From: Acidimicrobiaceae bacterium
GTDB lineage: Bacteria; Actinomycetota; Acidimicrobiia; Acidimicrobiales; RAAP-2
Length of the DNA: 64,000 bases
Direction: 5' to 3'
Assembly (NCBI GenBank): GCA_027314705.1
Contig: DAHVAJ010000068.1
Coordinates: 1-64,000, forward strand
Positions 1-64,000 of the stretch are shown here, in pieces (the stretch's first letter is position 1; every line of letters begins with the position of its first letter). A program made the position numbers and the translations under genes. The notes below the pieces were generated by a model that did no database searches, was not told where the DNA came from, and saw only the letters and a program-made list of their open reading frames with translations.

Positions 1-30
1 GGGTCTGTCGTCGTCGAGCACCTGCACCAT
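1..30 (-). CDS. Possible N-terminus of replicative helicase DnaB (partial)
   Basis: An ATG on the minus strand at 28-30 opens a frame reading MVQVLDDDRP that runs off the left edge. Its codons are preceded by a weak purine-rich stretch (AAGGTAAGAG). In many actinobacteria dnaB follows rplI on the same strand, and actinobacterial DnaB proteins often begin with a short variable acidic leader, so dnaB is a reasonable guess. Only ten residues are visible and none is diagnostic; the identity rests on synteny. Confidence 0.3.
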   Translation of the reverse strand, partial: MVQVLDDDRP

Positions 31-214
31 TGCCTCTTACCTTGCGTGAAGGAAGCTGGGGACGGAAAGACCCGAAACCTGGGGATTCCCACGGTCTTTT
101 CCCTGGACAGGGCTGTGAACGTTGCTGTGGAGAACCATCGAGGGCTGTGGACGCGGCGCGGCGCTCGGCCGTGCGGGCGCTCGGGGGGGCTGCAGGGACA
201 TGCTGCGATGGTCG

Positions 215-237
215 CGAAGCGGTGTGACACCGCTTCG
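215..237 (-). terminator. Hairpin downstream of rplI
   Basis: Perfect 10-bp inverted repeat CGAAGCGGTG and CACCGCTTCG with a 3-base loop, 20 bases past the rplI stop. No U-tract follows, which is common for hairpin terminators in GC-rich actinobacteria. It would end the rpsF-ssb-rpsR-rplI transcript before the presumed dnaB. Confidence 0.5.
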
Positions 238-256
238 GCAGGCCACGCGCGGGGGC

Positions 257-703
257 TCAGCCGGCGACGACCTCCACCATCACCACGGTGGCCACGTCCA
301 CTCCGAGATGCACCGGCACCTCGTGGGTGCCGACGGTCTTGATGGGCTCGGGCAGCCGCAGCTGTCCCCGCTCGAGCACCACGCCCTTCTGGGCCCGGAC
401 GGCGTCCATGATCTCGGGGGCGCCCACGGAGCCGAAGAGCTTCCCGCTGCCCCCGGCCCGGGCCTGGACCTGCACGGTCGTGCCGGCCAGCGTGGTGGCC
501 TTCGCCTGGGCCGCCTGGCGGTCGTTGGCCTCCCGCAGGTCGCGCCCCTTGCGCATGGCCGCTGCCTGCGCCTCCACGCCCTTGGTGGCCACGATGCCGT
601 CGCCCCCGGGCAAGAGGAAGTTCCGGGCGAACCCGTCGGCAACATCCACGATGTCGCCCCGGCGGCCGATGCCGACCACGTCCTTGCGCAGCACCACCTT
701 CAT
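257..703 (-). CDS. rplI: Large ribosomal subunit protein bL9
   Basis: 148 residues, the usual length for bL9, which bridges domains of 23S rRNA at the base of the L1 stalk. The N-terminal domain is typical: MKVVLRKDV, then [17 protein letters not shown], which is the conserved rRNA-binding core, followed by a connecting helix rich in K, R, A and Q and the C-terminal domain (FGSVGAPEI). The ATG overlaps the rpsR stop in an ATGA arrangement, so translation is probably coupled. It is the last gene of the rpsF operon. Identification is secure. Confidence 0.96.
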
Positions 704-1260
704 TCCGCCGCCTCCGTCCCCTGGACGCCGCCGGCCGATGCGCCGTTCACGCCTCCGGCCGATGCGCCGTTTGCAGAGCCGGCCGATGCGCCGGCGGCAG
801 CGCCGCCCGGAGCACCCGAGGAGCCCGCGTCGCCGGGGGCGCCTTGGGATGCTGCGTCGCCGGGAGCGCCCCGACCTTCCCGGCCGCGGTCCCCATCGCG
901 CCCGGGCCGGTCGCCCCCGTCGCGTCCCGGCCGGTCACCACGGTCGCCCCGGTCGCCACGGCCGCCACGGCCGCTGGGCCGCTCGGTCACGGTCCGCTGG
1001 GTGTAGGGCAGCAGCACGAGCTCGCGGGCCGTCTTGATGGCCTCGGCGATGTCCCGCTGGTGCTGGGCGCAGTTGCCGGTCACCCGGCGGGAGCGGATCT
1101 TGCCCCGGTCGCTCATGAACTTCCGCAGGAGGGGCACGTCCTTGTAGTCGACCCACTCCACACCGTCACGACAGAGCGCGCACGGCTTCTTCTTGACCCG
1201 CCGGTTCAGGTCCTTCGGCGCGCGTCGTGACGTGCCGCCCCGGTAGTTGCTCCGTGCCAT
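700..1260 (-). CDS. rpsR: Small ribosomal subunit protein bS18 with long disordered C-terminal tail
   Basis: Residues 1-80 are a normal bS18, which binds 16S rRNA next to bS6. They carry the zinc-type cysteines (PCALC and NCAQH) and the conserved stretch [11 protein letters not shown]. The start ATG shares one base with the ssb stop (TGATG). The protein should end near residue 80 but continues to 186. The extra ~105 residues are low complexity: first an RG/GD-rich part ([17 protein letters not shown]), then GAP and GASAGGV repeats. At the DNA level a CCGGCCGATGCGCCG unit recurs between 733 and 795. The frame stays open to the ATGA junction with rplI, so the tail looks real and not the result of a frameshift. 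Its function is unknown. Confidence 0.93.
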
Positions 1261-1727
1261 CAGAAGGGCTCCTCGTCGTAGCCGTACCCACCGCCGGCGG
1301 CGGGCTCGGCCGGGCGGGGCGGCGTGCCCTGCCGGCCGCCGCGCGGGCCGTCGGACGGCCCCCGGCGCTCGGTCTTCGTGATCTGGGCAGTCGCCCAGCG
1401 CAGCGACGGGCCGACCTCGTCCGCCACCACCTCGACCTTGGACCGCCGGTCGCCCTCGGGCGTCTCCCAGCTCCGCTGCTCCAGGCGGCCGCACACGACC
1501 ACGCGCGCTCCGCGGCTGAGGCTCTCGCTCACGTTCTCGGCCATCTCCCGCCAGCACACGACGTCGAAGAAGCTGGTGGCCTCCTCCCACTCCTGGGTCT
1601 GGCGGTTCTGCCAGCGGCGGTTGACGGCCAGGCCGAAGCTGGCCGTGGCCTGGCCGGTGTTGGTGAACCGGAGTTCGGGGTCACGGGTGATGTTGCCGAC
1701 CAGCGTGACCGAGTTGCCGTTGGACAT
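1260..1727 (-). CDS. ssb: Single-stranded DNA-binding protein
   Basis: 155 residues. The OB fold is recognisable from [17 protein letters not shown] through [17 protein letters not shown] and [17 protein letters not shown] glycine/proline linker follows and the protein ends in the acidic tip DEEPF, the docking peptide for replication and repair partners. It coats ssDNA in replication and recombination. The ATG at 1727 is preceded by GAGGAGGG at good spacing, lying inside the 3' end of rpsF. It sits between rpsF and rpsR, the usual place in actinobacteria and many other bacteria. Confidence 0.96.
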
Positions 1728-1728
1728 G

Positions 1729-2064
1729 TCAGCCCTCCTCGGCGGTGACCAGCGTGGCGGCCCGGCGGCCGGCGACCTTGTCCGGCAGGCGCATGACCTT
1801 GTGGCGCAGCACCTCGTCGGCCAGCACGAAGACCCGCTCCATGTCGGCGACGGCCGGGGGCTCGGCCGTGAGCTCGATCACGACGTAGTAGCCCTCCCGC
1901 TTGTGCTGCAGCTCGTAGGCGAAGGTCCGCCGCCCCCAGCGCTCGACCCGGCCGGGGTTGCCCCCCTTGGCCCGCAGTGCGGCGAGCGCCCGGTCGAGGA
2001 CCCCGTTCACGGCGGCGTCGTCGGCCCCGGTGTCGAAGATGACCATGGTTTCGTACGGCCGCAT
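1729..2064 (-). CDS. rpsF: Small ribosomal subunit protein bS6
   Basis: 111 residues from the chosen ATG. It has the bS6 signatures MRPYETMVIFDT at the start and WGRRTFAYELQHKREGYYV in the middle; it pairs with bS18 on the 30S platform. A longer frame extends 16 codons upstream, but the internal ATG has a strong GGGAGGTGA site 6 bases before it and matches the family start. It is the first gene of the rpsF-ssb-rpsR-rplI operon. The transcript leader carries two hairpins that may be an S6:S18-binding autoregulatory element. Confidence 0.95.
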   Translation of the reverse strand: MRPYETMVIFDTGADDAAVNGVLDRALAALRAKGGNPGRVERWGRRTFAYELQHKREGYYVVIELTAEPPAVADMERVFVLADEVLRHKVMRLPDKVAGRRAATLVTAEEG

Positions 2065-2086
2065 CTGCGGCTCACCTCCCTCTGGA

Positions 2087-2121
2087 TCGGGCGCCGGGCG
2101 CCCGAGCCCCACCGGTGGGGC
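2087..2121 (-). promoter_or_regulatory. rpsF leader hairpins, candidate S6:S18 autoregulatory element
   Basis: Two adjacent inverted repeats lie between the probable promoter and the rpsF Shine-Dalgarno: TCGGGCG and CGCCCGA around a 5-base loop (2087-2105), then a perfect 16-base palindrome GCCCCACCGGTGGGGC (2106-2121). Many bacteria regulate rpsF through binding of the S6:S18 dimer to an mRNA stem with a CCG motif; CCG is present here in both elements. The regulatory role is inferred from position. Confidence 0.4.
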
Positions 2122-2171
2122 AGGTCGGAACGGGCTGGCGGCCGCCCACGGACGGCCGGAACAACCAGGTG

Positions 2172-2177
2172 AGGTTA
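2172..2177 (-). promoter_or_regulatory. Candidate -10 element of the rpsF operon
   Basis: TAACCT on the minus strand, about 108 bases before the rpsF ATG. The same TAACCTC string precedes the genes starting at 33952 and 49575. No convincing -35 is seen. Confidence 0.4.
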
Positions 2178-2185
2178 GCAGCCCC

Positions 2186-3001
2186 TCAGCGGTAGACCTC
2201 CGCGTCGGAAGGGAAGGCCCCGGAGCGGACGTCGGCGGCGAAGGCGGCCACGGCCGCGGTGGCCGCCTCGCCGAGCTCGGCGTACCGGCGCACGAACCTG
2301 GCCGGTCGGGCCGTCACCCCGAGCAGGTCGTGGAGGACGAGCACCTGCCCGTCGGTGTGGGGGCCCGCGCCGATCCCGATGGTCGGCACCTCGAGGGCCG
2401 CGGTGACCGCCGAACCCACCTGCTCGGGCACGCCCTCGACGACGACGGCGAAGCACCCGGCCTCGGCCAGGGCCCCGGCCGCCTCGACCAGGAGCCGGGC
2501 GGCCTCGTCGTCGCGTCCCTGCACCCGGTAGCCACCCATGGCGTGGACCGACTGCGGGGTCAGGCCGATGTGGCCCATCACCGGGATCTCGGCGTCGACC
2601 AGGGCGCGCACCATGGGGGTCCGGCTCGCCCCGCCCTCGAGCTTCACGCACTGGGCACCGGCCCGGATCAGGAGGCCGCCGTTGCGCACCGTGTCGGCCG
2701 GATCGAGGTGGTAGCTCAGCCAGGGCAGATCGCCGACGACGAGCGCACCGGGCCGCGTGCGGGCCACAGCGGCCACGTGGTGGGCCATCACCTCCACGCT
2801 CACCTGCAGGGTGTCCTCGTAGCCGAGGACCACGTTGGCGACCGAGTCGCCCACCAGGATGAGGTCGACCCCGGCGGCATCGCACACCCGTGCGCCCGGG
2901 GCGTCGTACGCGGTGACCATGACGAGGGGCGGGTGGCCGTGACGGCGCTTGGCGGCGCGGACTGCCGGCACGGTGACCGGCGCGGGCCGGGTCTCGGGCA
3001 T
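2186..3001 (-). CDS. panB: 3-methyl-2-oxobutanoate hydroxymethyltransferase
   Basis: 271 residues from an ATG preceded by AGGAGG; a longer frame exists but lacks such a site. PanB transfers a hydroxymethyl group from methylene-THF to ketoisovalerate, the first committed step of pantothenate synthesis, in the cytoplasm. The (beta/alpha)8 barrel motifs are clear: PPLVMVTAYDAPGARVCDAAG, LILVGDSVANVVLGYEDT, CVKLEGG, VMGHIGLTPQSVHAMGGYRVQG and PTIGIGAGPHTDGQVLVLHDLLG. The metal-binding and catalytic acidic residues in these motifs are kept. It stands alone between rpsF and the DUF5318 gene, reading leftward. Confidence 0.94.
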   Translation of the reverse strand: MPETRPAPVTVPAVRAAKRRHGHPPLVMVTAYDAPGARVCDAAGVDLILVGDSVANVVLGYEDTLQVSVEVMAHHVAAVARTRPGALVVGDLPWLSYHLDPADTVRNGGLLIRAGAQCVKLEGGASRTPMVRALVDAEIPVMGHIGLTPQSVHAMGGYRVQGRDDEAARLLVEAAGALAEAGCFAVVVEGVPEQVGSAVTAALEVPTIGIGAGPHTDGQVLVLHDLLGVTARPARFVRRYAELGEAATAAVAAFAADVRSGAFPSDAEVYR

Positions 3002-3170
3002 GTGGTTCCTCCTGATCGGCCGTCCGGCGCCCGGAGGCTGCCGGCGGGTGGCGCCGTGGGTCACGACCCCGTGGAGTGCCGCTTGCTGCCCGTCCAGCGT
3101 ACTTCGGCCCCGACCGTCCGCACCGGGCCCCGGTGGTGGCCGCCATCCGAAGGCGGCCCCGGGGGGTCCG

Positions 3171-3614
3171 TCACCGGTCGGTGCGTCGGCCCCGGGCCCG
3201 GGGTGGCGTCTGCTCGACGGCGGCGCCGGCGGGGTACATGCGGGCCAGGTGGTTCCACCGGCATCCGCAGCAGACCTCGACGACGTAGCAGACCACGGGG
3301 TCCTTCCGCCGCCAGTAGCGGGCCAGTTCGGCCTGGGTGGTCACGCACCGCCCGCCGGCCGGCAACCGGGCGCCGAAGACGAACGTCACGTCCACGAGCT
3401 CGGCCTCCTCGCAGATGGGGCATCGCTCCCCCGTCGCCCGGCCCAGGTTGGCGGCGGCCCGCAGGAGCTCCGGGTGGGCGTCGCACACGTCGAGGCGCGA
3501 CTGCCGGCCCTTCCGGTACTCGCGGATGACGGCGTTGCGGGCGAGGAGGTACTCGACCTGGCCCCCGGTGGGGGCGGTCGCCAGACTGTCGAGCGCCCCG
3601 GGACGGAAGCTCAC
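3171..3614 (-). CDS. DUF5318 family protein
   Basis: 147 residues from a GTG. The sequence carries two cysteine pairs, ERCPICEE in the middle and [10 protein letters not shown] near the end, which together suggest a structural zinc site. This conserved actinobacterial family has no assigned function; in mycobacteria it lies close to ino1 and a PadR gene (as in the Rv0046c-Rv0049 region), as here. The GTG was chosen because it begins the conserved part and because TACCCT lies 7 bases before it. It is divergent from padR across an AT-rich operator region. The last ~15 residues are R/P-rich and may be dispensable. Confidence 0.75.
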
Positions 3615-3621
3615 CGGGCCC

Positions 3622-3627
3622 AGGGTA
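3622..3627 (-). promoter_or_regulatory. Leaderless-type -10 before the DUF5318 gene
   Basis: TACCCT on the minus strand ends 7 bases before the GTG at 3614. With no Shine-Dalgarno visible, transcription would start at or next to the start codon. Confidence 0.45.
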
Positions 3628-3705
3628 CTGCCTCCTCCACCCAAACGGAGCGGACCGGTCCCCCCGTGCCCTGGGCCACCCGCCGTCCGCCGGTGTCGTG
3701 ATCGG

Positions 3706-3735
3706 TTGCATCGATATATCGTTGTGATATATCGT
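3706..3735 (+). promoter_or_regulatory. padR promoter with perfect 9-bp inverted-repeat operator
   Basis: CGATATATC (3712-3720) and its exact reverse complement GATATATCG (3726-3734) flank a 5-base spacer GTTGT, an AT-rich island in very GC-rich DNA. A TTGCAT (3706-3711) and TATATC (3728-3733) 16 bases apart could be -35 and -10, so a bound repressor would cover the promoter. PadR proteins bind such palindromes and usually repress their own genes; binding here is inferred. The padR GTG is 50 bases downstream. Confidence 0.6.
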
Positions 3736-3784
3736 CTGTTCCGTGCGAACGGTGAACACCCCTGCGTGGCCACGGAGGACCTGA

Positions 3785-4534
3785 GTGCTCGACCTCGCCA
3801 TCCTCGGCCTCCTGCTCGAGCAGGAGATGCACGGCTACGAGATCCGACGGCGCCTGCGCGACGAGCTCGGTCTCTTCGCCAACATCTCGTTCGGCTCGCT
3901 CTACCCGGCCCTCTCCCGCCTGGAGAAGGCCGGCGCGGTGGCCGTCATCGAGGTCACGGCGCCGGCCGCCATCCCCTTCACCGGCTCGCTGGGCGGCGAG
4001 CGGGCCGGCCTGCGGGCCCGACGGGCCGGAACGCCCCGGCCCACCCAGCGGTCGCGCAAGGTCTACCGGATCACCGCCCCCGGCCGGGAGCGCTTCGAAC
4101 AGCTGCTCGACACCGACGAGCCCGCCGGCGACGACGCCCGCAGCTTCGGTCTCCGCCTGGCCTTCGCCCGCCACCTGGCCCCCACCGCCCGGTTGGCCCT
4201 CCTCGAGCGGCGGCGGGCCCAGCTGCGCCGTCGGCTCTCGGCCGAGATGGGCCGGGCCCGGGCGACCACGCTCGACGACTACGCCCGGTCCCTCGTCGAG
4301 CACAGCACCGAGGCCACCCAGCACGATCTCGCCTGGCTCGACCGGCTCATCGAGGCCGAACGGCAGCGCCAGGCCCCCCACCGCACCGATGCCGCCCCAC
4401 CCGCCGGGGATGCAGCCGGCGCCGAGACCACCGTCCCGGTGGGCGGCCCGAACCGGCCGGACCTGCACGGGGCCGACCCGACCACCGCGACCCCGCCGGG
4501 CGCGCCGACAACAGTGAAGGGATCCCGTCCATGA
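3785..4534 (+). CDS. PadR family transcriptional regulator
   Basis: 249 residues. The N-terminal winged helix is typical of Pad[27 protein letters not shown], then [15 protein letters not shown] and [17 protein letters not shown], with the C-terminal dimerisation helices around residues 120-190. Between the recognition helix and the wing there is an insertion of about 30 residues, and the last ~55 residues are a P/T/A-rich tail. The start is GTG. The stop overlaps the ino1 ATG (ATGA). In mycobacteria a PadR gene also adjoins ino1, so control of inositol-phosphate synthesis is a likely role. The palindrome at 3712-3734 is the probable binding site. Confidence 0.88.
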
Positions 4535-5628
4535 GCACCATACGAGTGGCCATCGCCGGCGTGGGGAACTGCGCCAGCTCCCTCGTCCAGGGGGTCGAGT
4601 ACTACCGTGACGCCGACCCGGGCGACACCGTGCCGGGTCTGATGCACGTGGTGCTCGGGGGGTACCACGTGCGCGATCTCGAGTTCGTGGCCGCCTTCGA
4701 CGTGGACGCGGCCAAGGTCGGCACCGACCTGGGCAAGGCCATCTTCGCCGGCCAGAACAACACCATCCGGTTCGCCGGGGTGGGCGAGCTCGGAGTCACC
4801 GTCCAGCGCGGGCCCACCCTCGACGGCTTCGGTCGCTACTACCGCGAGACCTGCGAGGAGTCACCGTCCGAACCCGTCGACGTCGTCGGCGCCCTGCGCT
4901 CGTCCGGGGCCGAGGTCCTGGTGGGCTACCTGCCGGTGGGGTCGGACCAGGCCCAGCGGTTCTACGCCGAGGCCTGCCTCGAGGCCGGTGTCGCCTTCGT
5001 CAACGCCATCCCCGTGTTCATCGCCTCCGACCCGGTGTGGGCGACCCGCTTCCGCGACGCCGGGGTGCCGATCGTGGGCGACGACATCAAGAGCCAGGTG
5101 GGCTCCACCATCGTCCACCGCATCCTCACCCGCCTGTTCGAGGACCGCGGCCTCGCCCTCGACCACACCTACCAGCTCAACGTGGGCGGCAACATGGACT
5201 TCAAGAACATGCTCGAGCGCGACCGGCTCGAATCGAAGAAGGTCTCGAAGACCCAGGCCGTGACCAGCCAGATCGAGCACGGTGCCCTGCCTGCCGACGA
5301 CGTGCACATCGGCCCGTCCGACCACGTCCCGTGGCTCCACGACCGCAAGTGGGCCTACATCCGGATGGAGGGCCGCAACTTCGGCGACGTTCCGCTCAAC
5401 CTGGAGCTCAAGCTCGAGGTGTGGGACTCCCCCAACTCGGCCGGGGTCATCATCGACGCGGTGCGGTGCGCCCGCATCGCCCTCGACCGCGGCATCGGCG
5501 GGTCCCTGCTCGGGCCGTCCGCCTACTTCATGAAGTCCCCGCCGGTGCAGTACCACGACGACGTGGCCCACCGGATGGTCGAGGAGTTCGCGGCGGGCGA
5601 TCCGGGGCCGGTCTGGCCGGAGGGCTGA
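4531..5628 (+). CDS. ino1: Inositol-3-phosphate synthase
   Basis: 365 residues, the length of the actinobacterial/archaeal class. It converts glucose-6-phosphate to myo-inositol-1-phosphate with NAD, feeding phosphatidylinositol, and in many actinobacteria also mycothiol. Visible motifs: the Rossmann start [77 protein letters not shown] and [20 protein letters not shown]. The ATG overlaps the padR stop, so both come from one transcript. Identification is firm; regulation by PadR is an inference. Confidence 0.95.
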
Positions 5629-5656
5629 GCCGGACCGGGTCGGGTCGGGAGGCCGG

Positions 5657-7042
5657 TCAGGCCTGCGCCTCCCACCAGCCACGGAGGCGGCGACGGGCCT
5701 CCTCCTCGCCCAGGGGACCCTCGTCGAGGCGCAGCTCGAGGAGGTAGGCCAGGGCCCGGCCGACCTCGCGGCCGGGGGTCAGGCCCAGCTCCTCCATGAC
5801 CTGCGTCCCGTCGAGGTCGGGCCGGATGGCATCGAGCTCCTCCTGGGCCCGGAGGACCGCGATGCGGGCCTCGAGCTCGTCCATGCGTCGGGCCAGGGCA
5901 CGGGCCTTGGCCGCGTTGCGGGTGGTGCAGTCACACCGGGTGAGCTCGTTGAGCCGGCCGAGCAGCGGACCGGCGTCGCGCACGTAGCGGCGCACCGCCC
6001 GGTCCGTCCACCCCAGCCGGTAGGTGTGGAACCGGAGGTGGAGGTTGACGAGCTCGGTGACCGTCTCGACGTCCTCGTTGGCGTAGCGCAGGGCCTGCAT
6101 CCGCTGGCGGGCCATGCGCGCGCCCACCACCTCGTGGTGGTGGAAGGTCACCCCCCCGTCGACGAAGGCCCGGGTCCTCGGCTTGCCCACGTCGTGGAGG
6201 AGGGCGGCCAGGCGCAGGAGCCGGTCGGGCGACGTCTTGTCCACGACGGCGAGGGTGTGGGCCAGCACGTCCTTGTGCCGGTGGACGGGGTCCTGTTCGA
6301 GGGCCAGGGCGGGCAGTTCGGGCAGGAACTCGTCGGCCAGCCCGGTGCGGACCACGAACCAGAGGGCGACCGAGGGCACGGGCAGGACCAGGATCTTGTC
6401 CAGTTCGTCGCGGATCCGCTCGGCCGAGACGATGGCCAGACGGCCGTGGCCCGACCGCACCGCCTCGACCAGCTCGGGATCGGGTTCGAGCTCCAACTTG
6501 GCCAGGAAGCGGGCGGCCCGCAGCATGCGCAGGGGATCGTCGGCGAAGGAGCCCTCGGGGTCGATGGGCGTCCGCAACCGGCGGTCGGCCAGGTCGGCCA
6601 GGCCTCCGAACGGGTCGACCAGTTCGAGCTCGGGCAGGCGGAGGGCCATGGCGTTGACCGTGAAATCACGACGGGACAGGTCGGCCTCGATGGTGTCCCC
6701 GAAGGCCACCTCCGGCTTGCGCGAGTCGGGACGGTACACCTCGGCCCGGTGGGTGGTGACCTCGTAGCGGCGCCCCTTGCGGAGGCAGGCGATGGTGCCG
6801 AACCGCTTCCCCTGGGTCCACACCGCCTCCGACCCCTGCCGGAGGAGTGCCTCGATCTCGTCGGGCCCGGCGTCGGTGGTGAAGTCGAGGTCGGCCACGT
6901 CGTCACCGCCCGGCGACGAGCCGGCCACGATGGCGTCGCGGACCGAGCCCCCGACCAGGTAGAGGGAGTGCCCGGCTGCGACGAAGCGGTCGGAGAGGTC
7001 GGCCGTGGCCTCCACCAGTGGCCGCAGTCGGTCGGGGAACAC
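5657..7042 (-). CDS. cca: CCA tRNA nucleotidyltransferase with HD domain
   Basis: 461 residues from a GTG. It adds or repairs the 3' CCA end of tRNAs. The polymerase-beta-type nucleotidyltransferase head shows SLYLVGGSVRDAI, then DLDFTTDA with the two metal-binding aspartates, and LSRRDFTVNAMAL. RNA-binding segments follow (DDPLRMLRAARFLAKL), then an HD phosphohydrolase domain with LAALLHDVGKP and FHHHEVVGA. Mycobacteria have the same gene (pcnA) next to the DUF6049 and murJ genes, as here. TACCCT lies 7 bases before the GTG. It is convergent with ino1 and divergent from the DUF6049 gene. Confidence 0.93.
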   Translation of the reverse strand: MFPDRLRPLVEATADLSDRFVAAGHSLYLVGGSVRDAIVAGSSPGGDDVADLDFTTDAGPDEIEALLRQGSEAVWTQGKRFGTIACLRKGRRYEVTTHRAEVYRPDSRKPEVAFGDTIEADLSRRDFTVNAMALRLPELELVDPFGGLADLADRRLRTPIDPEGSFADDPLRMLRAARFLAKLELEPDPELVEAVRSGHGRLAIVSAERIRDELDKILVLPVPSVALWFVVRTGLADEFLPELPALALEQDPVHRHKDVLAHTLAVVDKTSPDRLLRLAALLHDVGKPRTRAFVDGGVTFHHHEVVGARMARQRMQALRYANEDVETVTELVNLHLRFHTYRLGWTDRAVRRYVRDAGPLLGRLNELTRCDCTTRNAAKARALARRMDELEARIAVLRAQEELDAIRPDLDGTQVMEELGLTPGREVGRALAYLLELRLDEGPLGEEEARRRLRGWWEAQA

Positions 7043-7049
7043 GCCGCCG

Positions 7050-7055
7050 AGGGTA
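7050..7055 (-). promoter_or_regulatory. Leaderless-type -10 of cca
   Basis: TACCCT on the minus strand, 7 bases before the cca GTG at 7042. It shares a 41-bp divergent spacer with the promoter of the DUF6049 gene. Confidence 0.45.
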
Positions 7056-7067
7056 GTGCGGCTGGCG

Positions 7068-7073
7068 TAGGCT
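7068..7073 (+). promoter_or_regulatory. -10 of the DUF6049-murJ transcript
   Basis: TAGGCT, 10 bases before the GTG at 7084; no Shine-Dalgarno is visible, so a leaderless or near-leaderless start is likely. Confidence 0.4.
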
Positions 7074-7083
7074 GCCGTCCGAC

Positions 7084-9333
7084 GTGGATCGGGAACGAGG
7101 CAGCTCCTGCCCCAGCCGCTACGGCCTCCGCGACGCCGGGCCGGTCGGGGGCGGGCCGGCCCCGACCACCGGGGGGGTGCGCCCGCCCGCCCGGCGCCGG
7201 ATCCGCCACCTCGTGGCCCCGATGGTGGCCTGCGCCCTGGTCGTGCTGGTCCCCTCCACCGGCATCCTCGCCGGGCGGCCGGCCGGCGCGGCCACGACCG
7301 CGGCACCGGTGCAGGCGGCGGCCGGCGACCTCACCTTGCTCTCCCAGACGGCCTGGGTCACCCCCGGGCAGGTGCTCGACCTGCACCTCCGGGCCACCGC
7401 CCCCGGGGTCGACCCGGCCCACCTCGGCGTGGCCGTGGCCCTCTACCCCTGCCTCTCCAGCATCTCGGCCTTCGACCAGTCGGTGACGTCCGGTCCGACC
7501 GGCACGCCGCTCGCCGCGACCCCGGCGCCGCTGGCCGTGACCGGCCTCGCCCCGGTGGCCGGCGGCGTCGACCTCCCCCTCGGCGTGGCCGTCGGCACCG
7601 GGACCACGAGTCCGGCGGCGGCGACGACGCTCCACCTCGGCCCGACGGGCGGCCAGTGCCAGTCGTTCCCCTCCGGCGTCTACCCGGTGCGCGTCCAGCT
7701 CGTGGACACGGCCACCGGTGCGGTCCTGGCCTCGCTGGTCACCCACCTCGTCTACACCGAGGCCTCGCCCTCGACGCAGCGGCTGCGCGTGGCCCTGGTG
7801 CTCCCCGTCCAGACCACGGTGGGGGCCGCGCCCGCTCCTCCGGCGGCCGACCTCGCCGCCCGGCCGCTGGCCGCGCTGGCCACGCCCTCGGCCTCGGCCC
7901 TGGCCGACGTGACGGGCACCGTGGCCGCGGTGGCCGCCCAGCACCCGACCGTGCCGGTCACCCTGGCGGTCAGTGGACAGACCGTGTCCCTCCTCGACGA
8001 CGGCGCCCACCCGACCACGTTGGCCCAGCTGGGCCAGCTGGCCGGCACGCCCTCGGTGCACCAGCTGGCGGCCGCGCCCTTCACCCCCGTCAACGCCGCC
8101 GGGCTCATCGGCGCAGGCCTGGGTGCCGAGCTCGCCCTCCAGGTGGCCCGGGGGGTCGAGACCGTGGCCGTGGCCACCGGCCGTCCCCCGCCCGACCCGG
8201 CCGCCGGGCTCGGTCCCTGGATCACCGGGGACGGGCTCGACCCGGCCGCGCTCTCGGCCCTCGTGGCCGACGGCTTCGGACAGGTGGTGCTCCCCGCCGA
8301 CGCGTTCAGCTCGACGCCGCAGAGCGGCTCGACCGCGATCCCCTTCACGGTGCTCGACAGCCGGGGGGCGCCGGTGGCCGTCCTGCCCTCCGACTCGGAC
8401 CTCACCGCCCGGTTCGCCGCCGCCGCCGCCGACCCGGTCCTCGCCGCCCACCAGCTGGTCGCCGAGCTGGCCCAGCTCTACTACGAACGCCCCAACGGGA
8501 CGAGCCCCCGCGTGGTGGCCGCCGTGCCGCCGACGGGCTGGTCGGCCGACCCCGCCTTCGTCGACACGCTGCTCGGCGCCCTCACCGGGAACCCGGTGGC
8601 CGAGCCGGTCACCGTGGCCGGTGCGGTCACCGCGCTCGGCCCGCCGGCACCCTGCCGGTCGGGATGCCACCTGCTGGCGCCGGCCGGCACCAACCTGCCC
8701 GTCGGGAGCATCCGGTCCCAGCGTGCCCGCGTCAACCAGTTCGCCGGGGCCGCCCTCGGGGCACACAGCCTGGCCCAGCAACTCGGCGACCTGGTCCTCT
8801 CCGGCGAGGCCGAGTCCCTCCGGCCGGTGCAGCAGGCGGCCGTCCTGCGCAACGCCGGGGGGGCGGTCGACGCCCAGCTCGGCCAGCTCGTCGTGGCCGG
8901 GGACCAGACGATCACCCTCACGGCGAGCACGGGGCGGGTCCCCGTCTCCATCGAGTCCAGCGCCCCCTACCCCGTGGCCGGCTCGCTCACCCTGACCAGT
9001 GACAAGCTGCTCTTCGCCGGGGGCGGCACCCAGTGGACGACGAACGTGACGGTGGCGCCCCACCACACCGACGTCGTCTACGTCCACGTCCAGGCCCGGG
9101 CCTCGGGCGTCTTCAAGGTGAGCGTCGTCCTGCGGGCCCCCGGGGGCGGGCTCGAACTGGCCGCCGCCGAGCTCGCCGTGCGGTCGACGGCCACGTCGGT
9201 GGTGGGCGTGGTCCTGTCCGCGGGGGCCATCGCCGTCCTGGCCGTGTGGTGGGTCCGGACCTCCCTCCGACGCCGGTCGGGCCGGCGCACCGAGGCGCGC
9301 CGGGCAGCGCGCGGCGGGGGGCCGCCCCCGTGA
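7084..9333 (+). CDS. DUF6049-type large extracytoplasmic membrane protein
   Basis: 749 residues. A positively charged N-terminus is followed by a hydrophobic signal/anchor around residues 45-70 (HLVAPMVACALVVLVPSTG), a large A/V/P/T-rich exported region, and one C-terminal membrane helix near residue 715 with a basic cytoplasmic end (RRRSGRRTEARRAARG). This is the arrangement of the actinobacterial DUF6049 proteins found between the cca/mutT genes and murJ (for example Rv3909). Function is unknown; the fixed link with MurJ suggests a part in cell-envelope assembly. The stop overlaps the murJ start (GTGA). The family call comes from position and layout more than from a strong motif. Confidence 0.7.
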   Translation: MDRERGSSCPSRYGLRDAGPVGGGPAPTTGGVRPPARRRIRHLVAPMVACALVVLVPSTGILAGRPAGAATTAAPVQAAAGDLTLLSQTAWVTPGQVLDLHLRATAPGVDPAHLGVAVALYPCLSSISAFDQSVTSGPTGTPLAATPAPLAVTGLAPVAGGVDLPLGVAVGTGTTSPAAATTLHLGPTGGQCQSFPSGVYPVRVQLVDTATGAVLASLVTHLVYTEASPSTQRLRVALVLPVQTTVGAAPAPPAADLAARPLAALATPSASALADVTGTVAAVAAQHPTVPVTLAVSGQTVSLLDDGAHPTTLAQLGQLAGTPSVHQLAAAPFTPVNAAGLIGAGLGAELALQVARGVETVAVATGRPPPDPAAGLGPWITGDGLDPAALSALVADGFGQVVLPADAFSSTPQSGSTAIPFTVLDSRGAPVAVLPSDSDLTARFAAAAADPVLAAHQLVAELAQLYYERPNGTSPRVVAAVPPTGWSADPAFVDTLLGALTGNPVAEPVTVAGAVTALGPPAPCRSGCHLLAPAGTNLPVGSIRSQRARVNQFAGAALGAHSLAQQLGDLVLSGEAESLRPVQQAAVLRNAGGAVDAQLGQLVVAGDQTITLTASTGRVPVSIESSAPYPVAGSLTLTSDKLLFAGGGTQWTTNVTVAPHHTDVVYVHVQARASGVFKVSVVLRAPGGGLELAAAELAVRSTATSVVGVVLSAGAIAVLAVWWVRTSLRRRSGRRTEARRAARGGGPPP

Positions 9334-11342
9334 GCGAGCACGATCCGGGACGGGCACCCACCCCGCCGGCCGGGGCCCACGGGCGCCTGGCCGGTGCCAC
9401 GGTGGGCATGGCCGTCGGCACCACCCTCTCCCGGATCACCGGGGTGGGCCGGGTCATCGCCCTCACCGCGGCCGTGGGCGGAGGCGGGTTCGCCGACGCC
9501 TACAACCTGGCCAACACCACGCCCAACATCATCACCGACGTGGTCATCGGCGGCGTCCTGGCGGCCACGTTCGTCCCGGTGTTCGTCTCCCGCCTCACGA
9601 CCCGGCCCGCCGAGGAGGCCTGGGAGGCCATCTCGGCCGTGATCACCGTGGCCAGCGCGATCCTCCTGGTCGCCACCGTCGCCTTCTTCGTGCTCACGCC
9701 GAGCATCGTCGACCTCTACACCGTCACCAACCACCACGCCGACGTGCACCAGCAGCAGCAGGCAGCCGTCTTCCTCCTGCGGTGGTTCGTGCCCCAGCTC
9801 ACCTTCTACGGCCTCATCGCCCTCATGACCGCGCTCTTGAACACCCAGGGGAAGTTCGCGGCACCGATGTTCGTGCCCATCGCCAACAACCTGGTCGTCA
9901 TCGCCGTCCTGGCCGTCTTCCACGTCCTCGTCCCCCACCCCAGCCTCTCCACCATCGAGGCCCACCGCACCGCCCTGGTCCTGCTGGGCATCGGGACCAC
10001 GTTGGGCGTCGTGGTCCAGGCCGTCCTGCTCGCGCCCTCCCTCGTTCGCGCCGACCTCCACCTGCGTGTGCGGTGGGCGCCGGGGCACGAGGCCGTGCGG
10101 CGCATCACCCGCCTCGCCGGCTGGACCCTGGGCATCGTCCTGGCCAACCAGGTGGCCCTGGTCGTCGTCCTGGCCCTGGCCGACGGCGCCCGCATCCCCG
10201 GGGCCGTCTCCGCCTACACCTACGCCTACACCTTCTTCCAGCTCCCCTACGGGATCGTGGCCGTCTCCATCATGACGGCGGTCACCCCGTCACTGTCCGC
10301 CCGCTGGGCCACCGGCGACCTGGACGGCTTCCAGCACCGGATGGCCTTCGGCCTGCGCGGCATCCTGGCCGTCATCATCCCCTCGGCTGCCGGGATGCTC
10401 GTCCTGGCCCACCCGCTCATCCAGCTGGTGCTGGCCCACGCCGCCGAGACGACCGCGCAGGCCGACGCCACCGCCTCGGCCCTGGCCATGTTCGCCCTCG
10501 GACTGCCCGGGTTCTGCACCTTCCTCTACATGATCCGCGTCCTCCAGGCCATGCAGGACACGCGCACGGGCTTCGGCCTCTACCTCGTCGAGAACGCCGT
10601 CAACATCGTGCTCGGGGTGGTCCTGGTCGGCCCCCTCGGCGTGCGGGGACTGGCCCTGTCGGTGTCGGTGGCCTACTCGGTCGGTGCGCTCCTGGCCCTG
10701 TCGGTGGTCCGTCGTCGGGTGGGCGGACTCGGCGGGCACGAGCTCACCACCCCGGTGACCCGGGTGCTCACCGCCACCGGCGTGATGACGATCGTCGCCG
10801 TGCTGGCCCTCAGCATCTCCGGGGCGACGTCCGGGCCGGCCCTCCTCGGAAGGGTCGTGCTGGCCATCGTGGCCGGCACCGTGGCCTACGTGGGGACGGC
10901 CGCCGTGCTCGGAGCCCGTGCCGCCCGGCGCACCCGGGAGGAGCGGGCCATGCGGGCCGAGGCCCGGCGGCCGCCGGACGTCGGGCCGGCCGCGGCGCCC
11001 GCACCGTCCGACGGAACCGCGCCCGTCGCCCACCGGCCGGTCGGGAGCCCGTCCGTCCGCCTGCTCGGACCGGCGCCGCCCCCGACCGGCGGCGCCGGGG
11101 AGACGGCCCGTCCCCGGCCGCACCCGGGTCCGTCCTCGCCGACCGGGTTCCATGGCAGACTCGGCGCCGGACCCCCCGCCCCGGCTCGACACCTGCGCCC
11201 GGTGCCTTCGGGTCCGGGGGGGCCGCCGACCGGCGCCGAGGATGGTCCGACCGCCGCCGACCGGCCGGCGGACGAGCCGGCGGGCGACGGTCCTCCGGGA
11301 GAGGAGGAGACCGATGGCCCGGATCCGGGTGGTGACCGATAG
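9330..11342 (+). CDS. murJ: Lipid II flippase MurJ (MviN)
   Basis: 670 residues from a GTG that overlaps the previous stop. Residues 25-540 are the MOP-type flippase with about 14 membrane helices; typical stretches are TTLSRITGVGRVIALTAAVG, ADAYNLANTTPNIITDVVIGGVL, APMFVPIANNLVV and TYAYTFFQLPYGIVAVSIMT. It moves lipid II across the membrane for peptidoglycan synthesis. The last ~130 residues are a P/G/R-rich disordered tail. Mycobacterial MurJ has a pseudokinase and an extracytoplasmic domain after the flippase; neither is present here. The 3' end overlaps degV by 29 bases. Confidence 0.93.
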   Translation: MSEHDPGRAPTPPAGAHGRLAGATVGMAVGTTLSRITGVGRVIALTAAVGGGGFADAYNLANTTPNIITDVVIGGVLAATFVPVFVSRLTTRPAEEAWEAISAVITVASAILLVATVAFFVLTPSIVDLYTVTNHHADVHQQQQAAVFLLRWFVPQLTFYGLIALMTALLNTQGKFAAPMFVPIANNLVVIAVLAVFHVLVPHPSLSTIEAHRTALVLLGIGTTLGVVVQAVLLAPSLVRADLHLRVRWAPGHEAVRRITRLAGWTLGIVLANQVALVVVLALADGARIPGAVSAYTYAYTFFQLPYGIVAVSIMTAVTPSLSARWATGDLDGFQHRMAFGLRGILAVIIPSAAGMLVLAHPLIQLVLAHAAETTAQADATASALAMFALGLPGFCTFLYMIRVLQAMQDTRTGFGLYLVENAVNIVLGVVLVGPLGVRGLALSVSVAYSVGALLALSVVRRRVGGLGGHELTTPVTRVLTATGVMTIVAVLALSISGATSGPALLGRVVLAIVAGTVAYVGTAAVLGARAARRTREERAMRAEARRPPDVGPAAAPAPSDGTAPVAHRPVGSPSVRLLGPAPPPTGGAGETARPRPHPGPSSPTGFHGRLGAGPPAPARHLRPVPSGPGGPPTGAEDGPTAADRPADEPAGDGPPGEEETDGPDPGGDR

Positions 11343-12153
11343 CGCCTGCGACCTCTCGGCCGCCCAGGCCGAAGCAGCCGGGGTGACCGTCGTCCCGCTG
11401 ACCATCAGGTTCGGGGACGAGGAGTTCGTCGACGGGCGCGACCTCACGATCGGCGAGTTCTGGGCCCGGTGCAAGGCCAGCAAGCTGCTCCCCGAGACGG
11501 CGGCCCCCTCACCAGGTGCCTTCCAGGAGGCCTTCCACCAGGCGGCCGTCGACGGCTACGACGGCGTGCTGTGCCTCGACCTGTCCGGAGGCGTCTCGGC
11601 GACGTACCAGTCGGCCCTGGCCGCAGCCAAGGCGGTCGACGAGCTCCCGGTGCGGGTGGTCGACACCCGCTCCCTGACCCTCGGACTCGGCCTCCTGGTC
11701 CTCGAGGCCGCCGAGCTCGCCGCCGGGGGGGCCGACCTCGACCACCTGGTCGGGCACGTCGAGCGCCTCATCCCCCGCACCCTGGTCTACGGCGTGGTCG
11801 ACACGCTCGAACACCTCGAGAAGGGCGGGCGCATCGGGGGGGCCCGGGCACTCCTCGGCTCCCTGCTCGCCATCAAGCCGGTGGTCACCCTGGTGGACGG
11901 CGTGGTCGAGGAGGAATCGAAGCAACGCACGCGGATCCGCTCCCTGCGCTACATGGCCGACAAGGCCCGCAGCGCCCAGCCCCTCCGCCGCATCGCCGTG
12001 TCCAACGGCGCGGCCGCCGACCTCGACGAGTTCCTGGCGATGCTGGGCGACGTGACCAGCGAGCACCCGCTGGTCGTCAGCGACCTCGGTCCGGTGGTGG
12101 GCACCCACGCCGGGCCCGGGACCATCGGGGTCTCCCTCATCACGGCCGACTGA
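11314..12153 (+). CDS. DegV family fatty-acid-binding protein
   Basis: 279 residues starting at an ATG preceded by GAGAGGAGGAG. DegV proteins bind a fatty acid in a deep pocket; in Firmicutes the homologues (FakB) present it to the kinase FakA. The family pattern is visible: IRVVTDSACDLS at the start, VPLTIRFGDEEFVDG, LDLSGGVSATYQSA, VVDTRSLTLGLGLLVLEA and LEHLEKGGRIGGARALLGSLLAIKPV. It begins inside the murJ tail, so the two are translationally linked. No FakA-like DAK kinase gene is in the window. Confidence 0.9.
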   Translation: MARIRVVTDSACDLSAAQAEAAGVTVVPLTIRFGDEEFVDGRDLTIGEFWARCKASKLLPETAAPSPGAFQEAFHQAAVDGYDGVLCLDLSGGVSATYQSALAAAKAVDELPVRVVDTRSLTLGLGLLVLEAAELAAGGADLDHLVGHVERLIPRTLVYGVVDTLEHLEKGGRIGGARALLGSLLAIKPVVTLVDGVVEEESKQRTRIRSLRYMADKARSAQPLRRIAVSNGAAADLDEFLAMLGDVTSEHPLVVSDLGPVVGTHAGPGTIGVSLITAD

Positions 12154-12163
12154 CCGGCCCGCC

Positions 12164-12179
12164 ACCGCCCTCCGGCGGT
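12164..12179 (+). terminator. Hairpin after degV
   Basis: Perfect 6-bp stem ACCGCC and GGCGGT with a CTCC loop, 10 bases past the degV stop and before the promoter of the next gene. No U-tract. Confidence 0.4.
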
Positions 12180-12197
12180 CGGTCGGGAGGTTCGGAG

Positions 12198-12203
12198 TAT
12201 CCT
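12198..12203 (+). promoter_or_regulatory. Leaderless-type -10 before the small membrane protein gene
   Basis: TATCCT followed by 6 bases and the ATG at 12210. There is no ribosome-binding site, so a leaderless trxB transcript is expected. Confidence 0.45.
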
Positions 12204-12209
12204 CGCCGG

Positions 12210-12563
12210 ATGGAGCCGAAGCCCGATCCCCCTCGCGCGCCGATGGGCGCCGGCCCGCTGAAGGACCTGCCCGTCCGGGGCGCCGACGCCGTCGACGCGG
12301 TCATCGGGGTCATCCGGGACAAGGCCGTCCGTCCGCTCACCCTCGCCACCCGGGCCATCGTCTTCGGAATAGTGGTGCTGGCGGCCAGCGTTGTGACCAC
12401 TGCGCTGTTGTCGATCACGCTCATCCGCCTGCTCACCGTGTACCTGTTCGGGGGGCGGGTGTGGATCTCGGACGTGGTCGTCGGAGCGCTGTTCGTCGTC
12501 GTCGGCCTGGTGCTCTGGAGCAGGCGGGTCGACACCGCCACCGGAAGCGAGGGAGCGTCGTGA
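12210..12563 (+). CDS. Small two-helix membrane protein upstream of trxB
   Basis: 117 residues of unknown function. A P-rich N-terminus (about 20 residues) and an amphipathic segment are followed by two hydrophobic helices, near residues 47-75 (ATRAIVFGIVVLAASVVTTA and on) and near 85-104 (ISDVVVGALFVVVGLVLW). The stop overlaps the trxB GTG (GTGA), so it is the first cistron of the thioredoxin operon. In mycobacteria sigM and its anti-sigma gene occupy this position, but I see no zinc-binding HxxxCxxC motif, so this is not an anti-sigma factor of that type. It has no recognisable domain. Confidence 0.7.
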   Translation: MEPKPDPPRAPMGAGPLKDLPVRGADAVDAVIGVIRDKAVRPLTLATRAIVFGIVVLAASVVTTALLSITLIRLLTVYLFGGRVWISDVVVGALFVVVGLVLWSRRVDTATGSEGAS

Positions 12564-13528
12564 CCGAACACCGCCAGGTCGTCGTGGTCGGCTCGGGGCC
12601 GGCCGGCCTGACCGCCTCCATCTACGCCGGCCGGGCCCAGCTCTCCCCCCTGGTGGTGGAGGGTGAGCCGTCCTCCACGGGTGACCAGCCCGGAGGGCAG
12701 CTCATGCTGACCACGGAGGTCGAGAACTTCCCCGGCTTCGTCGAGGGGATCATGGGCCCCGAGCTCATGCAGGCCTTCCGGGAGCAGGCGGCCCGGTTCG
12801 GTACCGACTACGTCACGGCCAAGGTCTCCCGGGTGGACCTGGCCAGCCGCCCGTTCGGGCTCTGGGTGGGCGATCCCGGAGCCGCCGAGCCGACCTACAC
12901 CGCCGAGGCCCTCATCGTGGCCACCGGGGCCAAGGCGCTCATGCTGGGCGTGCCCGGAGAGGAGCGGCTCCTCGGCTACGGGGTCTCCACCTGCGCCACC
13001 TGCGACGGCTTCTTCTTCCGGGGGAAGGAGATCGCCGTGGTCGGAGGCGGCGACACGGCCCTCGAGGAGGCGCTCTTCCTGACCCGCTTCGCCGACTCGG
13101 TCACCATCATCCACCGCCGCGGCGAGCTCCGGGCGTCGAAAGTCATGCAGCAGCGGGCCCTCGACCACCAGAAGATCACCTTCCGCTGGCACAGCTCCGT
13201 GGTCGAGGTCCAGGGCGACACCACCGTCTCGGGGGTGCGCGTGCGGGACACCCGCACCGGGGACGAGGAGGACCTGGCCGTGGCCGGACTGTTCGTGGCC
13301 ATCGGACACCAGCCCAACACCGACCTGTTCAAGGGCCAGCTGGCCATGGAGGACACCGGCTACCTGGTCACCACGGACGGGACGCGGACCAACGTCGAGG
13401 GGGTCTTCGCCTGCGGCGACGTCCAGGACCACCGCTACCGTCAGGCCATCACCGCCGCCGGGTCGGGGTGCATGGCCGCCATCGACGCCGAGCGCTGGCT
13501 CGAGGAGCGCCACGCCGGGGCCGCGTGA
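12560..13528 (+). CDS. trxB: Thioredoxin reductase
   Basis: 322 residues from a GTG that overlaps the preceding stop. NADPH-dependent flavoprotein that reduces thioredoxin. Seen: FAD motif VVVVGSGPAGLTASIYAGRA, GGQLMLTTEVENFPGF, the redox-active disulfide STCATCDGFFF, the NADPH motif VVGGGDTALEEALFL with HRR after it, and the C-terminal FAD segment GVFACGDVQD. Both pyridine-nucleotide domains are intact and the length is normal. trxA follows after about 100 bases with its own Shine-Dalgarno. Confidence 0.96.
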   Translation: MTEHRQVVVVGSGPAGLTASIYAGRAQLSPLVVEGEPSSTGDQPGGQLMLTTEVENFPGFVEGIMGPELMQAFREQAARFGTDYVTAKVSRVDLASRPFGLWVGDPGAAEPTYTAEALIVATGAKALMLGVPGEERLLGYGVSTCATCDGFFFRGKEIAVVGGGDTALEEALFLTRFADSVTIIHRRGELRASKVMQQRALDHQKITFRWHSSVVEVQGDTTVSGVRVRDTRTGDEEDLAVAGLFVAIGHQPNTDLFKGQLAMEDTGYLVTTDGTRTNVEGVFACGDVQDHRYRQAITAAGSGCMAAIDAERWLEERHAGAA

Positions 13529-13625
13529 CGACCCGACCGGGAATGCCCGGGCCGGGTTGTGCGTTGGCGAAGCGTGTCCCGGGCCGCACCCGAACAGCGG
13601 TCGGCCGAACCCAGGAGGAGCAACC

Positions 13626-13952
13626 GTGAGCGAGAAGATCGCGACCCTGACCGACGCTAGCTTTGACGAGCATGTCAGGTCCTCGGACGTCCCCGTGCTC
13701 GTGGACTTCTGGGCGGAGTGGTGCGGCCCGTGCAAGATGATCGCCCCGGTGCTCGAGGAGATCGCCGCCGAACAGGCGGGCAAGCTCGAGGTGGCCAAGC
13801 TGAACATCGACGACAACCTCGACGTCACCCGTCGGTTCGACGTCATGAGCATCCCGACGCTCATCCTCTTCAAGGCGGGCGAGCCGGCGGCCCGCATCGT
13901 GGGGGCCAAGGGCAAGGGCCAGCTGCTCCAGGAGCTCTCGCCCCACCTGTGA
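13626..13952 (+). CDS. trxA: Thioredoxin
   Basis: 108 residues from a GTG preceded by AGGAGGAG. The classical active site FWAEWCGPCKMIAPVLEEIA is present, as are the cis-proline loop SIPTLILFK and the C-terminal VGAKGKGQL. It is the general protein-disulfide reductant and the partner of the adjacent trxB. It carries no extra domain or signal peptide, so it acts in the cytoplasm. Confidence 0.96.
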   Translation: MSEKIATLTDASFDEHVRSSDVPVLVDFWAEWCGPCKMIAPVLEEIAAEQAGKLEVAKLNIDDNLDVTRRFDVMSIPTLILFKAGEPAARIVGAKGKGQLLQELSPHL

Positions 13953-14001
13953 CCACCGCGGTCCCTGCGGAGGGGCCGTCCCGTGCCCGGTCCACCGCCC
14001 A

Positions 14002-14988
14002 GTGAGCCCGGACGGCGAGATCCACCTCGGGATCGGCGACGAGGGCGAGGCCGTGGCCGACGTGCAGCGCCGCCTCGCCGAGCTGGGCTTCTCCTCCGGC
14101 ATGGACCCCGAGGGGTCGTTCCGGGAGGGCACCCGGGCCGCCGTGGAGGCCTTCCAGTACCGCCGGGGCCTGCGGGTCGACGGGGCGTGCGCCCACCAGA
14201 CGTGGTCCGCCCTCGTCGAGGCCGGGCGCCGCCTCGGCGACCGCTTCCTCTACCGGCGCACGCCCATGCTCCGGGGTGACGACGTGGCCGAGCTCCAGCA
14301 GCGCCTCAGCGCCCTCGGCTTCGACACCGGGCGTGTCGACGGCATCTTCGGCGACCTCACCTCGGCGGCCCTCGGTGACTTCCAGCGCAACGCGGGGGTG
14401 CCGGTGGACGGCATCGCCGGTGCGGCCACGGTCTCGGCCCTCCTTCGTTTCGGCACGCGCCACGACGGCTCCGAGCTCGTCGCCGCCGTGCGCGACCGCG
14501 AACTCCTGCGCCAGGCCCCCCGCACCCTGGCCGGGCGCCGGGTGGCCGTCGGCGAGGAGGGCGGGCTCGACGCCCCGGTGGGGGCCGTGCGTCGCCTGTT
14601 GGTGAGCCTGGGGGCCAGGGTGACCACCCACCACCACCCTGACGGATCCATCCAGGCCGCCGAGGCCAATGCCGCCGGCGCCGAGGTCTACGTGGGGATC
14701 CGGTTGGGGACGGAACGGGGGTGCTCGGCCGCCTACTACGAGGGCTACCGCTACTCCTCGCCCGGAGGGAGCCGGCTGGCCGAGCTCCTCCACGTGGCCC
14801 TGGCCGGCACGCTCGCCCTACCCGACCGTGGCGCCCGCGGGATGGCCGTGCCCCTGCTCCGCGAGACGCGGATGCCGGCGGTGCTCTGTGACGTCAGCCC
14901 GGCCTCGGCCTTGGTCGAGCGGTCCTCGACCGTGGCCCGGGCGGTGGTGGACTCGCTGGCCGAGTGGGTCGACTCGGCCTGGGACTGA
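14002..14988 (+). CDS. CwlM-like protein: two peptidoglycan-binding domains and a degenerate amidase domain
   Basis: 328 residues. Two PG_binding_1 repeats occupy about residues 8-75 (GDEGEAVADVQRRLAELGF) and 85-150 (LRGDDVAELQQRLSALGFDTGRVDGIFG). The rest follows the fold of N-acetylmuramoyl-alanine amidase family 3, but the zinc ligands are gone. The first motif, normally DPGHGG, reads VGEEGG; the SIHAN motif reads GIRLG; and the final glutamate motif reads CDVSP. The position after trxB-trxA is that of cwlM in mycobacteria, where the cytoplasmic protein controls MurA and is regulated by PknB. No signal peptide is present, which fits a cytoplasmic regulator. Catalytic activity is unlikely; the regulatory role is inferred from synteny. 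Confidence 0.85.
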   Translation: MSPDGEIHLGIGDEGEAVADVQRRLAELGFSSGMDPEGSFREGTRAAVEAFQYRRGLRVDGACAHQTWSALVEAGRRLGDRFLYRRTPMLRGDDVAELQQRLSALGFDTGRVDGIFGDLTSAALGDFQRNAGVPVDGIAGAATVSALLRFGTRHDGSELVAAVRDRELLRQAPRTLAGRRVAVGEEGGLDAPVGAVRRLLVSLGARVTTHHHPDGSIQAAEANAAGAEVYVGIRLGTERGCSAAYYEGYRYSSPGGSRLAELLHVALAGTLALPDRGARGMAVPLLRETRMPAVLCDVSPASALVERSSTVARAVVDSLAEWVDSAWD

Positions 14989-15040
14989 AGCGGGTCCCAC
15001 CGCGCGCCCGCGACCTCGACCTCGGTGGAGGAGGTGAACC

Positions 15041-15075
15041 TTCGTCCACAACCTCATGCACAGGTTGTGGACGAA
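15041..15075. repeat. Perfect 14-bp stem-loop with DnaA-box-like arms
   Basis: TTCGTCCACAACCT and its exact reverse complement AGGTTGTGGACGAA are separated by the 7 bases CATGCAC. Each arm contains TCGTCCACA, one base from the actinobacterial DnaA box TTGTCCACA. It may be a terminator for cwlM and parB, or a DnaA-binding site. Confidence 0.6.
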
Positions 15076-15116
15076 TCTCTACTTTGCCTTCAGGCCAGGA
15101 GAAACGACGAAGAGTG

Positions 15117-15150
15117 ACTATATGAACTGGTACTTTGTGTGTTATGTCAA
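15117..15150 (-). promoter_or_regulatory. TTGACA-type promoter on the minus strand
   Basis: TTGACA (15145-15150, minus strand) and TTCATA (15121-15126) are 18 bases apart; a TATAGT (15117-15122) is an alternative -10. Transcription would run leftward into the stem-loop at 15041-15075, giving an RNA of about 70 bases, or antisense to the cwlM 3' end. Confidence 0.35.
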
Positions 15151-15175
15151 TCTCTCACCACTTTGAGTGACATCT

Positions 15176-16165
15176 TCAACCCGAATGGGCCACCTCGCCC
15201 CCGACCATCAACTTGTAGATCCGCTCGAGGTCCTCGAGTGTGGCGAATTCGACGACGACGCGGCCCCGTTTGGCCGAAAGCTCGACCTTCACGCGCGTGT
15301 TGAGGTGTCCGGCCAGGAGGTCTTCGAGCTCGAGGATGCCCGGCGGCGGGAGGCGGCGTCCGGGGACCGCTCCCGGGTCCGACGGCACTCCGGGACCTGC
15401 GGGCGTCGACCCCTCCGGGGTCCGGGGCAGCGCCGTGACGGGAGCGACGGCACCGCCTCCGGGCGGGCCTCCGCCGGGGCGCACTCCCCCGCCGTGCTCC
15501 CGCACCAGGTCCTCCAGGGCCCGAACGGTCAGGCCGTCGGTGACCACGGCCTTGGCCAGCACCTCCTGATAGCCACGGTCGGGCGTGCCCAGGAGGGCCC
15601 GGGCATGGCCCGGGGTGATCTGGCCGTCGGCCAGCAGGCGCTGGGCCCCGGCCGGCAGCTGCAGGAGACGCAGCGTGTTCGTGACGACGGTCCGGCTCTT
15701 GCCCACGCGGGTGGCCACCTGGTCGTGGGTGAGGCCGAACTCCTCGATGAGCTGTTGGTAGGCGGCCGCCTCCTCGAGGACGTTGAGGTCCTGTCGGTGG
15801 AGGTTCTCCACCAGGGCCTGCTCCAGGGAGTGGGTGTCGTCGGCCGTCTGGACCAGCACGGGGATGGTGTGGAGCCCGGCCCGTCGGGCGGCGCGCCACC
15901 GCCGTTCGCCGGCGATGAGCTCGAACTCGTCCGAGGCGTCGGCACCGACCCGGCGCACCAGGATGGGTTGGAGCACGCCCAACTCCTTGATGGACGCGGC
16001 CAGCGACGACATGGTCTCCTCGTCGAAGTTGGTCCGAGGCTGGCGTGGGTTGGGCCGGAGGTTGCCGATCGGCACCTCCTGGAGCGCCGACGACCGGTCG
16101 CCGGTGACTTCGGTCGGGATGAGGGCGCTCAGGCCCTTCCCGAGGCCGCTACGACGTGCCACCAC
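15176..16165 (-). CDS. parB: Chromosome partitioning protein ParB
   Basis: 329 residues. ParB is a CTP-dependent clamp that loads at parS. Seen: GLGKGLSALI at the N-terminus, the ParB/Srx box with IKELGVLQPILVRR and the CTP-binding GERRWRAARRAG, then the helix-turn-helix VATRVGKSRTVVTNTLRLLQLP. A P/G-rich linker (about residues 225-275) joins the C-terminal dimerisation domain, where KVELSAKRGRVVVEFAT is recognisable. It overlaps the 3' end of parA by 17 bases. A GTG one codon after the ATG is an alternative start. Two parS sites lie upstream of parA. Confidence 0.95.
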   Translation of the reverse strand: MVARRSGLGKGLSALIPTEVTGDRSSALQEVPIGNLRPNPRQPRTNFDEETMSSLAASIKELGVLQPILVRRVGADASDEFELIAGERRWRAARRAGLHTIPVLVQTADDTHSLEQALVENLHRQDLNVLEEAAAYQQLIEEFGLTHDQVATRVGKSRTVVTNTLRLLQLPAGAQRLLADGQITPGHARALLGTPDRGYQEVLAKAVVTDGLTVRALEDLVREHGGGVRPGGGPPGGGAVAPVTALPRTPEGSTPAGPGVPSDPGAVPGRRLPPPGILELEDLLAGHLNTRVKVELSAKRGRVVVEFATLEDLERIYKLMVGGEVAHSG

Positions 16166-17393
16166 TGACCTCCTTGGCTAGTTCCCGATAGGCGATGGCC
16201 CCCCGGGACGACGGGTCGAACGCCGTGATCGGCTGCCCGAACGACGGGGCCTCCGAGAGCCGGACCGTGCGGGGGATGACGATGCGGCAGACCTTGGCGC
16301 CGAAGTGGCTGCGCACCTCGTGGGCGACCTGGTCGGCGAGCTTGGTCCGGGCGTCGTACATCGTGAGCACGATGGTCGAGATCTCGAGACGCGGGTTGAG
16401 GTTGGACGCCACCAGGCGGACGTTGCTCATCAGCTGGCTCAACCCCTCGAGGGCGTAGTACTCGCACTGGATGGGCACCAGCACCTCGCCGGCCGCGGCC
16501 AGGGCGTTCACGGTGATGAGGCCGAGGGAGGGGGGGCAGTCGATGAGGATGTAGTCGAAGTCGTCGAGCACGGCCTCGATGGCCTTGCGCAACTTGAGCT
16601 CCCGGCTGAAGGCGGGCACCAGTTCGATCTCGGCGCCGGCCAGGGCGATGGTGGCCGGGGCCACGAAGAGGTTCTTCATACTGGTCGGCTCGACGCAGTC
16701 CTCGAGCGAGGCGTCGCGCATCAACACGTCGTACATCGACAGCTCGAAGTTTCGGGCGTCGATCCCGAGGCCGGTGGTGGCGTTGCCCTGGGGGTCCAGG
16801 TCGACCACGAGCACCCGGAACCCGAGCTCGGCGAGGGCGGCACCGAGGTTGACCGAGGTCGTCGTCTTCCCGACGCCGCCCTTCTGGTTGGCCACCGCCA
16901 GGACGCGGGGCAGGGGGGTGGCGGCGGCGGCCTGCGGGGTGGGGGCGTCGTCGGGCGCTCCGGCCGCCTCGGGTTGCGGTTCGGGCCCGGCGGTGGTGCC
17001 CACCGGTGCCGGACCCGGCGGGGGAGCGGTCTCACCGGCGGCGACCTCCGGGGCCGGCTGCTGCGCTACGGCGCCCTCCCCGTCGGGAGCGAGCTCGCCT
17101 CCGGAGCCGGTCGACCGGGTGACGGTGCCTTCCCCCCTGACCGGCCTGGGCCGGGCACCGTCGAGGACCGCGGCGACGTCGGCCGGTGCGGTGTCCTCCG
17201 GTGCCGTGTCGTCCGGTGCCGTGTCCTCCGGGGCGGTGTCGTCCGGCGCGGTGTCGTCGTGCTCGGCCTCGCCCACCGTCGTCGGTTCGTCGGCCACCAC
17301 CCGCACCGACCCGGAGGAGGACGAGGCGGCGGTGTGCGATGAGGGGGGAGCCGGAGGGAGATTCCTGTTCCGACCAAACCGTCGGCCGCGCAT
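16149..17393 (-). CDS. parA: Chromosome partitioning ATPase ParA with long N-terminal extension
   Basis: 414 residues from an ATG preceded by AGGAGA. Residues ~155-414 are a normal ParA: ANQKGGVGKTTTSVNLGAAL (deviant Walker A), VLVVDLDPQGNATTGLGI, YILIDCPPSLGLITVNAL, and IVIPRTVRLSEAPSFG near the end. The first ~150 residues are acidic and disordered, with six or so copies of DTAPED-like units encoded by a tandem 15-base repeat at about 17190-17275, then a P/A-rich part. Many ParA proteins lack such an extension. With ParB it segregates origins. Confidence 0.93.
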   Translation of the reverse strand: MRGRRFGRNRNLPPAPPSSHTAASSSSGSVRVVADEPTTVGEAEHDDTAPDDTAPEDTAPDDTAPEDTAPADVAAVLDGARPRPVRGEGTVTRSTGSGGELAPDGEGAVAQQPAPEVAAGETAPPPGPAPVGTTAGPEPQPEAAGAPDDAPTPQAAAATPLPRVLAVANQKGGVGKTTTSVNLGAALAELGFRVLVVDLDPQGNATTGLGIDARNFELSMYDVLMRDASLEDCVEPTSMKNLFVAPATIALAGAEIELVPAFSRELKLRKAIEAVLDDFDYILIDCPPSLGLITVNALAAAGEVLVPIQCEYYALEGLSQLMSNVRLVASNLNPRLEISTIVLTMYDARTKLADQVAHEVRSHFGAKVCRIVIPRTVRLSEAPSFGQPITAFDPSSRGAIAYRELAKEVSGGTS

Positions 17394-17472
17394 GATCGTC
17401 TCCTCGGGTAGGCAGGGGTCGAGGACCCCATCCTCGCCGGTCCGGGGGCGAGGGTCAAGCATTAGTCGAGAG

Positions 17473-17488
17473 TGTTCCACGTGAAACA
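17473..17488. promoter_or_regulatory. parS site 1
   Basis: TGTTCCACGTGAAACA matches the near-universal bacterial parS consensus. It lies 80 bases upstream of the parA ATG, at the 5' side of the 576-bp spacer. ParB would nucleate here. Confidence 0.93.
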
Positions 17489-17913
17489 TCCTTCCGCCCC
17501 GCCTCCTTGGACCACGGGGTGGGGCCACGGCGTCCCGGGCCCACTCGTCCGGACCGGATCGGCGTCGCGTCCGGCCGGACCGGTCTGCGGAGCGACGGAG
17601 CGCGCCGGTAGGGGGCGCCCGTTCGCCCCGTCCACGGGACTCCGGTGGTCGTGGCGTCCGATCCCCGGGGCGTCCCGTCGGCGGCGGACCCCGGCCGGTC
17701 CAGCCGTCGACGACCCGCCGGGGGTCGGCGGATCACCCGTTCGGGAGCCCGCTCGTCCGCCGTCGGGAGCGGTCGGGTGCGGGGCCCGGGAACCGGGGGC
17801 GAGACCGCCGGGTCGGGCACCACCGGTCCCCGTGACCGGGGAGGGGCGGCCCCCGGGGCGCGGCCCCGACACCCCCGTGTGCGGCACCGGACCACACGGG
17901 TCCGGGGTCCCGA
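17489..17913. other. Spacer between the two parS sites
   Basis: The gap from the parA start (17394) to the rsmG stop (17969) is 576 bases and has no gene I can support. It is highly GC-rich, with short CCGG/CGGG repeats, and open frames on both strands have no family features. Its recognisable content is the two parS sites and presumably the parAB promoter. Confidence 0.5.
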
Positions 17914-17929
17914 TGTTCCACGTGGAACA
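17914..17929. promoter_or_regulatory. parS site 2
   Basis: TGTTCCACGTGGAACA is a perfectly symmetrical parS variant, extended by one pair on each side (A and T). It lies 441 bases from parS site 1 and 40 bases past the rsmG stop. Confidence 0.92.
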
Positions 17930-17969
17930 TCGGGGCACCCTCACCGTCTCACGCGACCGGTCCCACCGC

Positions 17970-18719
17970 TCAGAAGAGTGGCCGCTTGGCCGGTACGCCC
18001 ACGCGGCGGGGGAAGCGGTCGGCCAACGGCCGGTCCTTCAGGAGGACCTGGAAGCCGAAGCGGTCGGCCACCCGGAAGGCGGCACCGGGGGAGAGGCCGA
18101 GGGTCGCCAGGCCGGCGGCCGGCCAACGTTCGGACCGTTCCGCCCCGGGCGGTTCGGAGACCACCAGACGCCCACCCACGGCCACGAACGGGGCGCCGCA
18201 TTCGGCGGTCACGGCCGGCGGTCCGAAGGAGCGGGCGGTCACCACCTCCACGCGCTCACGTCGGTCGGGCTCCCGCCCCAGCTCCTCGGCCCGCCCCCTG
18301 ACCACGTGCACCCGACCGGTGTCCCCCCACCCGGAGACCACCTCCCGGAGGAAGTCGGTCCGGCGCTCGTTGGCGTCGACCAGGACGACCTCCGCCCCCT
18401 GCCAACAGGCGGCCAGGACCAGACCGGGCAGTCCGCCCCCCGTTCCCAGGTCCAGCACCGATCCCGGCGGTCGGCAGAGCTCCTCCTCGACGGTGGCCAC
18501 GAAGCCGAGCGCATGGTCGATCTGCTCGGTGACGGCCACCTGACCGAGGAACCCCAGGGCCGCGGCGCGGGCCAGCACCGCACCGATCCGACGGTCCACC
18601 CGGGTCCGGACCTCGTCGACGGCCGCCGCCTCCACCTGTCTCGTCCGCGTCACGATCCCGGGCTCCGACGCCGGGCCGGTCGTGACGCGACAGTGGCACC
18701 GGGAGGCCCCCGATGCCAC
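17970..18719 (-). CDS. rsmG: 16S rRNA (guanine527-N7)-methyltransferase RsmG
   Basis: 249 residues from the GTG at 18719, which has GGGGGA 8 bases before it; a GTG at 18653 (VTRTRQVEA) is a plausible shorter start. The SAM-binding motif VLDLGTGGGLPGLVLAACW and the following VVLVDANERRTDFLREVV are characteristic of RsmG/GidB, and VEVVTARSFGPPAVTAEC is the active-region motif. It modifies G527 of 16S rRNA; loss often gives low-level streptomycin resistance. It lies between jag and parA, as in most actinobacteria. Confidence 0.93.
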   Translation of the reverse strand: MASGASRCHCRVTTGPASEPGIVTRTRQVEAAAVDEVRTRVDRRIGAVLARAAALGFLGQVAVTEQIDHALGFVATVEEELCRPPGSVLDLGTGGGLPGLVLAACWQGAEVVLVDANERRTDFLREVVSGWGDTGRVHVVRGRAEELGREPDRRERVEVVTARSFGPPAVTAECGAPFVAVGGRLVVSEPPGAERSERWPAAGLATLGLSPGAAFRVADRFGFQVLLKDRPLADRFPRRVGVPAKRPLF

Positions 18720-18753
18720 TGCGCGTCCCCCACGGTCGGGCCTGCCGCCCGCA

Positions 18754-19749
18754 TCACACCGGGGCGATGACCACGAACCTCGCTGGCTCCTCGCCCGACG
18801 ACCGGGTCTCGACCCCCTCGATGTCGTTCACCGTGTCATGGATGACCTTGCGGTCGGCCGGCGACATGGGCTCGAGGGCCCGTTCCTCACCGGTCTCCTT
18901 GACCTCCTCCACGATCCCCTCGACGAAGCGTCTGAGCGCCGCGGTCCGCTTCTCCCGGTAGCCCCCGACGTCGACCAGGATCCGGTCGGTGCGGTTCTCC
19001 GACTGGCGCTGGACGAAGGTGCGGGTGAGATCCTGCACCGCGGAGAGGGTCGCCCCCCGGGGTCCGACCAGCAGGCCGAGGTCGTCTCCGACCGCCGCCA
19101 CCTGGACCGTCTCGTCGTCAACGGGGGAGAAGGTGACCGTGGCCTCGAGCCCGAACTCTCGGACGAGCCCGGTCAGGAACTTCTGCGCCGCTTGGCCCTG
19201 CTCCTCGAGTGTCAGTGACTCTTCCATGGTCTCCTCGCTCTCTCCCGACGTCGTGCCGGATCCTTGCTTCTCCTGAACCCTCGACCGGACGCCGTTCGAC
19301 GACCCCGCCCCCCTCGAGCGGCGGCGGCGGGCCGGGCCCGGGCGCTCGCCTCCGGTGTCCGGACCCCCGGCCTGTTCCGGCTCACCGGACGCGCCGGTGG
19401 ATGCCTCGCCGCCGCCCGGTTCGTCCCCGGCCCCGACCGCCGCCTTGCCGTTCCTGCCGGAGCGCCGCGGTCCGCCGGTCCTGGTGTCGCCGTTCCCGCC
19501 GGAGCGCGGGCCGCTGCTGCCGCCTTCCCTGCCGCGATCTGACCGCTGCCGGCGACCCCGCTTGGGCGGAGGCGTGACCGGACGGACGCGTGCTCGGACG
19601 CGGGCCTCCCCGCGGATCCGGCCGAACAGCCCGGCCTTCGGTTCGCTCACGGTCACGAACTCAGCGTCGTCCTCGGCCACCCCCAGCATGTCTGCCGCGG
19701 CCTCCCTGGCCTCGGCCAGGGACTTCCCGCTGGCTTCTACCCACTCCAC
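18754..19749 (-). CDS. jag: Jag/KhpB RNA-binding protein (Jag-N, KH and R3H domains)
   Basis: 331 residues. The Jag_N domain is at residues 1-60 (EASGKSLAEAREAAADMLGV, then KAGLFGRIRGEARV). A G/R/S-rich linker spans roughly 60-175. The KH domain follows (VGDDLGLLVGPRGATLSAVQDL) and the R3H domain ends the protein (LEPMSPADRKVIHDTV). Jag/KhpB proteins bind RNA and influence cell elongation and division. Its place directly after yidC, 3 bases apart, is the conserved one. The linker is long but in frame. Confidence 0.92.
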   Translation of the reverse strand: MEWVEASGKSLAEAREAAADMLGVAEDDAEFVTVSEPKAGLFGRIRGEARVRARVRPVTPPPKRGRRQRSDRGREGGSSGPRSGGNGDTRTGGPRRSGRNGKAAVGAGDEPGGGEASTGASGEPEQAGGPDTGGERPGPARRRRSRGAGSSNGVRSRVQEKQGSGTTSGESEETMEESLTLEEQGQAAQKFLTGLVREFGLEATVTFSPVDDETVQVAAVGDDLGLLVGPRGATLSAVQDLTRTFVQRQSENRTDRILVDVGGYREKRTAALRRFVEGIVEEVKETGEERALEPMSPADRKVIHDTVNDIEGVETRSSGEEPARFVVIAPV

Positions 19750-19752
19750 GTC

Positions 19753-20916
19753 TCAGCGCGCCTTTCTCTCTCGTTTGCCCTTCGCCCTCGGATGGGGGCT
19801 CTTCCTGCCGTCCGAACCGTTGGCGTCGGCCGCCCCCTTGCCGTTCACCGAACCGGGGGACGCACCGTTGCGATCGGCGCCCGTCGGCCCCGTCGCGGCG
19901 GCCTCGGACTCGTCGGCGCCCGTCGGCTGCCCGGCGGCCTTGGAGCCACCCGTGGCCCCGCCGCCCCGGTCCTTGCCCCCGCCCTTCCCGGCCGAGCCCG
20001 GCACCGCTCGCTCCACCTTGTCCACGCCGCTCTTCTTCGACCCGGCAGCCGGCGGTGGCGCGCCCGGCCCGGGGACGATGCCCCGCCGGAACAGGATCTC
20101 CTGCGTGAGGATGCGGATGGCGCTCGAAACAATAAAATAGACGTTGAGAATTGCGGCAACATTTAGATAAATGAACCCGAAGATCAATGGCATATATTTC
20201 TGCAGAGCGGCCGCCTGCGGATTGGCCGAAGCAGCTTGCGGGTTCCGGGCATTGAGCCGAGCCATCTGCAGGTACTGCAGCCCGACCGCGGCGAGGACGA
20301 GCACCAGGAAGGGAGCGGCCACCCACAACGAGCTGTGGTGACCCAGGAGCTTGTTTGCGAAGTCCATCCCTCCGGACATGAGCCGCCCGTGGGCCGCCAC
20401 GATGTCGTGGTACATCGTGGTCGACGGGGAGATGTAGCGCGGATCGGCGCACACCGCACTGGTGCACTTGGAGGTGGTGGTGGGGTCGATGCCCGACGCC
20501 GTCACGGCGTAGGGCAGCGTCGCCCCTCTTCCGACGGTGTTGGTGATCCCGCGGATGACATCGTACAGAACCAGGAACGCCGGCATCTGCAACAGCATGG
20601 GAAGACACCCGGAAGCAGGGTTCACTTTGTGCTCTTTATAGAGCCGCATCATTTCTTCGTTGAGCTGGGTCCTGTTCTCTGCTCCCTTGTACTTCTGCTG
20701 GAGCTTCTTCATCTCCGGGGCCAGGGCCTGCATGGCGGCCATGTTCTTCGTGCTCTTGACCGTGAGCGGGGTCACGAGGGCCATGATCAAGATGGTCAGG
20801 AGGGTGACGGCCACCGGGTAGCTCGGGACGATCGAGTAGAGGAAGGCCAGGACCTCGGCGACGAACTTGAGCAGCGGCTGGAAGATGCTGCCGATGGCGT
20901 GGGTGAACGAGCTCAC
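19753..20916 (-). CDS. yidC: Membrane protein insertase YidC
   Basis: 387 residues from a GTG overlapping the yidD stop (GTGA). It inserts membrane proteins alone or with SecYEG. Typical segments: [48 protein letters not shown], the coiled segment [36 protein letters not shown], and [20 protein letters not shown]. The last ~110 residues are a G/K/A-rich basic tail that may touch the ribosome. Two stretches (about 20120-20215 and 20620-20690) use A/T-ending codons that are rare elsewhere in the window, one over transmembrane helices and one over the coiled region. Confidence 0.95.
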
Positions 20917-21191
20917 GGATCCCTCCGATCAGGGACGGGGTCGATGCCGTGCCCGCCCCACGGGCCGCAGCGGAGGATGCGCCGGGCGGCGAGGCCCGAG
21001 CCGCGGAGCGCGCCGTGGACGTCGACGGCCTCGACCGCGTACTCGGAGCAGGAGGGAAGGTAGCGGCAGCCCGTCGGGCGCCCGGCGCGGGCCGACTGGT
21101 AGGCGCGGATGGCCGCCACCACCACGGCGGCCGTGGGCGAGCGCCGGGCCGGGGAGCCGGCGGGCGCCCCGGAGGAGGTGGCGGTGCTCAT
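20913..21191 (-). CDS. yidD: Membrane protein insertion efficiency factor YidD
   Basis: 92 residues. The core is typical: [35 protein letters not shown], with the conserved cysteines and the CSEYA motif, followed by [17 protein letters not shown]. YidD is a small membrane-associated protein that assists YidC. The ATG overlaps the rnpA stop (ATGA) and the stop overlaps the yidC start. A short S/A/G-rich segment precedes the conserved part. Confidence 0.94.
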
Positions 21192-21598
21192 GGCCCGTTC
21201 TCCCTGGTCACGGACGACCCGGTGCGCGCGGCCGACGGGCGCTTGGTGGCTCTCTCCAGTGCTTGGCTCATCGCCCTCTTCAGCTCCTCGAACTCCAGTG
21301 CCGGACCGCCCGGACCGCTGCTCACCAGGTAGGCGCCGCTCGGCAGGCGGTCCGCCCCCTCGGCCACGACGGCCCGCAGCCGCCGGCGCAACCGGTTGCG
21401 CACGACCGCGTTCCCGACCGCCCGCCCCACGGCGTAGGCCACCGCCGGTCCGGGCCACTCCGGGTGCTCGACGAACCGGACCGAGAGCGGTCCGGCCCGT
21501 CCCCGGGCGCTGCTCCGCCGCAGGTCGACGAAGGTCCGACGTGATCGAACGGCGCCGACACGACAGCGGCCCTCGCCGCCGGGCGCGCCGGGGCTCAC
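21188..21598 (-). CDS. rnpA: Ribonuclease P protein component
   Basis: 136 residues from a GTG that overlaps the rpmH stop (GTGA), which decides the start even without a Shine-Dalgarno. The RNase P protein signature is clear: [26 protein letters not shown], with the RNR motif. With RNase P RNA it matures tRNA 5' ends. The C-terminal end ([17 protein letters not shown]) is variable. It is part of the contiguous rpmH-rnpA-yidD-yidC-jag-rsmG group. Confidence 0.94.
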
Positions 21599-21729
21599 AC
21601 CGAGAGGCGGTGGCGTCCCTTCGCCCTCCGCGCCCGGATCACGGCCCGACCAGCCTTGGTCGACATCCGCTTGCGGAAGCCGTGCGTCTTGGCGCGCTTG
21701 CGCACGTTGGGTTGGTAGGTCCGCTTCAT
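21595..21729 (-). CDS. rpmH: Large ribosomal subunit protein bL34
   Basis: 44 residues, reading [20 protein letters not shown] and then the rest of a standard bL34 ([20 protein letters not shown]). It is a small basic protein on the solvent side of 50S. The ATG at 21729 is used because it begins the conserved sequence; an upstream ATG at 21733 is out of frame. GGAAG lies just upstream. It is divergent from dnaA across the origin region. Confidence 0.96.
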
Positions 21730-22078
21730 TCATCCACTTCCTTCCTCGCCCTGGACCGCGGGCCGGGCGGACCGGAGCGGCAGGGGTCCTCCGACGGCGA
21801 CCGGCGGTCGGGCAGTCCGCCACATGGTACGCCCAATCGCGGCCGAGGCTCTAGTCGAGGGCCCGGAGCGCCCCGGCCGGGCACGGTGTACCGTTCCGAC
21901 CGACGCACGCCGTCCCCGGGCCGGGCCGAGGGCCCGCCGGTGACGTAGCGTTCGCCTTCCCAATCAGGTGCACCAGGTCCAGCAGTCCCGACAGCCCCGG
22001 ACCGATCCCGGGCGATCTTCGTCCACAGCTGTGGAAACCGCTGTGGACCGTATGCCCATTCCCGGGGCGGAGGCCCAC
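21730..22078. other. rpmH-dnaA divergent spacer with DnaA-box-like sites
   Basis: 349 bases without a gene. A minus-strand TACCAT (21824-21829) could be the rpmH -10 and a plus-strand TAGCGT (21946-21951) the dnaA -10. Just before dnaA is a perfect 14-bp palindrome TCCACAGCTGTGGA (22022-22035) and a further TGTGGAC at 22042. These three TGTGGA cores resemble DnaA boxes and suggest dnaA autoregulation or a contribution to origin function. Confidence 0.55.
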
Positions 22079-23461
22079 GTGAACGACACAGCAGAGTTGT
22101 GGACATCCTGCTCGGACGCCCTGCGGGCGCAGGTCTCCGACGCCATCTGGCAGGCCTACCTCTCGGGGATCACCCCGCTGGCCGTCGAAGACCGGGAGCT
22201 GGTCCTCGCTGTCCCCAACACCCTCATCCGCGACCGGGTGGAGTCCCGCTTCCTCGGCCTCATCCAGGACACCGTGGTCGCCACCTTGGGCCGCGACCTG
22301 GTCGTCCGCCTCGAGGTGGTGGCCCCGGTCTACGAGCCGGCGGAGGACCCGCTCCCCGACGACGCCGACCGCCGGCAGGAGCCGGTCCGGCCGGCCAGAC
22401 CGGCCCCCGCCGGCCAGACCGCCCACCTCGACTACCCCGTCCTCGACCGCCGGTACACGTTCGAGACCTTCGTGATCGCCTCCTCCAACCGCTTCGCCCA
22501 CGCCGCCGCCCAGTCGGTGGCCGAATCGCCGGCCCGGTCCTACAACCCGCTCTTCATCTACGGGGACGCCGGCCTGGGCAAGACCCACCTGCTCCACGCC
22601 ATCGGCAACTACGTGCTCGAGAACTTCGGCGGGCGCCACGTCCGCTACGTGACCACCGAGACGTACATGAACGAGTTCGTGGACGCCATCCGCACCAACA
22701 CCACCACCGCCTTCAAGCGCCGCTACCGCGAGTGCGACGTCCTGCTCATCGACGACGTGCAGTTCATGGAGCGCAAGGAGTCCCTCCAGGAGGAGTTCTT
22801 CCACACCTTCAACTCCCTCTACGGCGCCTCGAAGCAGATCGTGCTGACCTCCGACCGGCCGCCCAAGTCCATCGCCACCCTCGAGGACCGGCTCCGCAGC
22901 CGGTTCCTCTCGGGCCTCATCACCGAGGTCCAGCCCCCCGAGCTCGAGACCCGGCTCGCCATCCTCCAGACCAAGGCCGAGCACGAGCGGGTCGCCGTGC
23001 CCGACGAGGTGCTCGAGTTCATCGCCACCCACGTCAAGGACAACATCCGCGAGCTCGAGGGCGCCCTCATCCGGGTCACCGCCTTCGCCAGCCTCAACCG
23101 GCAGCCGCTCAGCCGCGACCTGGCGGAACAGGTCCTCTCCGACATCGTCTCCGCCGACCAGCCCCGTCGGATCACCCCCCAGGACATCCTGGAGGCGACC
23201 TCCGAGACGTTCGGGTTCGGCGTCGACGAGCTCCGCGGGCCCAACCGGCGTCGCCCCCTGGTGACGGCCAGGCAGATCAGCATGTACGTCTTCCGTGAAC
23301 TCACCGACTTCAGCTACCCGGCCATCGGCCGGGAGTTCGGAGACCGCGACCACTCGACGGTCATGCACGCGGTCGAGAAGATCACCGGTCTCATGAAGGA
23401 GCGCCAGCAGATCTACAACCAGGTCACCGATCTCATCCTGCGCATCAAGAGCGGCGCGTGA
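22079..23461 (+). CDS. dnaA: Chromosomal replication initiator DnaA
   Basis: 460 residues from a GTG with GGAGG 7 bases before it; an ATG at 22052 would add 9 residues without a comparable site. Domain I covers ~1-80, a short linker follows (to ~120), and the AAA+ core begins at about 125 with [16 protein letters not shown]. Walker A is [15 protein letters not shown] near 162-170, Walker B is LLIDDVQF, and the sensor region includes LTSDRPPK and DRLRSRF. Domain IV ends with the DnaA-box recognition helix [16 protein letters not shown]. It opens the origin in the adjacent spacer. All motifs are intact. Confidence 0.97.
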
Positions 23462-23756
23462 ACGACCTCGTGGGGCTATCCAGAAGTTGTGCACGTCCTG
23501 TGGATATCCGGCGGCCAGACTGGGAACAAGGTGTGCACTCGACCGGGGTTGTCCATAGGGGGCCGCCGGCCGCCTCGCGTCCCGGACTCCCCCCTTGGCC
23601 GAGGTGGACGGACGGTGGACGGCTGTTACCCTTCTGGCCAGGGAAAACAGTGGTTCATCCACAGTCCACAGCCCTTACTACCATCACTACCCGAATTGAA
23701 TTACTGAAGAGAACGAAGAGAGCAGTGCGGTCGGCCGTGCGAGAAAGGACCCCGGC
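23462..23756. other. oriC: oriC core: DnaA boxes, DnaA-trio-like element and AT-rich DUE
   Basis: The dnaA-dnaN spacer holds at least six DnaA-box-like 9-mers: TTGTGCACG (23487), ATATCCACA on the minus strand (23499-23507), GTGTGCACT (23531), TTGTCCATA (23549), TCATCCACA (23655) and CAGTCCACA (23662). After the last box come GCCC and then the triplets TTA CTA CCA TCA CTA (23675-23689). On the complementary strand these read 3'-AAT GAT GGT AGT GAT, like the DnaA-trio of the bacterial unwinding system. An AT-rich segment (23692-23712) follows. This is the expected location and layout of an actinobacterial oriC. Confidence 0.88.
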
Positions 23757-24890
23757 GTGAAGTTCCGATGCGAGCGAGACACCCTCGTCGAGGTGCTGAC
23801 CACGGCCGGGCGGGCGGTCAGTACCCGCTCGGCCGGGCAGATGGCCCTGGGCGGGGTTCGGATCGAGGTCCGGGGCAACCTGCTCTCGGTGGTGGGCACC
23901 GATCTCGACCTCACGGTGCACGTCTCGAGCGAGGCCATCGGGATCGCCGACGGCACCTGCGTGGCCCCGGCCCGGCTGCTGGCCGACATCGTACGGGCAC
24001 TCGATCCCGGGGCGGTGACGGTCGAGTCCGAGGGGGAGAGCGTCGAGATCGGTGCGGCCCGGTCGCGCTTCAGCCTGCGGACCTTCCCGGTGGAGGACTT
24101 CCCGTCGCTTCCCGAGCCGGCCGAGCCGGCCACGTCGCTGCCCGCGGCCGGACTGGCGGGAGCCCTGCGCCAGGTGGTCCGGGCCGCCTCCAGTGACGAC
24201 GCCCGGCCCCTCCTCACCGGCGTGCTCATCGCCCCCGAGGGCGGCGGCGTCCGGTTGGTGGCCACCGACTCCTACCGGCTGGCCCTGCGCGACCTCGACG
24301 GGAGCGACGCGCTGGCCGGGGCGTCGCAGATCCTGGTGCCGGCCCGGGCCCTGGCCGAGCTCCAACGACTCTCGGGGCTCGGGGGAAAGGACGTCGAGGG
24401 GGCCGACCGGGAACCGGGCGCCCACGTCGGACTTTCCTTCGGTGACCACGATCTGACGTTCACGGCCGGGAACGTGAGGGTGTCGACCCGGCTGCTGGAC
24501 GGAACCTATCCCGACTACCGCCAGCTCATTCCGGCCGAGTACCCCAACCGGCTCCATGTGGGCAAGGACTCCCTCCTCGACGCCCTCCGCCGGGTCCGCC
24601 TCCTGGTACGGGACAACACCACCCCGGTGCGCCTCTCGATGCGCCAGGGGGGCGTCGACCTCACGGTGGTGTCCCAGGAGGTCGGCGACGCCAGCGAGAC
24701 GGTCGACGCCGACTTCGACGGCACCGACCTGACCATCGCCTTCAACCCGACCTACCTCATCGACGGCGTGGAGGCCGTGACCGGGGACGAGGTGCTCCTC
24801 GAGACGGTCGACGCCACCCGGCCGGCCACCGTGCGGGGCGCGGAACGGTCGGACTTCCGGTACCTGCTCATGCCGGTCCGGGTGTCCTGA
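23757..24890 (+). CDS. dnaN: DNA polymerase III sliding clamp (beta subunit)
   Basis: 377 residues from a GTG with AAGGA upstream. The three clamp domains are visible through repeated segments: domain 1 KFRCERDTLVEVLTTAGRAV, domain 2 beginning near LAGALRQVVRAASSDDARPLLTGV with LVATDSYRLALRDL, and domain 3 with LLDALRRVRLLVRDN and the C-terminal YLLMPVRVS. It encircles DNA and tethers polymerase. Position between oriC and recF is standard. A small insertion near residues 200-215 (GGKDVEGADREPG) enlarges a loop. Confidence 0.96.
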   Translation: MKFRCERDTLVEVLTTAGRAVSTRSAGQMALGGVRIEVRGNLLSVVGTDLDLTVHVSSEAIGIADGTCVAPARLLADIVRALDPGAVTVESEGESVEIGAARSRFSLRTFPVEDFPSLPEPAEPATSLPAAGLAGALRQVVRAASSDDARPLLTGVLIAPEGGGVRLVATDSYRLALRDLDGSDALAGASQILVPARALAELQRLSGLGGKDVEGADREPGAHVGLSFGDHDLTFTAGNVRVSTRLLDGTYPDYRQLIPAEYPNRLHVGKDSLLDALRRVRLLVRDNTTPVRLSMRQGGVDLTVVSQEVGDASETVDADFDGTDLTIAFNPTYLIDGVEAVTGDEVLLETVDATRPATVRGAERSDFRYLLMPVRVS

Positions 24891-24912
24891 GCGGGCCGGT
24901 CCGGCCCCTCCC

Positions 24913-26007
24913 GTGCACCTCGTCTCGCTCACGGTCACCGACTTCCGCAACCTGGACGCGGCGTCGCTGGCGCCCGACCCGCTGGGCACCACGGTGATCA
25001 CCGGGCGCAACGGGACCGGCAAGACCAGCCTGCTCGAGGCCGTCGCCTACCTGGCCACGCTGCAGTCGTTCCGGGGGTCGCCCAGGGAGGCACTCGTGCG
25101 GCGTGGCGAGCCACGGGCCATCGTCCGGGCGGAGACCGAGGTCGTCACCCGCCGCGTGGTCATCGAGGCCGAGATCCTGGCCACCGGTCGGGCCAGGACC
25201 CAGGTCAACCGGCAGGCGGTGCGCCGTCGTTCGGACCTCCACGGCGCCCTGCGGACCACGGTCTTCTCCCCCGAGGACATCGCCGTCGTCCGTGCCGGAC
25301 CGTCGGAGCGGCGACGGTTCCTCGACGAGACCCTGGCCGTCCTGGACCCCAGAGCGGCCCGGGCCGCGGAGGACACCGAGAAGGTCCTCCGTCAGCGGGC
25401 GGCCCTGCTGCGGTCGTCCGGCCGGCGACCCGGCCCGGAGGTGACGTCCACCCTCGACGTCTGGGACGCCCGCCTGGCCGCGGCCGGCACCCTCCTGGTG
25501 GAGGCCAGGGAGGCCCTGGTCACGCAGCTGGCGCCGGCGTTCACCGAGCACTACGGACGGCTGGCCGGCACCGCCACCGCCGTCGGCCTGACCTACCGCC
25601 GGACCTGGGAGGGCGCCCTGGCCGACGCCCTGGCCGCGGCCCGCCAGGACGACCTGGCCCGAGGGGTCACGACCGTCGGCCCTCAACGCGACGATCTCGC
25701 CCTCGACGTCGAGGGCCTGCCGGCCCGGACCCATGCCTCCCAGGGTGAGCAGCGGTCACTGGCCCTCGCCCTCCGCCTGGCCGCCCACCAGTTGGCCACC
25801 GAGCGGCTGGGCTCGGCCCCGGTGCTGCTCCTCGACGACGTCTTCTCCGAACTCGACCCGGAGCGGTCGCGGGCCCTGCTGGCCGGCCTCCCCCCCGGCC
25901 AGACCCTGCTCACCACGGCGCTGCCCCCGCCGCCCGAAGTCACGGCGGAGGCGGTGTACACCATGGCGGCCGACGGCCGGACCGTGGCCGGCGGGAGGCG
26001 CGCATGA
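24913..26007 (+). CDS. recF: DNA replication and repair protein RecF
   Basis: 364 residues from a GTG. It is an SMC-like ABC ATPase that helps load RecA at gaps. Seen: LTVTDFRNLDAASL, Walker A ITGRNGTGKTSLLEAVAYL, VFSPEDIAVVRAGPSERRRFLDE, the signature HASQGEQRSLALALRLA, and Walker B VLLLDDVFSELDPERSRALL. The length is normal. The stop overlaps the DUF721 ATG (ATGA), so the two are co-translated. Confidence 0.95.
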   Translation: MHLVSLTVTDFRNLDAASLAPDPLGTTVITGRNGTGKTSLLEAVAYLATLQSFRGSPREALVRRGEPRAIVRAETEVVTRRVVIEAEILATGRARTQVNRQAVRRRSDLHGALRTTVFSPEDIAVVRAGPSERRRFLDETLAVLDPRAARAAEDTEKVLRQRAALLRSSGRRPGPEVTSTLDVWDARLAAAGTLLVEAREALVTQLAPAFTEHYGRLAGTATAVGLTYRRTWEGALADALAAARQDDLARGVTTVGPQRDDLALDVEGLPARTHASQGEQRSLALALRLAAHQLATERLGSAPVLLLDDVFSELDPERSRALLAGLPPGQTLLTTALPPPPEVTAEAVYTMAADGRTVAGGRRA

Positions 26008-26324
26008 GGCCCCCGCCACGGTCCCGGCGGGGTGACGGGCCCCAGCCCCTCGGTGGTTCGTTGGAGGCGCTGACGAGCCGGCTGGGCATCGAGGGTCCCG
26101 GCGCCCTGGGCCGCCTGTTCTCGGAGTGGGCCGAGATCGTGGGCCCGGCCATGGCCGAGCACGTACGGCCCCAGCGCCTCGACGCCGAGGCCCTGGTGGT
26201 GGTGGTGGACCATCCGGCGTGGGCCACCCAGGTCCGGCGGCTGGCGGACACCCTGCTCGACCGCGTGACCGCCCACACCGGCGTCGAGCGACCCGGGCGG
26301 CTGGACGTCCGCGTCCACCGCTGA
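26004..26324 (+). CDS. DUF721/DciA-like protein
   Basis: 106 residues, starting within the recF stop. The conserved part, FSEWAEIVGPAMAEHVRPQRL then LVVVVDHPAWATQVRRL, is typical of DUF721 proteins, which in actinobacteria sit between recF and gyrB (Rv0004-like). The family is related to DciA, which helps load the replicative helicase in bacteria lacking DnaC. A role in helicase loading is inferred from family and position; nothing in the sequence proves it. Confidence 0.85.
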   Translation: MRPPPRSRRGDGPQPLGGSLEALTSRLGIEGPGALGRLFSEWAEIVGPAMAEHVRPQRLDAEALVVVVDHPAWATQVRRLADTLLDRVTAHTGVERPGRLDVRVHR

Positions 26325-28454
<2,130 letters not shown>

Positions 28455-28527
28455 AGGGCGCCCCCGGCGGGCGCCGTCGTGCACGACGGAACCACCCTGA
28501 CCGACACCACGCAGACGAGGACGAGCA

Positions 28528-31029
28528 ATGGCACCAGGTGAGCGCGACAGCGGGGACGGGTCGGACGGGGGCACGGGCACCGACACGGAGGTCTCCGGGT
28601 TCATCGAGCCCATAGAGATCCAGGAGGAGATGGAGCGCTCCTTCCTCGAGTACTCGATGTCGGTCATCGTCTCGCGTGCACTGCCCGACGTCCGCGACGG
28701 GCTGAAGCCCGTCCACCGCCGGATCCTGTACTCCATGTACGACCAGCGCCTGCTGCCCGACCGGCCGCATACCAAGTGCGCCAAGGTCGTCGGCGACGTC
28801 ATGGGCTCCTACCACCCCCACGGCGACTCGGCCATCTACGAGGCCCTGGCCCGGATGGTCCAGGACTTCTCGATGCGGCACCCGCTCATCGACGGGCACG
28901 GCAACTTCGGGGGCACCGGCCCCGACGAGGGGCCGGCGGCCATGCGCTACACGGAGTGCCGGCTGGGTGCGCTCGCCCTCGAGCTCATGAGCGGCATCGA
29001 CCAGGAGACGGTCGATTTCGACGCCAATTACGACGCCACCTCCGAGGAGCCGGCCGTGCTGCCGGCGCGCTTCCCCAACCTGCTCGTGAACGGTTCGCAG
29101 GGCATCGCCGTGGGGATGGCCACCAACATCCCGCCCCACAACCTGGGCGAGGTCATCGACGCCACCACCCACCTGCTCGAGCACCCCGACGCCAACCCGG
29201 ACGAGCTGATGGCCTTCGTCAAGGGCCCGGACTTCCCCACCGGCGCCCTGATCCTGGGGCGCCAGGGCATCCAGGACGCCCTCCGGACCGGCCGGGGCTC
29301 GATCAAGCTGCGGGCCGTCGCCGAGATCGTGGAGGGACGGTCCGGCGACACGCGCATCGTCGTCACCGAGATGCCCTACCAGACCTCGATCGCCTCGGTG
29401 TCGAAGAAGATCGAGGACCTGGTGCGGGCCGGTGAGCTCGACGGGATCGCCGAGGTGCAGGACGACTCGGCCGGCGGCAAGACCCGCCTGGTCATCCGCC
29501 TCAAACGGGACGCCAACGCCAACGTGGTGCTGAACAACCTGTTCAAGCAGACCCCCATGCAGACGACCTTCTCCACCAACGCGGTGGCACTGGTCGACGG
29601 CGTCCCCCGCACGCTCAATCTGGCTCAGATGCTGACCCACTACGTGGCCCACCAGGTCGAGGTGGTCACGCGGCGGTCGGAGTTCCTGTTGGCCAAGGCC
29701 CGGGCCCGGGCCCACGTCGTCGAGGGCCTGCTCAAGGCCATCGACATGCTCGACGCCGTCATCGCCGCCATCCGGGCCTCCGACGACCGACCGGCGGCCC
29801 TCACGGCCCTGTGCGCCGAGCCGTTCGGGTTCTCCGAGGAGCAGGCGAACCACATCCTCGACATGACCCTGGCCCGCCTGACCCGGCTGGGTCGGTCCAA
29901 CCTGGAAGAGGAGCTGGCCAAGCTCCGCCAGGAGATCGCCGAGCTTGAGGCCATCCTGGCCGACGACGCCAAATTGCGCGGCGTCATCGCCGGCGAGCTC
30001 GGCGAGATCCGTGAGAAGTTCGCCGACGAGCGTCGCACGTCGATCACCCACGACCCGGGTGACATGAACGTCGAGGACCTCGTGGAGGACGAGGAAATCG
30101 TCGTGACGATGAGCCGGGCCGGCTACGTGAAGGCCGTGCCGGCTGACGCCTTCCGCACCCAGGGGCGCGGTGGCCGCGGGGTCCAGGGGGCCAAGCTGAA
30201 GGAGGAGGACCTCATCGACGACGTGGTCCACACGTCGTCCCACGCCCACCTCCTGCTCTTCTCCAACCGGGGGCGCGTCTTCCGCCTCCGGGCCCTCGAG
30301 ATACCGATGAAGGAGCGCACGGCCCGGGGCACGGCCATCGTCAACCTGCTGCCGCTCGCCCCCGACGAGGGCATCCAGGCGGTCATCGGGACCCGGGACT
30401 TCACCGCCGACCACTACCTGGTGTTCGCCACCAAGCACGGCCAGGTGAAGAAGACGGCCTTCGCCGAGTACGACAAGTCACGCCGGGAGGGCTTCATCGC
30501 CATCAACCTGCGCGACGGCGACGAGCTGGTGCGGGTGGTGGAGACCCGAGGGGACGACGACATCTTCATCGTCACCAGCTCGGGGATGACGATCCGCTTC
30601 TCGGAGCAGGACGTCCGTGCCATGGGCCGGGACGCCGCCGGGGTCCGCGGGGTGCGACTGAAGGAGGGTGACGAGGTCGTCTCGTGCGACGTGGCCCGCG
30701 ACGAGGCCGACATCCTGCTGGTGACCGACGCCGGCTACGGCAAACGGACCAAGGTCGAACGGTTCAACCGCCAGGCGCGGGGTGGCCAGGGGGTCCGGGG
30801 CATCCGGCTCACGGCCAAACGCGGTCGGGTGGTGGCTGCCTTCATGGCCGGCCTCGAGGACCAGATCCTCCTCATCTCGAGCTCCGGGGTCATCATCCGC
30901 ACGGCGGTCCGGGAGATCGCCTCCCAGGGACGGGACGCCACCGGGGTGCGGGTCATGAACCTGGACGCCGGCGACGCCGTGGCCGCCGTGGCCCGGGTGG
31001 GCGCCGAAACGGACGACGACGGCGACTGA
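28528..31029 (+). CDS. gyrA: DNA gyrase subunit A
   Basis: 833 residues. It cuts and rejoins DNA to introduce negative supercoils. The winged-helix domain has SVIVSRALPDVRDGLKPVHR, the quinolone region HPHGDSAIYEALARMVQDF (serine at the E. coli position 83 and glutamate at 87), and the catalytic tyrosine in AAMRYTECRL. The breakage-reunion core is complete, and the C-terminal beta-pinwheel follows with the GyrA box TQGRGGRGVQGAKL and several strand repeats such as GMTIRF and AGVRGVRL. The end is acidic (ETDDDGD). Length is typical. Confidence 0.97.
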   Translation: MAPGERDSGDGSDGGTGTDTEVSGFIEPIEIQEEMERSFLEYSMSVIVSRALPDVRDGLKPVHRRILYSMYDQRLLPDRPHTKCAKVVGDVMGSYHPHGDSAIYEALARMVQDFSMRHPLIDGHGNFGGTGPDEGPAAMRYTECRLGALALELMSGIDQETVDFDANYDATSEEPAVLPARFPNLLVNGSQGIAVGMATNIPPHNLGEVIDATTHLLEHPDANPDELMAFVKGPDFPTGALILGRQGIQDALRTGRGSIKLRAVAEIVEGRSGDTRIVVTEMPYQTSIASVSKKIEDLVRAGELDGIAEVQDDSAGGKTRLVIRLKRDANANVVLNNLFKQTPMQTTFSTNAVALVDGVPRTLNLAQMLTHYVAHQVEVVTRRSEFLLAKARARAHVVEGLLKAIDMLDAVIAAIRASDDRPAALTALCAEPFGFSEEQANHILDMTLARLTRLGRSNLEEELAKLRQEIAELEAILADDAKLRGVIAGELGEIREKFADERRTSITHDPGDMNVEDLVEDEEIVVTMSRAGYVKAVPADAFRTQGRGGRGVQGAKLKEEDLIDDVVHTSSHAHLLLFSNRGRVFRLRALEIPMKERTARGTAIVNLLPLAPDEGIQAVIGTRDFTADHYLVFATKHGQVKKTAFAEYDKSRREGFIAINLRDGDELVRVVETRGDDDIFIVTSSGMTIRFSEQDVRAMGRDAAGVRGVRLKEGDEVVSCDVARDEADILLVTDAGYGKRTKVERFNRQARGGQGVRGIRLTAKRGRVVAAFMAGLEDQILLISSSGVIIRTAVREIASQGRDATGVRVMNLDAGDAVAAVARVGAETDDDGD

Positions 31030-31042
31030 CGCGGCCGGGCGT

Positions 31043-31068
31043 CCGGCGGGAGGACGACGGCCCGCCGG
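31043..31068 (+). terminator. Hairpin after gyrA
   Basis: 8-bp stem CCGGCGGG and CCCGCCGG with a 10-base loop, 14 bases past the gyrA stop and upstream of the tRNA promoter. Confidence 0.5.
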
Positions 31069-31087
31069 GCCCTGTCGGCCGATGGTG

Positions 31088-31093
31088 TAGCGT
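31088..31093 (+). promoter_or_regulatory. Candidate -10 of tRNA-Ile
   Basis: TAGCGT, 14 bases before the mature tRNA 5' end, consistent with a short precursor leader removed by RNase P. Confidence 0.4.
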
Positions 31094-31107
31094 CTCGGGC
31101 CGGTTGC

Positions 31108-31181
31108 GGGGCTATAGCTCAGTTGGTTAGAGCGCAGCACTGATAATGCTGAGGTCGCAAGTTCGATTCTTGCTAGCCCCA
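31108..31181 (+). tRNA. tRNA-Ile, anticodon GAU
   Basis: 74 bases forming a complete cloverleaf. The acceptor stem GGGGCTA pairs with TAGCCCC; the D arm contains AGCTCAGTTGGTTAGAGC; the anticodon GAT is at 31142-31144 in the loop CTGATAA; and the T arm contains GGTTCGATTC-like sequence (GTTCGATTC). The discriminator is A and the next bases are CCC, so the terminal CCA is not fully encoded and depends on Cca. A tRNA-Ile after gyrA is common in actinobacteria; the usual second tRNA (Ala) is not seen. Confidence 0.96.
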
Positions 31182-31198
31182 CCCGATGTCCCTGGTCA

Positions 31199-31214
31199 GG
31201 GCGTCGCAGCGCCC
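31199..31214. terminator. Short hairpin between tRNA-Ile and the desaturase gene
   Basis: 5-bp stem GGGCG and CGCCC with a 6-base loop, between the convergent tRNA and desaturase genes. It could serve either direction. Weak evidence. Confidence 0.3.
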
Positions 31215-31288
31215 CCGGCGGGTTCCGCGGGGACGCCGCGCCATCGACCGACCGAGGCCGGTCTCGTGCGAGGCACCGAGGGCGGCCC

Positions 31289-32326
31289 TCAGTCGACGAC
31301 GACCGCCCGACCGTTGCCGGCCGTCCGGAGATGGCGCACCACGTCGCGGTAGGCGTGCCACGGACTCTGCTCGGCGTAGGGGATCCTGCGCTCGGCACAG
31401 AACGACCGCACGACAGCGCGTGCTCGGCGGAGATTGGCCCGAGGCATCGTCGGGAACAGGTGATGCTCGATCTGACTGTCGAGACCGCCGAAGAGGAATC
31501 CGACGATGGAAGGCCCGGACAGATTGCGCGAGGTCATCACCTGACGGCGCAGAAAACCCAGGTCGTTGCCGTCGGTCACCGTGGGCATGCCCACGTGGTT
31601 GGTGAGAAAGCTTGCGCCCAGGTAGAAGCCGAAGAGCGACTGGGAGACGACGACGAAGATCAGTGCCCGCACCGGCGAGAGGACCAGGAACGGCGCCAGG
31701 AAGAAGATGCCGCCGTGGATGACGAGCAGCCCGAGCTCGACGAGCGCGGCCCGGTCCCGGCGTCGGGCGAGGGCCCTCGCGCTGGCGACATGGAGGTTGA
31801 GCGCCTCCAGGAACAGGAGTGGCACCAGCATGAACGGCTGGATGCGGGCGAAATTCCGGCCGAATCGCCCACGCGCGCGGGTCTGCTCCGGTGTGAAGAC
31901 CAGCGCACCGGCAGCGATGTCGGGATCCTTGCCTTCGAGGTTGGTATGGGCATGGTGGCGGCTGTGCTTGGTCAGCCACCAGTTGAAGCTGAACCCGCTC
32001 AGGAGATTGGCGAGCATGAGCCCGACGGCGTCGTTTCCTCGTCGGCGGGCCAAGACCTGACGATGCCCGGCGTCGTGGCCGATGAAGCCGATCTGCACCA
32101 GCACGAAGGCGAGACCGGCGGCAACAACCAGGTTCCACCAGGTGTTGCCGACGATGACCACCGTGACGGCCAGCGACGCGAGGGCGGCGACCGTGATCCC
32201 GATCTTGACGGCGTAGTAGCCACCCCGGCGGTGGAACAGCCCTTGTGCACGGACCCTCCGAGACAGCTCGGCGAAGTCCTCACGCTGTGACGCCCCGTTG
32301 GCCGGGGCCTCAGACTCGGTCTTCAT
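31289..32326 (-). CDS. Membrane fatty acid desaturase (acyl-lipid/linoleoyl-CoA desaturase type)
   Basis: 345 residues. Three histidine boxes that bind the di-iron centre are present: GFIGHDAGHRQV, HSRHHAHTN, and the C-terminal QIEHHLFP. The last box begins with Q, which marks front-end or linoleoyl-CoA-type desaturases. Four to six membrane helices are visible (e.g. YYAVKIGITVAALASLAVTV, LAFVLVQIGFIGH). It introduces a cis double bond into fatty acyl chains using O2 and an electron donor, which is not encoded nearby. GAAGGAA precedes the ATG. GC content and codon use are noticeably lower than in the neighbours, and it sits beside a tRNA, suggesting horizontal acquisition. Confidence 0.9.
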   Translation of the reverse strand: MKTESEAPANGASQREDFAELSRRVRAQGLFHRRGGYYAVKIGITVAALASLAVTVVIVGNTWWNLVVAAGLAFVLVQIGFIGHDAGHRQVLARRRGNDAVGLMLANLLSGFSFNWWLTKHSRHHAHTNLEGKDPDIAAGALVFTPEQTRARGRFGRNFARIQPFMLVPLLFLEALNLHVASARALARRRDRAALVELGLLVIHGGIFFLAPFLVLSPVRALIFVVVSQSLFGFYLGASFLTNHVGMPTVTDGNDLGFLRRQVMTSRNLSGPSIVGFLFGGLDSQIEHHLFPTMPRANLRRARAVVRSFCAERRIPYAEQSPWHAYRDVVRHLRTAGNGRAVVVD

Positions 32327-32703
32327 GCTTCCTTCGGTCAGTGCCAGCAGGCGAATGTGACCGATCTGTCACTCGCCCCTGCGGCTGAGGACAGAATCGA
32401 TGGCTGCACGCCGGTGCCTGCTGCACCGAGTTGGCCGGTCTTCGACCTCTTCGGTCGACTCGCCGGCTCGTGGGAGGGGAACACCCCCTCTGCACCGAAG
32501 TCGACGTTCCCATCGTACTACTCGCGCCGACGACTTCCAGGCCGGTGACCGGGAGCGCGGAAACGAACCCCCGGGGCCGCCCTACGACCGCCGCGCGGCC
32601 GATTGCCTCCGGCCGTGCCCCGCCCCGTCCAACGGGCCATTCGACCGGAGTCCCCGACGGGTGCGACAGTGTGGGGACAGGTCCACCGAGGTCGGAGGGC
32701 GAC
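32327..32703. other. Lower-GC intergenic region with an inverted repeat
   Basis: 377 bases between the divergent desaturase and SDR genes. GTGAC (32357-32361) and GTCAC (32368-32372) form an inverted repeat just upstream of the desaturase and may be an operator. A 63-codon frame at 32357-32548 has a FGRLAGSWEGN segment reminiscent of lipocalin-like proteins, but I cannot support it as a gene; it could be a remnant. The composition resembles the desaturase more than the flanks. Confidence 0.4.
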
Positions 32704-33495
32704 ATGACGTGTGCACTGGCCGGGCGCCGGGTGGTGGTGACAGGGGCCTCGTCGGGGATCGGGGCCGGGCTGGCGCGTGCCTTCGCCCGGGCCGGTGCGA
32801 CCGTCGGACTGGCGGCCCGACGCGCCGACAGGCTCGGCGAGGTGGTGGAGGAGTGCCGACGGCACGCCCCGGGCTCGCGCATGTGGGTCTCCGACCTGGC
32901 GGATCCGGCCGCGGTCGACCTCCTCGCGGCGTCGGCCGCGGACGAGCTGGGCGGCGTCGACCTACTGGTCAACTGCGCCGGCATCCCCAAGCGCCGGCAC
33001 GTGAGCCGGCTCGATCCGGGAACCGTCGAGCACGTCATGCAGGTCAACTTCTTCGCGCCGGTGCGCCTCACGTTGGCGTTGCTGCCCCAGATGCTCGAAC
33101 GGGGCGAGGGCCGCATCGTGAACGTCTCGTCGGTGGCGGCGACGCTGAGCTCGCCCGGAGAGTCCGCCTACGACGCCTCCAAGGCGGCGCTGGGCGTGTT
33201 CTCCGAGGCCATGGCCATGGACCTGTGGGACACGGGGGTCAAGGTCATGGTCGTCTACCCCGGTGTGGTCGACACCGAGCTGTTCCATCTGCCCGACAAC
33301 GACCCGCCCATCGACGCAGTCGAGCCCATCACGGTCGACGAGGTCGTCGCCGCCGTGCTCGACGGACTGGACAACGACGCCCTCCAGGTCTACGTGCCCG
33401 GGTGGTTCGCGGGCCTCGCCTCGGACAAGGCGGCGGACGTCGAGGGTTTCGTCTCCGGCGCGGCGGAGTTCGTCCGTTCCAGGCGGGCAACCTGA
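32704..33495 (+). CDS. Short-chain dehydrogenase/reductase
   Basis: 263 residues with a GGAGG site before the ATG. Classical SDR layout: cofactor motif VVVTGASSGIGAGLARAFA, an R at the NADP-selecting position (LAARRADRL), LVNCAGIPKRRH, catalytic serine in NVSSVAATLSS and the YDASKAAL pair (Tyr-x3-Lys), then YPGVVDTELF. It reduces a carbonyl or oxidises an alcohol; the substrate cannot be read from sequence. It is convergent with the epoxide-hydrolase-like gene, with a hairpin between them. Confidence 0.88.
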   Translation: MTCALAGRRVVVTGASSGIGAGLARAFARAGATVGLAARRADRLGEVVEECRRHAPGSRMWVSDLADPAAVDLLAASAADELGGVDLLVNCAGIPKRRHVSRLDPGTVEHVMQVNFFAPVRLTLALLPQMLERGEGRIVNVSSVAATLSSPGESAYDASKAALGVFSEAMAMDLWDTGVKVMVVYPGVVDTELFHLPDNDPPIDAVEPITVDEVVAAVLDGLDNDALQVYVPGWFAGLASDKAADVEGFVSGAAEFVRSRRAT

Positions 33496-33535
33496 CGTCG
33501 GGGACCGGTCCGATCGAGCCGCCGGCCCGGCCACC

Positions 33536-33551
33536 GGGGCCCTCCGGCCCC
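33536..33551. terminator. Bidirectional hairpin between SDR and LEH-type genes
   Basis: 6-bp stem GGGGCC and GGCCCC with a CTCC loop, centred in the 70-base spacer between convergent genes. The loop is the same as in the hairpin after degV. Confidence 0.45.
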
Positions 33552-33565
33552 ACCGCCGTGCGGCG

Positions 33566-33952
33566 CTACGCCTCTCCGGAGAGCATCTTCGTGATCTGGC
33601 CCAGGTCGAAGTAGTCCCGCCAGGCACAGATCTTGCCGTCACGGACGTCGAAGGCGCCCATGACAGGGAGCGGTGCCACCACCTCCCCGACCGTGAAGGT
33701 GTCGATGCGCTCCGTCAGCACCAGGTTGTCGCGGACGGCGATGCCCACCATCTCGATGGTCATGCCGTCGCACATCCCGAAGAATCCGTCGATGAACGCG
33801 ATGGTGGCGTCGATCCCGACGGCTGGCTCGAGAGGGATGTTGTGGTAGACGACGTCGTCGGTGAAGTACGGGCGCAACGCCTCGGCGTTCCGTCCGTCGA
33901 AGGCGTCGCAGAAGTCGCGCACGACCTGTTCGGCAGCGGCAGCGGTTCCCAT
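33566..33952 (-). CDS. Limonene-1,2-epoxide hydrolase-type enzyme
   Basis: 128 residues; ATG preceded by GGAGGTG. The sequence VVYHNIPLEPAVGIDAT is diagnostic of the limonene-epoxide hydrolase branch of the NTF2-like fold. The catalytic set known from the Rhodococcus enzyme is present: Tyr36 and Asn38 in YHN, Arg82 and Asp84 in ERIDTF, and Asp113 in WRDYFD. It should open an epoxide by direct water attack in the cytoplasm; the natural substrate is unknown (terpene or sterol epoxides are possible). It is divergent from the SRPBCC gene. Confidence 0.87.
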   Translation of the reverse strand: MGTAAAAEQVVRDFCDAFDGRNAEALRPYFTDDVVYHNIPLEPAVGIDATIAFIDGFFGMCDGMTIEMVGIAVRDNLVLTERIDTFTVGEVVAPLPVMGAFDVRDGKICAWRDYFDLGQITKMLSGEA

Positions 33953-33981
33953 GGTGCACCTCCGGGGTCGTGGTCGTTGCG

Positions 33982-33987
33982 AGGTTA
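33982..33987 (-). promoter_or_regulatory. Candidate -10 of the LEH-type gene
   Basis: TAACCT on the minus strand, about 30 bases before the ATG at 33952, within GCTAACCTCG. The same string occurs before the rpsF and cytochrome b operons. Confidence 0.4.
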
Positions 33988-34163
33988 GCGAACCCGGACC
34001 TCTCCCCGGCTGCGGAGGCGTGCGCGTCGGCCGGGAGCGACCCGCCGGCGTGCTCGGGGCACCCGGGTGGTGCCGACCCCTCCCGTCCGGGCCGGCCCTG
34101 CGCCACGAGCCCCGTGGTGTGCCGGCGATCCGTCCGACGCAGCGGCCCGGGTGGCATCGCCGG

Positions 34164-34169
34164 TAGGCT
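34164..34169 (+). promoter_or_regulatory. Leaderless-type -10 before the SRPBCC gene
   Basis: TAGGCT followed by exactly 6 bases and the GTG at 34176. Confidence 0.45.
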
Positions 34170-34175
34170 GGGAGG

Positions 34176-34631
34176 GTGGTCAGCCTCGAGCACACGGTCG
34201 AGGTCGCCGCCCCGGCGGCGGCGGTCTTCGCCCTGGTGAGCGACCTCACCCGCATGGGGGAGTTCTCGCCCGAGAACGACGGCGGCGAGTGGCTCCGGGG
34301 GGCGTCCGGTCCGGCCCTCGGTGCCAAGTTCCGCGGCCGCAACGGCAAGGGGCGCAAGACGTGGACGACGACCGCCACCGTCTCCGAGTACGACGCCCCG
34401 CACCGCTTCGCCTTCGAGGTCACGGTGGGCCCGGTGAAGGTCGCCCGGTGGGCCTACGTGCTCGAGGAGACGCCCGGAGGCTGCCGGGTCACCGAACGGT
34501 GGACCGACCGGCGCAACGGCCTGGTCCGTCGACTGCCCACGTCCTCGGGCGTCGAGGACCGGGTCGCCTTCACCGACACGTCCATCCGCGACACCCTGTC
34601 CAGGCTCAAGACGGTGGCCGAAGCCGGCTGA
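34176..34631 (+). CDS. SRPBCC family (polyketide cyclase-like) protein
   Basis: 151 residues. The START/Bet-v1-like fold is suggested by HTVEVAAPAAAVFALVSDLTRMGEFSPE at the start, GAKFRGRNGKGRKTWTTTATVSEYDAPHRFAFEV in the middle and a final long helix. Such proteins bind hydrophobic ligands; many actinobacterial members have no defined ligand. The GTG start fits the -10 spacing. It is convergent with the TPP enzyme gene, 15 bases apart. Confidence 0.8.
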   Translation: MVSLEHTVEVAAPAAAVFALVSDLTRMGEFSPENDGGEWLRGASGPALGAKFRGRNGKGRKTWTTTATVSEYDAPHRFAFEVTVGPVKVARWAYVLEETPGGCRVTERWTDRRNGLVRRLPTSSGVEDRVAFTDTSIRDTLSRLKTVAEAG

Positions 34632-34646
34632 CCGGCCGTGGCCCGG

Positions 34647-36209
34647 TCAGAGGAGCGGAGGGACGATGGCCTCGACCACGCTCGGGCCCGGGGTGGCCAG
34701 GGCCCGGCCCAGCTCCTCGTGGAACCGCTCGGCCGTCTCGGCCCGGGCCGCGTGCAGGCCGAGCCCGGTGGCCAGGTGGACGAAATCGAGATCGGGATCG
34801 TGGAGGTCCAGCATGGCCCGGGCCCGCGGCCCCGCCGGCTCGGCACCGACCCGGTCGAGCTCCATGTTGAGCACGGCGTAGGAGTGGTTGTTGAGGAGGA
34901 CGGTGGTGACGTCGAGGCCCTCGCGTGCCATCGTCCACCAGGACTGGATGGTGTACATGGCACTGCCGTCCGACTCGAGGACCACCACGCGCCGGTCGGG
35001 GGCGGCCACGGCGGCCCCGACGGCCACCGGGAGACCTTGGCCGATGGCCCCCCCGGTGAGGGTGAGCCAGTCGTGGGGCGGGCTCCCGGCCGTGGCCCCC
35101 GGGGCGAACAGGCCCGAGGTGTTCCCCTCGTCGGAGACGATGGCCCCCTCGGGCAGGAGCGCACCGAGGCTCTGGCAGACGGCCTGGGCGGTCAGGGGGC
35201 CGCTGGGCGCTCCCGGGACGGCCGCCTCCTGGCGTGGTGCGCCGCCGGCCGCCGTACCGGCCAGCTCGGCCAGCGCATCCACGGCACCGACCAGGTCGTC
35301 GGCCGGCCCGACCAGAGGGTGCACCGTGCAGCCGGCGGGCACGAGGTCGCTGGGCTTGCCCGGATAGGCGAAGAAGGAGGCTGGCGACTTGGCGTCGAGC
35401 AGGACCAGGTGGCGCACCCCCTCGAGCTGGGCGGCGGCGAACTCGGCCAGGTAGGCCAGGCGCTCGAGTGGCGGTCGTCCAGCGCCTCGCCCGATCCGGG
35501 GTGGGAACGTCTCGGCCAGGAGCCGGGCCCCGGCGGCGTGGGCCAGGTCGGCCACGGCGTCGAGCAGGGGACCGGCACAGGCCCGCCCACCGAGGAGGAG
35601 GGCCGTCGGCTCCCCCGAGCGCAGCGCGGCGGCGGCCGCTTCGAGGACGGCCACGTCGGGAGCGGCACCGGCAGCCGGCCCGAGGCCGGGGCGGGAGGCC
35701 ACCGCGCCGCCTTCGGACCACGAGACGTCGGCCGGGAGGATGAGGGTGGCCACCGAGCCCGGAGGGCCGTAGGCCGCGGCGAGGGCGTCGAGGGCGTCGG
35801 CCCCGAGGCGAGGCGTGGACGCCGAGGTGCGGACGAAGGTCGAGACGTTGCGGGCCACCGTCTCGATGTCCGACTGGAGCTGGGCGTCGTAGGGGCGGTG
35901 GGAGACGGCGTGGTCGCCGACCACGGCCAGCACCGGACTGTGGGCCCGCCGGGCGTTGTGGAGATTGGCCAGGCCGTTCCCGAGTCCCGGGCCGAGGTGG
36001 AGCAGGGTGGCGGCGGCCCGGTCGCTCATCCGGGCGTAGCCGTCGGCCGCCCCGGTGGCCACGCCCTCGAAGAGGGCGAGCACCCCGCGCATCTCCGGCA
36101 CGTCGTCCAGGGCGGCCACGAAGTGCATCTCCGAGGTCCCGGGGTTCATGAAGCAGACGTCGACCCCGTGGTCGACCAGCGTCCGGACGAGGGACCGGGC
36201 GCCGTTCAC
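34647..36209 (-). CDS. TPP-dependent enzyme, acetolactate synthase large subunit-like
   Basis: 520 residues from a GTG that overlaps the preceding stop (GTGA). The thiamine-diphosphate enzyme layout is clear: LVDHGVDVCFMNPGTSEMHF, the activating glutamate in LFEGVATGAADGYARM, HLGPGLGNGLANLHNARRA, a central domain, and the C-terminal cofactor segment ESDGSAMYTIQ with VLLNNHSYAVLNMEL. The usual GDG of the TPP motif reads SDG. No IlvN-type small subunit is near, so ordinary branched-chain synthesis is unlikely. Coupled to a GlcD-type oxidase, it may decarboxylate or ligate the 2-oxo acid made by that enzyme (for example as glyoxylate carboligase), which is an inference. Confidence 0.82.
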   Translation of the reverse strand: MNGARSLVRTLVDHGVDVCFMNPGTSEMHFVAALDDVPEMRGVLALFEGVATGAADGYARMSDRAAATLLHLGPGLGNGLANLHNARRAHSPVLAVVGDHAVSHRPYDAQLQSDIETVARNVSTFVRTSASTPRLGADALDALAAAYGPPGSVATLILPADVSWSEGGAVASRPGLGPAAGAAPDVAVLEAAAAALRSGEPTALLLGGRACAGPLLDAVADLAHAAGARLLAETFPPRIGRGAGRPPLERLAYLAEFAAAQLEGVRHLVLLDAKSPASFFAYPGKPSDLVPAGCTVHPLVGPADDLVGAVDALAELAGTAAGGAPRQEAAVPGAPSGPLTAQAVCQSLGALLPEGAIVSDEGNTSGLFAPGATAGSPPHDWLTLTGGAIGQGLPVAVGAAVAAPDRRVVVLESDGSAMYTIQSWWTMAREGLDVTTVLLNNHSYAVLNMELDRVGAEPAGPRARAMLDLHDPDLDFVHLATGLGLHAARAETAERFHEELGRALATPGPSVVEAIVPPLL

Positions 36210-37627
36210 CGGTGCGCCCCCTGCCGACCGTCCGGGGCGGGGGCCGGTGCCGTGTCGCCTGGGGCGAAGATGGTCCCCGGGTTGAGGATGCCCCGGGGGT
36301 CGAAGGCGGTCTTGATGCGGCGCATGAGGTCGAGCTTGACCGGGTCCTCGAGTCCGGCCAGCTCGGCGAGCTTGCGGGTGCCGATCCCGTGCTCGCCGGA
36401 GACGGCCCCGCCGAGGGCGGCCGCCGCGGCCAGGATGTCGTGGATGAGGCGGCCCCGGACGTCGGGGTCGGGCTGGAAGATCGAGAGGTGGACGTTGCCG
36501 TCGCCCACGTGACCGCACCCGGTGACGAGGGCTCCGGCGGCGGCGGCCAGCCCGCCCACGGTGCCGAGGTAGGACGGGATGCTGGCCCGGGGCACCACGG
36601 CGTCGACGATGTCGTCGGCTCCTGCCGCCTTGGCCGCCCAGAAGGCCCGTTCGCGGGCCTCGATGAGCTGGGCGCCGGCCGCACCGGGCAGGACGTAGAG
36701 CTCGAGGGAACCGAGCTCGGTCAGCAGGCCGGCCACGGACGCGGTGTCCTCCTCGAGGCGGTCCTCGTGGTGGTCCTCGAGCACCACCACCAGATAGGCG
36801 AGGGTCTTCGCCCGGATGTCCTCGGGGATGCCGAGGTCGATCCCGGCCGCCGCCGTGATGCCGCCCATGGAGAGCAGGTCGATGTACTCGACGAGGAGCG
36901 GTCCGACCCCGCTCGCCACGAGGGGCGGCACAGCCGCGGCCACCTCGTCCAGCGTGGCGAAGGGGGCGAGGAGGGTGGCGGTGTGGGCCGGCCGGGGGTG
37001 GAGCCGGAGGATGGCCTGGGTGACCACGGCCAGCGTGCCCTCCGACCCCAGGATGAGCTGGGTGAGGTCGTAGCCGGAGGTGGCCTTCACGAACCGCCCC
37101 CCGGCGGTGATCACCTCTCCGGTGCCGAGGACGGCCTCGACCCCGAGGACGTGGTGGCGCGTGACGCCGTACTTGACGGCCCGCATGCCCCCGGCGTTGG
37201 TGGCCACGTTGCCGCCCAGGCTGGCCGACTGCTCGCCCGGGAAGACCGGGTACACCAGGCCGTGGGGGAGGAGCGCCTCGTCGAGCTCGGCCAAGGTGAC
37301 ACCGGGCTCGACCACCGCCACGTGGTTGGCCACGTCGATCTCGAGGATGGCCCGCATCCGCTCGAAGGAGAGCACGATGCCCCCGGGCACCGGGGTGGCG
37401 CCACCGGAGAGGCCGGTGCCCGAACCACGGGGGGTGAGGGGCACCCGCTCGGCCGCCGCCGCCCGCACCACGGCCGCCACCTCGTCGGTCGTGCCCGGCC
37501 GCACCACGGCGCGTGGGCGTACGGGCACCCCGGAGAGGGCCTCGTCGTGGGAGACGTCGTCGTTGACGGCGTCCCCGACGTCGACGTGGGCGGCGCCCAC
37601 GATCGCCACGAGGGCCTCCTCGATCAA
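36206..37627 (-). CDS. FAD-linked 2-hydroxyacid oxidase, GlcD-like
   Basis: 473 residues. The start is a TTG with AGGTGG 8 bases upstream; the next in-frame candidates are GTGs a few codons later. FAD-binding type 4 (VAO family) features: VRPGTTDEVAAVVRAA, TPRGSGTGLSGGATP, FPGEQSASLGGNVATNAGGMRAVKYG, SGYDLTQLILGSEGTLAVVT, and the C-terminal GCGHVGDGNVHLS and SGEHGIGTRK. It oxidises glycolate or D-lactate-type hydroxyacids to 2-oxo acids. The GlcE/GlcF partners are absent nearby. It shares a transcript with the TPP enzyme downstream. Confidence 0.88.
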   Translation of the reverse strand: MIEEALVAIVGAAHVDVGDAVNDDVSHDEALSGVPVRPRAVVRPGTTDEVAAVVRAAAAERVPLTPRGSGTGLSGGATPVPGGIVLSFERMRAILEIDVANHVAVVEPGVTLAELDEALLPHGLVYPVFPGEQSASLGGNVATNAGGMRAVKYGVTRHHVLGVEAVLGTGEVITAGGRFVKATSGYDLTQLILGSEGTLAVVTQAILRLHPRPAHTATLLAPFATLDEVAAAVPPLVASGVGPLLVEYIDLLSMGGITAAAGIDLGIPEDIRAKTLAYLVVVLEDHHEDRLEEDTASVAGLLTELGSLELYVLPGAAGAQLIEARERAFWAAKAAGADDIVDAVVPRASIPSYLGTVGGLAAAAGALVTGCGHVGDGNVHLSIFQPDPDVRGRLIHDILAAAAALGGAVSGEHGIGTRKLAELAGLEDPVKLDLMRRIKTAFDPRGILNPGTIFAPGDTAPAPAPDGRQGAHR

Positions 37628-37675
37628 CGTGTGCCACCTGCCTGGTGCACGGTCCGTCCTCCCATCGCGCCCGCC

Positions 37676-37681
37676 ACGCTA
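37676..37681 (-). promoter_or_regulatory. Candidate -10 of the glcD-TPP enzyme operon
   Basis: TAGCGT on the minus strand, giving a leader of about 42 bases to the TTG start. Confidence 0.35.
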
Positions 37682-37730
37682 CCCCTCCCCCGGCAGGCCG
37701 GCGCGACCGCACACCCCTCCGGTTGGCGGC

Positions 37731-37752
37731 CCCACGGACACGGCTCCGTGGG
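37731..37752 (-). terminator. Hairpin downstream of the RodZ-like gene
   Basis: 8-bp stem CCCACGGA and TCCGTGGG around CACGGC. A second stem GTGCCA and TGGCAC lies at 37774-37793. Both are in the 239-base spacer between the RodZ-like stop and the glcD promoter. Confidence 0.35.
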
Positions 37753-37866
37753 CGGATGTCCGGCGCCGTCCTGGTGCCAGCGCGCGGTGGCACCCCTCCG
37801 GTGAGCGACGCAGGCCCGGACCGACGCGGTCCCCTCGGCCGGTGCGCGTCCGGAGCTCGTCGCCGG

Positions 37867-38892
37867 TCAGGCCGCAGTGGCCGGGCGGAAGATGTAGGTG
37901 AAGGGCGCGGCGTGGGGCACGGTGAAGAAGGCCGACTTCCCACCGATCTGGACCCCGACGGCCACGGCCGAGGAGCCGACCTGCACGGTCATGGTGCCCG
38001 AGGCCGGCTCGTCGAGGACCTTCCCGGCGGGTTCCACGGCGCTGACCAGCGGGACGGACGACGACGAGCTCGTGATCTGGACCCAGCACGGTCCCGAGGT
38101 GGCCACGGTCACGGCGAAGTGGGACGTGATCACCGTATAGGTGGAGCTCAGGGCGTTCGAGGCCACGGGCTGGACCGGGGTGCGGCTCTGGGCCGGCTGC
38201 GCACCCGTGGCGACGGTCGCCGCCGGTGCGACCCCGCTGCCCGCCGGGCCGGGCGGCACCAGGCGAAGGATGTGGGCCTGGACGAGCAGCCGGGGCCGGG
38301 CCAGGTACACCACGGTGCCGGCGGCCACGGCGACCAGGAGGACGGCGGCCGTCCAGGTGGCGATCTTGAGGGTCACCGGGGCCCGTCGACGGCGCCGGGC
38401 CCGGGCGAGGGCCCGGCGGGTCTTGCGGAGTTCCTTGTGGGGGACGACCGGGAACGTGCCCGTCGGGGGCCCGGTCGAGGCCTCGAACCCCGAGGTGGCC
38501 GCGGCCGTGCGCCGGCCGACCCGGGGGACCGGTCCGGTCTGGGTGAACGCCCGGAGGTGGTCCGGGCCGGTCGCCACCGCGGCCACCACGCCGGTCACCG
38601 CAGGCGTGGACCGGGTCACGGACTCGTCGGGGCCAACGGGGTCGGGCCCCCAGGCCTCGACGTAGAGGGAGGTCAGCTCCTCGCCGTCGAGGTCGAGGAA
38701 GGCGGCGTAGCGTCGGAGGGTGGAGCGGGCGAGCGCCCGGTCGGGGAGGGCGTCGAGGTTCCCCTCCTCCAGCGCCTCGATGACCGTGATGGGCCGGTGG
38801 ATGCGATCGTGGACGGCCAGCAGGTCGAGGTCGCGCGCCCGGCGCGCCTCACGGAGGCGGGCACCGACCTCGAAGACACGCGAGGTCGCCAT
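37867..38892 (-). CDS. RodZ-like protein: HTH_25, membrane helix and DUF4115 domain
   Basis: 341 residues. The N-terminal HTH_25 domain spans about 8-72 (VGARLREARRARDLDLLAVHD, then EALEEGNLDALPDRALARSTLRRYAAFLDLDG). A long disordered linker with a basic cluster (RRALARARRRRRAP) leads to one membrane helix (IATWTAAVLLVAVAAGTVVYLA), and the C-terminus has the DUF4115 beta domain (CWVQITSSSSSVPLVS, AVGVQIGGKSAFF). RodZ links MreB to the cell-wall machinery; no mreB is in the window. The ATG at 38892 has AGGAG directly adjacent, closer than usual, so the start is less certain. Confidence 0.82.
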   Translation of the reverse strand: MATSRVFEVGARLREARRARDLDLLAVHDRIHRPITVIEALEEGNLDALPDRALARSTLRRYAAFLDLDGEELTSLYVEAWGPDPVGPDESVTRSTPAVTGVVAAVATGPDHLRAFTQTGPVPRVGRRTAAATSGFEASTGPPTGTFPVVPHKELRKTRRALARARRRRRAPVTLKIATWTAAVLLVAVAAGTVVYLARPRLLVQAHILRLVPPGPAGSGVAPAATVATGAQPAQSRTPVQPVASNALSSTYTVITSHFAVTVATSGPCWVQITSSSSSVPLVSAVEPAGKVLDEPASGTMTVQVGSSAVAVGVQIGGKSAFFTVPHAAPFTYIFRPATAA

Positions 38893-39115
38893 CTCCTGCC
38901 GGTCTTCGTTCCGGCGCGTGGTACCGCCTCGTGGCCGGATCACCTGGACTCTCCTGACGTCTGCCTTGCCGTAGCGTACCGCCCGAGGTGGTGCAACCGA
39001 CCCCGCCCGACCGGCGACGCGGAATGTTGTGTACGCAACTAGTGTTGGATGGAGCGGACACGTCCTCCCGGCACGGCCGGTGTCGGGCGAGGAGCGTGTC
39101 CCGAGGAGGCTCACC

Positions 39116-40078
39116 ATGCCGGCTGTGACCGTGGACGACGTCCTGCACCTTCCCCGGGTGGACCGGCCGGGGTCGGCCGCCGGGCCCCGTGCCGTCCTCT
39201 CGGTGACGACGGCCCCCGCCGGCCTCGAGGGCGAGGGCTTCCCGGTCCGCCGGGCCTTCGCCGGGGTCGAGCAGGCCCGCCTCGACCCGTTCATCCACAT
39301 GGACCAGATGGGGGAGGTCGAGTACGCCCCGGGCGAGCCCAAGGGCACGCCCTGGCACCCACACCGGGGATTCGAGACGGTCACCTACATGATCGACGGC
39401 ACCTTCCGCCACCGGGACTCGATCGACGGCGGCGGGCTCATCACCAACGGTGACACCCAGTGGATGACGGCGGGCGGCGGGATCCTCCACATCGAGGAAC
39501 CGCCCGAGGAGCTCGTGGCCTCCGGTGGTCTCTTCCACGGGGTCCAGCTGTGGGTCAACCTGCCCCGGGCCCTGAAGATGACCGCACCCCGCTACCAGGA
39601 CATCGGGGCCGGCCGGGTGGCCCTGCTGACCACGCCGGACGGCGGCGCACTGCTGCGGCTCATCGCCGGGGAGCTCGACGGCCACGCCGGGCCGGGGACC
39701 ACGCACTCGCCCATGGTCATGGTCCACGCCACGGTGGCGGCCGGTGCGTCGGTCACCCTGCCGTGGGAGCCGGCGTACAACGGCCTGGTCTACGTGCTCG
39801 CCGGGGACGGCACGGTCGGCGAGGAGCGCCGGCCGGTGACGACCGGGCAGCTGGCCGTGTACGGGCCGGGCGGATCGCTGACCGTCGCCGCCTCCGCCGC
39901 CCCGGCCTCCCGGACGCCCCAACTCGAGGTGCTCGTCCTCGGCGGCCGCCCCATCCGCGAGCCCGTCTTCGCCCACGGTCCCTTCGTCATGAACACCCGC
40001 GAGGAGGTGGTCCAGGCCTTCGAGGACTACCGGGCCGGTCGCCTCGGCCAGGTCCCCGCCGAGCACATCGCCCCCTGA
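39116..40078 (+). CDS. Pirin family protein
   Basis: 320 residues; ATG with GAGGAGG upstream. Two cupin halves: the N-terminal one holds the metal ligands in WHPHRGFETVTYM (two histidines) and GGGILHIEEPPEE (His and Glu). The C-terminal pirin domain follows (GRPIREPVFAHGPFVMNTREEVVQAFEDYRAG). Bacterial pirins have been linked to quercetin oxidation and to control of central metabolic enzymes; which applies here cannot be told. Upstream, GTTGTGTACGCAAC at about 39025 is a short inverted repeat near the likely promoter. Confidence 0.9.
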   Translation: MPAVTVDDVLHLPRVDRPGSAAGPRAVLSVTTAPAGLEGEGFPVRRAFAGVEQARLDPFIHMDQMGEVEYAPGEPKGTPWHPHRGFETVTYMIDGTFRHRDSIDGGGLITNGDTQWMTAGGGILHIEEPPEELVASGGLFHGVQLWVNLPRALKMTAPRYQDIGAGRVALLTTPDGGALLRLIAGELDGHAGPGTTHSPMVMVHATVAAGASVTLPWEPAYNGLVYVLAGDGTVGEERRPVTTGQLAVYGPGGSLTVAASAAPASRTPQLEVLVLGGRPIREPVFAHGPFVMNTREEVVQAFEDYRAGRLGQVPAEHIAP

Positions 40079-40114
40079 CCCTCCGGCGCCGGCCGTTTGG
40101 AGGAGGCCTGGGAC

Positions 40115-41833
40115 TCAGCTGCCGGGGCCGCCCTGCGCGTTGCAGGATCGGGGGTCCCACGGCTGGAGCGGGCTGACCGATGGGGAGGGAGGCGCGAAGG
40201 CGGCCGAGGAGGACGTCGACGGCGAGGTGGTGGACGTCGATGCCGGCGGCGCGGTGGCGGCCGTCCCCGCCGCCGGCGCCGGGGGCTGGTTGACGGCGAA
40301 CTGCGTGCCCGTGACCACGGTCACCTGGGCGCCGTCGACCGTCGGTCCGTGGGCCATGATCACCGACCCGGTCATGGCGTGGGCCACCGCCTCGGCGGCG
40401 GCCTCGTTCGTCTTGTGGGCGTAGTAGACGACCGTCTCGGCCTCGGCGCCCACCGGGGTGGCGTCCCCCACGCCGGCCATGGAGAACCCCAGGGCGCCCA
40501 GGGCCTGGCTGGTGGTGGTGGCCTGGTTGTAGGCACCGGTGCCGTTGAGGACGGAGACGGTGACCTGCGACGGCGCCGGCAGCTTCTTGCCGGTCATGGT
40601 GTCGATGGAGGAGTTCACGTGGAGGAACTGGTCGACCACGGCCAGGTCGTGGGCGGCCGACGGGAACTCGATGTCGCCGTAGTTTCCGCCCTGGTAGATG
40701 TACGGGCCGAACTGGCCGACCTCGACGGGCAGGGTGAACTGGGGCGCGGTGTTGGGGTTGACGGAGTGGAAGTTGAGCACGAGGTCGACCATGTCCGTCG
40801 TCGAGAACTGGCTGTCCACGCTCAGTTGCGGGGCCACGTTGCTCACCAGCCGTTCGTCGGTCAGGGGGTTGCCCAGGCCGTTCTTGGCCACGGCCGCGCC
40901 GAGGACCCGGAGGAACTCGTGGTCGCGCCGGATGCGGGCCAGGTCGCTCTGGAACTCCGACGGCCAGTAGGCGGGGTTGTTGGTCGTGACGCCGGGGCCC
41001 TTGTACTGGAGGTGGCGGGCCCGGACCACCTGGAGGGCCTGGAAGCCGTTCAGCTGGATGCATCCCGGGGTGAGCACCTTGAGCCCCGAATAGGCGTCGT
41101 AGACGGGTTCGGGGAAGTACATCTTCACACCGCCGAGGGCGTTCACGACACCGGCGAAGGTGTCGAAGTTGAGCACGACGTAGTGCTGGATGGGGATGCC
41201 GAAGTCCTCGTTGATGGCCGCGACCAGCTGACTCGGACCCTCGTAGAGGGCGGCGTCGATCTTGTTGGCCCCCCCGGCCCGCGCGTTGGGGATGAAGAGG
41301 TCGCGGGGGATGGAGAGGATGGAGAGGCTGTGCCGGGCCGGGTCGACGTGGAGGATCATGATCACGTCGCTGTTGATGCCGGTCACACCCTGGGAGCAGA
41401 GGCCGTAGGCGGCGTTCTGGACCTTGAGGGCGCACCGGTCGGTGGACCCGACGAGGAGGATGTTCTCCGATCCGGCGTCCGCCCCGGTGGTGGGCACGTC
41501 GATCAGACCGCGGACGTTGAGCCGGTGGATCTCGTGGTTGAGGTACCAGGCATAGCCGGCCGTGGCGCCCACCAGGAGGACGAGGACGCCGGCCACGGTG
41601 CCGAGCGCCCACCGGAGTCGCCGGTGGCGCCGGCGACGCCGGGGGCGCTCCCGGCGCCCGCCCTTGGTGCGGTCCAGCTGGGCGCCGAGGGCGCGGAGGC
41701 CGGACTCGTCGAAGGTCGAGGCGTGGACCGTCCGACGGGGTCGCGCCCCGGAACGGCGCAGCTCCGCACGGGTGCGGTGGGGCGGCTGGCGGTGCGGGTC
41801 AGGTCTTGAGCCCCCATCGGGCGGGAGAGACAT
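40115..41833 (-). CDS. LytR-CpsA-Psr family cell-wall ligase with LytR_C domain
   Basis: 572 residues. A basic N-terminus (RRERPRRRRRHRRLR) precedes a membrane helix at 75-97. The LCP domain follows, with NILLVGSTDR, SDVIMILHVDPARHSLSILSIPRDLFIP, NKIDAALYEG and the arginines in VVRARHLQYKG and DLARIRRDHEFL. Residues ~425-520 form a LytR_C domain (VTVSVLNGTGAYNQATTTSQAL), and a T/S/P-rich tail ends the protein. LCP enzymes attach undecaprenyl-linked glycopolymers to peptidoglycan outside the membrane. TACCGT lies 8 bases before the ATG. Confidence 0.91.
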   Translation of the reverse strand: MSLPPDGGSRPDPHRQPPHRTRAELRRSGARPRRTVHASTFDESGLRALGAQLDRTKGGRRERPRRRRRHRRLRWALGTVAGVLVLLVGATAGYAWYLNHEIHRLNVRGLIDVPTTGADAGSENILLVGSTDRCALKVQNAAYGLCSQGVTGINSDVIMILHVDPARHSLSILSIPRDLFIPNARAGGANKIDAALYEGPSQLVAAINEDFGIPIQHYVVLNFDTFAGVVNALGGVKMYFPEPVYDAYSGLKVLTPGCIQLNGFQALQVVRARHLQYKGPGVTTNNPAYWPSEFQSDLARIRRDHEFLRVLGAAVAKNGLGNPLTDERLVSNVAPQLSVDSQFSTTDMVDLVLNFHSVNPNTAPQFTLPVEVGQFGPYIYQGGNYGDIEFPSAAHDLAVVDQFLHVNSSIDTMTGKKLPAPSQVTVSVLNGTGAYNQATTTSQALGALGFSMAGVGDATPVGAEAETVVYYAHKTNEAAAEAVAHAMTGSVIMAHGPTVDGAQVTVVTGTQFAVNQPPAPAAGTAATAPPASTSTTSPSTSSSAAFAPPSPSVSPLQPWDPRSCNAQGGPGS

Positions 41834-41841
41834 GGCCCCCG

Positions 41842-41847
41842 ACGGTA
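41842..41847 (-). promoter_or_regulatory. Leaderless-type -10 before the LCP gene
   Basis: TACCGT on the minus strand, 8 bases before the ATG at 41833; no Shine-Dalgarno. Confidence 0.4.
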
Positions 41848-41918
41848 CCAACCCGGCCCGGTCAGTTGGTGGCAGGGCCGCCGTCCCCGGGCGCCGTGGG
41901 CCGATCTGAGCTGGGAAT

Positions 41919-43508
41919 TCAGTCGGCCGAACCCCGGGCGGCCGCCGCTGCTCGGGTCCCGGCCCGGGCCACGTCGACCCGGAAGTCCTCCGGTCGGAAC
42001 CGGAGCGTGTCCCACCAGTAGCGGACCGTCCAGGTGGGCCAGTTGTTGGTGATGCGTCCGGCCGCGTCCTTGTACCAGCTGGTGCAGGCGTCGGCCCACA
42101 CCGTCCGGGTGAGCAGGTGCTGGGTGTGCCGGTCGTCGCGCTCGAAGGCCTCGGTCCGGACGGCCACGGTCGGAGCGGCCTGCGGCCGGGAGCTGCGGGT
42201 CTGGACGGCGAGGGCCTGGAGGATGAGGTTGAGCTGGCGCTCGACCATGAAGAGGATCGAGTTGTGCCCGAGGTTGGTGTTGGGTCCGTAGAGGAGGTAG
42301 GCGTTGGGGAAGCCGGCCACCGCGGTGCCGAGATAGGCGTGGGCTCCCCCGACCCAGGCGTCGGCGAGGCGCCGGCCACCGACGCCGGTCACCTCCAGGT
42401 GGGCCAGGAAGTCGGTGGTCTCGAAGCCGGTGCCGAACACGAGGACGTCGGCCGGGTGCCGGGTGCCGTCGGCGGTCACCACGGCGTCGGGTTCGATCCT
42501 CTCGATCGGTCGGTCGACCACGGTGACCGAGGGCCGCAGGAGTGCCGGGTACCAGTCGTTCGAGATGAGGATGCGCTTGCAGCCGATGGGGTAGTCGGGC
42601 ACCACGGCCGCCTCGGGGAGGCGGTCGTTCACGACGTCCTGGCGGATGCCCTTGGCGAAGAGGTCCTTGAGCTTGCGGCCGAGGAGACCGTCCCGGCGGA
42701 ACCACAGCCACCTCGCCTCGAGGCCCCAGTAGATCCACCACCGGTAGGCCACCTCCAGCGGCCGGACGCGGCGCAGCAGGTTGTGGACGGCCGGAGCGTA
42801 GGCCCGGTCCCGCTTGGGGCCCACGTAGTTGGGGCTGCGCTGGAAGACGGTCACACCGGCCGCCTCCGCGGCCACCGGCGGCACGAACTGGATGGCGCTC
42901 GCCCCGCTCCCGACCACGGCCACCTGCCGTCCCTCGAGGGGCACGGAGTGGTCCCAGCGGGCGGAGTGCCACACCGGGCCGGCGAAGGACGCGGTCCCCG
43001 GGATGTCGGGCACGTGGGGGCGGTTGAGCTGCCCGCAGGCGATCACCAGCGTGTCGGCCTCGACCACGTCGACACCGTCCGGTCCGGTCACCTCGAGGCG
43101 CCAGCCGCGGCGCTCCTCGTCCCAGGAGGCCGAGCGCACCGTGGTGGAGAGGCACAGGTGGGGGCCGAGGTCGTAGCGCTCGACGAGGTCCTCGGCGTAG
43201 GAGAGGATCTCGGGCTGCTCGGCGAAGCGGCGGCTCCAGTCCGTCTTGGGGGCGAAGGAGAACGAGTACAGGTGGGAGGGCACGTCGCAGGCCGCCCCCG
43301 GGTAGGTGTTGTCCCGCCAGGTCCCACCCACACCGCCGGACTGCTCCAGGACGGTGAAGCTGCGGATGCCGCAACGCACCAGCTGGATGGCGGTGGCCAG
43401 GCCGGAGAGCCCGCCGCCGACGATGGCCACCGAGGGCACGGGCCTGCCCTCGGCCCGGGCGGCCCGCACCTCCCCCTCCAGCGCCTTGCGTCCGATGTCG
43501 AGTGGCAT
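41919..43508 (-). CDS. Flavin-dependent monooxygenase, Baeyer-Villiger type
   Basis: 529 residues; ATG preceded by GGGAGGGAG. Seen: FAD motif VAIVGGGLSGLATAIQL, GTWRDNTYPGAACDVPSHLYSFSF, the class B fingerprint FAGPVWHSARWD (matching FxGxxxHxxxW), the NADP motif VAVVGSGASAIQFVPP, and DVLVFGTGFETTDFLAH. It should insert oxygen next to a ketone or oxygenate a soft nucleophile using NADPH and O2. The substrate is unknown; actinobacterial relatives act on steroids or cyclic ketones. It is a stand-alone gene with 282 bases of featureless GC-rich DNA before it. Confidence 0.88.
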   Translation of the reverse strand: MPLDIGRKALEGEVRAARAEGRPVPSVAIVGGGLSGLATAIQLVRCGIRSFTVLEQSGGVGGTWRDNTYPGAACDVPSHLYSFSFAPKTDWSRRFAEQPEILSYAEDLVERYDLGPHLCLSTTVRSASWDEERRGWRLEVTGPDGVDVVEADTLVIACGQLNRPHVPDIPGTASFAGPVWHSARWDHSVPLEGRQVAVVGSGASAIQFVPPVAAEAAGVTVFQRSPNYVGPKRDRAYAPAVHNLLRRVRPLEVAYRWWIYWGLEARWLWFRRDGLLGRKLKDLFAKGIRQDVVNDRLPEAAVVPDYPIGCKRILISNDWYPALLRPSVTVVDRPIERIEPDAVVTADGTRHPADVLVFGTGFETTDFLAHLEVTGVGGRRLADAWVGGAHAYLGTAVAGFPNAYLLYGPNTNLGHNSILFMVERQLNLILQALAVQTRSSRPQAAPTVAVRTEAFERDDRHTQHLLTRTVWADACTSWYKDAAGRITNNWPTWTVRYWWDTLRFRPEDFRVDVARAGTRAAAAARGSAD

Positions 43509-43790
43509 GGCTCCCTCCCCCGGTCCCGGCCCCGGTGCACCGGCCCACGGGGGGTCCACCGTAGTGGCCCCCGAGGGCCTCCGGAAGGCCTCGCCGGCCG
43601 CCCGGGCCGCCCGGGCGGCCCGGCCGTGGATCGGGCACGGGGGCGTCGACGCCCTTCCCTTCGGCACCTCGGTGGGCGAGGTGGCCGTCGGGGCCGCGGT
43701 GCTGGCCCACCGCACCGACCGGTCGGAGCCCGTGGCCACCCTCCGGGCCCACCCGGGCGGCGCGCCAGGCCGCGCCGGGGGGCCGGACCC

Positions 43791-44597
43791 TCAGAGCACC
43801 TTGGCCAGGAAGGACCGGGTCCGCTCGTGCTCGGGCTCGGTGAGCACCCGCCGGGGGTCCCCCTGCTCGACCACCACGCCGGCGTCCATGAAGACCACGG
43901 TGTCGCCCACCTCGCGGGCGAAGCCCATCTCGTGGGTGACCACGATCATGGTCATACCCGTCCCGGCCAGGTCGCGCATGACGTCGAGCACGTCGCCCAC
44001 GAGCTCGGGGTCGAGCGCCGAGGTCGGCTCGTCGAAGAGCATGAGCTTCGGCTCCATGGCCAGGGCCCGGGCGATGGCCACCCGTTGCTGCTGACCACCG
44101 GAGAGCTGGTTCGGGTAGTTGTCGACCTTGTCGGCCAGCCCGACCCGGGCCAGGAGCTCGCGGGCCCGCTCCTTCGAAGGTCCGCCCGGAGCCTTCTTCA
44201 CCCACACCGGCCCGGCCAGCACATTGTCGAGCGCGCTCATATGAGGGAAGAGGTTGAAGCGCTGGAAGACCATGCCGATCTCGGCCCGCTTCGAGCAGAC
44301 CTCGCGGTCCTTCAGCTCATGGAGACGGTTGCCGCTCTGCCGGTAGCCGACGAGGTCGCCGTCGACGAAGAGCTCGCCCCCGTCGATCTTCTCCAGGTGG
44401 TTGATGCAACGCAGGAAGGTGCTCTTGCCCGACCCGGACGGGCCGATGAGGCACAGGACCGCGCCCCGGCCGACGGTGAGGTCGATTCCCTTCAGGACCT
44501 CGAGGCGGCCGTAGGACTTGTGGACCTGGCGGGCGTCGACCATGGGGAGCTCCGCCTCCCGCACCCCCCGTTCCGGCGGGCCGGTGGGCTCAGGCAT
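43791..44597 (-). CDS. Polar amino acid ABC transporter, ATP-binding protein
   Basis: 268 residues. It has all ABC ATPase motifs: Walker [19 protein letters not shown]-loop [18 protein letters not shown], signature [21 protein letters not shown], Walker [15 protein letters not shown] and the switch [14 protein letters not shown]. The sequence is of the GlnQ/HisP class (PAAT family). The ATG overlaps the permease 3' end by 8 bases. It is the third gene of the importer operon. Confidence 0.94.
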
Positions 44598-45609
44598 GCG
44601 GTCGGGCCAGGGGCGGGTCGGTGAGCGGGGAGGGCGTCTGCGGTCGGATGCGGAACAGTCCCTGGCGGAGGCGTTGGAAGGGGGTGGCCGGCAGCGAACG
44701 GGTCGAGCCCCGGGCGTAGTACCGCTCGATGTAGTACTGCCCGACCGTCATGAGCGACGTGAAGAAGAGGTACCAGAGGGAGGCCACCATGAGCAGGGGG
44801 ACGACCTCGTAGTTGCGGTTGGAGATGTTCTGGGTGGCCGTGAACAGGTCGGTCAGGGCGATGGCGTAGACGAGCGAGGTCGTCTTCAGCATCGAGATCG
44901 TCTCGTTGCCGGTCGGCGGGATGATGACCCGCATGGCCTGGGGGAGGACGATGCGGCGGAGGGTGGCGGCGCGGGACATGCCGATGGACTGGGCCGCCTC
45001 GGTCTGGCCCTCGTCGACCGAGATGATGCCTGCCCGGACGATCTCGGCCATGTAGGCCCCCTCGTTGAAGCTGAGGCCGAGGACACCGGCCACGAAGGCG
45101 GTGTCGAGGGAGTTGGCCGACACGGTGACGAACGAGGGCCCGAAGGGGACGCCGAAGGAGAGGTGGGGATAGAGGTAGCTGATCCCCTCGTACCAGAAGA
45201 TGATCTGGACGAGCACCGGCGTGCCCCGGAAGAACCAGATGTACAGCCAGGCCGTCCCCGAGAGGAGCCGACTGGCCGAGAGGCGCATCACGGCCAGCAG
45301 CACGCCGAGGACGATGCCGACGCCCATGGCGATCACGGTGAGCTCGAGGGTCACCACGATGCCGCGGAGGACGGACGGGTCGAAGAGGTAGGAGCCCACC
45401 ACGCCCCACTGGAACCGGCCCTCGCGCACGCCTCCGCGGGTCAGGTGGGAGAAGACCAGCGTGTCGACCAGCATGGCCAGCAGCACGAGGATGACCGCGC
45501 TGGCCACCCACCGCCCAGGATGGCGTACGGGAACGATCTTCAGCGAGCCCGCGTCCTCGCCCCCGTCCCGTCGGCCCCCGGGCGGGCCGGCACCCGGGCC
45601 GGCGATCAC
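44590..45609 (-). CDS. Polar amino acid ABC transporter, permease
   Basis: 339 residues from a GTG. About six membrane helices; the HisM/GlnP-type region spans [45 protein letters not shown], and the EAA loop [29 protein letters not shown], which docks to the ATPase. An N-terminal hydrophobic helix ([20 protein letters not shown]) precedes the domain. Cytoplasmic tails are basic and P-rich. Confidence 0.92.
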
Positions 45610-45640
45610 CTCAGGCCCCGTGGGTCGTGCCGGAGATCCG

Positions 45641-46597
45641 TCAGCTCGTGGCGCCGTTGATCACCGATGAGGTCACGGCGCCCGCCTGGACGCCCCACTT
45701 GGTCAGGATCTGGCTGTACACCCCGTTGGCGATGAGGGCGTTGACGGCCTGTTGGACGGGTGCGGCCATGCCGTTCCCCTTGGGCAGGGCCAGGCCGTAG
45801 GGGGCCACGGCGAAGGCCGTGCCCGAGTTCTGGAAGACGCCCTTCGAGGTGGCCACGATGTAACCGGCCACCTGCGAGTCGGCGAATCCCACGTCGGCCC
45901 GACCGCTCTGGACCGCCAGGTTGGCCTGGTTCTGGTTGCCGAAGGAGAGCACGGTGACGGTGCCCTGGTTGTTCTTGGCGCACGTCTTGGCCTGGGTCTT
46001 GGCGTCGGTCTCCTCGGTGGTGCCCGACTCGACGGCCACCGTGTGGCCGCAGAGGGAGGAGAGGCCGTTGAAGGCCAGGCTGCTGCCGGTCTTCACGTAG
46101 TAGCCCTCACCGGCGGTGAAGTAGTCGACGAAGTCGACGACCTTCTGGCGGGCGATGGTGTCGGTGAAGGACGAGGCCCCCATGCCGTACTTGCCCGACT
46201 GCAGGCCGGGGATGATGGTGTCGAAGGTGGCGTTGACCAGCTTGGCCTTGAGGCCGAGGGTCTGGGCGATGGCGGTGGCCAGGTCGGCGTCCATGCCCAC
46301 GATGGTCGTGCCGTCGGGGGCGATGAACTCGTCGGGCGCGTAGGTGGCGTCCATGGCCACGGTGATGGTGCCGGCCTTGCGGATGGCGGCCGGCACCGTG
46401 GCGGCGATGGCCGCATTGGTGGCCTGGGTCGGGATGGTGGCCGTGGGCAGGACGACCGCGGGGCCGGTGGCGCCGGACGTGGTGGAGGTCGTCGACGAGC
46501 TCGCCGAACTCGAGGAGCACGCCGCGGCGAGCACGGCGACGGCGGCGAGGACGGCGGCCGCGCCGGCCTGTCGGGCGCCCCGATGGGTGGTGGTCAC
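45641..46597 (-). CDS. Polar amino acid ABC transporter, substrate-binding lipoprotein
   Basis: 318 residues from a GTG with GGAGG upstream; a longer frame exists without such a site. The signal peptide ends at AVLAAAC, giving lipidation at Cys27, followed by an S/T-rich linker. The binding domain (family 3) has AGTITVAMDATYAPDEFIAPDGTT, GMDADLATAIAQTLG, ASSFTDTIARQKVVDFVDYF, and the hinge region VAVESGTTEETDAK. It delivers an amino acid to the adjacent permease; the exact substrate is not readable. Confidence 0.92.
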   Translation of the reverse strand: MTTTHRGARQAGAAAVLAAVAVLAAACSSSSASSSTTSTTSGATGPAVVLPTATIPTQATNAAIAATVPAAIRKAGTITVAMDATYAPDEFIAPDGTTIVGMDADLATAIAQTLGLKAKLVNATFDTIIPGLQSGKYGMGASSFTDTIARQKVVDFVDYFTAGEGYYVKTGSSLAFNGLSSLCGHTVAVESGTTEETDAKTQAKTCAKNNQGTVTVLSFGNQNQANLAVQSGRADVGFADSQVAGYIVATSKGVFQNSGTAFAVAPYGLALPKGNGMAAPVQQAVNALIANGVYSQILTKWGVQAGAVTSSVINGATS

Positions 46598-46701
46598 GTG
46601 ACTGCCTCCGGTCTCGTCCGCTGTGGGCGTCAAGTGTGCCACGAAGCTGTCACCCGGGCGACTCCGCGGCCCCGGTGGGGCGGGTGAACCGGGTGAGGCG
46701 G

Positions 46702-47484
46702 TCAGTCGACGCGGAAGGCGGCCATGGAGAGCGACCCGGCCAGGTAGCCGTCGACCACCTTCTCGAGCTTCGCGCCCGAGGCGGCGGCGAGCCCGCAGAC
46801 CGGTGCCAGGGGGAGGAAGTGGTCGGGGGTGGGTACGGCCCGGCGGTACTCGGCCCGGTGGGCCAACGTGCCGACGGTGGCCGGGTCGGTGCGGGCGAGC
46901 TCACCGCAGGCCTCGTTGAACCGCACGGCCCAGTCGGCCCCGGCCTCGCCCAGCGAGAAGTCGACGAGCCTCAGGTTGTGGACGACGTTGCCGCTGCCGA
47001 GGACCAGGACCCCCTCCTCTCTCAGGGGTGCGAGGCGGACGCCCAGGTCGAAGTGCTCGTCCCACCCCTCCTGGGCGTTGACCGAGAGTTGGACCACCGG
47101 CACGTCGGCGTCGGGGAAGACGTGTGCGAGCACGCTCCACGTCCCGTGGTCGAGGCCCCAGCCGTCGTGGTCGAGGCCGACCCACCGGGGAGCGAGCGCC
47201 TCCACGACCTCGACCGCCACCTCCGGGGAGCCGGGCGCCGGGTACTGGAGGTCGAAGAGGGCCTGGGGGAAGCCGTAGAAGTCGTGGATGGTCCGGGGCC
47301 GCTCCATGGCGGTCACCAGGGTGGAGCCGACGTACCAGTGGGCCGACACGCAGACGACGGCCCGCGGGGTGGCCGGTAGGGAGGCCCCGAAGGCCCGCCA
47401 CGCCCGCGTGTACCGGTTGTCGGCCAGCGCGTTGCGGGGGTCGCCGTGGCCGAGGAATGCGGCGGGCATGCGGGTGGCGGGCAC
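46702..47484 (-). CDS. LigB-type class III extradiol dioxygenase (DODA-like)
   Basis: 260 residues from a GTG with AGGAGG 5 bases before it. Metal-binding histidines are in FLGHGDPRN, CVSAHWYVG and LDHGTWSVL; further landmarks are PVVQLSVN and VLVLGSGNVVHNLR. This is the 4,5-DOPA/aromatic ring-opening dioxygenase family (YgiD-like), which uses Fe or Zn. The real substrate of bacterial members is mostly unknown. It is a single-gene unit between the ABC transporter and the cytochrome b module. Confidence 0.88.
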   Translation of the reverse strand: MPATRMPAAFLGHGDPRNALADNRYTRAWRAFGASLPATPRAVVCVSAHWYVGSTLVTAMERPRTIHDFYGFPQALFDLQYPAPGSPEVAVEVVEALAPRWVGLDHDGWGLDHGTWSVLAHVFPDADVPVVQLSVNAQEGWDEHFDLGVRLAPLREEGVLVLGSGNVVHNLRLVDFSLGEAGADWAVRFNEACGELARTDPATVGTLAHRAEYRRAVPTPDHFLPLAPVCGLAAASGAKLEKVVDGYLAGSLSMAAFRVD

Positions 47485-47624
47485 GGGACCTCCTCTCGGC
47501 GGGGACCCCACCAGTGTGCCCGAGGCCGGCCGTCCGCGGACGCGAGCACGGCCGCCCGGGGGGGCGGCCGTGGTCGGGCTCCTCCCGGGGGGAGGGGAGG
47601 GGCCTGGCGGCGTCGGGCTCTGCC

Positions 47625-48665
47625 CTACACCGACGCCGGGACCTTCGGTGGACCGGCCCCTGAACGTGCCCCGGAGGTCCCGGGGGGTCGTTCGACCTCC
47701 CGGTAGTGGTTCCGCCAGATGAGGCGGTAGAGGCGCGTCCACCGGGGGATCGACCGCACCCCGGGGATGAAGGGCACCAGGGCCAGGATGATGGTGAGGA
47801 TGATCATGATGGAGAAGACCTGCAGGTCGGCGTTGGACGAGGTCTTCATGGGCGGCACCTGGTACCAGAGGGTGTACAGCCACAGCCACGCCTGGCCCGG
47901 CCAGTTGCCGGTCTCGTTCATCATCCCCCACTGGTCGCCCGAGAGATGCTGGTGATCGGCCAGGCTGGCCAGGTACTGGCCGTCGGCGATGAAGAGGAGG
48001 GGCTTCGTGTAGTCCGTGCCGTAGAACTGGCGGGAGCTCAACAGTGCGCCGTCGAGGGCTCCGGAGCGGGCCATCGAGGTGAGCCCCGAGACGATCGTCC
48101 CGACCGGACCGTAGTCACCGGCCGGCACCTTGAGGGCGCCGTTCTGCCACGTGGCGTCGGCCACCGCCTTCTCGTAGGCCGCCGTCCAGGCCGCCTGCTG
48201 TGCGGGCGAGGCCGCCCGGTACTCGGACACCGCCGCGCCGACCTGGGGGTCGTTGGGCAGGGTGGCGAGCGGGCCGAGCACGAAGTCGTTGGCCGTGTCG
48301 ATGGGGTGGTGCACGCCGGCCCACTTGGCCGGGGCGAAGAACCCGATGGACTGGGCCGTGCCGTTGGTGTTGTAGGGCGGACCGTAGCTCCCGGTACCAC
48401 TCGTGCCGTCGAGCTCGGTGATGGCCGTCTGGGCGAAGTCGACCGGACTGGCGTTGGACCACGACCTGATGGTGACCGGCTTGTCGTCGGGTGAGGCGAA
48501 GACGACGGCCAGTCCCACCACGAGCAGGATCACCACGAGCAGGGCGATGAGGAACTCCTTCACCAGGTCGTAGGGCACGTAGCGCCCGTGCCACTCGTCG
48601 GCGTCCCGATCCGGCTTGAAGCGGCGGCGCGAGCCGGCCCCGTGAGCGGCGGCGGCGGCGCTCAC
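47625..48665 (-). CDS. Membrane partner of the cytochrome b6-type protein, large extracytoplasmic loop
   Basis: 346 residues from a GTG that overlaps the cytochrome b stop. One membrane helix near residues 37-57 (EFLIALLVVILLVVGLAVVF) is followed by a ~220-residue exported domain, then a W-rich segment (WLWLYTLWYQVPP) and one or two C-terminal helices (VFSIMIILTIILALVPFIPG), ending with a basic tail (RLYRLIWRNHYRE). The position resembles subunit IV of b6f complexes, but the PEWY quinol-site motif is absent and no CxxCH or Rieske cysteines occur. I do not recognise the exported domain. Likely a structural or quinone-interacting subunit of the same complex. Confidence 0.65.
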   Translation of the reverse strand: MSAAAAAHGAGSRRRFKPDRDADEWHGRYVPYDLVKEFLIALLVVILLVVGLAVVFASPDDKPVTIRSWSNASPVDFAQTAITELDGTSGTGSYGPPYNTNGTAQSIGFFAPAKWAGVHHPIDTANDFVLGPLATLPNDPQVGAAVSEYRAASPAQQAAWTAAYEKAVADATWQNGALKVPAGDYGPVGTIVSGLTSMARSGALDGALLSSRQFYGTDYTKPLLFIADGQYLASLADHQHLSGDQWGMMNETGNWPGQAWLWLYTLWYQVPPMKTSSNADLQVFSIMIILTIILALVPFIPGVRSIPRWTRLYRLIWRNHYREVERPPGTSGARSGAGPPKVPASV

Positions 48666-49390
48666 GCCGTCACCTCCCCGGTTGCGGTGGTGGTGACGTC
48701 ATCCCCCGGGGGGCCGTCACCGACGGTCCTGGCCCGGAACGGGGTCACCACGCCGCGCAGCCGGACCAGGAGCACGTGGATGCCGACCAGGACCACCACG
48801 GCCAGGGGCAGCAGCACGATGTGCCACATGAGCATCTGGCCGAAGTTGGTCACGTTGAAGATGGCCCCGACCCCGGTCGAGTTGATGCCGTCCTTGGCCT
48901 GGGTGCTGATCCACTGCGAGTCGAAGTTCTGCTGGGACAGGTACCCGGTGAAGGCGGCCCCGACCGAGACGAGGAAGGTCACCACGCCGGTGATCCAGGT
49001 CGCCGCCCGCCGGCCCCGCCAGGCCGCCATGAAGAACTTCCCCCACAGATGGATGACCATGGCGAAGAAGAAGATCTCCACGCTCCACAGGTGCAGGGAG
49101 TTGACGAACAGGCCGGTCGAGGAGACGTGCCACCAGTTCGGTCCCATGATGGCCAGGAGCATCCCCGTGCCGATCACGACGATGAGCGCCGAGATGGTGG
49201 TGACCCCGAACACGTAGATCCACGAGGCCACGTAGGCCGGTTGGCGGTCGGGAAGGAGCTTCTGGGGGGGGAGGGCGCCGACGGCGGCCGCCCGTACCTT
49301 GGCCGTCCACTGGTCGGCGTCCTCCGGACGGTCGGCGGCCACCCCGGGGTCGGCCGCCGTCGAGTGTGCGGATGGGTCGGTGACGGTCAC
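48662..49390 (-). CDS. Cytochrome b6-type diheme membrane protein
   Basis: 242 residues from a GTG. Four membrane helices. Helix B has SLHLWSVEIFFFAMVIHLWG with His100 and His114, and helix D has WHIVLLPLAVVVLVGIHVL with His190 and His205. The 14/15 spacing matches cytochrome b6 rather than bc1-type cytochrome b (14/14). The GYLLPWDQ-type motif reads GYLSQQNFDSQW. It should hold two b hemes and carry electrons across the membrane to or from quinone. It is the middle gene of three coupled by GTGA overlaps. No Rieske protein or cytochrome c is in the window. Confidence 0.85.
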   Translation of the reverse strand: MTVTDPSAHSTAADPGVAADRPEDADQWTAKVRAAAVGALPPQKLLPDRQPAYVASWIYVFGVTTISALIVVIGTGMLLAIMGPNWWHVSSTGLFVNSLHLWSVEIFFFAMVIHLWGKFFMAAWRGRRAATWITGVVTFLVSVGAAFTGYLSQQNFDSQWISTQAKDGINSTGVGAIFNVTNFGQMLMWHIVLLPLAVVVLVGIHVLLVRLRGVVTPFRARTVGDGPPGDDVTTTATGEVTA

Positions 49391-49575
49391 TGGTCGTCTC
49401 CTCCTCGGTGCGGAAACGGCAGGGCGATCGCCAGGATGAACACGATCGCCATCAGCCCGATGACGATCAGGTTCCCCCAGGAGATCTGGATGAATCCCCA
49501 GTGGACGTAGTGCCCGGGACCACCCAGGTCGACGAGCGCGCCCACCAGGCTTCCGATCATGGCGAGTACTGGCAT
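49387..49575 (-). CDS. Small single-helix membrane protein of the cytochrome b operon
   Basis: 62 residues; ATG preceded by AGGAGGT. Hydrophobic at both ends: MPVLAMIGSLVGALV and a central helix (ISWGNLIVIGLMAIVFILAIAL), ending in HRGGDDQ. The stop overlaps the cytochrome b GTG, so the three genes form one translation unit. It may be a small accessory subunit like the Pet G/L/M-type peptides of b6f, but there is no sequence match to claim. Confidence 0.7.
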   Translation of the reverse strand: MPVLAMIGSLVGALVDLGGPGHYVHWGFIQISWGNLIVIGLMAIVFILAIALPFPHRGGDDQ

Positions 49576-49596
49576 GGTGTTGACCTCCTGCCTGCG

Positions 49597-49602
49597 AGGT
49601 TA
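49597..49602 (-). promoter_or_regulatory. Candidate -10 of the cytochrome b operon
   Basis: TAACCT on the minus strand, 21 bases before the ATG at 49575, with the Shine-Dalgarno in between. Confidence 0.4.
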
Positions 49603-49786
49603 GGGAGGGCCCGTGGGACCCCATAGGGCCGAAAGTCACCGGGCGGGAGGCGGAAGGTCCCGGTCTCCCGTCGGTGGTCCGGTCCGTGCACCCGGTCCCG
49701 CGACCGCCGGGTGCGCGTCCATACTCCCTCCGCCGGCGGGCCGAGGCAACGATGTGCGTGCCGGGAGCGGGCGGGAGCTCCTCCCC

Positions 49787-49792
49787 TACGCT
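49787..49792 (+). promoter_or_regulatory. Candidate -10 of the LLM oxidoreductase gene
   Basis: TACGCT, giving a leader of about 25 bases that contains GAGGAGGG before the ATG. Confidence 0.4.
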
Positions 49793-49823
49793 GGCGGGCG
49801 ACGCGCACACCCGAGGAGGGTCC

Positions 49824-50702
49824 ATGGAGCTCGGCATCCACTTCGTCAACTTCGCCCTGAGCGGCGGTCCGGCATCGATCGGCCCGGCCCTCTCGGCGTC
49901 GGCCCAGGCGGCCGAGGAGGCGGGCTGCACCACCTTCACCGTGATGGACCACTACTTCCAGATGGAGGAGTTCGCCGACCGGTCCGATCCCATGCTCGAG
50001 GGGTACACGACGCTCGGTTTCGTGGCCGGGCGGACCGAGCGGCTCCGCCTCGGCCTGCTCGTCACCGGCGTCACCTACCGCCACCCGGGCCTCCTGGCCA
50101 AGGCGGTCACGACGCTCGACGTCCTCTCGGGTGGCCGGGCCCAGCTCGGGATCGGGGCCGCCTGGTACGAGCGGGAGCACCTCGGCCTCGGGGTGCCGTT
50201 CCCGCCCCTGGCCGAGCGCTTCGAGCGGCTCGAGGAGGCCCTCCGGATCTGCCATCAGATGTGGAGCGACGACGACGGGCCGTTCGAGGGTCGCCACTAC
50301 CGGCTGGCCGAGACCATCTGCTCGCCCCGCCCGCTCGGCTCGCCGCACCCGCCCATCGTGGTGGGTGGGGGCGGGGAGCGGAAGACGCTCCGGCTCGTCG
50401 CCCGCTACGCCGACGCCTGCAACCTCTTCGCCACCGACCCGTCGGAGGTCGCCCGCAAGCTCGGGGTCCTCGAGCGCCACTGCGAGGCCGAGGGACGGGA
50501 CCCGGCGACCGTGCGGCGCACCATCCTGGCCTTGGCCGACCCGGCGGCCGATCCCGACGGCTTCGTGGCCGCCATGGAGCCCTATGCCGCCCTCGGCGTC
50601 GACCTCGTCGAGGTCATGCCCATGGTGGCCGACCCGGCGCCGTGGGTGGCGCGGGTGGCCGGGCCGCTGGTGCCCCGGCTCGCCGCCCTCGGTCCGGCCT
50701 GA
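49824..50702 (+). CDS. LLM class oxidoreductase, probably F420-dependent
   Basis: 292 residues; ATG with GAGGAGGG. The luciferase-like TIM barrel is seen in MELGIHFVNFALSG, EEAGCTTFTVMDHYFQ, RLRLGLLVTGVTYRHPGLLAKAVTTLDVLSGGRAQLGIGAAWYEREH and PPIVVGGGGERKTLRLVARYAD. These segments are typical of the actinobacterial F420-dependent branch (TIGR03560-like) rather than FMN-dependent luciferases. It transfers hydride from F420H2 or to F420; substrate unknown. It implies the host makes F420. Confidence 0.88.
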   Translation: MELGIHFVNFALSGGPASIGPALSASAQAAEEAGCTTFTVMDHYFQMEEFADRSDPMLEGYTTLGFVAGRTERLRLGLLVTGVTYRHPGLLAKAVTTLDVLSGGRAQLGIGAAWYEREHLGLGVPFPPLAERFERLEEALRICHQMWSDDDGPFEGRHYRLAETICSPRPLGSPHPPIVVGGGGERKTLRLVARYADACNLFATDPSEVARKLGVLERHCEAEGRDPATVRRTILALADPAADPDGFVAAMEPYAALGVDLVEVMPMVADPAPWVARVAGPLVPRLAALGPA

Positions 50703-50703
50703 C

Positions 50704-50737
50704 GGCCCGGCCCCGGGGGATCCGCCCCCGCCGGGCC
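50704..50737. terminator. Bidirectional hairpin between LLM and ARPP-1 genes
   Basis: Nested stems: GGCCCGG with CCGGGCC outside, and CGGGGG with CCCCCG inside, loop ATCCG. It fills the 40-base gap between convergent genes. Confidence 0.5.
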
Positions 50738-50742
50738 CCGGC

Positions 50743-51636
50743 TCAGGCGGTGCGCGCCGGGTCCGGGAAGGCGGCCAGGTGCACCAGCGCTCCCCCGAGG
50801 GCGAGACCCACTCCGGTCAGCGGCCCACCCAGGTGGAGCTCCGTGCCGAGCCCCCGGCCCGGCCCGGTCTCGACGACGGCGCCGGGCACGGCGGCGAGGA
50901 ACCGCAGCACGGTCCGGAACCGGTCGGGTCCGGGAGCGATGCCGTCGGCCTGCGGGACGTGACCGGCGACGATGGCCCCGAGGTACCGGGCCAGGGTGGA
51001 AGGGCGGTCGAAGAGGTCGAGGCCGACGACCCGTTCGCCCACCGTGCAGACCACACCGACCTGGTCGGGTAGGGCCGCCATGCGGTCGGGCCGGTGGGCC
51101 GGGCGGACCGGGAGCACCCGGCCCACGTCGTCGAGCCCCCGGGCGGGCGGGGCCACCTGGTCGAGACCCGGGGGGCGGGCCACCTGCCCCCGGTCCCGCC
51201 CCTCGTCGACAGGGCGGGAGCCGTGCCCACCGGCGCGAGCCCCGAGACCGCCCGTGTCCGCCGACCGCCGGAGGCCCGGGGTGGCGGACGGCCCCCGGAC
51301 GCCCCACCGCCCGGCGTCGACGCAGGAGACCGGCAGGGCCAGGACCGAACACGGCGGGCAGAGGACGGAGACGTCCAGCGAGCGGTGGTGGGCGCCGCCG
51401 ACCAGGGGCTCGCCGGCCACGAGGAGCACGGCCTCGTCGGCCCGGTTGGACACGGCCACCACGGTGACCTCGGGCGGACGGAGCTCGTCCACTGCGAGGA
51501 GGCCGGCCTCGACCGCCTCCGGTCCGGTCAGGTAGGCGTGCCCGGTGGCGTGCCCGGCGGCCAGCAGCGGGTAGACACCGAGCCCGCCGACCGCGCCCCT
51601 GTCCCCCACCCGAAGCTCCGTGGTGTGCAGCTCCAT
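50743..51636 (-). CDS. ARPP-1 domain protein
   Basis: 297 residues; ATG with GAAGGAG. The N-terminal ~115 residues fit the ARPP-1 domain (ARG and rhodanese-phosphatase-associated): [61 protein letters not shown], and [12 protein letters not shown]. The usual QNR triad after GEPL.G appears as HHR. A low-complexity G/R-rich segment (about 115-165) separates this from a C-terminal half with [23 protein letters not shown], also typical of the family. Genomic associations link the domain to ADP-ribose and NAD chemistry; its activity is not established. An inverted repeat overlaps its 5' end. Confidence 0.72.
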
Positions 51637-51647
51637 GCCCTGGCTCC

Positions 51648-51666
51648 TTCCGTCGTTCGTACGGAA
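51648..51666. promoter_or_regulatory. Inverted repeat before the ARPP-1 gene
   Basis: TTCCGT and ACGGAA separated by CGTTCGT, 11 bases upstream of the ARPP-1 ATG and partly overlapping its Shine-Dalgarno region. The size suits a dimeric repressor, but no regulator gene is adjacent. Confidence 0.35.
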
Positions 51667-51778
51667 CCAGGCTGCGGTGGCGGTGTGACGACTACACGGC
51701 TGTCATTCACGAACGGACCGTCGGCGGAGCGGCCCACACGGCCCGGCGGCCCGGTGCCGCCGGCCGGAGGTGTCCGGG

Positions 51779-52282
51779 TCAGGCCGAATGCGGGAGCGTG
51801 GAGGACGGTCCGGACGGCGTCGGCCCGGACGGCGCCCGCTTGGCCGCCGTCTTCCTGGCCGCCGCCTTCTTGGCCGGTGCCTTCCTGGCCGCCGCCTTCT
51901 TGGCCGGTGCCCGCTTGGCCGCCGTCTTCCTGGCCGCCGTCCGCTTGGCCGGTGCCTTCCGGCCCGCCCGCTTGGTCGCCGCCCGTCCGGCCGTGGCCGC
52001 CCGCTTGGTCGCCGCCCGTCCGGCCTTGGCCGCCCGGTCGGTCTGCTCGTTGACGGCCTTCACCATGTCGTTGACCAGGCGCCGCTGGCCCCGCACCACG
52101 CGTTCGGCGAAGTCGAAGATGTCGTCGACCAGTCGTTCGATGTCACCGGAGATGGGCGGCACCAGCCGCTCCGCCTCCCGGTTGATGCCGTCGGCCAGCT
52201 GGTGGCTGGCGTCGAGCAACTCGCGCTCGGCTCGCCCGATGGCCCGCTCGATCCGCGTGCGCAACTCCTTCGACTCAGCCAT
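51779..52282 (-). CDS. Histone-H1-like basic protein with helical N-terminal domain
   Basis: 167 residues; ATG with AAAGGA. Residues 1-82 are charged and helical ([53 protein letters not shown]), resembling phasin- or apolipoprotein-like coiled coils. Residues 83-150 are A/K/R/P repeats such as [14 protein letters not shown], as in eukaryotic H1 tails and the tails of mycobacterial HupB. The DNA is a tandem repeat of TTGGCCGCC-type units at 51838-52030. Binding to DNA or another polyanion is likely; a nucleoid-organising role is inferred. There is no HU domain. Confidence 0.8.
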
Positions 52283-52408
52283 GACCCGTCCTTTCCGTTC
52301 CCGGTCCCGCCGCCCCCTCCGGGCTTCCATCGTCCTCTACCCCGCGCCGGTCGGGGAGGGCAGAAAGTCCCTTCCTGGAGGAGGGAGCTCCCGGCCCGGA
52401 CGGTCCGG

Positions 52409-53623
52409 TCAGGCCGTGGGGGAGAAGCGGAGCGGCAGGCGGGCCGGGCCCCAGATGCCGAAGGTGGAGGGTTTCCAGACGACCGGTCCGTCGAGGGCCA
52501 GGCCCGGCAGGCGGCGGGCCAGGATCACCAGGGCCTCCTGCAGCTCGGCCCGGGCCAGGGCGGCGCCCAGGCAGTGGTGGATCCCCGAGCCGAAGGTGAG
52601 CTGCTGGGTCTGTCGCGGCCGGCTGATGTCGAAGGTGTCGGGAGCCTCGACGACGGAAGGGTCGCGGTTGGCCGCGGCCAGGCCGACGGCGACGACCGTC
52701 CCGGTCGGGAAGAGGACGCCGCGGTACTCGACGTCCTCGGCCGCCAGGCGGACGGTGCCGCGCACCGCTCCGAGATACCGCATGCACTCCTCCACCGCCC
52801 GTGGGGCGCGGTCGGGGTGCTCGGCCAGGAGCGACCACTGGTCGGGGTGGGCGGCGAACAGGGCCAGGCAGCAGCCGAGCTGGTTGCGCGTCGTGTCCGT
52901 CCCGGCCATGAGGACGGCTTCGGCGAGCATCCCGAGCTCGTCGGTCGAAAGCCTGTCGCCGGCCTCCTCGATGGCGATGAGGGTGCTGAGCAGGTCCTCC
53001 CGGGGCTGGCGGCGACGGGTCTCGACGAGCGCCTGCACGTAGACCTGGAGCTCGGTCGTGGCCCGCTCGATGACGGGGAGGTCGTTGGCCAGGTCCTGGT
53101 TGAAGATGCGGAAGATGTCGGTGGCCCAGGCCGAGAAGCGTCGCCAGTCCTCGGCCGGGGCGCCCAGCAGTTCGCAGATGATGGGGATGGGGTAGGGCTC
53201 GCAGAGGTCCGCCACGGCCTCGCAGGCGCCGAGGGGTGCCACCGGGTCGACCAGCCCGTCGACCACTTCCCGCATGAACGGCCGGAGCCGGTCGGCGGCG
53301 GCCGGCGTGAAGGCCGGCGCCACCAGGCGACGCAGCCGGGCGTGCCCGATGCCCTCCATGGACAGGATCGACTCCCGCCGCTGCTCGAGATAGCCGCCGC
53401 TCTCGACGCCGCTCAGGCGCCTGATCTCCGAGAGGGCGCTGTGGAAGCGCTGGTCGCGGAGGACGGCGACGGCGTCCTCGTGGTTGGAGAGGGAGAATCC
53501 GAGCGGGGTGCGGGCCAGCCAGTGGTGCTGCCGGGCGTCCTCGTGGGCGGCGAGCGCCTCGTCCCGCTCCATGCCGGCGGTGTCGAGGACGGGCAGGTCG
53601 AGGTCGTGGGCGGAGATGGTCAT
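52409..53623 (-). CDS. Cytochrome P450
   Basis: 404 residues, the usual bacterial length. Seen: [24 protein letters not shown], the I-helix oxygen-binding [17 protein letters not shown], the K-helix ExxR inside EECMRYL, and the heme-cysteine loop [21 protein letters not shown]. It hydroxylates a hydrophobic substrate with electrons from ferredoxin and its reductase, neither encoded here. A minus-strand GATACT (53653-53658) is a probable -10, and GAGGGGGA precedes the ATG. Confidence 0.94.
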
Positions 53624-53718
53624 CGGATCCCCCTCGGTGGTGCTCCCGGCAGAGTATCCCGCCCCCTGCCCGGTCTGCCCCGTTCGGGCCGTGGCCGCGG
53701 CGGGCCCGGGGCCCGGCG

Positions 53719-54300
53719 TCAGGGGAGGAGTCCGGAACCGAGCACGATGCGGAGCCCGAGGACGACGTAGACGGTGGGCACGAGCCAGTGGCCGGTCCGC
53801 TCGAGCCCTGCGGTCACCCGCGGGTGCCCGGCGACCGCCCGGGCGGCGGCGCACCAGATCCCGACCAGGGCGGCGAAGACGACGACGGTGATGGCCGTGT
53901 CGGCGCCACTGGAACGGTGCAGCAGCGGGATGTAGACGGCCACGTTGTCGCCGCCGTTGGCCACGGTCAGGGCCGCCACCCCGCCGAGCCCGCGCACCAC
54001 CGGGACGGCCGGCTCGCCGGCTCGCCTGCGGCGGAGGGCGAGCAGGCCCCGGACCCCGAGGACGAGGGGAACGAGCCCGAGGAGGCCCACCCACCGCTCG
54101 GGCACGGTGGCCAGGCCGGCCGCCGCCAGGGCGCTGACCGCCACCAGGGCACCCATCCCGAGGTATTGACCGGACACGATGCGGCCGGTGCCCGGACCCC
54201 GGCCGGGCTGGGCGAAGAGGGTGGTGAGCACGACGAAGTCGTCGATGTTGGTGACGGTGAAGGCGCCGACGGCCTCGGCCGCTGCGGCGAGGGGGGTCAT
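53719..54300 (-). CDS. CadD-family cadmium resistance/cation transporter
   Basis: 193 residues with about five membrane helices. The pattern [22 protein letters not shown] near the start and the second repeat [19 protein letters not shown] are the signature of CadD (LysE superfamily). Members export cadmium or other cations. The family call is good; the substrate is not established. It is followed by the DUF1345 gene reading the same way. Confidence 0.85.
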
Positions 54301-54331
54301 GGTGGGGAGGCGGTCTCGCGCACCGCCGCCG

Positions 54332-55090
54332 TCAGCGGAGGATGTTGACGGCCCGCGAGACGACGAGGGCCACGGTGAGCAGCGAGGCGAGGGACTGGAG
54401 CATCATCAGCAGCTTGGCCCACGGGGTGAGCGGCATGGTGTCGGTCGGACTGAAGGCCGTGGCATTGGTGAAGGAGGTGTAGAGGTAGTCGAGGAAATCG
54501 GGCACCCAGTCGGGGGAGCACCCGGGGGTCGACATCTGCGGGAACAGGAAATCGGGTGCCCGGTGGTCGGAACGGAGCCGGGCGGCCACCCCGCCCCGGT
54601 CGAGCTCCCAGTACCAGAGGCCGAAGACGATGACGTTGGTGAGCCAGATGGGGACCGAGGCGAACACGAGGGCGCGGCCGCCGGCGGTGCTGTGCTCGAG
54701 GAGGGCCCGGACCAACTCGCCGAGGGCCACGACGTTGGCCACCGTGATGACGGCGATGAGCACCATCGAGAGTTTCCGCAGCGCCGACTCCTCGCGGCTG
54801 ATCCGGCCGGGGTTGACCACGATCAGCGCGACCAGGAGCACGCCCTCGAGAGCGGGCAGGAGCCAGCGCGGCCCGAGGCCGGCGATCACCCGGGTGGGGA
54901 GGACGACCTGCAGGGCGATGGCCGCGACCACGGCCACCAACGCGGGCCATCGGTGCTCGGTGTGCGACGGGACCCCCCACGCCACCCGATCGTCGCGGCC
55001 TCGGGTCGACGGTGCGCCCGCGGAGCCACCACCGTCCCCCCGGTCGTCCCCCGGTCGTCCCGCGGGCGACCTGTCCGGTACCGCGTCCAT
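54332..55090 (-). CDS. DUF1345-type membrane protein with potassium-channel-like pore segment
   Basis: 252 residues. A disordered acidic N-terminus (~40 residues) is followed by four or five helices. The last part, DFLDYLYTSFTNATAFSPTDTMPLTPWAKLLMMLQSL, has the layout of a pore helix and filter followed by an inner helix, and the family is placed near two-transmembrane potassium channels, though the TVGYG filter is replaced by TAFSPTD. The ATG is preceded by TACGGT 9 bases away. Function is unknown. Confidence 0.75.
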   Translation of the reverse strand: MDAVPDRSPAGRPGDDRGDGGGSAGAPSTRGRDDRVAWGVPSHTEHRWPALVAVVAAIALQVVLPTRVIAGLGPRWLLPALEGVLLVALIVVNPGRISREESALRKLSMVLIAVITVANVVALGELVRALLEHSTAGGRALVFASVPIWLTNVIVFGLWYWELDRGGVAARLRSDHRAPDFLFPQMSTPGCSPDWVPDFLDYLYTSFTNATAFSPTDTMPLTPWAKLLMMLQSLASLLTVALVVSRAVNILR

Positions 55091-55099
55091 CGCCCCGCC

Positions 55100-55105
55100 A
55101 CCGTA
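55100..55105 (-). promoter_or_regulatory. Leaderless-type -10 before the DUF1345 gene
   Basis: TACGGT on the minus strand, 9 bases before the ATG at 55090. Confidence 0.35.
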
Positions 55106-55153
55106 GCCACCTCCCGGGGCGCGGCAGCGGAGGCAGCGGGCGGCGCGGTGGGC

Positions 55154-55159
55154 TAGAAC
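55154..55159 (+). promoter_or_regulatory. Leaderless-type -10 before the gene at 55167
   Basis: TAGAAC followed by 7 bases and the GTG at 55167. Confidence 0.4.
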
Positions 55160-55166
55160 ACCCGGC

Positions 55167-55760
55167 GTGGGTGACCGCACGCCGCAGATCGTCTCGTTGC
55201 GCCTGGCGACGGCCTCGGAGATGTTCGTGCTGGACCAGACCGACCTCTTCTCCGAGTACCGGAACTTCCTCACCGGCGTCGAGTACTGCATCAGCGTGCT
55301 GCGCGGGCGGCGGTCGCGGGCCCCGGTCCGCCTCGAGCTCACGCTGCCGCCCGCCGAGGCCCACCCGGACACGGCCGAGCGGATCCGACGCTCGCTGCTG
55401 CGCTACTGCGACCACCGGATGGCCTACAACCGGCGGGAGCGGTCGGCCACCCGACTGGACGGTGCCCACTCGCTTTGGATCGGCTTGCCCATCGCCGTGG
55501 TCGGCTTCCTGCTCGCCACCTGGTCGACCCGGCACTTCGCTCCGGCCGGCAGCGGCAACATCCTCCTCGACACGGGTGGGTGGATCCTCGTGTGGGTCGG
55601 GGTGTGGTTCCCGCTCGACACCGCGCTGTTCACCCCACTCGCCTACGGGCGGGAGAACCGCGTCCTGGCCCGCCTGCGGGACGCGGTCGTCGTCGTCGAT
55701 GCGGGGACGGGCACCCCCCGTCCCGGGGGCGGGACCAGACCTCAGAGCTCGTCGACGTAG
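55167..55760 (+). CDS. Unknown membrane protein, two helices
   Basis: 197 residues, not recognised. The N-terminal ~95 residues are soluble with alternating hydrophobic and charged positions (TPQIVSLRLATASEMFVLDQ, RLELTLPPAEAHPDTAERIR). Two hydrophobic helices follow near 105-122 (LWIGLPIAVVGFLLATW) and 137-152 (GWILVWVGVWFPLD), then a cytoplasmic tail. Its 3' end overlaps the opposite-strand gene by 19 bases. Confidence 0.65.
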   Translation: MGDRTPQIVSLRLATASEMFVLDQTDLFSEYRNFLTGVEYCISVLRGRRSRAPVRLELTLPPAEAHPDTAERIRRSLLRYCDHRMAYNRRERSATRLDGAHSLWIGLPIAVVGFLLATWSTRHFAPAGSGNILLDTGGWILVWVGVWFPLDTALFTPLAYGRENRVLARLRDAVVVVDAGTGTPRPGGGTRPQSSST

Positions 55761-56563
55761 CGGTCGGTACCGGGGACGGTGCGGAGGAAGGGAGCGCCGA
55801 GCCGAAGGGACGCCGTGCCGGCGGCCTCCACGGCCTCCGTGTAGGCCCGGACAGCGGACGCGGCCCCGACCGTGTCGCCGGCCACGAACAGGAGCTGGAC
55901 CAGGCGGTCGGTGCCCCCGGGGGGCGACCCGAGGTCCATCGGGGCGTTCGTGTCGCCCTGGCCGGGGTCCGAGGGCACCCACGACGAGGCGATCTCGATG
56001 GCTGAGCCGGCGAGGAGATCGGGGACCGGCCCGTCGGCGAGCACCCTGTGGAGGTCGTGCCCCGTCCCGGTGGCCGCGTCCCACCACAGGACGACGAGCC
56101 CGTCGTAGCCCCGGTCGAGGGCCAGCTCCACCGGGACGGGGTCCTCGTCCCGGTAGGTGGCACCCACCGCGTGGAAGGTCGAGGTGTGCACGTGGGTGCG
56201 CTCGGAGAAGCCCCGACCGCGGGCGTAGAGGTCGCGCACCTGTCGGATGGACCACTCGGCGAAGTGCTCGTGGTGGTGGCCGGCCTCGACCCAGTAGACG
56301 GCCACGTAGGAACCGGCGTCGGTGGGTCGGGCGACGGGGCTGTCGGTGGGCCACCGCAGCTCCTTCAGGGGCCGGGTGGCCACCCACCGGCTGCCGGCGA
56401 AGAGCCAGGGCCCGACCAGGCACCCCCCGTAGAAGTGGTCGCGCTCGTACCAGCGGTTGTAGGCCCGCTCGAAGCCGGCATGGGGCTCCACCAGGGTCAG
56501 CAGCATGCTGCCCACCTTCACCGGGTAGTCGTCGACTCCGCCGACCTCGAGCGGGTAGGTCAC
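55742..56563 (-). CDS. Conserved-looking hypothetical protein, possible dimeric alpha/beta-barrel
   Basis: 273 residues from a GTG preceded by AGGGGGA. No family is recognised with certainty. The opening KVGSMLLTLVEPHAGFERAYNRWYERDHFYGG looks like an EthD/ABM-type barrel start, and AGSYVAVYWVEAGHHHEHFAEWS and SERTHVHTSTFHAVG are histidine-rich. A second half with LVQLLFVAGDTVGAASAV may be another barrel unit. The protein has no signal peptide. Its last codons overlap the 3' end of the plus-strand gene. Confidence 0.6.
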   Translation of the reverse strand: MTYPLEVGGVDDYPVKVGSMLLTLVEPHAGFERAYNRWYERDHFYGGCLVGPWLFAGSRWVATRPLKELRWPTDSPVARPTDAGSYVAVYWVEAGHHHEHFAEWSIRQVRDLYARGRGFSERTHVHTSTFHAVGATYRDEDPVPVELALDRGYDGLVVLWWDAATGTGHDLHRVLADGPVPDLLAGSAIEIASSWVPSDPGQGDTNAPMDLGSPPGGTDRLVQLLFVAGDTVGAASAVRAYTEAVEAAGTASLRLGAPFLRTVPGTDRYVDEL

Positions 56564-56720
56564 CTGCGTCCCCCTGTCTGTGTGGACGCGGCGCGCCCGG
56601 TGCCGGCGAGCCTGCCACAGCCGGTGCTGGCACGTCGGACCCGCGGCGCGGATGCCGCGGGTCCGGGGCGCCGCAGGGCCGGGGCACCGCGGGGCCGGGG
56701 TGCCGCGGGGCCGGAGGGAC

Positions 56721-56726
56721 TACCGT
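56721..56726 (+). promoter_or_regulatory. Leaderless-type -10 before the NTF2-like gene
   Basis: TACCGT followed by 7 bases and the GTG at 56734. Confidence 0.45.
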
Positions 56727-56733
56727 CGCCGGG

Positions 56734-57216
56734 GTGGACGCCGACCTGCGGGCCCTGGCCGACCGGCTCGAGATCGACGACCTTCTGGTGCGCTACGCCA
56801 CGGTCGTCGACGGCCGGGACTGGGAGGCGCTCGACACCGTCTTCACCCCGGACGCCGTGCTCGACTACCGCTCCGCCGGGGGCGTCCGGGGGCACCTCCC
56901 CGAGGTGCGCCGCTGGCTCTCGGAGGTGCTGGTCCTCTTCACCTGGACGCAGCACCTCGTCGTGAACCGAGCCGTCGACCTGGCCCCCGGCGCCGACGCG
57001 GCCTGGGCGCGGTCGCTCTTCCACAATCCCAACGGGGCCGAGGTCGACGGCCGGCCGTGGCTCTTCGTCGTGGGCGGCGCCTACCACGACCGCCTGGTTC
57101 GGACGCCCTCGGGCTGGCGGATCGCCCACCGGGTCGAGGAGACGACGTGGTGGGAGCACCCGCTGCCCGGCCTCCCGCCCCGCCCCGGGCCGGTGCCGGC
57201 GGACGCGTTCGATTGA
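56734..57216 (+). CDS. SnoaL/NTF2-like protein
   Basis: 160 residues. The typical start is seen in RLEIDDLLVRYATVVDGRDWEALDTVFTPDAVLDYRSAGG, followed by TQHLVVNRAVDL, GGAYHDRLVRTPSGWRIAHRVEETTWWE. This matches the SnoaL-like domain of many actinobacterial proteins thought to bind or isomerise small aromatic or terpenoid molecules. No specific active site can be assigned. The GTG start fits the promoter spacing; GC-rich repeats (GGGGCCGGGG-type, 56670-56715) lie just upstream. Confidence 0.82.
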   Translation: MDADLRALADRLEIDDLLVRYATVVDGRDWEALDTVFTPDAVLDYRSAGGVRGHLPEVRRWLSEVLVLFTWTQHLVVNRAVDLAPGADAAWARSLFHNPNGAEVDGRPWLFVVGGAYHDRLVRTPSGWRIAHRVEETTWWEHPLPGLPPRPGPVPADAFD

Positions 57217-57262
57217 ACGGGCGTGCCGGCCGGGGCCTCACCTGTCCCGCCCGCACGCCCGG

Positions 57263-57268
57263 TAGCGT
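57263..57268 (+). promoter_or_regulatory. Leaderless-type -10 before the alpha/beta hydrolase gene
   Basis: TAGCGT followed by exactly 6 bases and the GTG at 57275. Confidence 0.45.
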
Positions 57269-57274
57269 GGCGGC

Positions 57275-58009
57275 GTGCTCGTCCTCGTCCACGGCGTGCC
57301 CGAGACCGCCGTCATCTGGGACCGCCTGCGCGACCGGCTGGACAGGGAGTCGGTGGCCCTCCCGCTGCCCGGGTTCGGATGCGCGCGACCGGCGGACTTC
57401 GCCGCTGACAAGGACGCCTACGTCGAGTGGCTGCTCGCGGAGCTCGACGCCCTGGACGGCCCGGTCGACCTGGTGGGCCACGACTGGGGGGCCGGCCTGA
57501 CCTACCGCGTGGCCATGAGCCACCCGGACCGCCTCCATGCCTGGGCCGCCGACGTGGGGAACATCCTCCACCCGGCGTACGTGTGGCACGACCTGGCCCG
57601 CGTCTGGCAGACGCCGGGTGAGGGCGAGGCCCTCTTCGAGGACCAGCTGGGCCGCGATCCGTCCGAGGTGGCCCGGGTGTTCGCCACCCTCGGGGTGCCC
57701 GAGCGCGAGGCGCTGGCCATGGCCTCGGCCGCCGATCCGGTCATGGCCGGCTGCATCCTCGACCTCTACCGCTCCGCCGTGCCGAACGTGCACGCCCACT
57801 GGGGACCCCTGCGTCCCACCACGGGTGCGCCCGGCCTCGTCCTCCTCCCGACCCTCGACCCGTTCGGCGACGAGGGCCAGTCGCGGGAGGTGGCCGGCGC
57901 CCTCGGCGCCGCTCATCGGCGGCTGGAGGGGGCCGGCCACTTCTGGCCCGCCGAGGCGCCCGACCTGGCCGCCGACGTGCTGACCTCCTTCTTCGCCTCG
58001 TTGGCCTGA
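57275..58009 (+). CDS. Alpha/beta-hydrolase with aspartate nucleophile
   Basis: 244 residues. Seen: LVLVHGVPETAVIWDRL (oxyanion HG motif), the nucleophile elbow LVGHDWGAGL with Asp in place of Ser, and the catalytic histidine in GAGHFWPAEAP. An Asp elbow is usual in epoxide hydrolases and haloalkane dehalogenases, so one of these activities is likely. The cap domain spans about residues 95-175. The gene begins directly at the hydrolase core with a GTG that matches a leaderless promoter. Confidence 0.85.
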   Translation: MLVLVHGVPETAVIWDRLRDRLDRESVALPLPGFGCARPADFAADKDAYVEWLLAELDALDGPVDLVGHDWGAGLTYRVAMSHPDRLHAWAADVGNILHPAYVWHDLARVWQTPGEGEALFEDQLGRDPSEVARVFATLGVPEREALAMASAADPVMAGCILDLYRSAVPNVHAHWGPLRPTTGAPGLVLLPTLDPFGDEGQSREVAGALGAAHRRLEGAGHFWPAEAPDLAADVLTSFFASLA

Positions 58010-58194
58010 CGGTCGGGGTCGGGGGCCATCCCGTGATCGGGCCGCGGCCGGCCGGTCGTCGCCGGGGACGGGTCGCCGGCGGCCACCCGGGGGTGGTCTC
58101 CCGATGCCGGGTCTGCGGCGCCTCGGGCACGAGACGCGGCGGGGCCACCGGGCGCTGCGGCCCGCGGCCGACCGATCGTGGCACGGTGGTGGGG

Positions 58195-59673
58195 ATGATC
58201 CGCCTCCGTCGCGCCGTGCGACGCCGGTGCCGGCCGGGTGCCGCCACCGTGGGCCTGGTCGTGGTGGCCGTCCTCACCGGCTGCTCGACGGGACCGACCG
58301 ATGCCGTGCCGGCGCGGCCCGGGCTCGCCGACCCGCCCACCTCGGCGAGCACCCGTCCCGTCTACGACCAGGTGTGCGCCCCGGCCGGTGTGGACGTGTC
58401 CGCACCGTGCCTGGCCCTCGGCCTCGGGGCGATCGACCGGGCCCGGGCGGCCGAAGGGCTCGCTGCCCTCCGGGTGCCGGCCGACCTGGCCGGCCTGACC
58501 GTCCCCGAGCAGCTGCTGGCGGTGGTCGACGCCGAGCGGGTGGACCGCGGCCTGGCGCCGTTCGTGGCCCTGGACGGACCACTGTCGGCCGCCGTGTCCC
58601 GGGAGGCCGCCGACCAGCGGGCGTCCCCGGCGCCGGTGGCGGGCTACCGATCGCGCGGGACCGACTGGCTGGGCGGGGTCGTGAACGGGCTGGACGCCGA
58701 CTACGCGTGGCTCTACGAGGACGGCCCGGGGGCGGGACTGAGCGGGTGCGGGCCCCGGGACGCCGCCGGCTGCTGGGTCGACCGCCACCTGCTGCTCACC
58801 CGTACCGGCCCGGGGACCACGCTCGTGCTGGGGGCGGCGGTGGCCCCGGGCCCCGACGGACAGTCTTCGCTGGCCATCAGCCTCGCCGTGCCGCCGGCGC
58901 GGGGTCCCGTGCCCCTGTTCACCTGGGCCCAGGTGAAGGCCGACCTGGCCCGGGGCATCCTCCGTCCCCTTGCCGCCCTGCCGCAGGGTGAGGCAGCCAC
59001 CGGCATCGCCGACCCGCCGGTCGACGTCGCACCCCGGCCGGACTTCGCCGCCGCGTGCGCCTCGACCGGCTTCGACACCTCGCCGACCTGCCTGACCGCC
59101 GTCGTGGCCGCCGTCGACCGGGCCCGGTCCCTCGAGGGGGTGCGCCCGTTGGTGCTGCCGTCGCACTTCGCCGAGCTGCCCGTCCCCGTGCAGCTGTTCG
59201 TGGCCATCGACGCCGAGCGGGTGGACCGGGGGCTGGCGCCGTTCGTCGGGATGACCGCGGGCCTCGACGCCGTGGCGGCCAGGGGGGCGCAACGCTCGAA
59301 CGACCCGCCGGACCCCGGACGCGCCTACCTCCTGGTGGACGGGGAGTGGGCCGGAGGATCGGCCAACGGACTCGACGCGGTCTACGGGTTCATGTACGAC
59401 GACGGCTACGGGAGCGGGAACCTCGACTGCGGCCGTCCCCGTGCCGCGGGGTGCTGGGGCCACCGGCACGGCGTCCTCGACGACTTCGGCACCGGCCCGG
59501 CGTTGGTGATGGGTGCGGCCGCGCTGGCCCACGGGGACACCACGGCCGGGGACCGGGGCGGGACGTCCATGGCCGCGACCCTCGCCGTGGCGGCGGCGCC
59601 GCCCCACCAGTTCGTCTACACCTGGGCCCAGGCCCTGGCCGACCTCCCCCCGGGGGCTCCCCCCGGCGGGTGA
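58195..59673 (+). CDS. Secreted lipoprotein with an internal duplication (CAP-like repeats)
   Basis: 492 residues from the ATG that begins a lipoprotein signal; the lipobox LTGC puts lipidation at Cys30. A longer upstream frame is probably not used. Two copies of a ~205-220-residue unit follow, starting near Cys61 (CAPAGVDVSAPCLALGLGAI) and near Cys288 (CASTGFDTSPTCLTAVVAAV). Each contains the block DAERVDRGLAPFV and a later segment with GCW, then R and H (GCWVDRHLLL, GCWGHRHGVL). The blocks recall CAP/SCP-like secreted actinobacterial proteins, but I am not certain. Function is unknown. Confidence 0.75.
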   Translation: MIRLRRAVRRRCRPGAATVGLVVVAVLTGCSTGPTDAVPARPGLADPPTSASTRPVYDQVCAPAGVDVSAPCLALGLGAIDRARAAEGLAALRVPADLAGLTVPEQLLAVVDAERVDRGLAPFVALDGPLSAAVSREAADQRASPAPVAGYRSRGTDWLGGVVNGLDADYAWLYEDGPGAGLSGCGPRDAAGCWVDRHLLLTRTGPGTTLVLGAAVAPGPDGQSSLAISLAVPPARGPVPLFTWAQVKADLARGILRPLAALPQGEAATGIADPPVDVAPRPDFAAACASTGFDTSPTCLTAVVAAVDRARSLEGVRPLVLPSHFAELPVPVQLFVAIDAERVDRGLAPFVGMTAGLDAVAARGAQRSNDPPDPGRAYLLVDGEWAGGSANGLDAVYGFMYDDGYGSGNLDCGRPRAAGCWGHRHGVLDDFGTGPALVMGAAALAHGDTTAGDRGGTSMAATLAVAAAPPHQFVYTWAQALADLPPGAPPGG

Positions 59674-59706
59674 GGCCGGGCGCCGCCAACGGGCCCGGTG
59701 GCCGGC

Positions 59707-60081
59707 TCACATGGGCAGCGGATCGGGGATCCGGACCGGATCGTCGACACCGGTGACCCGGGGCCCGGCGGTGGGCGGGGCGTAGACGCCGGGGCCCCGT
59801 CGCCGCAGCCGGGACGGTGTTGTGGTGCGCTCGTGCATGGTGCCGCCACGGGCGACGAGGTAGATCACCGCGCCGAGCCAGGGCAGGACGATGAGGAGCA
59901 GGGTCCACAGGGCCTTCCCCCATCCTCCGAGGTCGTCGCTGCGGACGATGTCGCCGAAGAGGACGGCGAGAAGCCAGACCCACAGCACGAGGGCGACGAG
60001 CTGCACGATCGTCCAGAAGAGGCCGGCCATCGGGTAGCTCGATGCGTTCATGGACGCCGCAGCTCCGGCCGTCGGGGGCAC
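59707..60081 (-). CDS. Small membrane protein with PLDc_N-type domain
   Basis: 124 residues from the GTG at 60081; an ATG at 60051 would remove 10 residues. Two helices, AGLFWTIVQLVALVLWVWLL and ALWTLLLIVLPWLGAVIYLVARG, form the PLDc_N domain seen at the N-terminus of cardiolipin synthases and in stand-alone actinobacterial proteins. A basic, P-rich tail follows. A minus-strand TAGCAT lies 10 bases before the GTG, favouring the longer start. Function unknown. Confidence 0.75.
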   Translation of the reverse strand: MPPTAGAAASMNASSYPMAGLFWTIVQLVALVLWVWLLAVLFGDIVRSDDLGGWGKALWTLLLIVLPWLGAVIYLVARGGTMHERTTTPSRLRRRGPGVYAPPTAGPRVTGVDDPVRIPDPLPM

Positions 60082-60144
60082 ACGCCGTCGGATGCTAGGG
60101 GCGAGCGCGCCGTCCGGGACGGTGCACGGACGCCCCCGCCCCGC

Positions 60145-60588
60145 TCACCCGGCCAGACCATGGGTCCGGAGGAGGGCCTTCTGTTCGTCGTGCATGTCGT
60201 CGGGAAGCCGGAAGAACCACCCGGTCCGGTCGGGCTCGGGCCGGAACCGCCCGGCCGACGAAGGCGTCAGATGGACGGCGAAGGCCATGCCCACCGGCCA
60301 GTCGATGCCCTGGGCCCGGTGGCTCGGATACTCGACGTAGTCGAGGAGGCGGTCGATCGCCACCTCCACGCCCAGCTCGTCGCCGGCCACCCGGTGGACG
60401 GCGTCGGTGAGTGGCTCGCCGTAGCGCACGGTGCCCCCGGGCACGTGCCAGAGGTCCTGGCACGGTCCGGTCCGGCGCCGCGTCAGGAGGACGCCGTCCA
60501 CCGAGACGACGACGACCTCGACGGTGAGGCGGGGGACCAAGGCGTAGATGCGGTCGTACTCGGCCTGAGGCAGTGGGTCGCCGACCAC
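60145..60588 (-). CDS. Nudix hydrolase, GDP-mannose mannosyl hydrolase-like
   Basis: 147 residues from a GTG with TAGGCT 7 bases before it. The Nudix box reads GGTVRYGEPLTDAVH then RVAGDELGV. The usual RE.xEE.G is changed to RVxxDELG, which matches the variant in GDP-mannose mannosyl hydrolases (where a catalytic glutamate is missing). Landmarks before it, VDGVLLTRRRTGPCQDLWHVPGG, agree. It likely cleaves a nucleotide-sugar or related pyrophosphate. The protein has no signal. Confidence 0.85.
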   Translation of the reverse strand: MVGDPLPQAEYDRIYALVPRLTVEVVVVSVDGVLLTRRRTGPCQDLWHVPGGTVRYGEPLTDAVHRVAGDELGVEVAIDRLLDYVEYPSHRAQGIDWPVGMAFAVHLTPSSAGRFRPEPDRTGWFFRLPDDMHDEQKALLRTHGLAG

Positions 60589-60595
60589 GGGTTCC

Positions 60596-60601
60596 AGCCT
60601 A
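60596..60601 (-). promoter_or_regulatory. Leaderless-type -10 before the Nudix gene
   Basis: TAGGCT on the minus strand, 7 bases before the GTG at 60588. Confidence 0.45.
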
Positions 60602-60696
60602 GGCGGCTCCGGCGCGACCGGACCGGGCCGGAACGCGGCGCTCCCGGAAACGGTGGCTGGGCCCGGCCCCACCGGCACTCCCCGACGACGACCGCC

Positions 60697-60702
60697 TACG
60701 GT
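60697..60702 (+). promoter_or_regulatory. Candidate -10 of the methyltransferase-UbiA-like operon
   Basis: TACGGT, with a leader of about 20 bases that includes GGGAGG before the GTG at 60732. Confidence 0.35.
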
Positions 60703-60731
60703 GGGAGCCTCGCCCCGTGGGAGGTGCTGCG

Positions 60732-61463
60732 GTGACCCAGGACCGGCACGACCCCAATCGGTTCGCGCGCCGGCTGTTCTCGCCGCTGCCGGACCGCTAC
60801 GAGCGGTTGGCCGAGCTGCTCTCGCTGGGGCAGAACAGCCGCTGGCGCCGCGCCATGGTCGACCACATCGTCCCCGCCGCCCCGGCGTCGGTCCTCGACG
60901 TGGCGTGCGGGCCGGCCGGCGTGGCCCTCCAGCTGGCCGACCGCACCGGGGCCGGCGTCGTCGGTCTCGATCTGACCTTCGAGATGCTCGAGCAGGGGAC
61001 ACGCGCCGTGGCGGCCCAGGGCCGTGCCGACCGCGTCCGCCTGGTGAACGGGCGGGCGGAGCAGCTGCCGTTCGCCGACGCCGCCTTCGACGCACTGACC
61101 TTCACCTACCTGCTGCGCTACGTGGACGACCCCGAGGCCACCCTCCGCGAGGTGGCCCGGGTGGTGGCGCCCGGTGGGCCGGTCGCCAGCATGGAGTTCC
61201 TCGTCCCCCCGAGCCGGTTCTGGCGATGCTGGTGGTGGGGGTTCACGCGTCTCCTCCTCCCCGTCGGCGGCTGGGTCACCGGAGGACGGCAGTGGTGGAC
61301 GGTCGGTCGGTTCCTCGGTCCCAACATCTCGTCCCACTACCGGCGGTACCCGGTGGAGTGGACGGTCGGGGCCTGGGAGCGTGCCGGCCTCGTCGATGTG
61401 GGCGTGCGGCGGATGAGCCTGGGTGGCGGCCTGGTCATGTGGGGGCGGCGCGCCGGTGGGTGA
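60732..61463 (+). CDS. Class I SAM-dependent methyltransferase, UbiE/MenG-like
   Basis: 243 residues. GTG at 60732 is preferred because GGGAGG lies 7 bases upstream; a GTG at 60717 would add five residues. The SAM motif VLDVACGPAGVALQLAD, an acidic loop GLDLTFEMLEQG, LPFADAAFDALTFTYLLRYVDDP and LREVARVVAPGG are those of the ubiquinone/menaquinone C-methyltransferase group. Membrane-facing W/F-rich segments (FWRCWWWGFTRLLLP) suggest a lipophilic substrate. It overlaps by 8 bases the UbiA-like gene. Confidence 0.82.
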   Translation: MTQDRHDPNRFARRLFSPLPDRYERLAELLSLGQNSRWRRAMVDHIVPAAPASVLDVACGPAGVALQLADRTGAGVVGLDLTFEMLEQGTRAVAAQGRADRVRLVNGRAEQLPFADAAFDALTFTYLLRYVDDPEATLREVARVVAPGGPVASMEFLVPPSRFWRCWWWGFTRLLLPVGGWVTGGRQWWTVGRFLGPNISSHYRRYPVEWTVGAWERAGLVDVGVRRMSLGGGLVMWGRRAGG

Positions 61464-62205
61464 CGCGGCCACGCCCGCGGACGAGCAGCGGCCGGCCTAC
61501 TACGCGGCGCGGCCGGGAACGTGGCGCGACTGGTGGACGTTGCTCCATCCGCCCTACACCGCCTGGCACCTCGCCTACGTCGTCATCGGCGCCTGCCTGG
61601 CGCCCGTGGTCAACACCACCCGGTTGCTGGCCACGCTGCTGGCCTTCTTCCTCGCCGTCGGTCTCGCCGCCCACGCCCTCGACGAGCTCCACGGGCGTCC
61701 CCTGCGGACGCGGATCCCCGCCGGGGCCCTGGTGACCGTGGTGGTCGTGGGCCTGGCCGGCGCCGTGGCCCTCGGAACCGTCGGCGTCGTCGAGATCGGC
61801 TGGCCGCTCCTTCCCTTCCTCGTCGCCGGGCCGGCCCTCGTGGTCGTCTACAACCTCGAGCTCGTCGGTGGGGCCCTCCACAACGATGGCGGCTTCGCCG
61901 TCTGCTGGGGGGCGTTCCCGGTGCTCGTCGCCTTCGTGGCGCAGACCGGTCGGCTGGCCACCGCACCGGTGCTCGCCGCGGTCGGCGCGGTCGGCGTGTC
62001 CGCCGCCCAGCGGGCCCTCAGCACGCCGGCCCGCCTGCTCCGGCGCCGCGCCACCGACGTCACCGGGGGCGTCGTGATGGCGGACGGCAGCACGGTGGTC
62101 CTGGACCGGTCGCACCTGCTGGCCCCGCTCGAGCGGGCACTCCGGGCCCTGTCGTGGGGCGTGGTGCTGCTGGCCGCGGGACTCGCCGTGGCCCGTCTCG
62201 GCTGA
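61456..62205 (+). CDS. UbiA-like polytopic membrane protein
   Basis: 249 residues from a GTG inside the methyltransferase 3' end. Seven or so helices are visible. HALDELHGRPLRTRIP resembles the first aspartate-rich motif of UbiA prenyltransferases but lacks the full NDxxDxxxD pattern, and the second acidic motif is weak (YNLELVGGALHNDGG). Paired with a UbiE-like methyltransferase, it could act on an isoprenoid quinone or similar lipid. I treat the prenyltransferase activity as unproven. Confidence 0.55.
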   Translation: MGDAATPADEQRPAYYAARPGTWRDWWTLLHPPYTAWHLAYVVIGACLAPVVNTTRLLATLLAFFLAVGLAAHALDELHGRPLRTRIPAGALVTVVVVGLAGAVALGTVGVVEIGWPLLPFLVAGPALVVVYNLELVGGALHNDGGFAVCWGAFPVLVAFVAQTGRLATAPVLAAVGAVGVSAAQRALSTPARLLRRRATDVTGGVVMADGSTVVLDRSHLLAPLERALRALSWGVVLLAAGLAVARLG

Positions 62206-62216
62206 CCGGTGGCTCC

Positions 62217-62268
62217 ACGGCGGGTGTCGGTGACGTGGCGACGGACCCCGGACCCCGTCACCCGCCGT
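62217..62268. terminator. Long inverted repeat between UbiA-like and HNH-type genes
   Basis: Perfect 10-bp arms ACGGCGGGTG and CACCCGCCGT with a 32-base loop, overlapping the stop of the lipoprotein gene. Likely a bidirectional terminator of convergent genes. Confidence 0.4.
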
Positions 62269-62968
62269 AGGTCCGCAGGGCGGCCACCCAACTGCCGGCG
62301 ATGGCCTGCTGGGCCGCCGACAGCGTCAACCGTCCCGAGCAGACGAGGGCGCGCAGCCGGTTCTCGAGACCGTCCTTGGCGTTCGTGAACGTCGTGGCGT
62401 GCGGGTCGTCGGGCGGTTCGACCCAGAGGTTTGCCGGGTCGTTCGGGTCACCGCCGAGCTCGAGGGGGATCAGGTGGTCGTACTCGGCCACGTGGAACGA
62501 CCCGGCGTAGCCGTAGGCGGCAGCCGAGGCGGCCTTCTCCGGCTCGGTGATGCGCTCCGGTGGGCGGATGGCCGAGGTGAACCCGGCGGCACAGATGGTC
62601 GAGCCGATGTCGGCCTCGGTGACCTGCGGGTTGACGGCACCTGGCGTGCACCGGGGGTCGGGGAGGGGGTCGGGCCCGAGGTAGGTGTAGTGGCAGGCGC
62701 CGGGCGCGGGCTGGGGCTCGACCCTGTAGGGGGTCTGCGGTCCGGGCCCGACCTCGATGGCGACAACCGCGGGGGTGACGGGGGGAGGCGACCGTGGCGC
62801 CGGCGCGACGGCCGGCGGCGGAGCGCGCCGGGAGGTCACCCCGGGCGGGGGTCGGTGGGAGTGCAGCCCGGGAGCCGACGACGAGATCGGCGGGGTCGGG
62901 GTGCAGCCGGAGCCGGCGGCGAGCGCGGCCACCACCGAGCCGAGTCCGAGCACCAGGCGGTGGGGCAT
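62258..62968 (-). CDS. Lipoprotein with HNH-like DH-IPLELGG motif
   Basis: 236 residues. A signal peptide ends at GSGC, giving lipidation at Cys22; a P/S-rich spacer follows to about residue 80. The C-terminal domain contains GACHYTYLGPDPLPDPRCTPGAV, then EYDHLIPLELGGDPNDPANLW and a tail NAKDGLENRLRALVCSGRLTLSAAQQAI. The DHLIPLELGG...NLW pattern is found in HNH/treble-clef nuclease-like proteins. A secreted, lipid-anchored nuclease-like protein would be unusual; catalytic function is not shown. It has several cysteines. Confidence 0.7.
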   Translation of the reverse strand: MPHRLVLGLGSVVAALAAGSGCTPTPPISSSAPGLHSHRPPPGVTSRRAPPPAVAPAPRSPPPVTPAVVAIEVGPGPQTPYRVEPQPAPGACHYTYLGPDPLPDPRCTPGAVNPQVTEADIGSTICAAGFTSAIRPPERITEPEKAASAAAYGYAGSFHVAEYDHLIPLELGGDPNDPANLWVEPPDDPHATTFTNAKDGLENRLRALVCSGRLTLSAAQQAIAGSWVAALRTYGG

Positions 62969-63074
62969 GCCGCCCACGTTGGCACGGGGGTGTGCCGGTG
63001 GCCCCGGGCCTCCCCGGCGCCGACCTCCGGCGCGGGCCTGCCGGGACCACCGGGGGGGGGGCGGCCCTCCCTGG

Positions 63075-64000
63075 TCAGGGCCGACGGTCGAGATACGACG
63101 GATTGGCCACGAGGAGCTGATCGCGGACGCCGTCGGCCAGGACCGCACCGAGGCCCGGGAGATCGCCGTCGAAATGACCGGCCCGGACCGCCGCGGCCAG
63201 GGTCGCGTCGTCGGAGAACCCGAGGAGGCCCAGGCGTTCGCCGTGAGCGGCGAGCGCGGTCGGACCCAGCTCCAGCTCGCGGCCGACCATGGCCAGGACG
63301 TTGCGGGCCACCCGCGCGTCGAAGCGGGCGGTCCCCTCGGCGGCGGACAGGACCCCGGTCTCCAGGTACTCGGCGACGGCCTCGACCAGGTCGGCCATCG
63401 TGGGCCGGCCGAACAGCGGGCTCGTGGCGGGCGGCGCCCCTTCCGGGGCCATTCCCGACGGCGCTGCGGGTGTCGACCCCGTCGCCTGTGCGGCTCCCGC
63501 CGGGCGGAGCGCCTCCGGCGCGGTCACCCCCATCAGCACCAGGAGGTCCCATTCGCTCTCGCAGACGCGTCGCCCGATGGCGGCGAGCTCGACCGACCGT
63601 GCGATCCCGCGCAGGTGTGTCGACGCCTGCAGCAGACAGATGACGGCCCACTTGACGGTGGCGTACCCCTCCCACCAGCCCACGCGGTCGACGTCCACCG
63701 TGGGCCCGCCGGCGGCGGCGTAGACGGCCAGGAACCGGTCGAGGTCACCGAACCCGCCGACCCGACCCGGACCACCGAAGCGCCAGGACCGGGCACAGAG
63801 CCAGCCGATGTCCTCGCAGGGGTCACCCAGGTGGGCCAGCTCCCAGTCGAGCACACCCCGCAGACCGGCCGCGTCGACCAGGAGGTTCCCCATCCGGAAA
63901 TCGCCGTGGACCACCACCGTCTCGGCCGCGGGGGGTCGGGCCAGGGCGAGCCACCGCGCGCCCAGCTCCAGTACCGGTCGGACCTCTCGGAGCGCATCGA
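63075..64000 (-). CDS. Aminoglycoside phosphotransferase-family kinase fused to DUF6285 (partial)
   Basis: The frame runs past the right edge, so the N-terminus is missing. The visible part has the APH Brenner motif VVVHGDFRMGNLLVD and the metal-binding VLDWELAHLGDPCEDIGWLC. After an A/P-rich spacer (GAAQATGSTPAAPSGMAPEG), the last ~110 residues (MADLVEAVAEYLETGV, RVARNVLAMVGRELELGP, LLVANPSYL) are DUF6285, often a separate gene after such kinases. Here they are one protein. Actinobacterial relatives are annotated as acyl-CoA dehydrogenase-associated phosphotransferases; substrate unknown. Confidence 0.85.
   Translation of the reverse strand, partial: DALREVRPVLELGARWLALARPPAAETVVVHGDFRMGNLLVDAAGLRGVLDWELAHLGDPCEDIGWLCARSWRFGGPGRVGGFGDLDRFLAVYAAAGGPTVDVDRVGWWEGYATVKWAVICLLQASTHLRGIARSVELAAIGRRVCESEWDLLVLMGVTAPEALRPAGAAQATGSTPAAPSGMAPEGAPPATSPLFGRPTMADLVEAVAEYLETGVLSAAEGTARFDARVARNVLAMVGRELELGPTALAAHGERLGLLGFSDDATLAAAVRAGHFDGDLPGLGAVLADGVRDQLLVANPSYLDRRP

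What the first reader, a model, noticed from the sequence alone, without database searches (positions are those of the whole stretch)
47625..49602. Three-gene cytochrome b6-type module lacking Rieske, cytochrome c and the PEWY motif
A 62-residue helix protein, a four-helix diheme b6-type protein with 14/15 histidine spacing, and a 346-residue partner with a ~220-residue unknown exported domain are joined by GTGA overlaps. The partner lies where subunit IV should be but has no PEWY quinol site, no Rieske cysteines and no CxxCH. This could be a distinct electron-transfer complex between quinone and an external donor or acceptor.
Basis: partly seen in the sequence, partly recalled or inferred. 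Interest (0 to 1): 0.65.

Follow-up and report, generated by a model that had tools for sequence, protein, structure and literature searches.

The report
Dormancy-box cytochrome b6 complex without Rieske
Soil and bog actinobacteria carry a stripped-down relative of the respiratory cytochrome b complex that has lost its usual quinol-oxidising parts, gained an unknown outside domain, and appears to be switched on by the same kind of low-oxygen regulator that controls dormancy in mycobacteria.

Summary
In detail: three overlapping genes encode a 62-aa helix protein, a diheme b6-type cytochrome and a 346-aa partner. None of the three contains a single cysteine. With the insert removed, its ends match a subunit-IV profile (E 1.5e-5; shuffles far lower). 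In 14 loci it is fused to b6. The AlphaFold model of one fusion superposes on mycobacterial QcrB (Z 23.7). PEWY has become PGQAW, helix G is gone, and ~200 exported residues without a PDB match sit between helices E and F. The b6 partner has also lost the LPWxQ Qo motif. The module is widespread (581 relatives in one genome collection).

New here: 46 of 76 module promoters carry a DosR/DevR-type box (GGGACTTTCGGCCC), against 44 of 570 other promoters in the same loci. The window's own promoter has one, and its genome encodes a DevR-like regulator. Every module genome tested (27/27) also encodes canonical QcrB, so the module adds to bc1 rather than replacing it.

Best reading: a hypoxia/NO-regulated, non-bifurcating, menaquinone-linked diheme electron conduit with a rebuilt outer-side pocket. 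The outer-side redox partner and direction of flow are unknown. New variant of a known kind.

The parts
49624..49639 (-). DosR/DevR-type box GTGACTTTCGGCCCTA, 48 nt upstream of the first gene's ATG
   Evidence: one of 5 near matches in the 2.69 Mb genome; same position class (-45 to -90) in many relatives; published DosR motif GGGACTTNNGNCCCT in PMC6448022
49387..49575 (-). 62-aa single-TM protein with conserved HW...NLxVI..PFP signature
   Evidence: orthologue directly upstream of b6 in most loci
48662..49390 (-). diheme cytochrome b6-type protein (4 TM; H100/H114, H190/H205); LPWxQ motif replaced by SQxNFDSQWI
   Evidence: Pfam PF13631 2.8e-13; PDB cytochrome b6 1.1e-6; invariant His; comparison with canonical b6
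47625..48665 (-). derived subunit IV: helix E (res 34-55), exported domain (about 62-250), PEWY replaced by PGQAW (256-260), helix F (279-299), no helix G
   Evidence: AlphaFold pLDDT 85.9; profile match with insert removed E 1.5e-5; fused model vs QcrB Z 23.7
47896..48482 (-). exported, mostly helical insert (about residues 62-256), no Cys, no Pfam, NCBIfam or PDB match; contains invariant QWG and E251 (99%)

Best explanation
The three genes encode a membrane complex of the cytochrome b6/subunit IV kind that has lost the classical Qo machinery: the PEWY glutamate, the LPWxQ motif, the Rieske protein, cytochrome c/f and helix G. It keeps the two transmembrane b hemes and a b6-like cytoplasmic-side motif. 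Instead of a Rieske head, the outer-side pocket is covered by a cysteine-free helical domain inserted between helices E and F. The operon is transcribed from a DosR/DevR-type box, so it should be induced by hypoxia, NO or CO alongside, not instead of, the canonical bcc-aa3 chain. Most likely function: a non-bifurcating, menaquinone-linked electron conduit across the membrane, joining a cytoplasmic-side menaquinone site to a rebuilt outer-side pocket (conserved W246, E251, W260, W262, Y264) whose partner is a quinone or a soluble molecule. Shown by sequence, profile or structure prediction: composition, family, lost motifs, box enrichment, coexistence with QcrB. Inferred: heme binding, induction, the quinone sites, and non-bifurcating electron flow. 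Unknown: the outer-side partner and the direction of flow.
For: b6 identity and invariant heme His. Partner derived from subunit IV: insert-removed profile score 35.3 (E 1.5e-5) versus at most 18.8 in 30 column shuffles and 19.7 reversed; 14 natural b6-partner fusions; fused model pLDDT 89.8, pTM 0.86, superposing on mycobacterial QcrB over model residues 24-514, Z 23.7, 286 residues, 3.1 A; intermediate L129/L130 with GPWYL and the b6 Cys. Qo motifs replaced and no Cys in any subunit. Insert on the outer side: acidic loop before a basic C-terminal end. Box: 46/76 module promoters versus 44/570 other promoters in the same loci at >=11/13 matches, Fisher p 2e-25; USP (4/5) and DevS-like kinase (2/5) promoters are also enriched, ctaA and ctaB 0/16 each. 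DevR-like regulator 70% identical to that of L050 in the own genome, beside two boxes, USP and PPOX genes. Coexistence with canonical QcrB in 27/27 module genomes versus 13/53 without.
Against: No direct evidence of heme, quinone binding, induction or electron transfer. The box statistics come from related genomes. 30 of 76 module promoters lack a good box, and in the more distant, mostly fused lineages enrichment is weak (5 of 25 at >=11, about 0.9 expected). Presence of the regulator in module genomes (42/52 versus 179/343) is confounded with phylogeny. No electron-transfer partner gene is conserved next to the module. The window's own box has one mismatch to the published stringent motif.
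Confidence: 0.5

Rival explanations
1. A normal bc-type complex that borrows the Rieske protein QcrA from the genome's canonical bcc operon and runs a Q cycle.
For: b6 and subunit-IV ancestry; a Rieske gene exists elsewhere in the genome (L157).
Against: Both Qo motifs are gone; the insert occupies the outer-side loop between E and F where the Rieske head would work; the canonical QcrCAB is intact; no Rieske near the module in 87 loci apart from two unrelated fusions.
Confidence: 0.08
2. An electron donor or assembly factor for heme A synthesis or cytochrome oxidase biogenesis.
For: In 30 of 80 loci the module lies next to ctaA, with divergent ctaB and a TlpA-like thioredoxin beyond.
Against: That synteny is limited to one set of related loci; other loci, including the window's, have different neighbours. 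ctaA and ctaB promoters have no box (0/16 each) whereas the module has its own.
Confidence: 0.12
3. A p-side donor:menaquinone oxidoreductase, or superoxide/NO scavenger, that generates membrane potential by moving electrons inwards.
For: Inward bL to bH flow would be electrogenic (established knowledge); DosR-type control suggests a role under hypoxia or NO.
Against: No cofactor-bearing p-side protein is conserved nearby; no fully conserved His and no Cys in the exported domain.
Confidence: 0.2
4. A redox sensor or signalling device of the menaquinone pool rather than an enzyme.
For: Regulator genes are frequent neighbours in several families (G214, G334, G285 and G244 have the regulator within about 5 kb).
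Against: No conserved signalling domain in the module; neighbours vary while the three-gene module is constant; the regulator is better explained as controlling the module through its box.
Confidence: 0.1

Closest known systems
Cytochrome b6 + subunit IV (PetB/PetD, split cytochrome b of b6f and Firmicutes-type bc complexes)
   Same: Split b6 (four helices, His spacing 14/15) plus helices E and F; superposes on complete cytochrome b
   Different: No PEWY, no LPWxQ, no Rieske, no cytochrome c/f, no helix G, no heme-ci Cys, ~200-residue exported insert
Actinobacterial QcrB of the bcc-aa3 supercomplex
   Same: Best structural match; present in the same genomes
   Different: QcrB is one chain with QcrA/QcrC partners; the module has neither and coexists with it
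ExtP, b-type cytochrome of selenite/tellurite reduction operons (NF040969)
   Same: Best NCBIfam match of the b6 protein; a b6-type cytochrome outside a bc1 or b6f operon
   Different: 48.6 bits against a cut-off of 290; no selenite/tellurite operon genes seen nearby
DosR/DevR (OsdR) dormancy regulon
   Same: Palindromic box, NarL-type regulator, GAF sensor kinase, USP, PPOX and GNAT neighbours as in M. tuberculosis and S. coelicolor
   Different: No b6-type complex found among the regulon members in the papers looked at

Membership tests
cytochrome b/b6 N-terminal family | Pfam cytochrome b N-terminal domain over cut-off | tested here: met
   PF13631 50.6 bits, cut-off 27
cytochrome b/b6 N-terminal family | two His pairs in helices B and D, b6-type spacing 14/15 | tested here: met
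   H100/H114 and H190/H205 invariant
subunit IV / cytochrome b C-terminal half | sequence-profile relationship | tested here: met
   E 1.5e-5 after removing the insert; shuffles at most 18.8 vs 35.3; with the insert in place only a short helix-E match
subunit IV / cytochrome b C-terminal half | helices E and F in cytochrome b positions | tested here: met
   fused model aligned to QcrB through residue 514
subunit IV / cytochrome b C-terminal half | PEWY (or PxWY) motif | tested here: not met
   PGQAW in place; GPWYL only in divergent L129/L130
subunit IV / cytochrome b C-terminal half | third helix G | tested here: not met
   only short helices after F in the model
subunit IV / cytochrome b C-terminal half | Pfam PF00032 match | tested here: not met
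   no PF00032 match among 29 members and none in the own genome
bc1/b6f complex | Rieske subunit in the operon | tested here: not met
   no Cys in any subunit; no conserved Rieske within about 10 kb in 87 loci
bc1/b6f complex | cytochrome c1/f or equivalent | tested here: not met
   no CxxCH in the module; no conserved c-type cytochrome nearby
bc1/b6f complex | bifurcating quinol oxidation | not testable with these tools
   needs biochemistry
ExtP (NF040969) | equivalog score cut-off 290 bits | tested here: not met
   48.6 bits
DosR/DevR-type regulon | box upstream of the operon | tested here: met
   window box with one mismatch to the stringent motif; 46/76 relatives at >=11/13
DosR/DevR-type regulon | DevR-like regulator in the genome | tested here: met
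   E 3.7e-94, 70% identity to the L050 regulator, G000:C20
DosR/DevR-type regulon | binding and induction by hypoxia/NO | not testable with these tools
   needs EMSA and expression data

The most novel reading that the evidence does not exclude
A quinol-reactive cytochrome b in which the Qo site has been rebuilt from scratch: the nearly invariant glutamate of the exported domain (E251) and the family's own SQxNFDSQWI and PGQAWLWLY motifs replace PEWY, LPWxQ and the Rieske head, giving a dormancy-induced, non-bifurcating quinone enzyme.
Probability: 0.3. Interest if true: 0.8.

Novelty: new variant of a known kind. Interest (0 to 1): 0.6.

Why it matters
Cytochrome b is normally tied to a Rieske protein because quinol oxidation must be split at Qo. 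A family found in hundreds of genomes that keeps the diheme core but drops every Qo element, and seems to be controlled by the dormancy regulator, would show what else a cytochrome b core can do. It would also name a concrete candidate for how uncultured acid-soil, peat and freshwater actinobacteria remodel respiration when oxygen runs out.

Tried and rejected
PDB sequence search of the partner, alone and as a profile: no relative. Pfam on 29 members: one stray MGH1-like hit in one member, judged chance. Foldseek against PDB and BFVD with the partner model: no significant match; no claim of a new fold is made, because the insert was not folded alone. hhalign of the full partner against subunit IV gives only a short helix-E match (E 0.0023); the insert had to be removed first. 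Considered: replacement of bc1 (rejected, QcrB in 27/27 module genomes), association with cytochrome bd (9/27 module genomes versus 21/53) or NiFe hydrogenase (few true hits in module genomes) - none seen. Heme or metal site in the exported domain: no Cys and no fully conserved His. Literature searches found no description of the family; subscription papers are not covered.

Full report
OBSERVATION. The three ORFs lie at the stated coordinates, joined by GTGA overlaps, and a codon-based gene caller selects them. The middle protein is a b6-type cytochrome: Pfam PF13631 2.8e-13, cytochrome b6 in the PDB at 1.1e-6, with H100/H114 and H190/H205 invariant among 29 sequences. No subunit contains a cysteine, so there is no Rieske centre, no CxxCH and no heme-ci thioether.

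DISTRIBUTION. 52 of 395 genomes of the class carry the partner and 11 of 396 sampled across the phylum (own class included). The GTDB contig scan confirmed 581 related stretches; the best 80 come mainly from MAGs named as Acidimicrobiaceae/Acidimicrobiales, 'Actinomycetes' or Solirubrobacterales, many with sample names pointing to bog, palsa, fen or lake sites. The order small TM - b6 - partner is kept while the surroundings change.

WHAT THE PARTNER IS. Its ends read like subunit IV: PYDLVKEF..FASPD around helix E, and PGQAWLWLYTxWYQVPP..PFIPGxRSIPRW around helix F. With the ~185-residue insert removed, hhalign against 30 actinobacterial cytochrome-b C-terminal halves gives E 1.5e-5, score 35.3; 30 column shuffles reach at most 18.8 and the reversed profile 19.7. 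The alignment puts NETGNWPGQAWLWL on NxTPxxxKAPWYFL, the PEWY position. The choice of what to remove was made by eye, so two further lines matter. First, 14 loci have b6 and partner as one full ORF. Second, the AlphaFold model of one such fusion (pLDDT 89.8, pTM 0.86) superposes on mycobacterial QcrB with Z 23.7 over 286 residues from model residue 24 to 514. Two divergent loci (L129, L130) look like intermediates: their b6 keeps YWYCMGG, like the b6 cysteine region, and their partner has GPWYL where canonical proteins have PEWY or APWY.

WHAT HAS CHANGED. Canonical GYLLPWDQ in b6 is GYLSQQNFDSQW here and the A-B loop is short. PEWY is PGQAW. Helix G is missing. The insert is acidic (9 K+R, 18 D+E) and the C-terminal end basic (9 K+R, 2 D+E), so by the positive-inside rule the insert is exported. 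It has no Cys; the best-conserved His (H240) is at 92%; E251 is at 99% and W246, W260, W262, Y264 at 99-100%. It matches nothing in the PDB by sequence or fold, with the caveat that it was not folded alone.

REGULATION. The promoter of the window's operon has GTGACTTTCGGCCCTA 48 nt before the first ATG. The published stringent DosR motif is GGGACTTNNGNCCCT (PMC6448022); the OsdR consensus of S. coelicolor is AGGGCCGATCGGCCCT (PMC5069765). Scored as matches to GGGACTTTNGKCCC, 46 of 76 module promoters reach 11 of 13, against 44 of 570 other promoters in the same loci (Fisher p 2e-25); shuffles predict about 2.4 of 79. Of the other promoters, those of USP genes (4/5) and a DevS-like GAF kinase (2/5) are enriched, as expected for a dormancy regulon; ctaA and ctaB are not (0/16 each). 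A NarL/DevR-type regulator is next to the module in many loci, within about 5 kb in genomes of families f3, f16 and f23. In G475 (L154) the module sits among genes that read as alcohol dehydrogenase, pyruvate phosphate dikinase and USPs, resembling the OsdR island (by inspection). In the window's genome the regulator (70% identical to L050's) lies beside two boxes, USP and PPOX genes on contig C20. In the more distant, mostly fused lineages the box signal is weaker.

CONTEXT. In 30 loci ctaA, ctaB and a TlpA-like gene lie upstream. This is a local synteny and is not shared by the window. No Rieske or c-type cytochrome is conserved within about 10 kb of 87 loci. All 27 module genomes in the order sample encode canonical QcrB above its cut-off, against 13 of 53 genomes known to lack the module. 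The window's genome has QcrCAB and CtaD/E on contig C46. The module therefore supplements bc1-aa3.

MECHANISM. Inference from established cytochrome b chemistry: two b hemes make a wire across the membrane; the b6-like VRxxGVVxPF end of helix D suggests a cytoplasmic-side quinone contact; without Rieske and Qo motifs, bifurcation is unlikely. The simplest function is a non-bifurcating menaquinone-linked conduit with a rebuilt outer pocket, used when oxygen is short. Direction and outer partner are open. Outward flow would dissipate membrane potential; inward flow would build it.

LITERATURE. No description of the family was found in open papers.

Noticed in passing
L129:2543-4386, L130:1951-3794: Divergent three-gene relatives (b6 with YWYCMGG, partner with GPWYL, different small TM gene placed downstream); likely evolutionary intermediates to canonical b6/subunit IV.
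   Followed up: partly
L027, L028, L113-L124: Natural fusions of b6 and partner into one ORF of about 540-690 aa.
   Followed up: yes
L150 (G000:C20:33500-53400): Apparent DevR-type regulon island of this genome: regulator, USP, PPOX, GNAT-like gene and two boxes.
   Followed up: partly
L069, L072, L106, L107: MAGs titled Acidobacteria share the ctaA/ctaB/SerS/module synteny of Acidimicrobiales loci; their names are probably wrong.
   Followed up: no
L155, L156 (genome G481): A distant genome of the phylum has two copies of the module; the copy in L156 has PGAWW in place of PGQAW and neighbours unlike those of the other loci.
   Followed up: partly
L164-L193: Most canonical actinobacterial subunit IV proteins here read KAPWYF rather than PEWY, so the Qo glutamate is absent from the usual position in this phylum too.
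   Followed up: no
window 46702-47469: LigB-type dioxygenase-like gene downstream of the module; a similar gene follows it in a few relatives (L034, L039, L048, L091).
   Followed up: no
L045:7943-8521 (cluster 34): 192-aa protein without Pfam match whose promoter has the box in 4 of 5 loci; candidate new regulon member.
   Followed up: no
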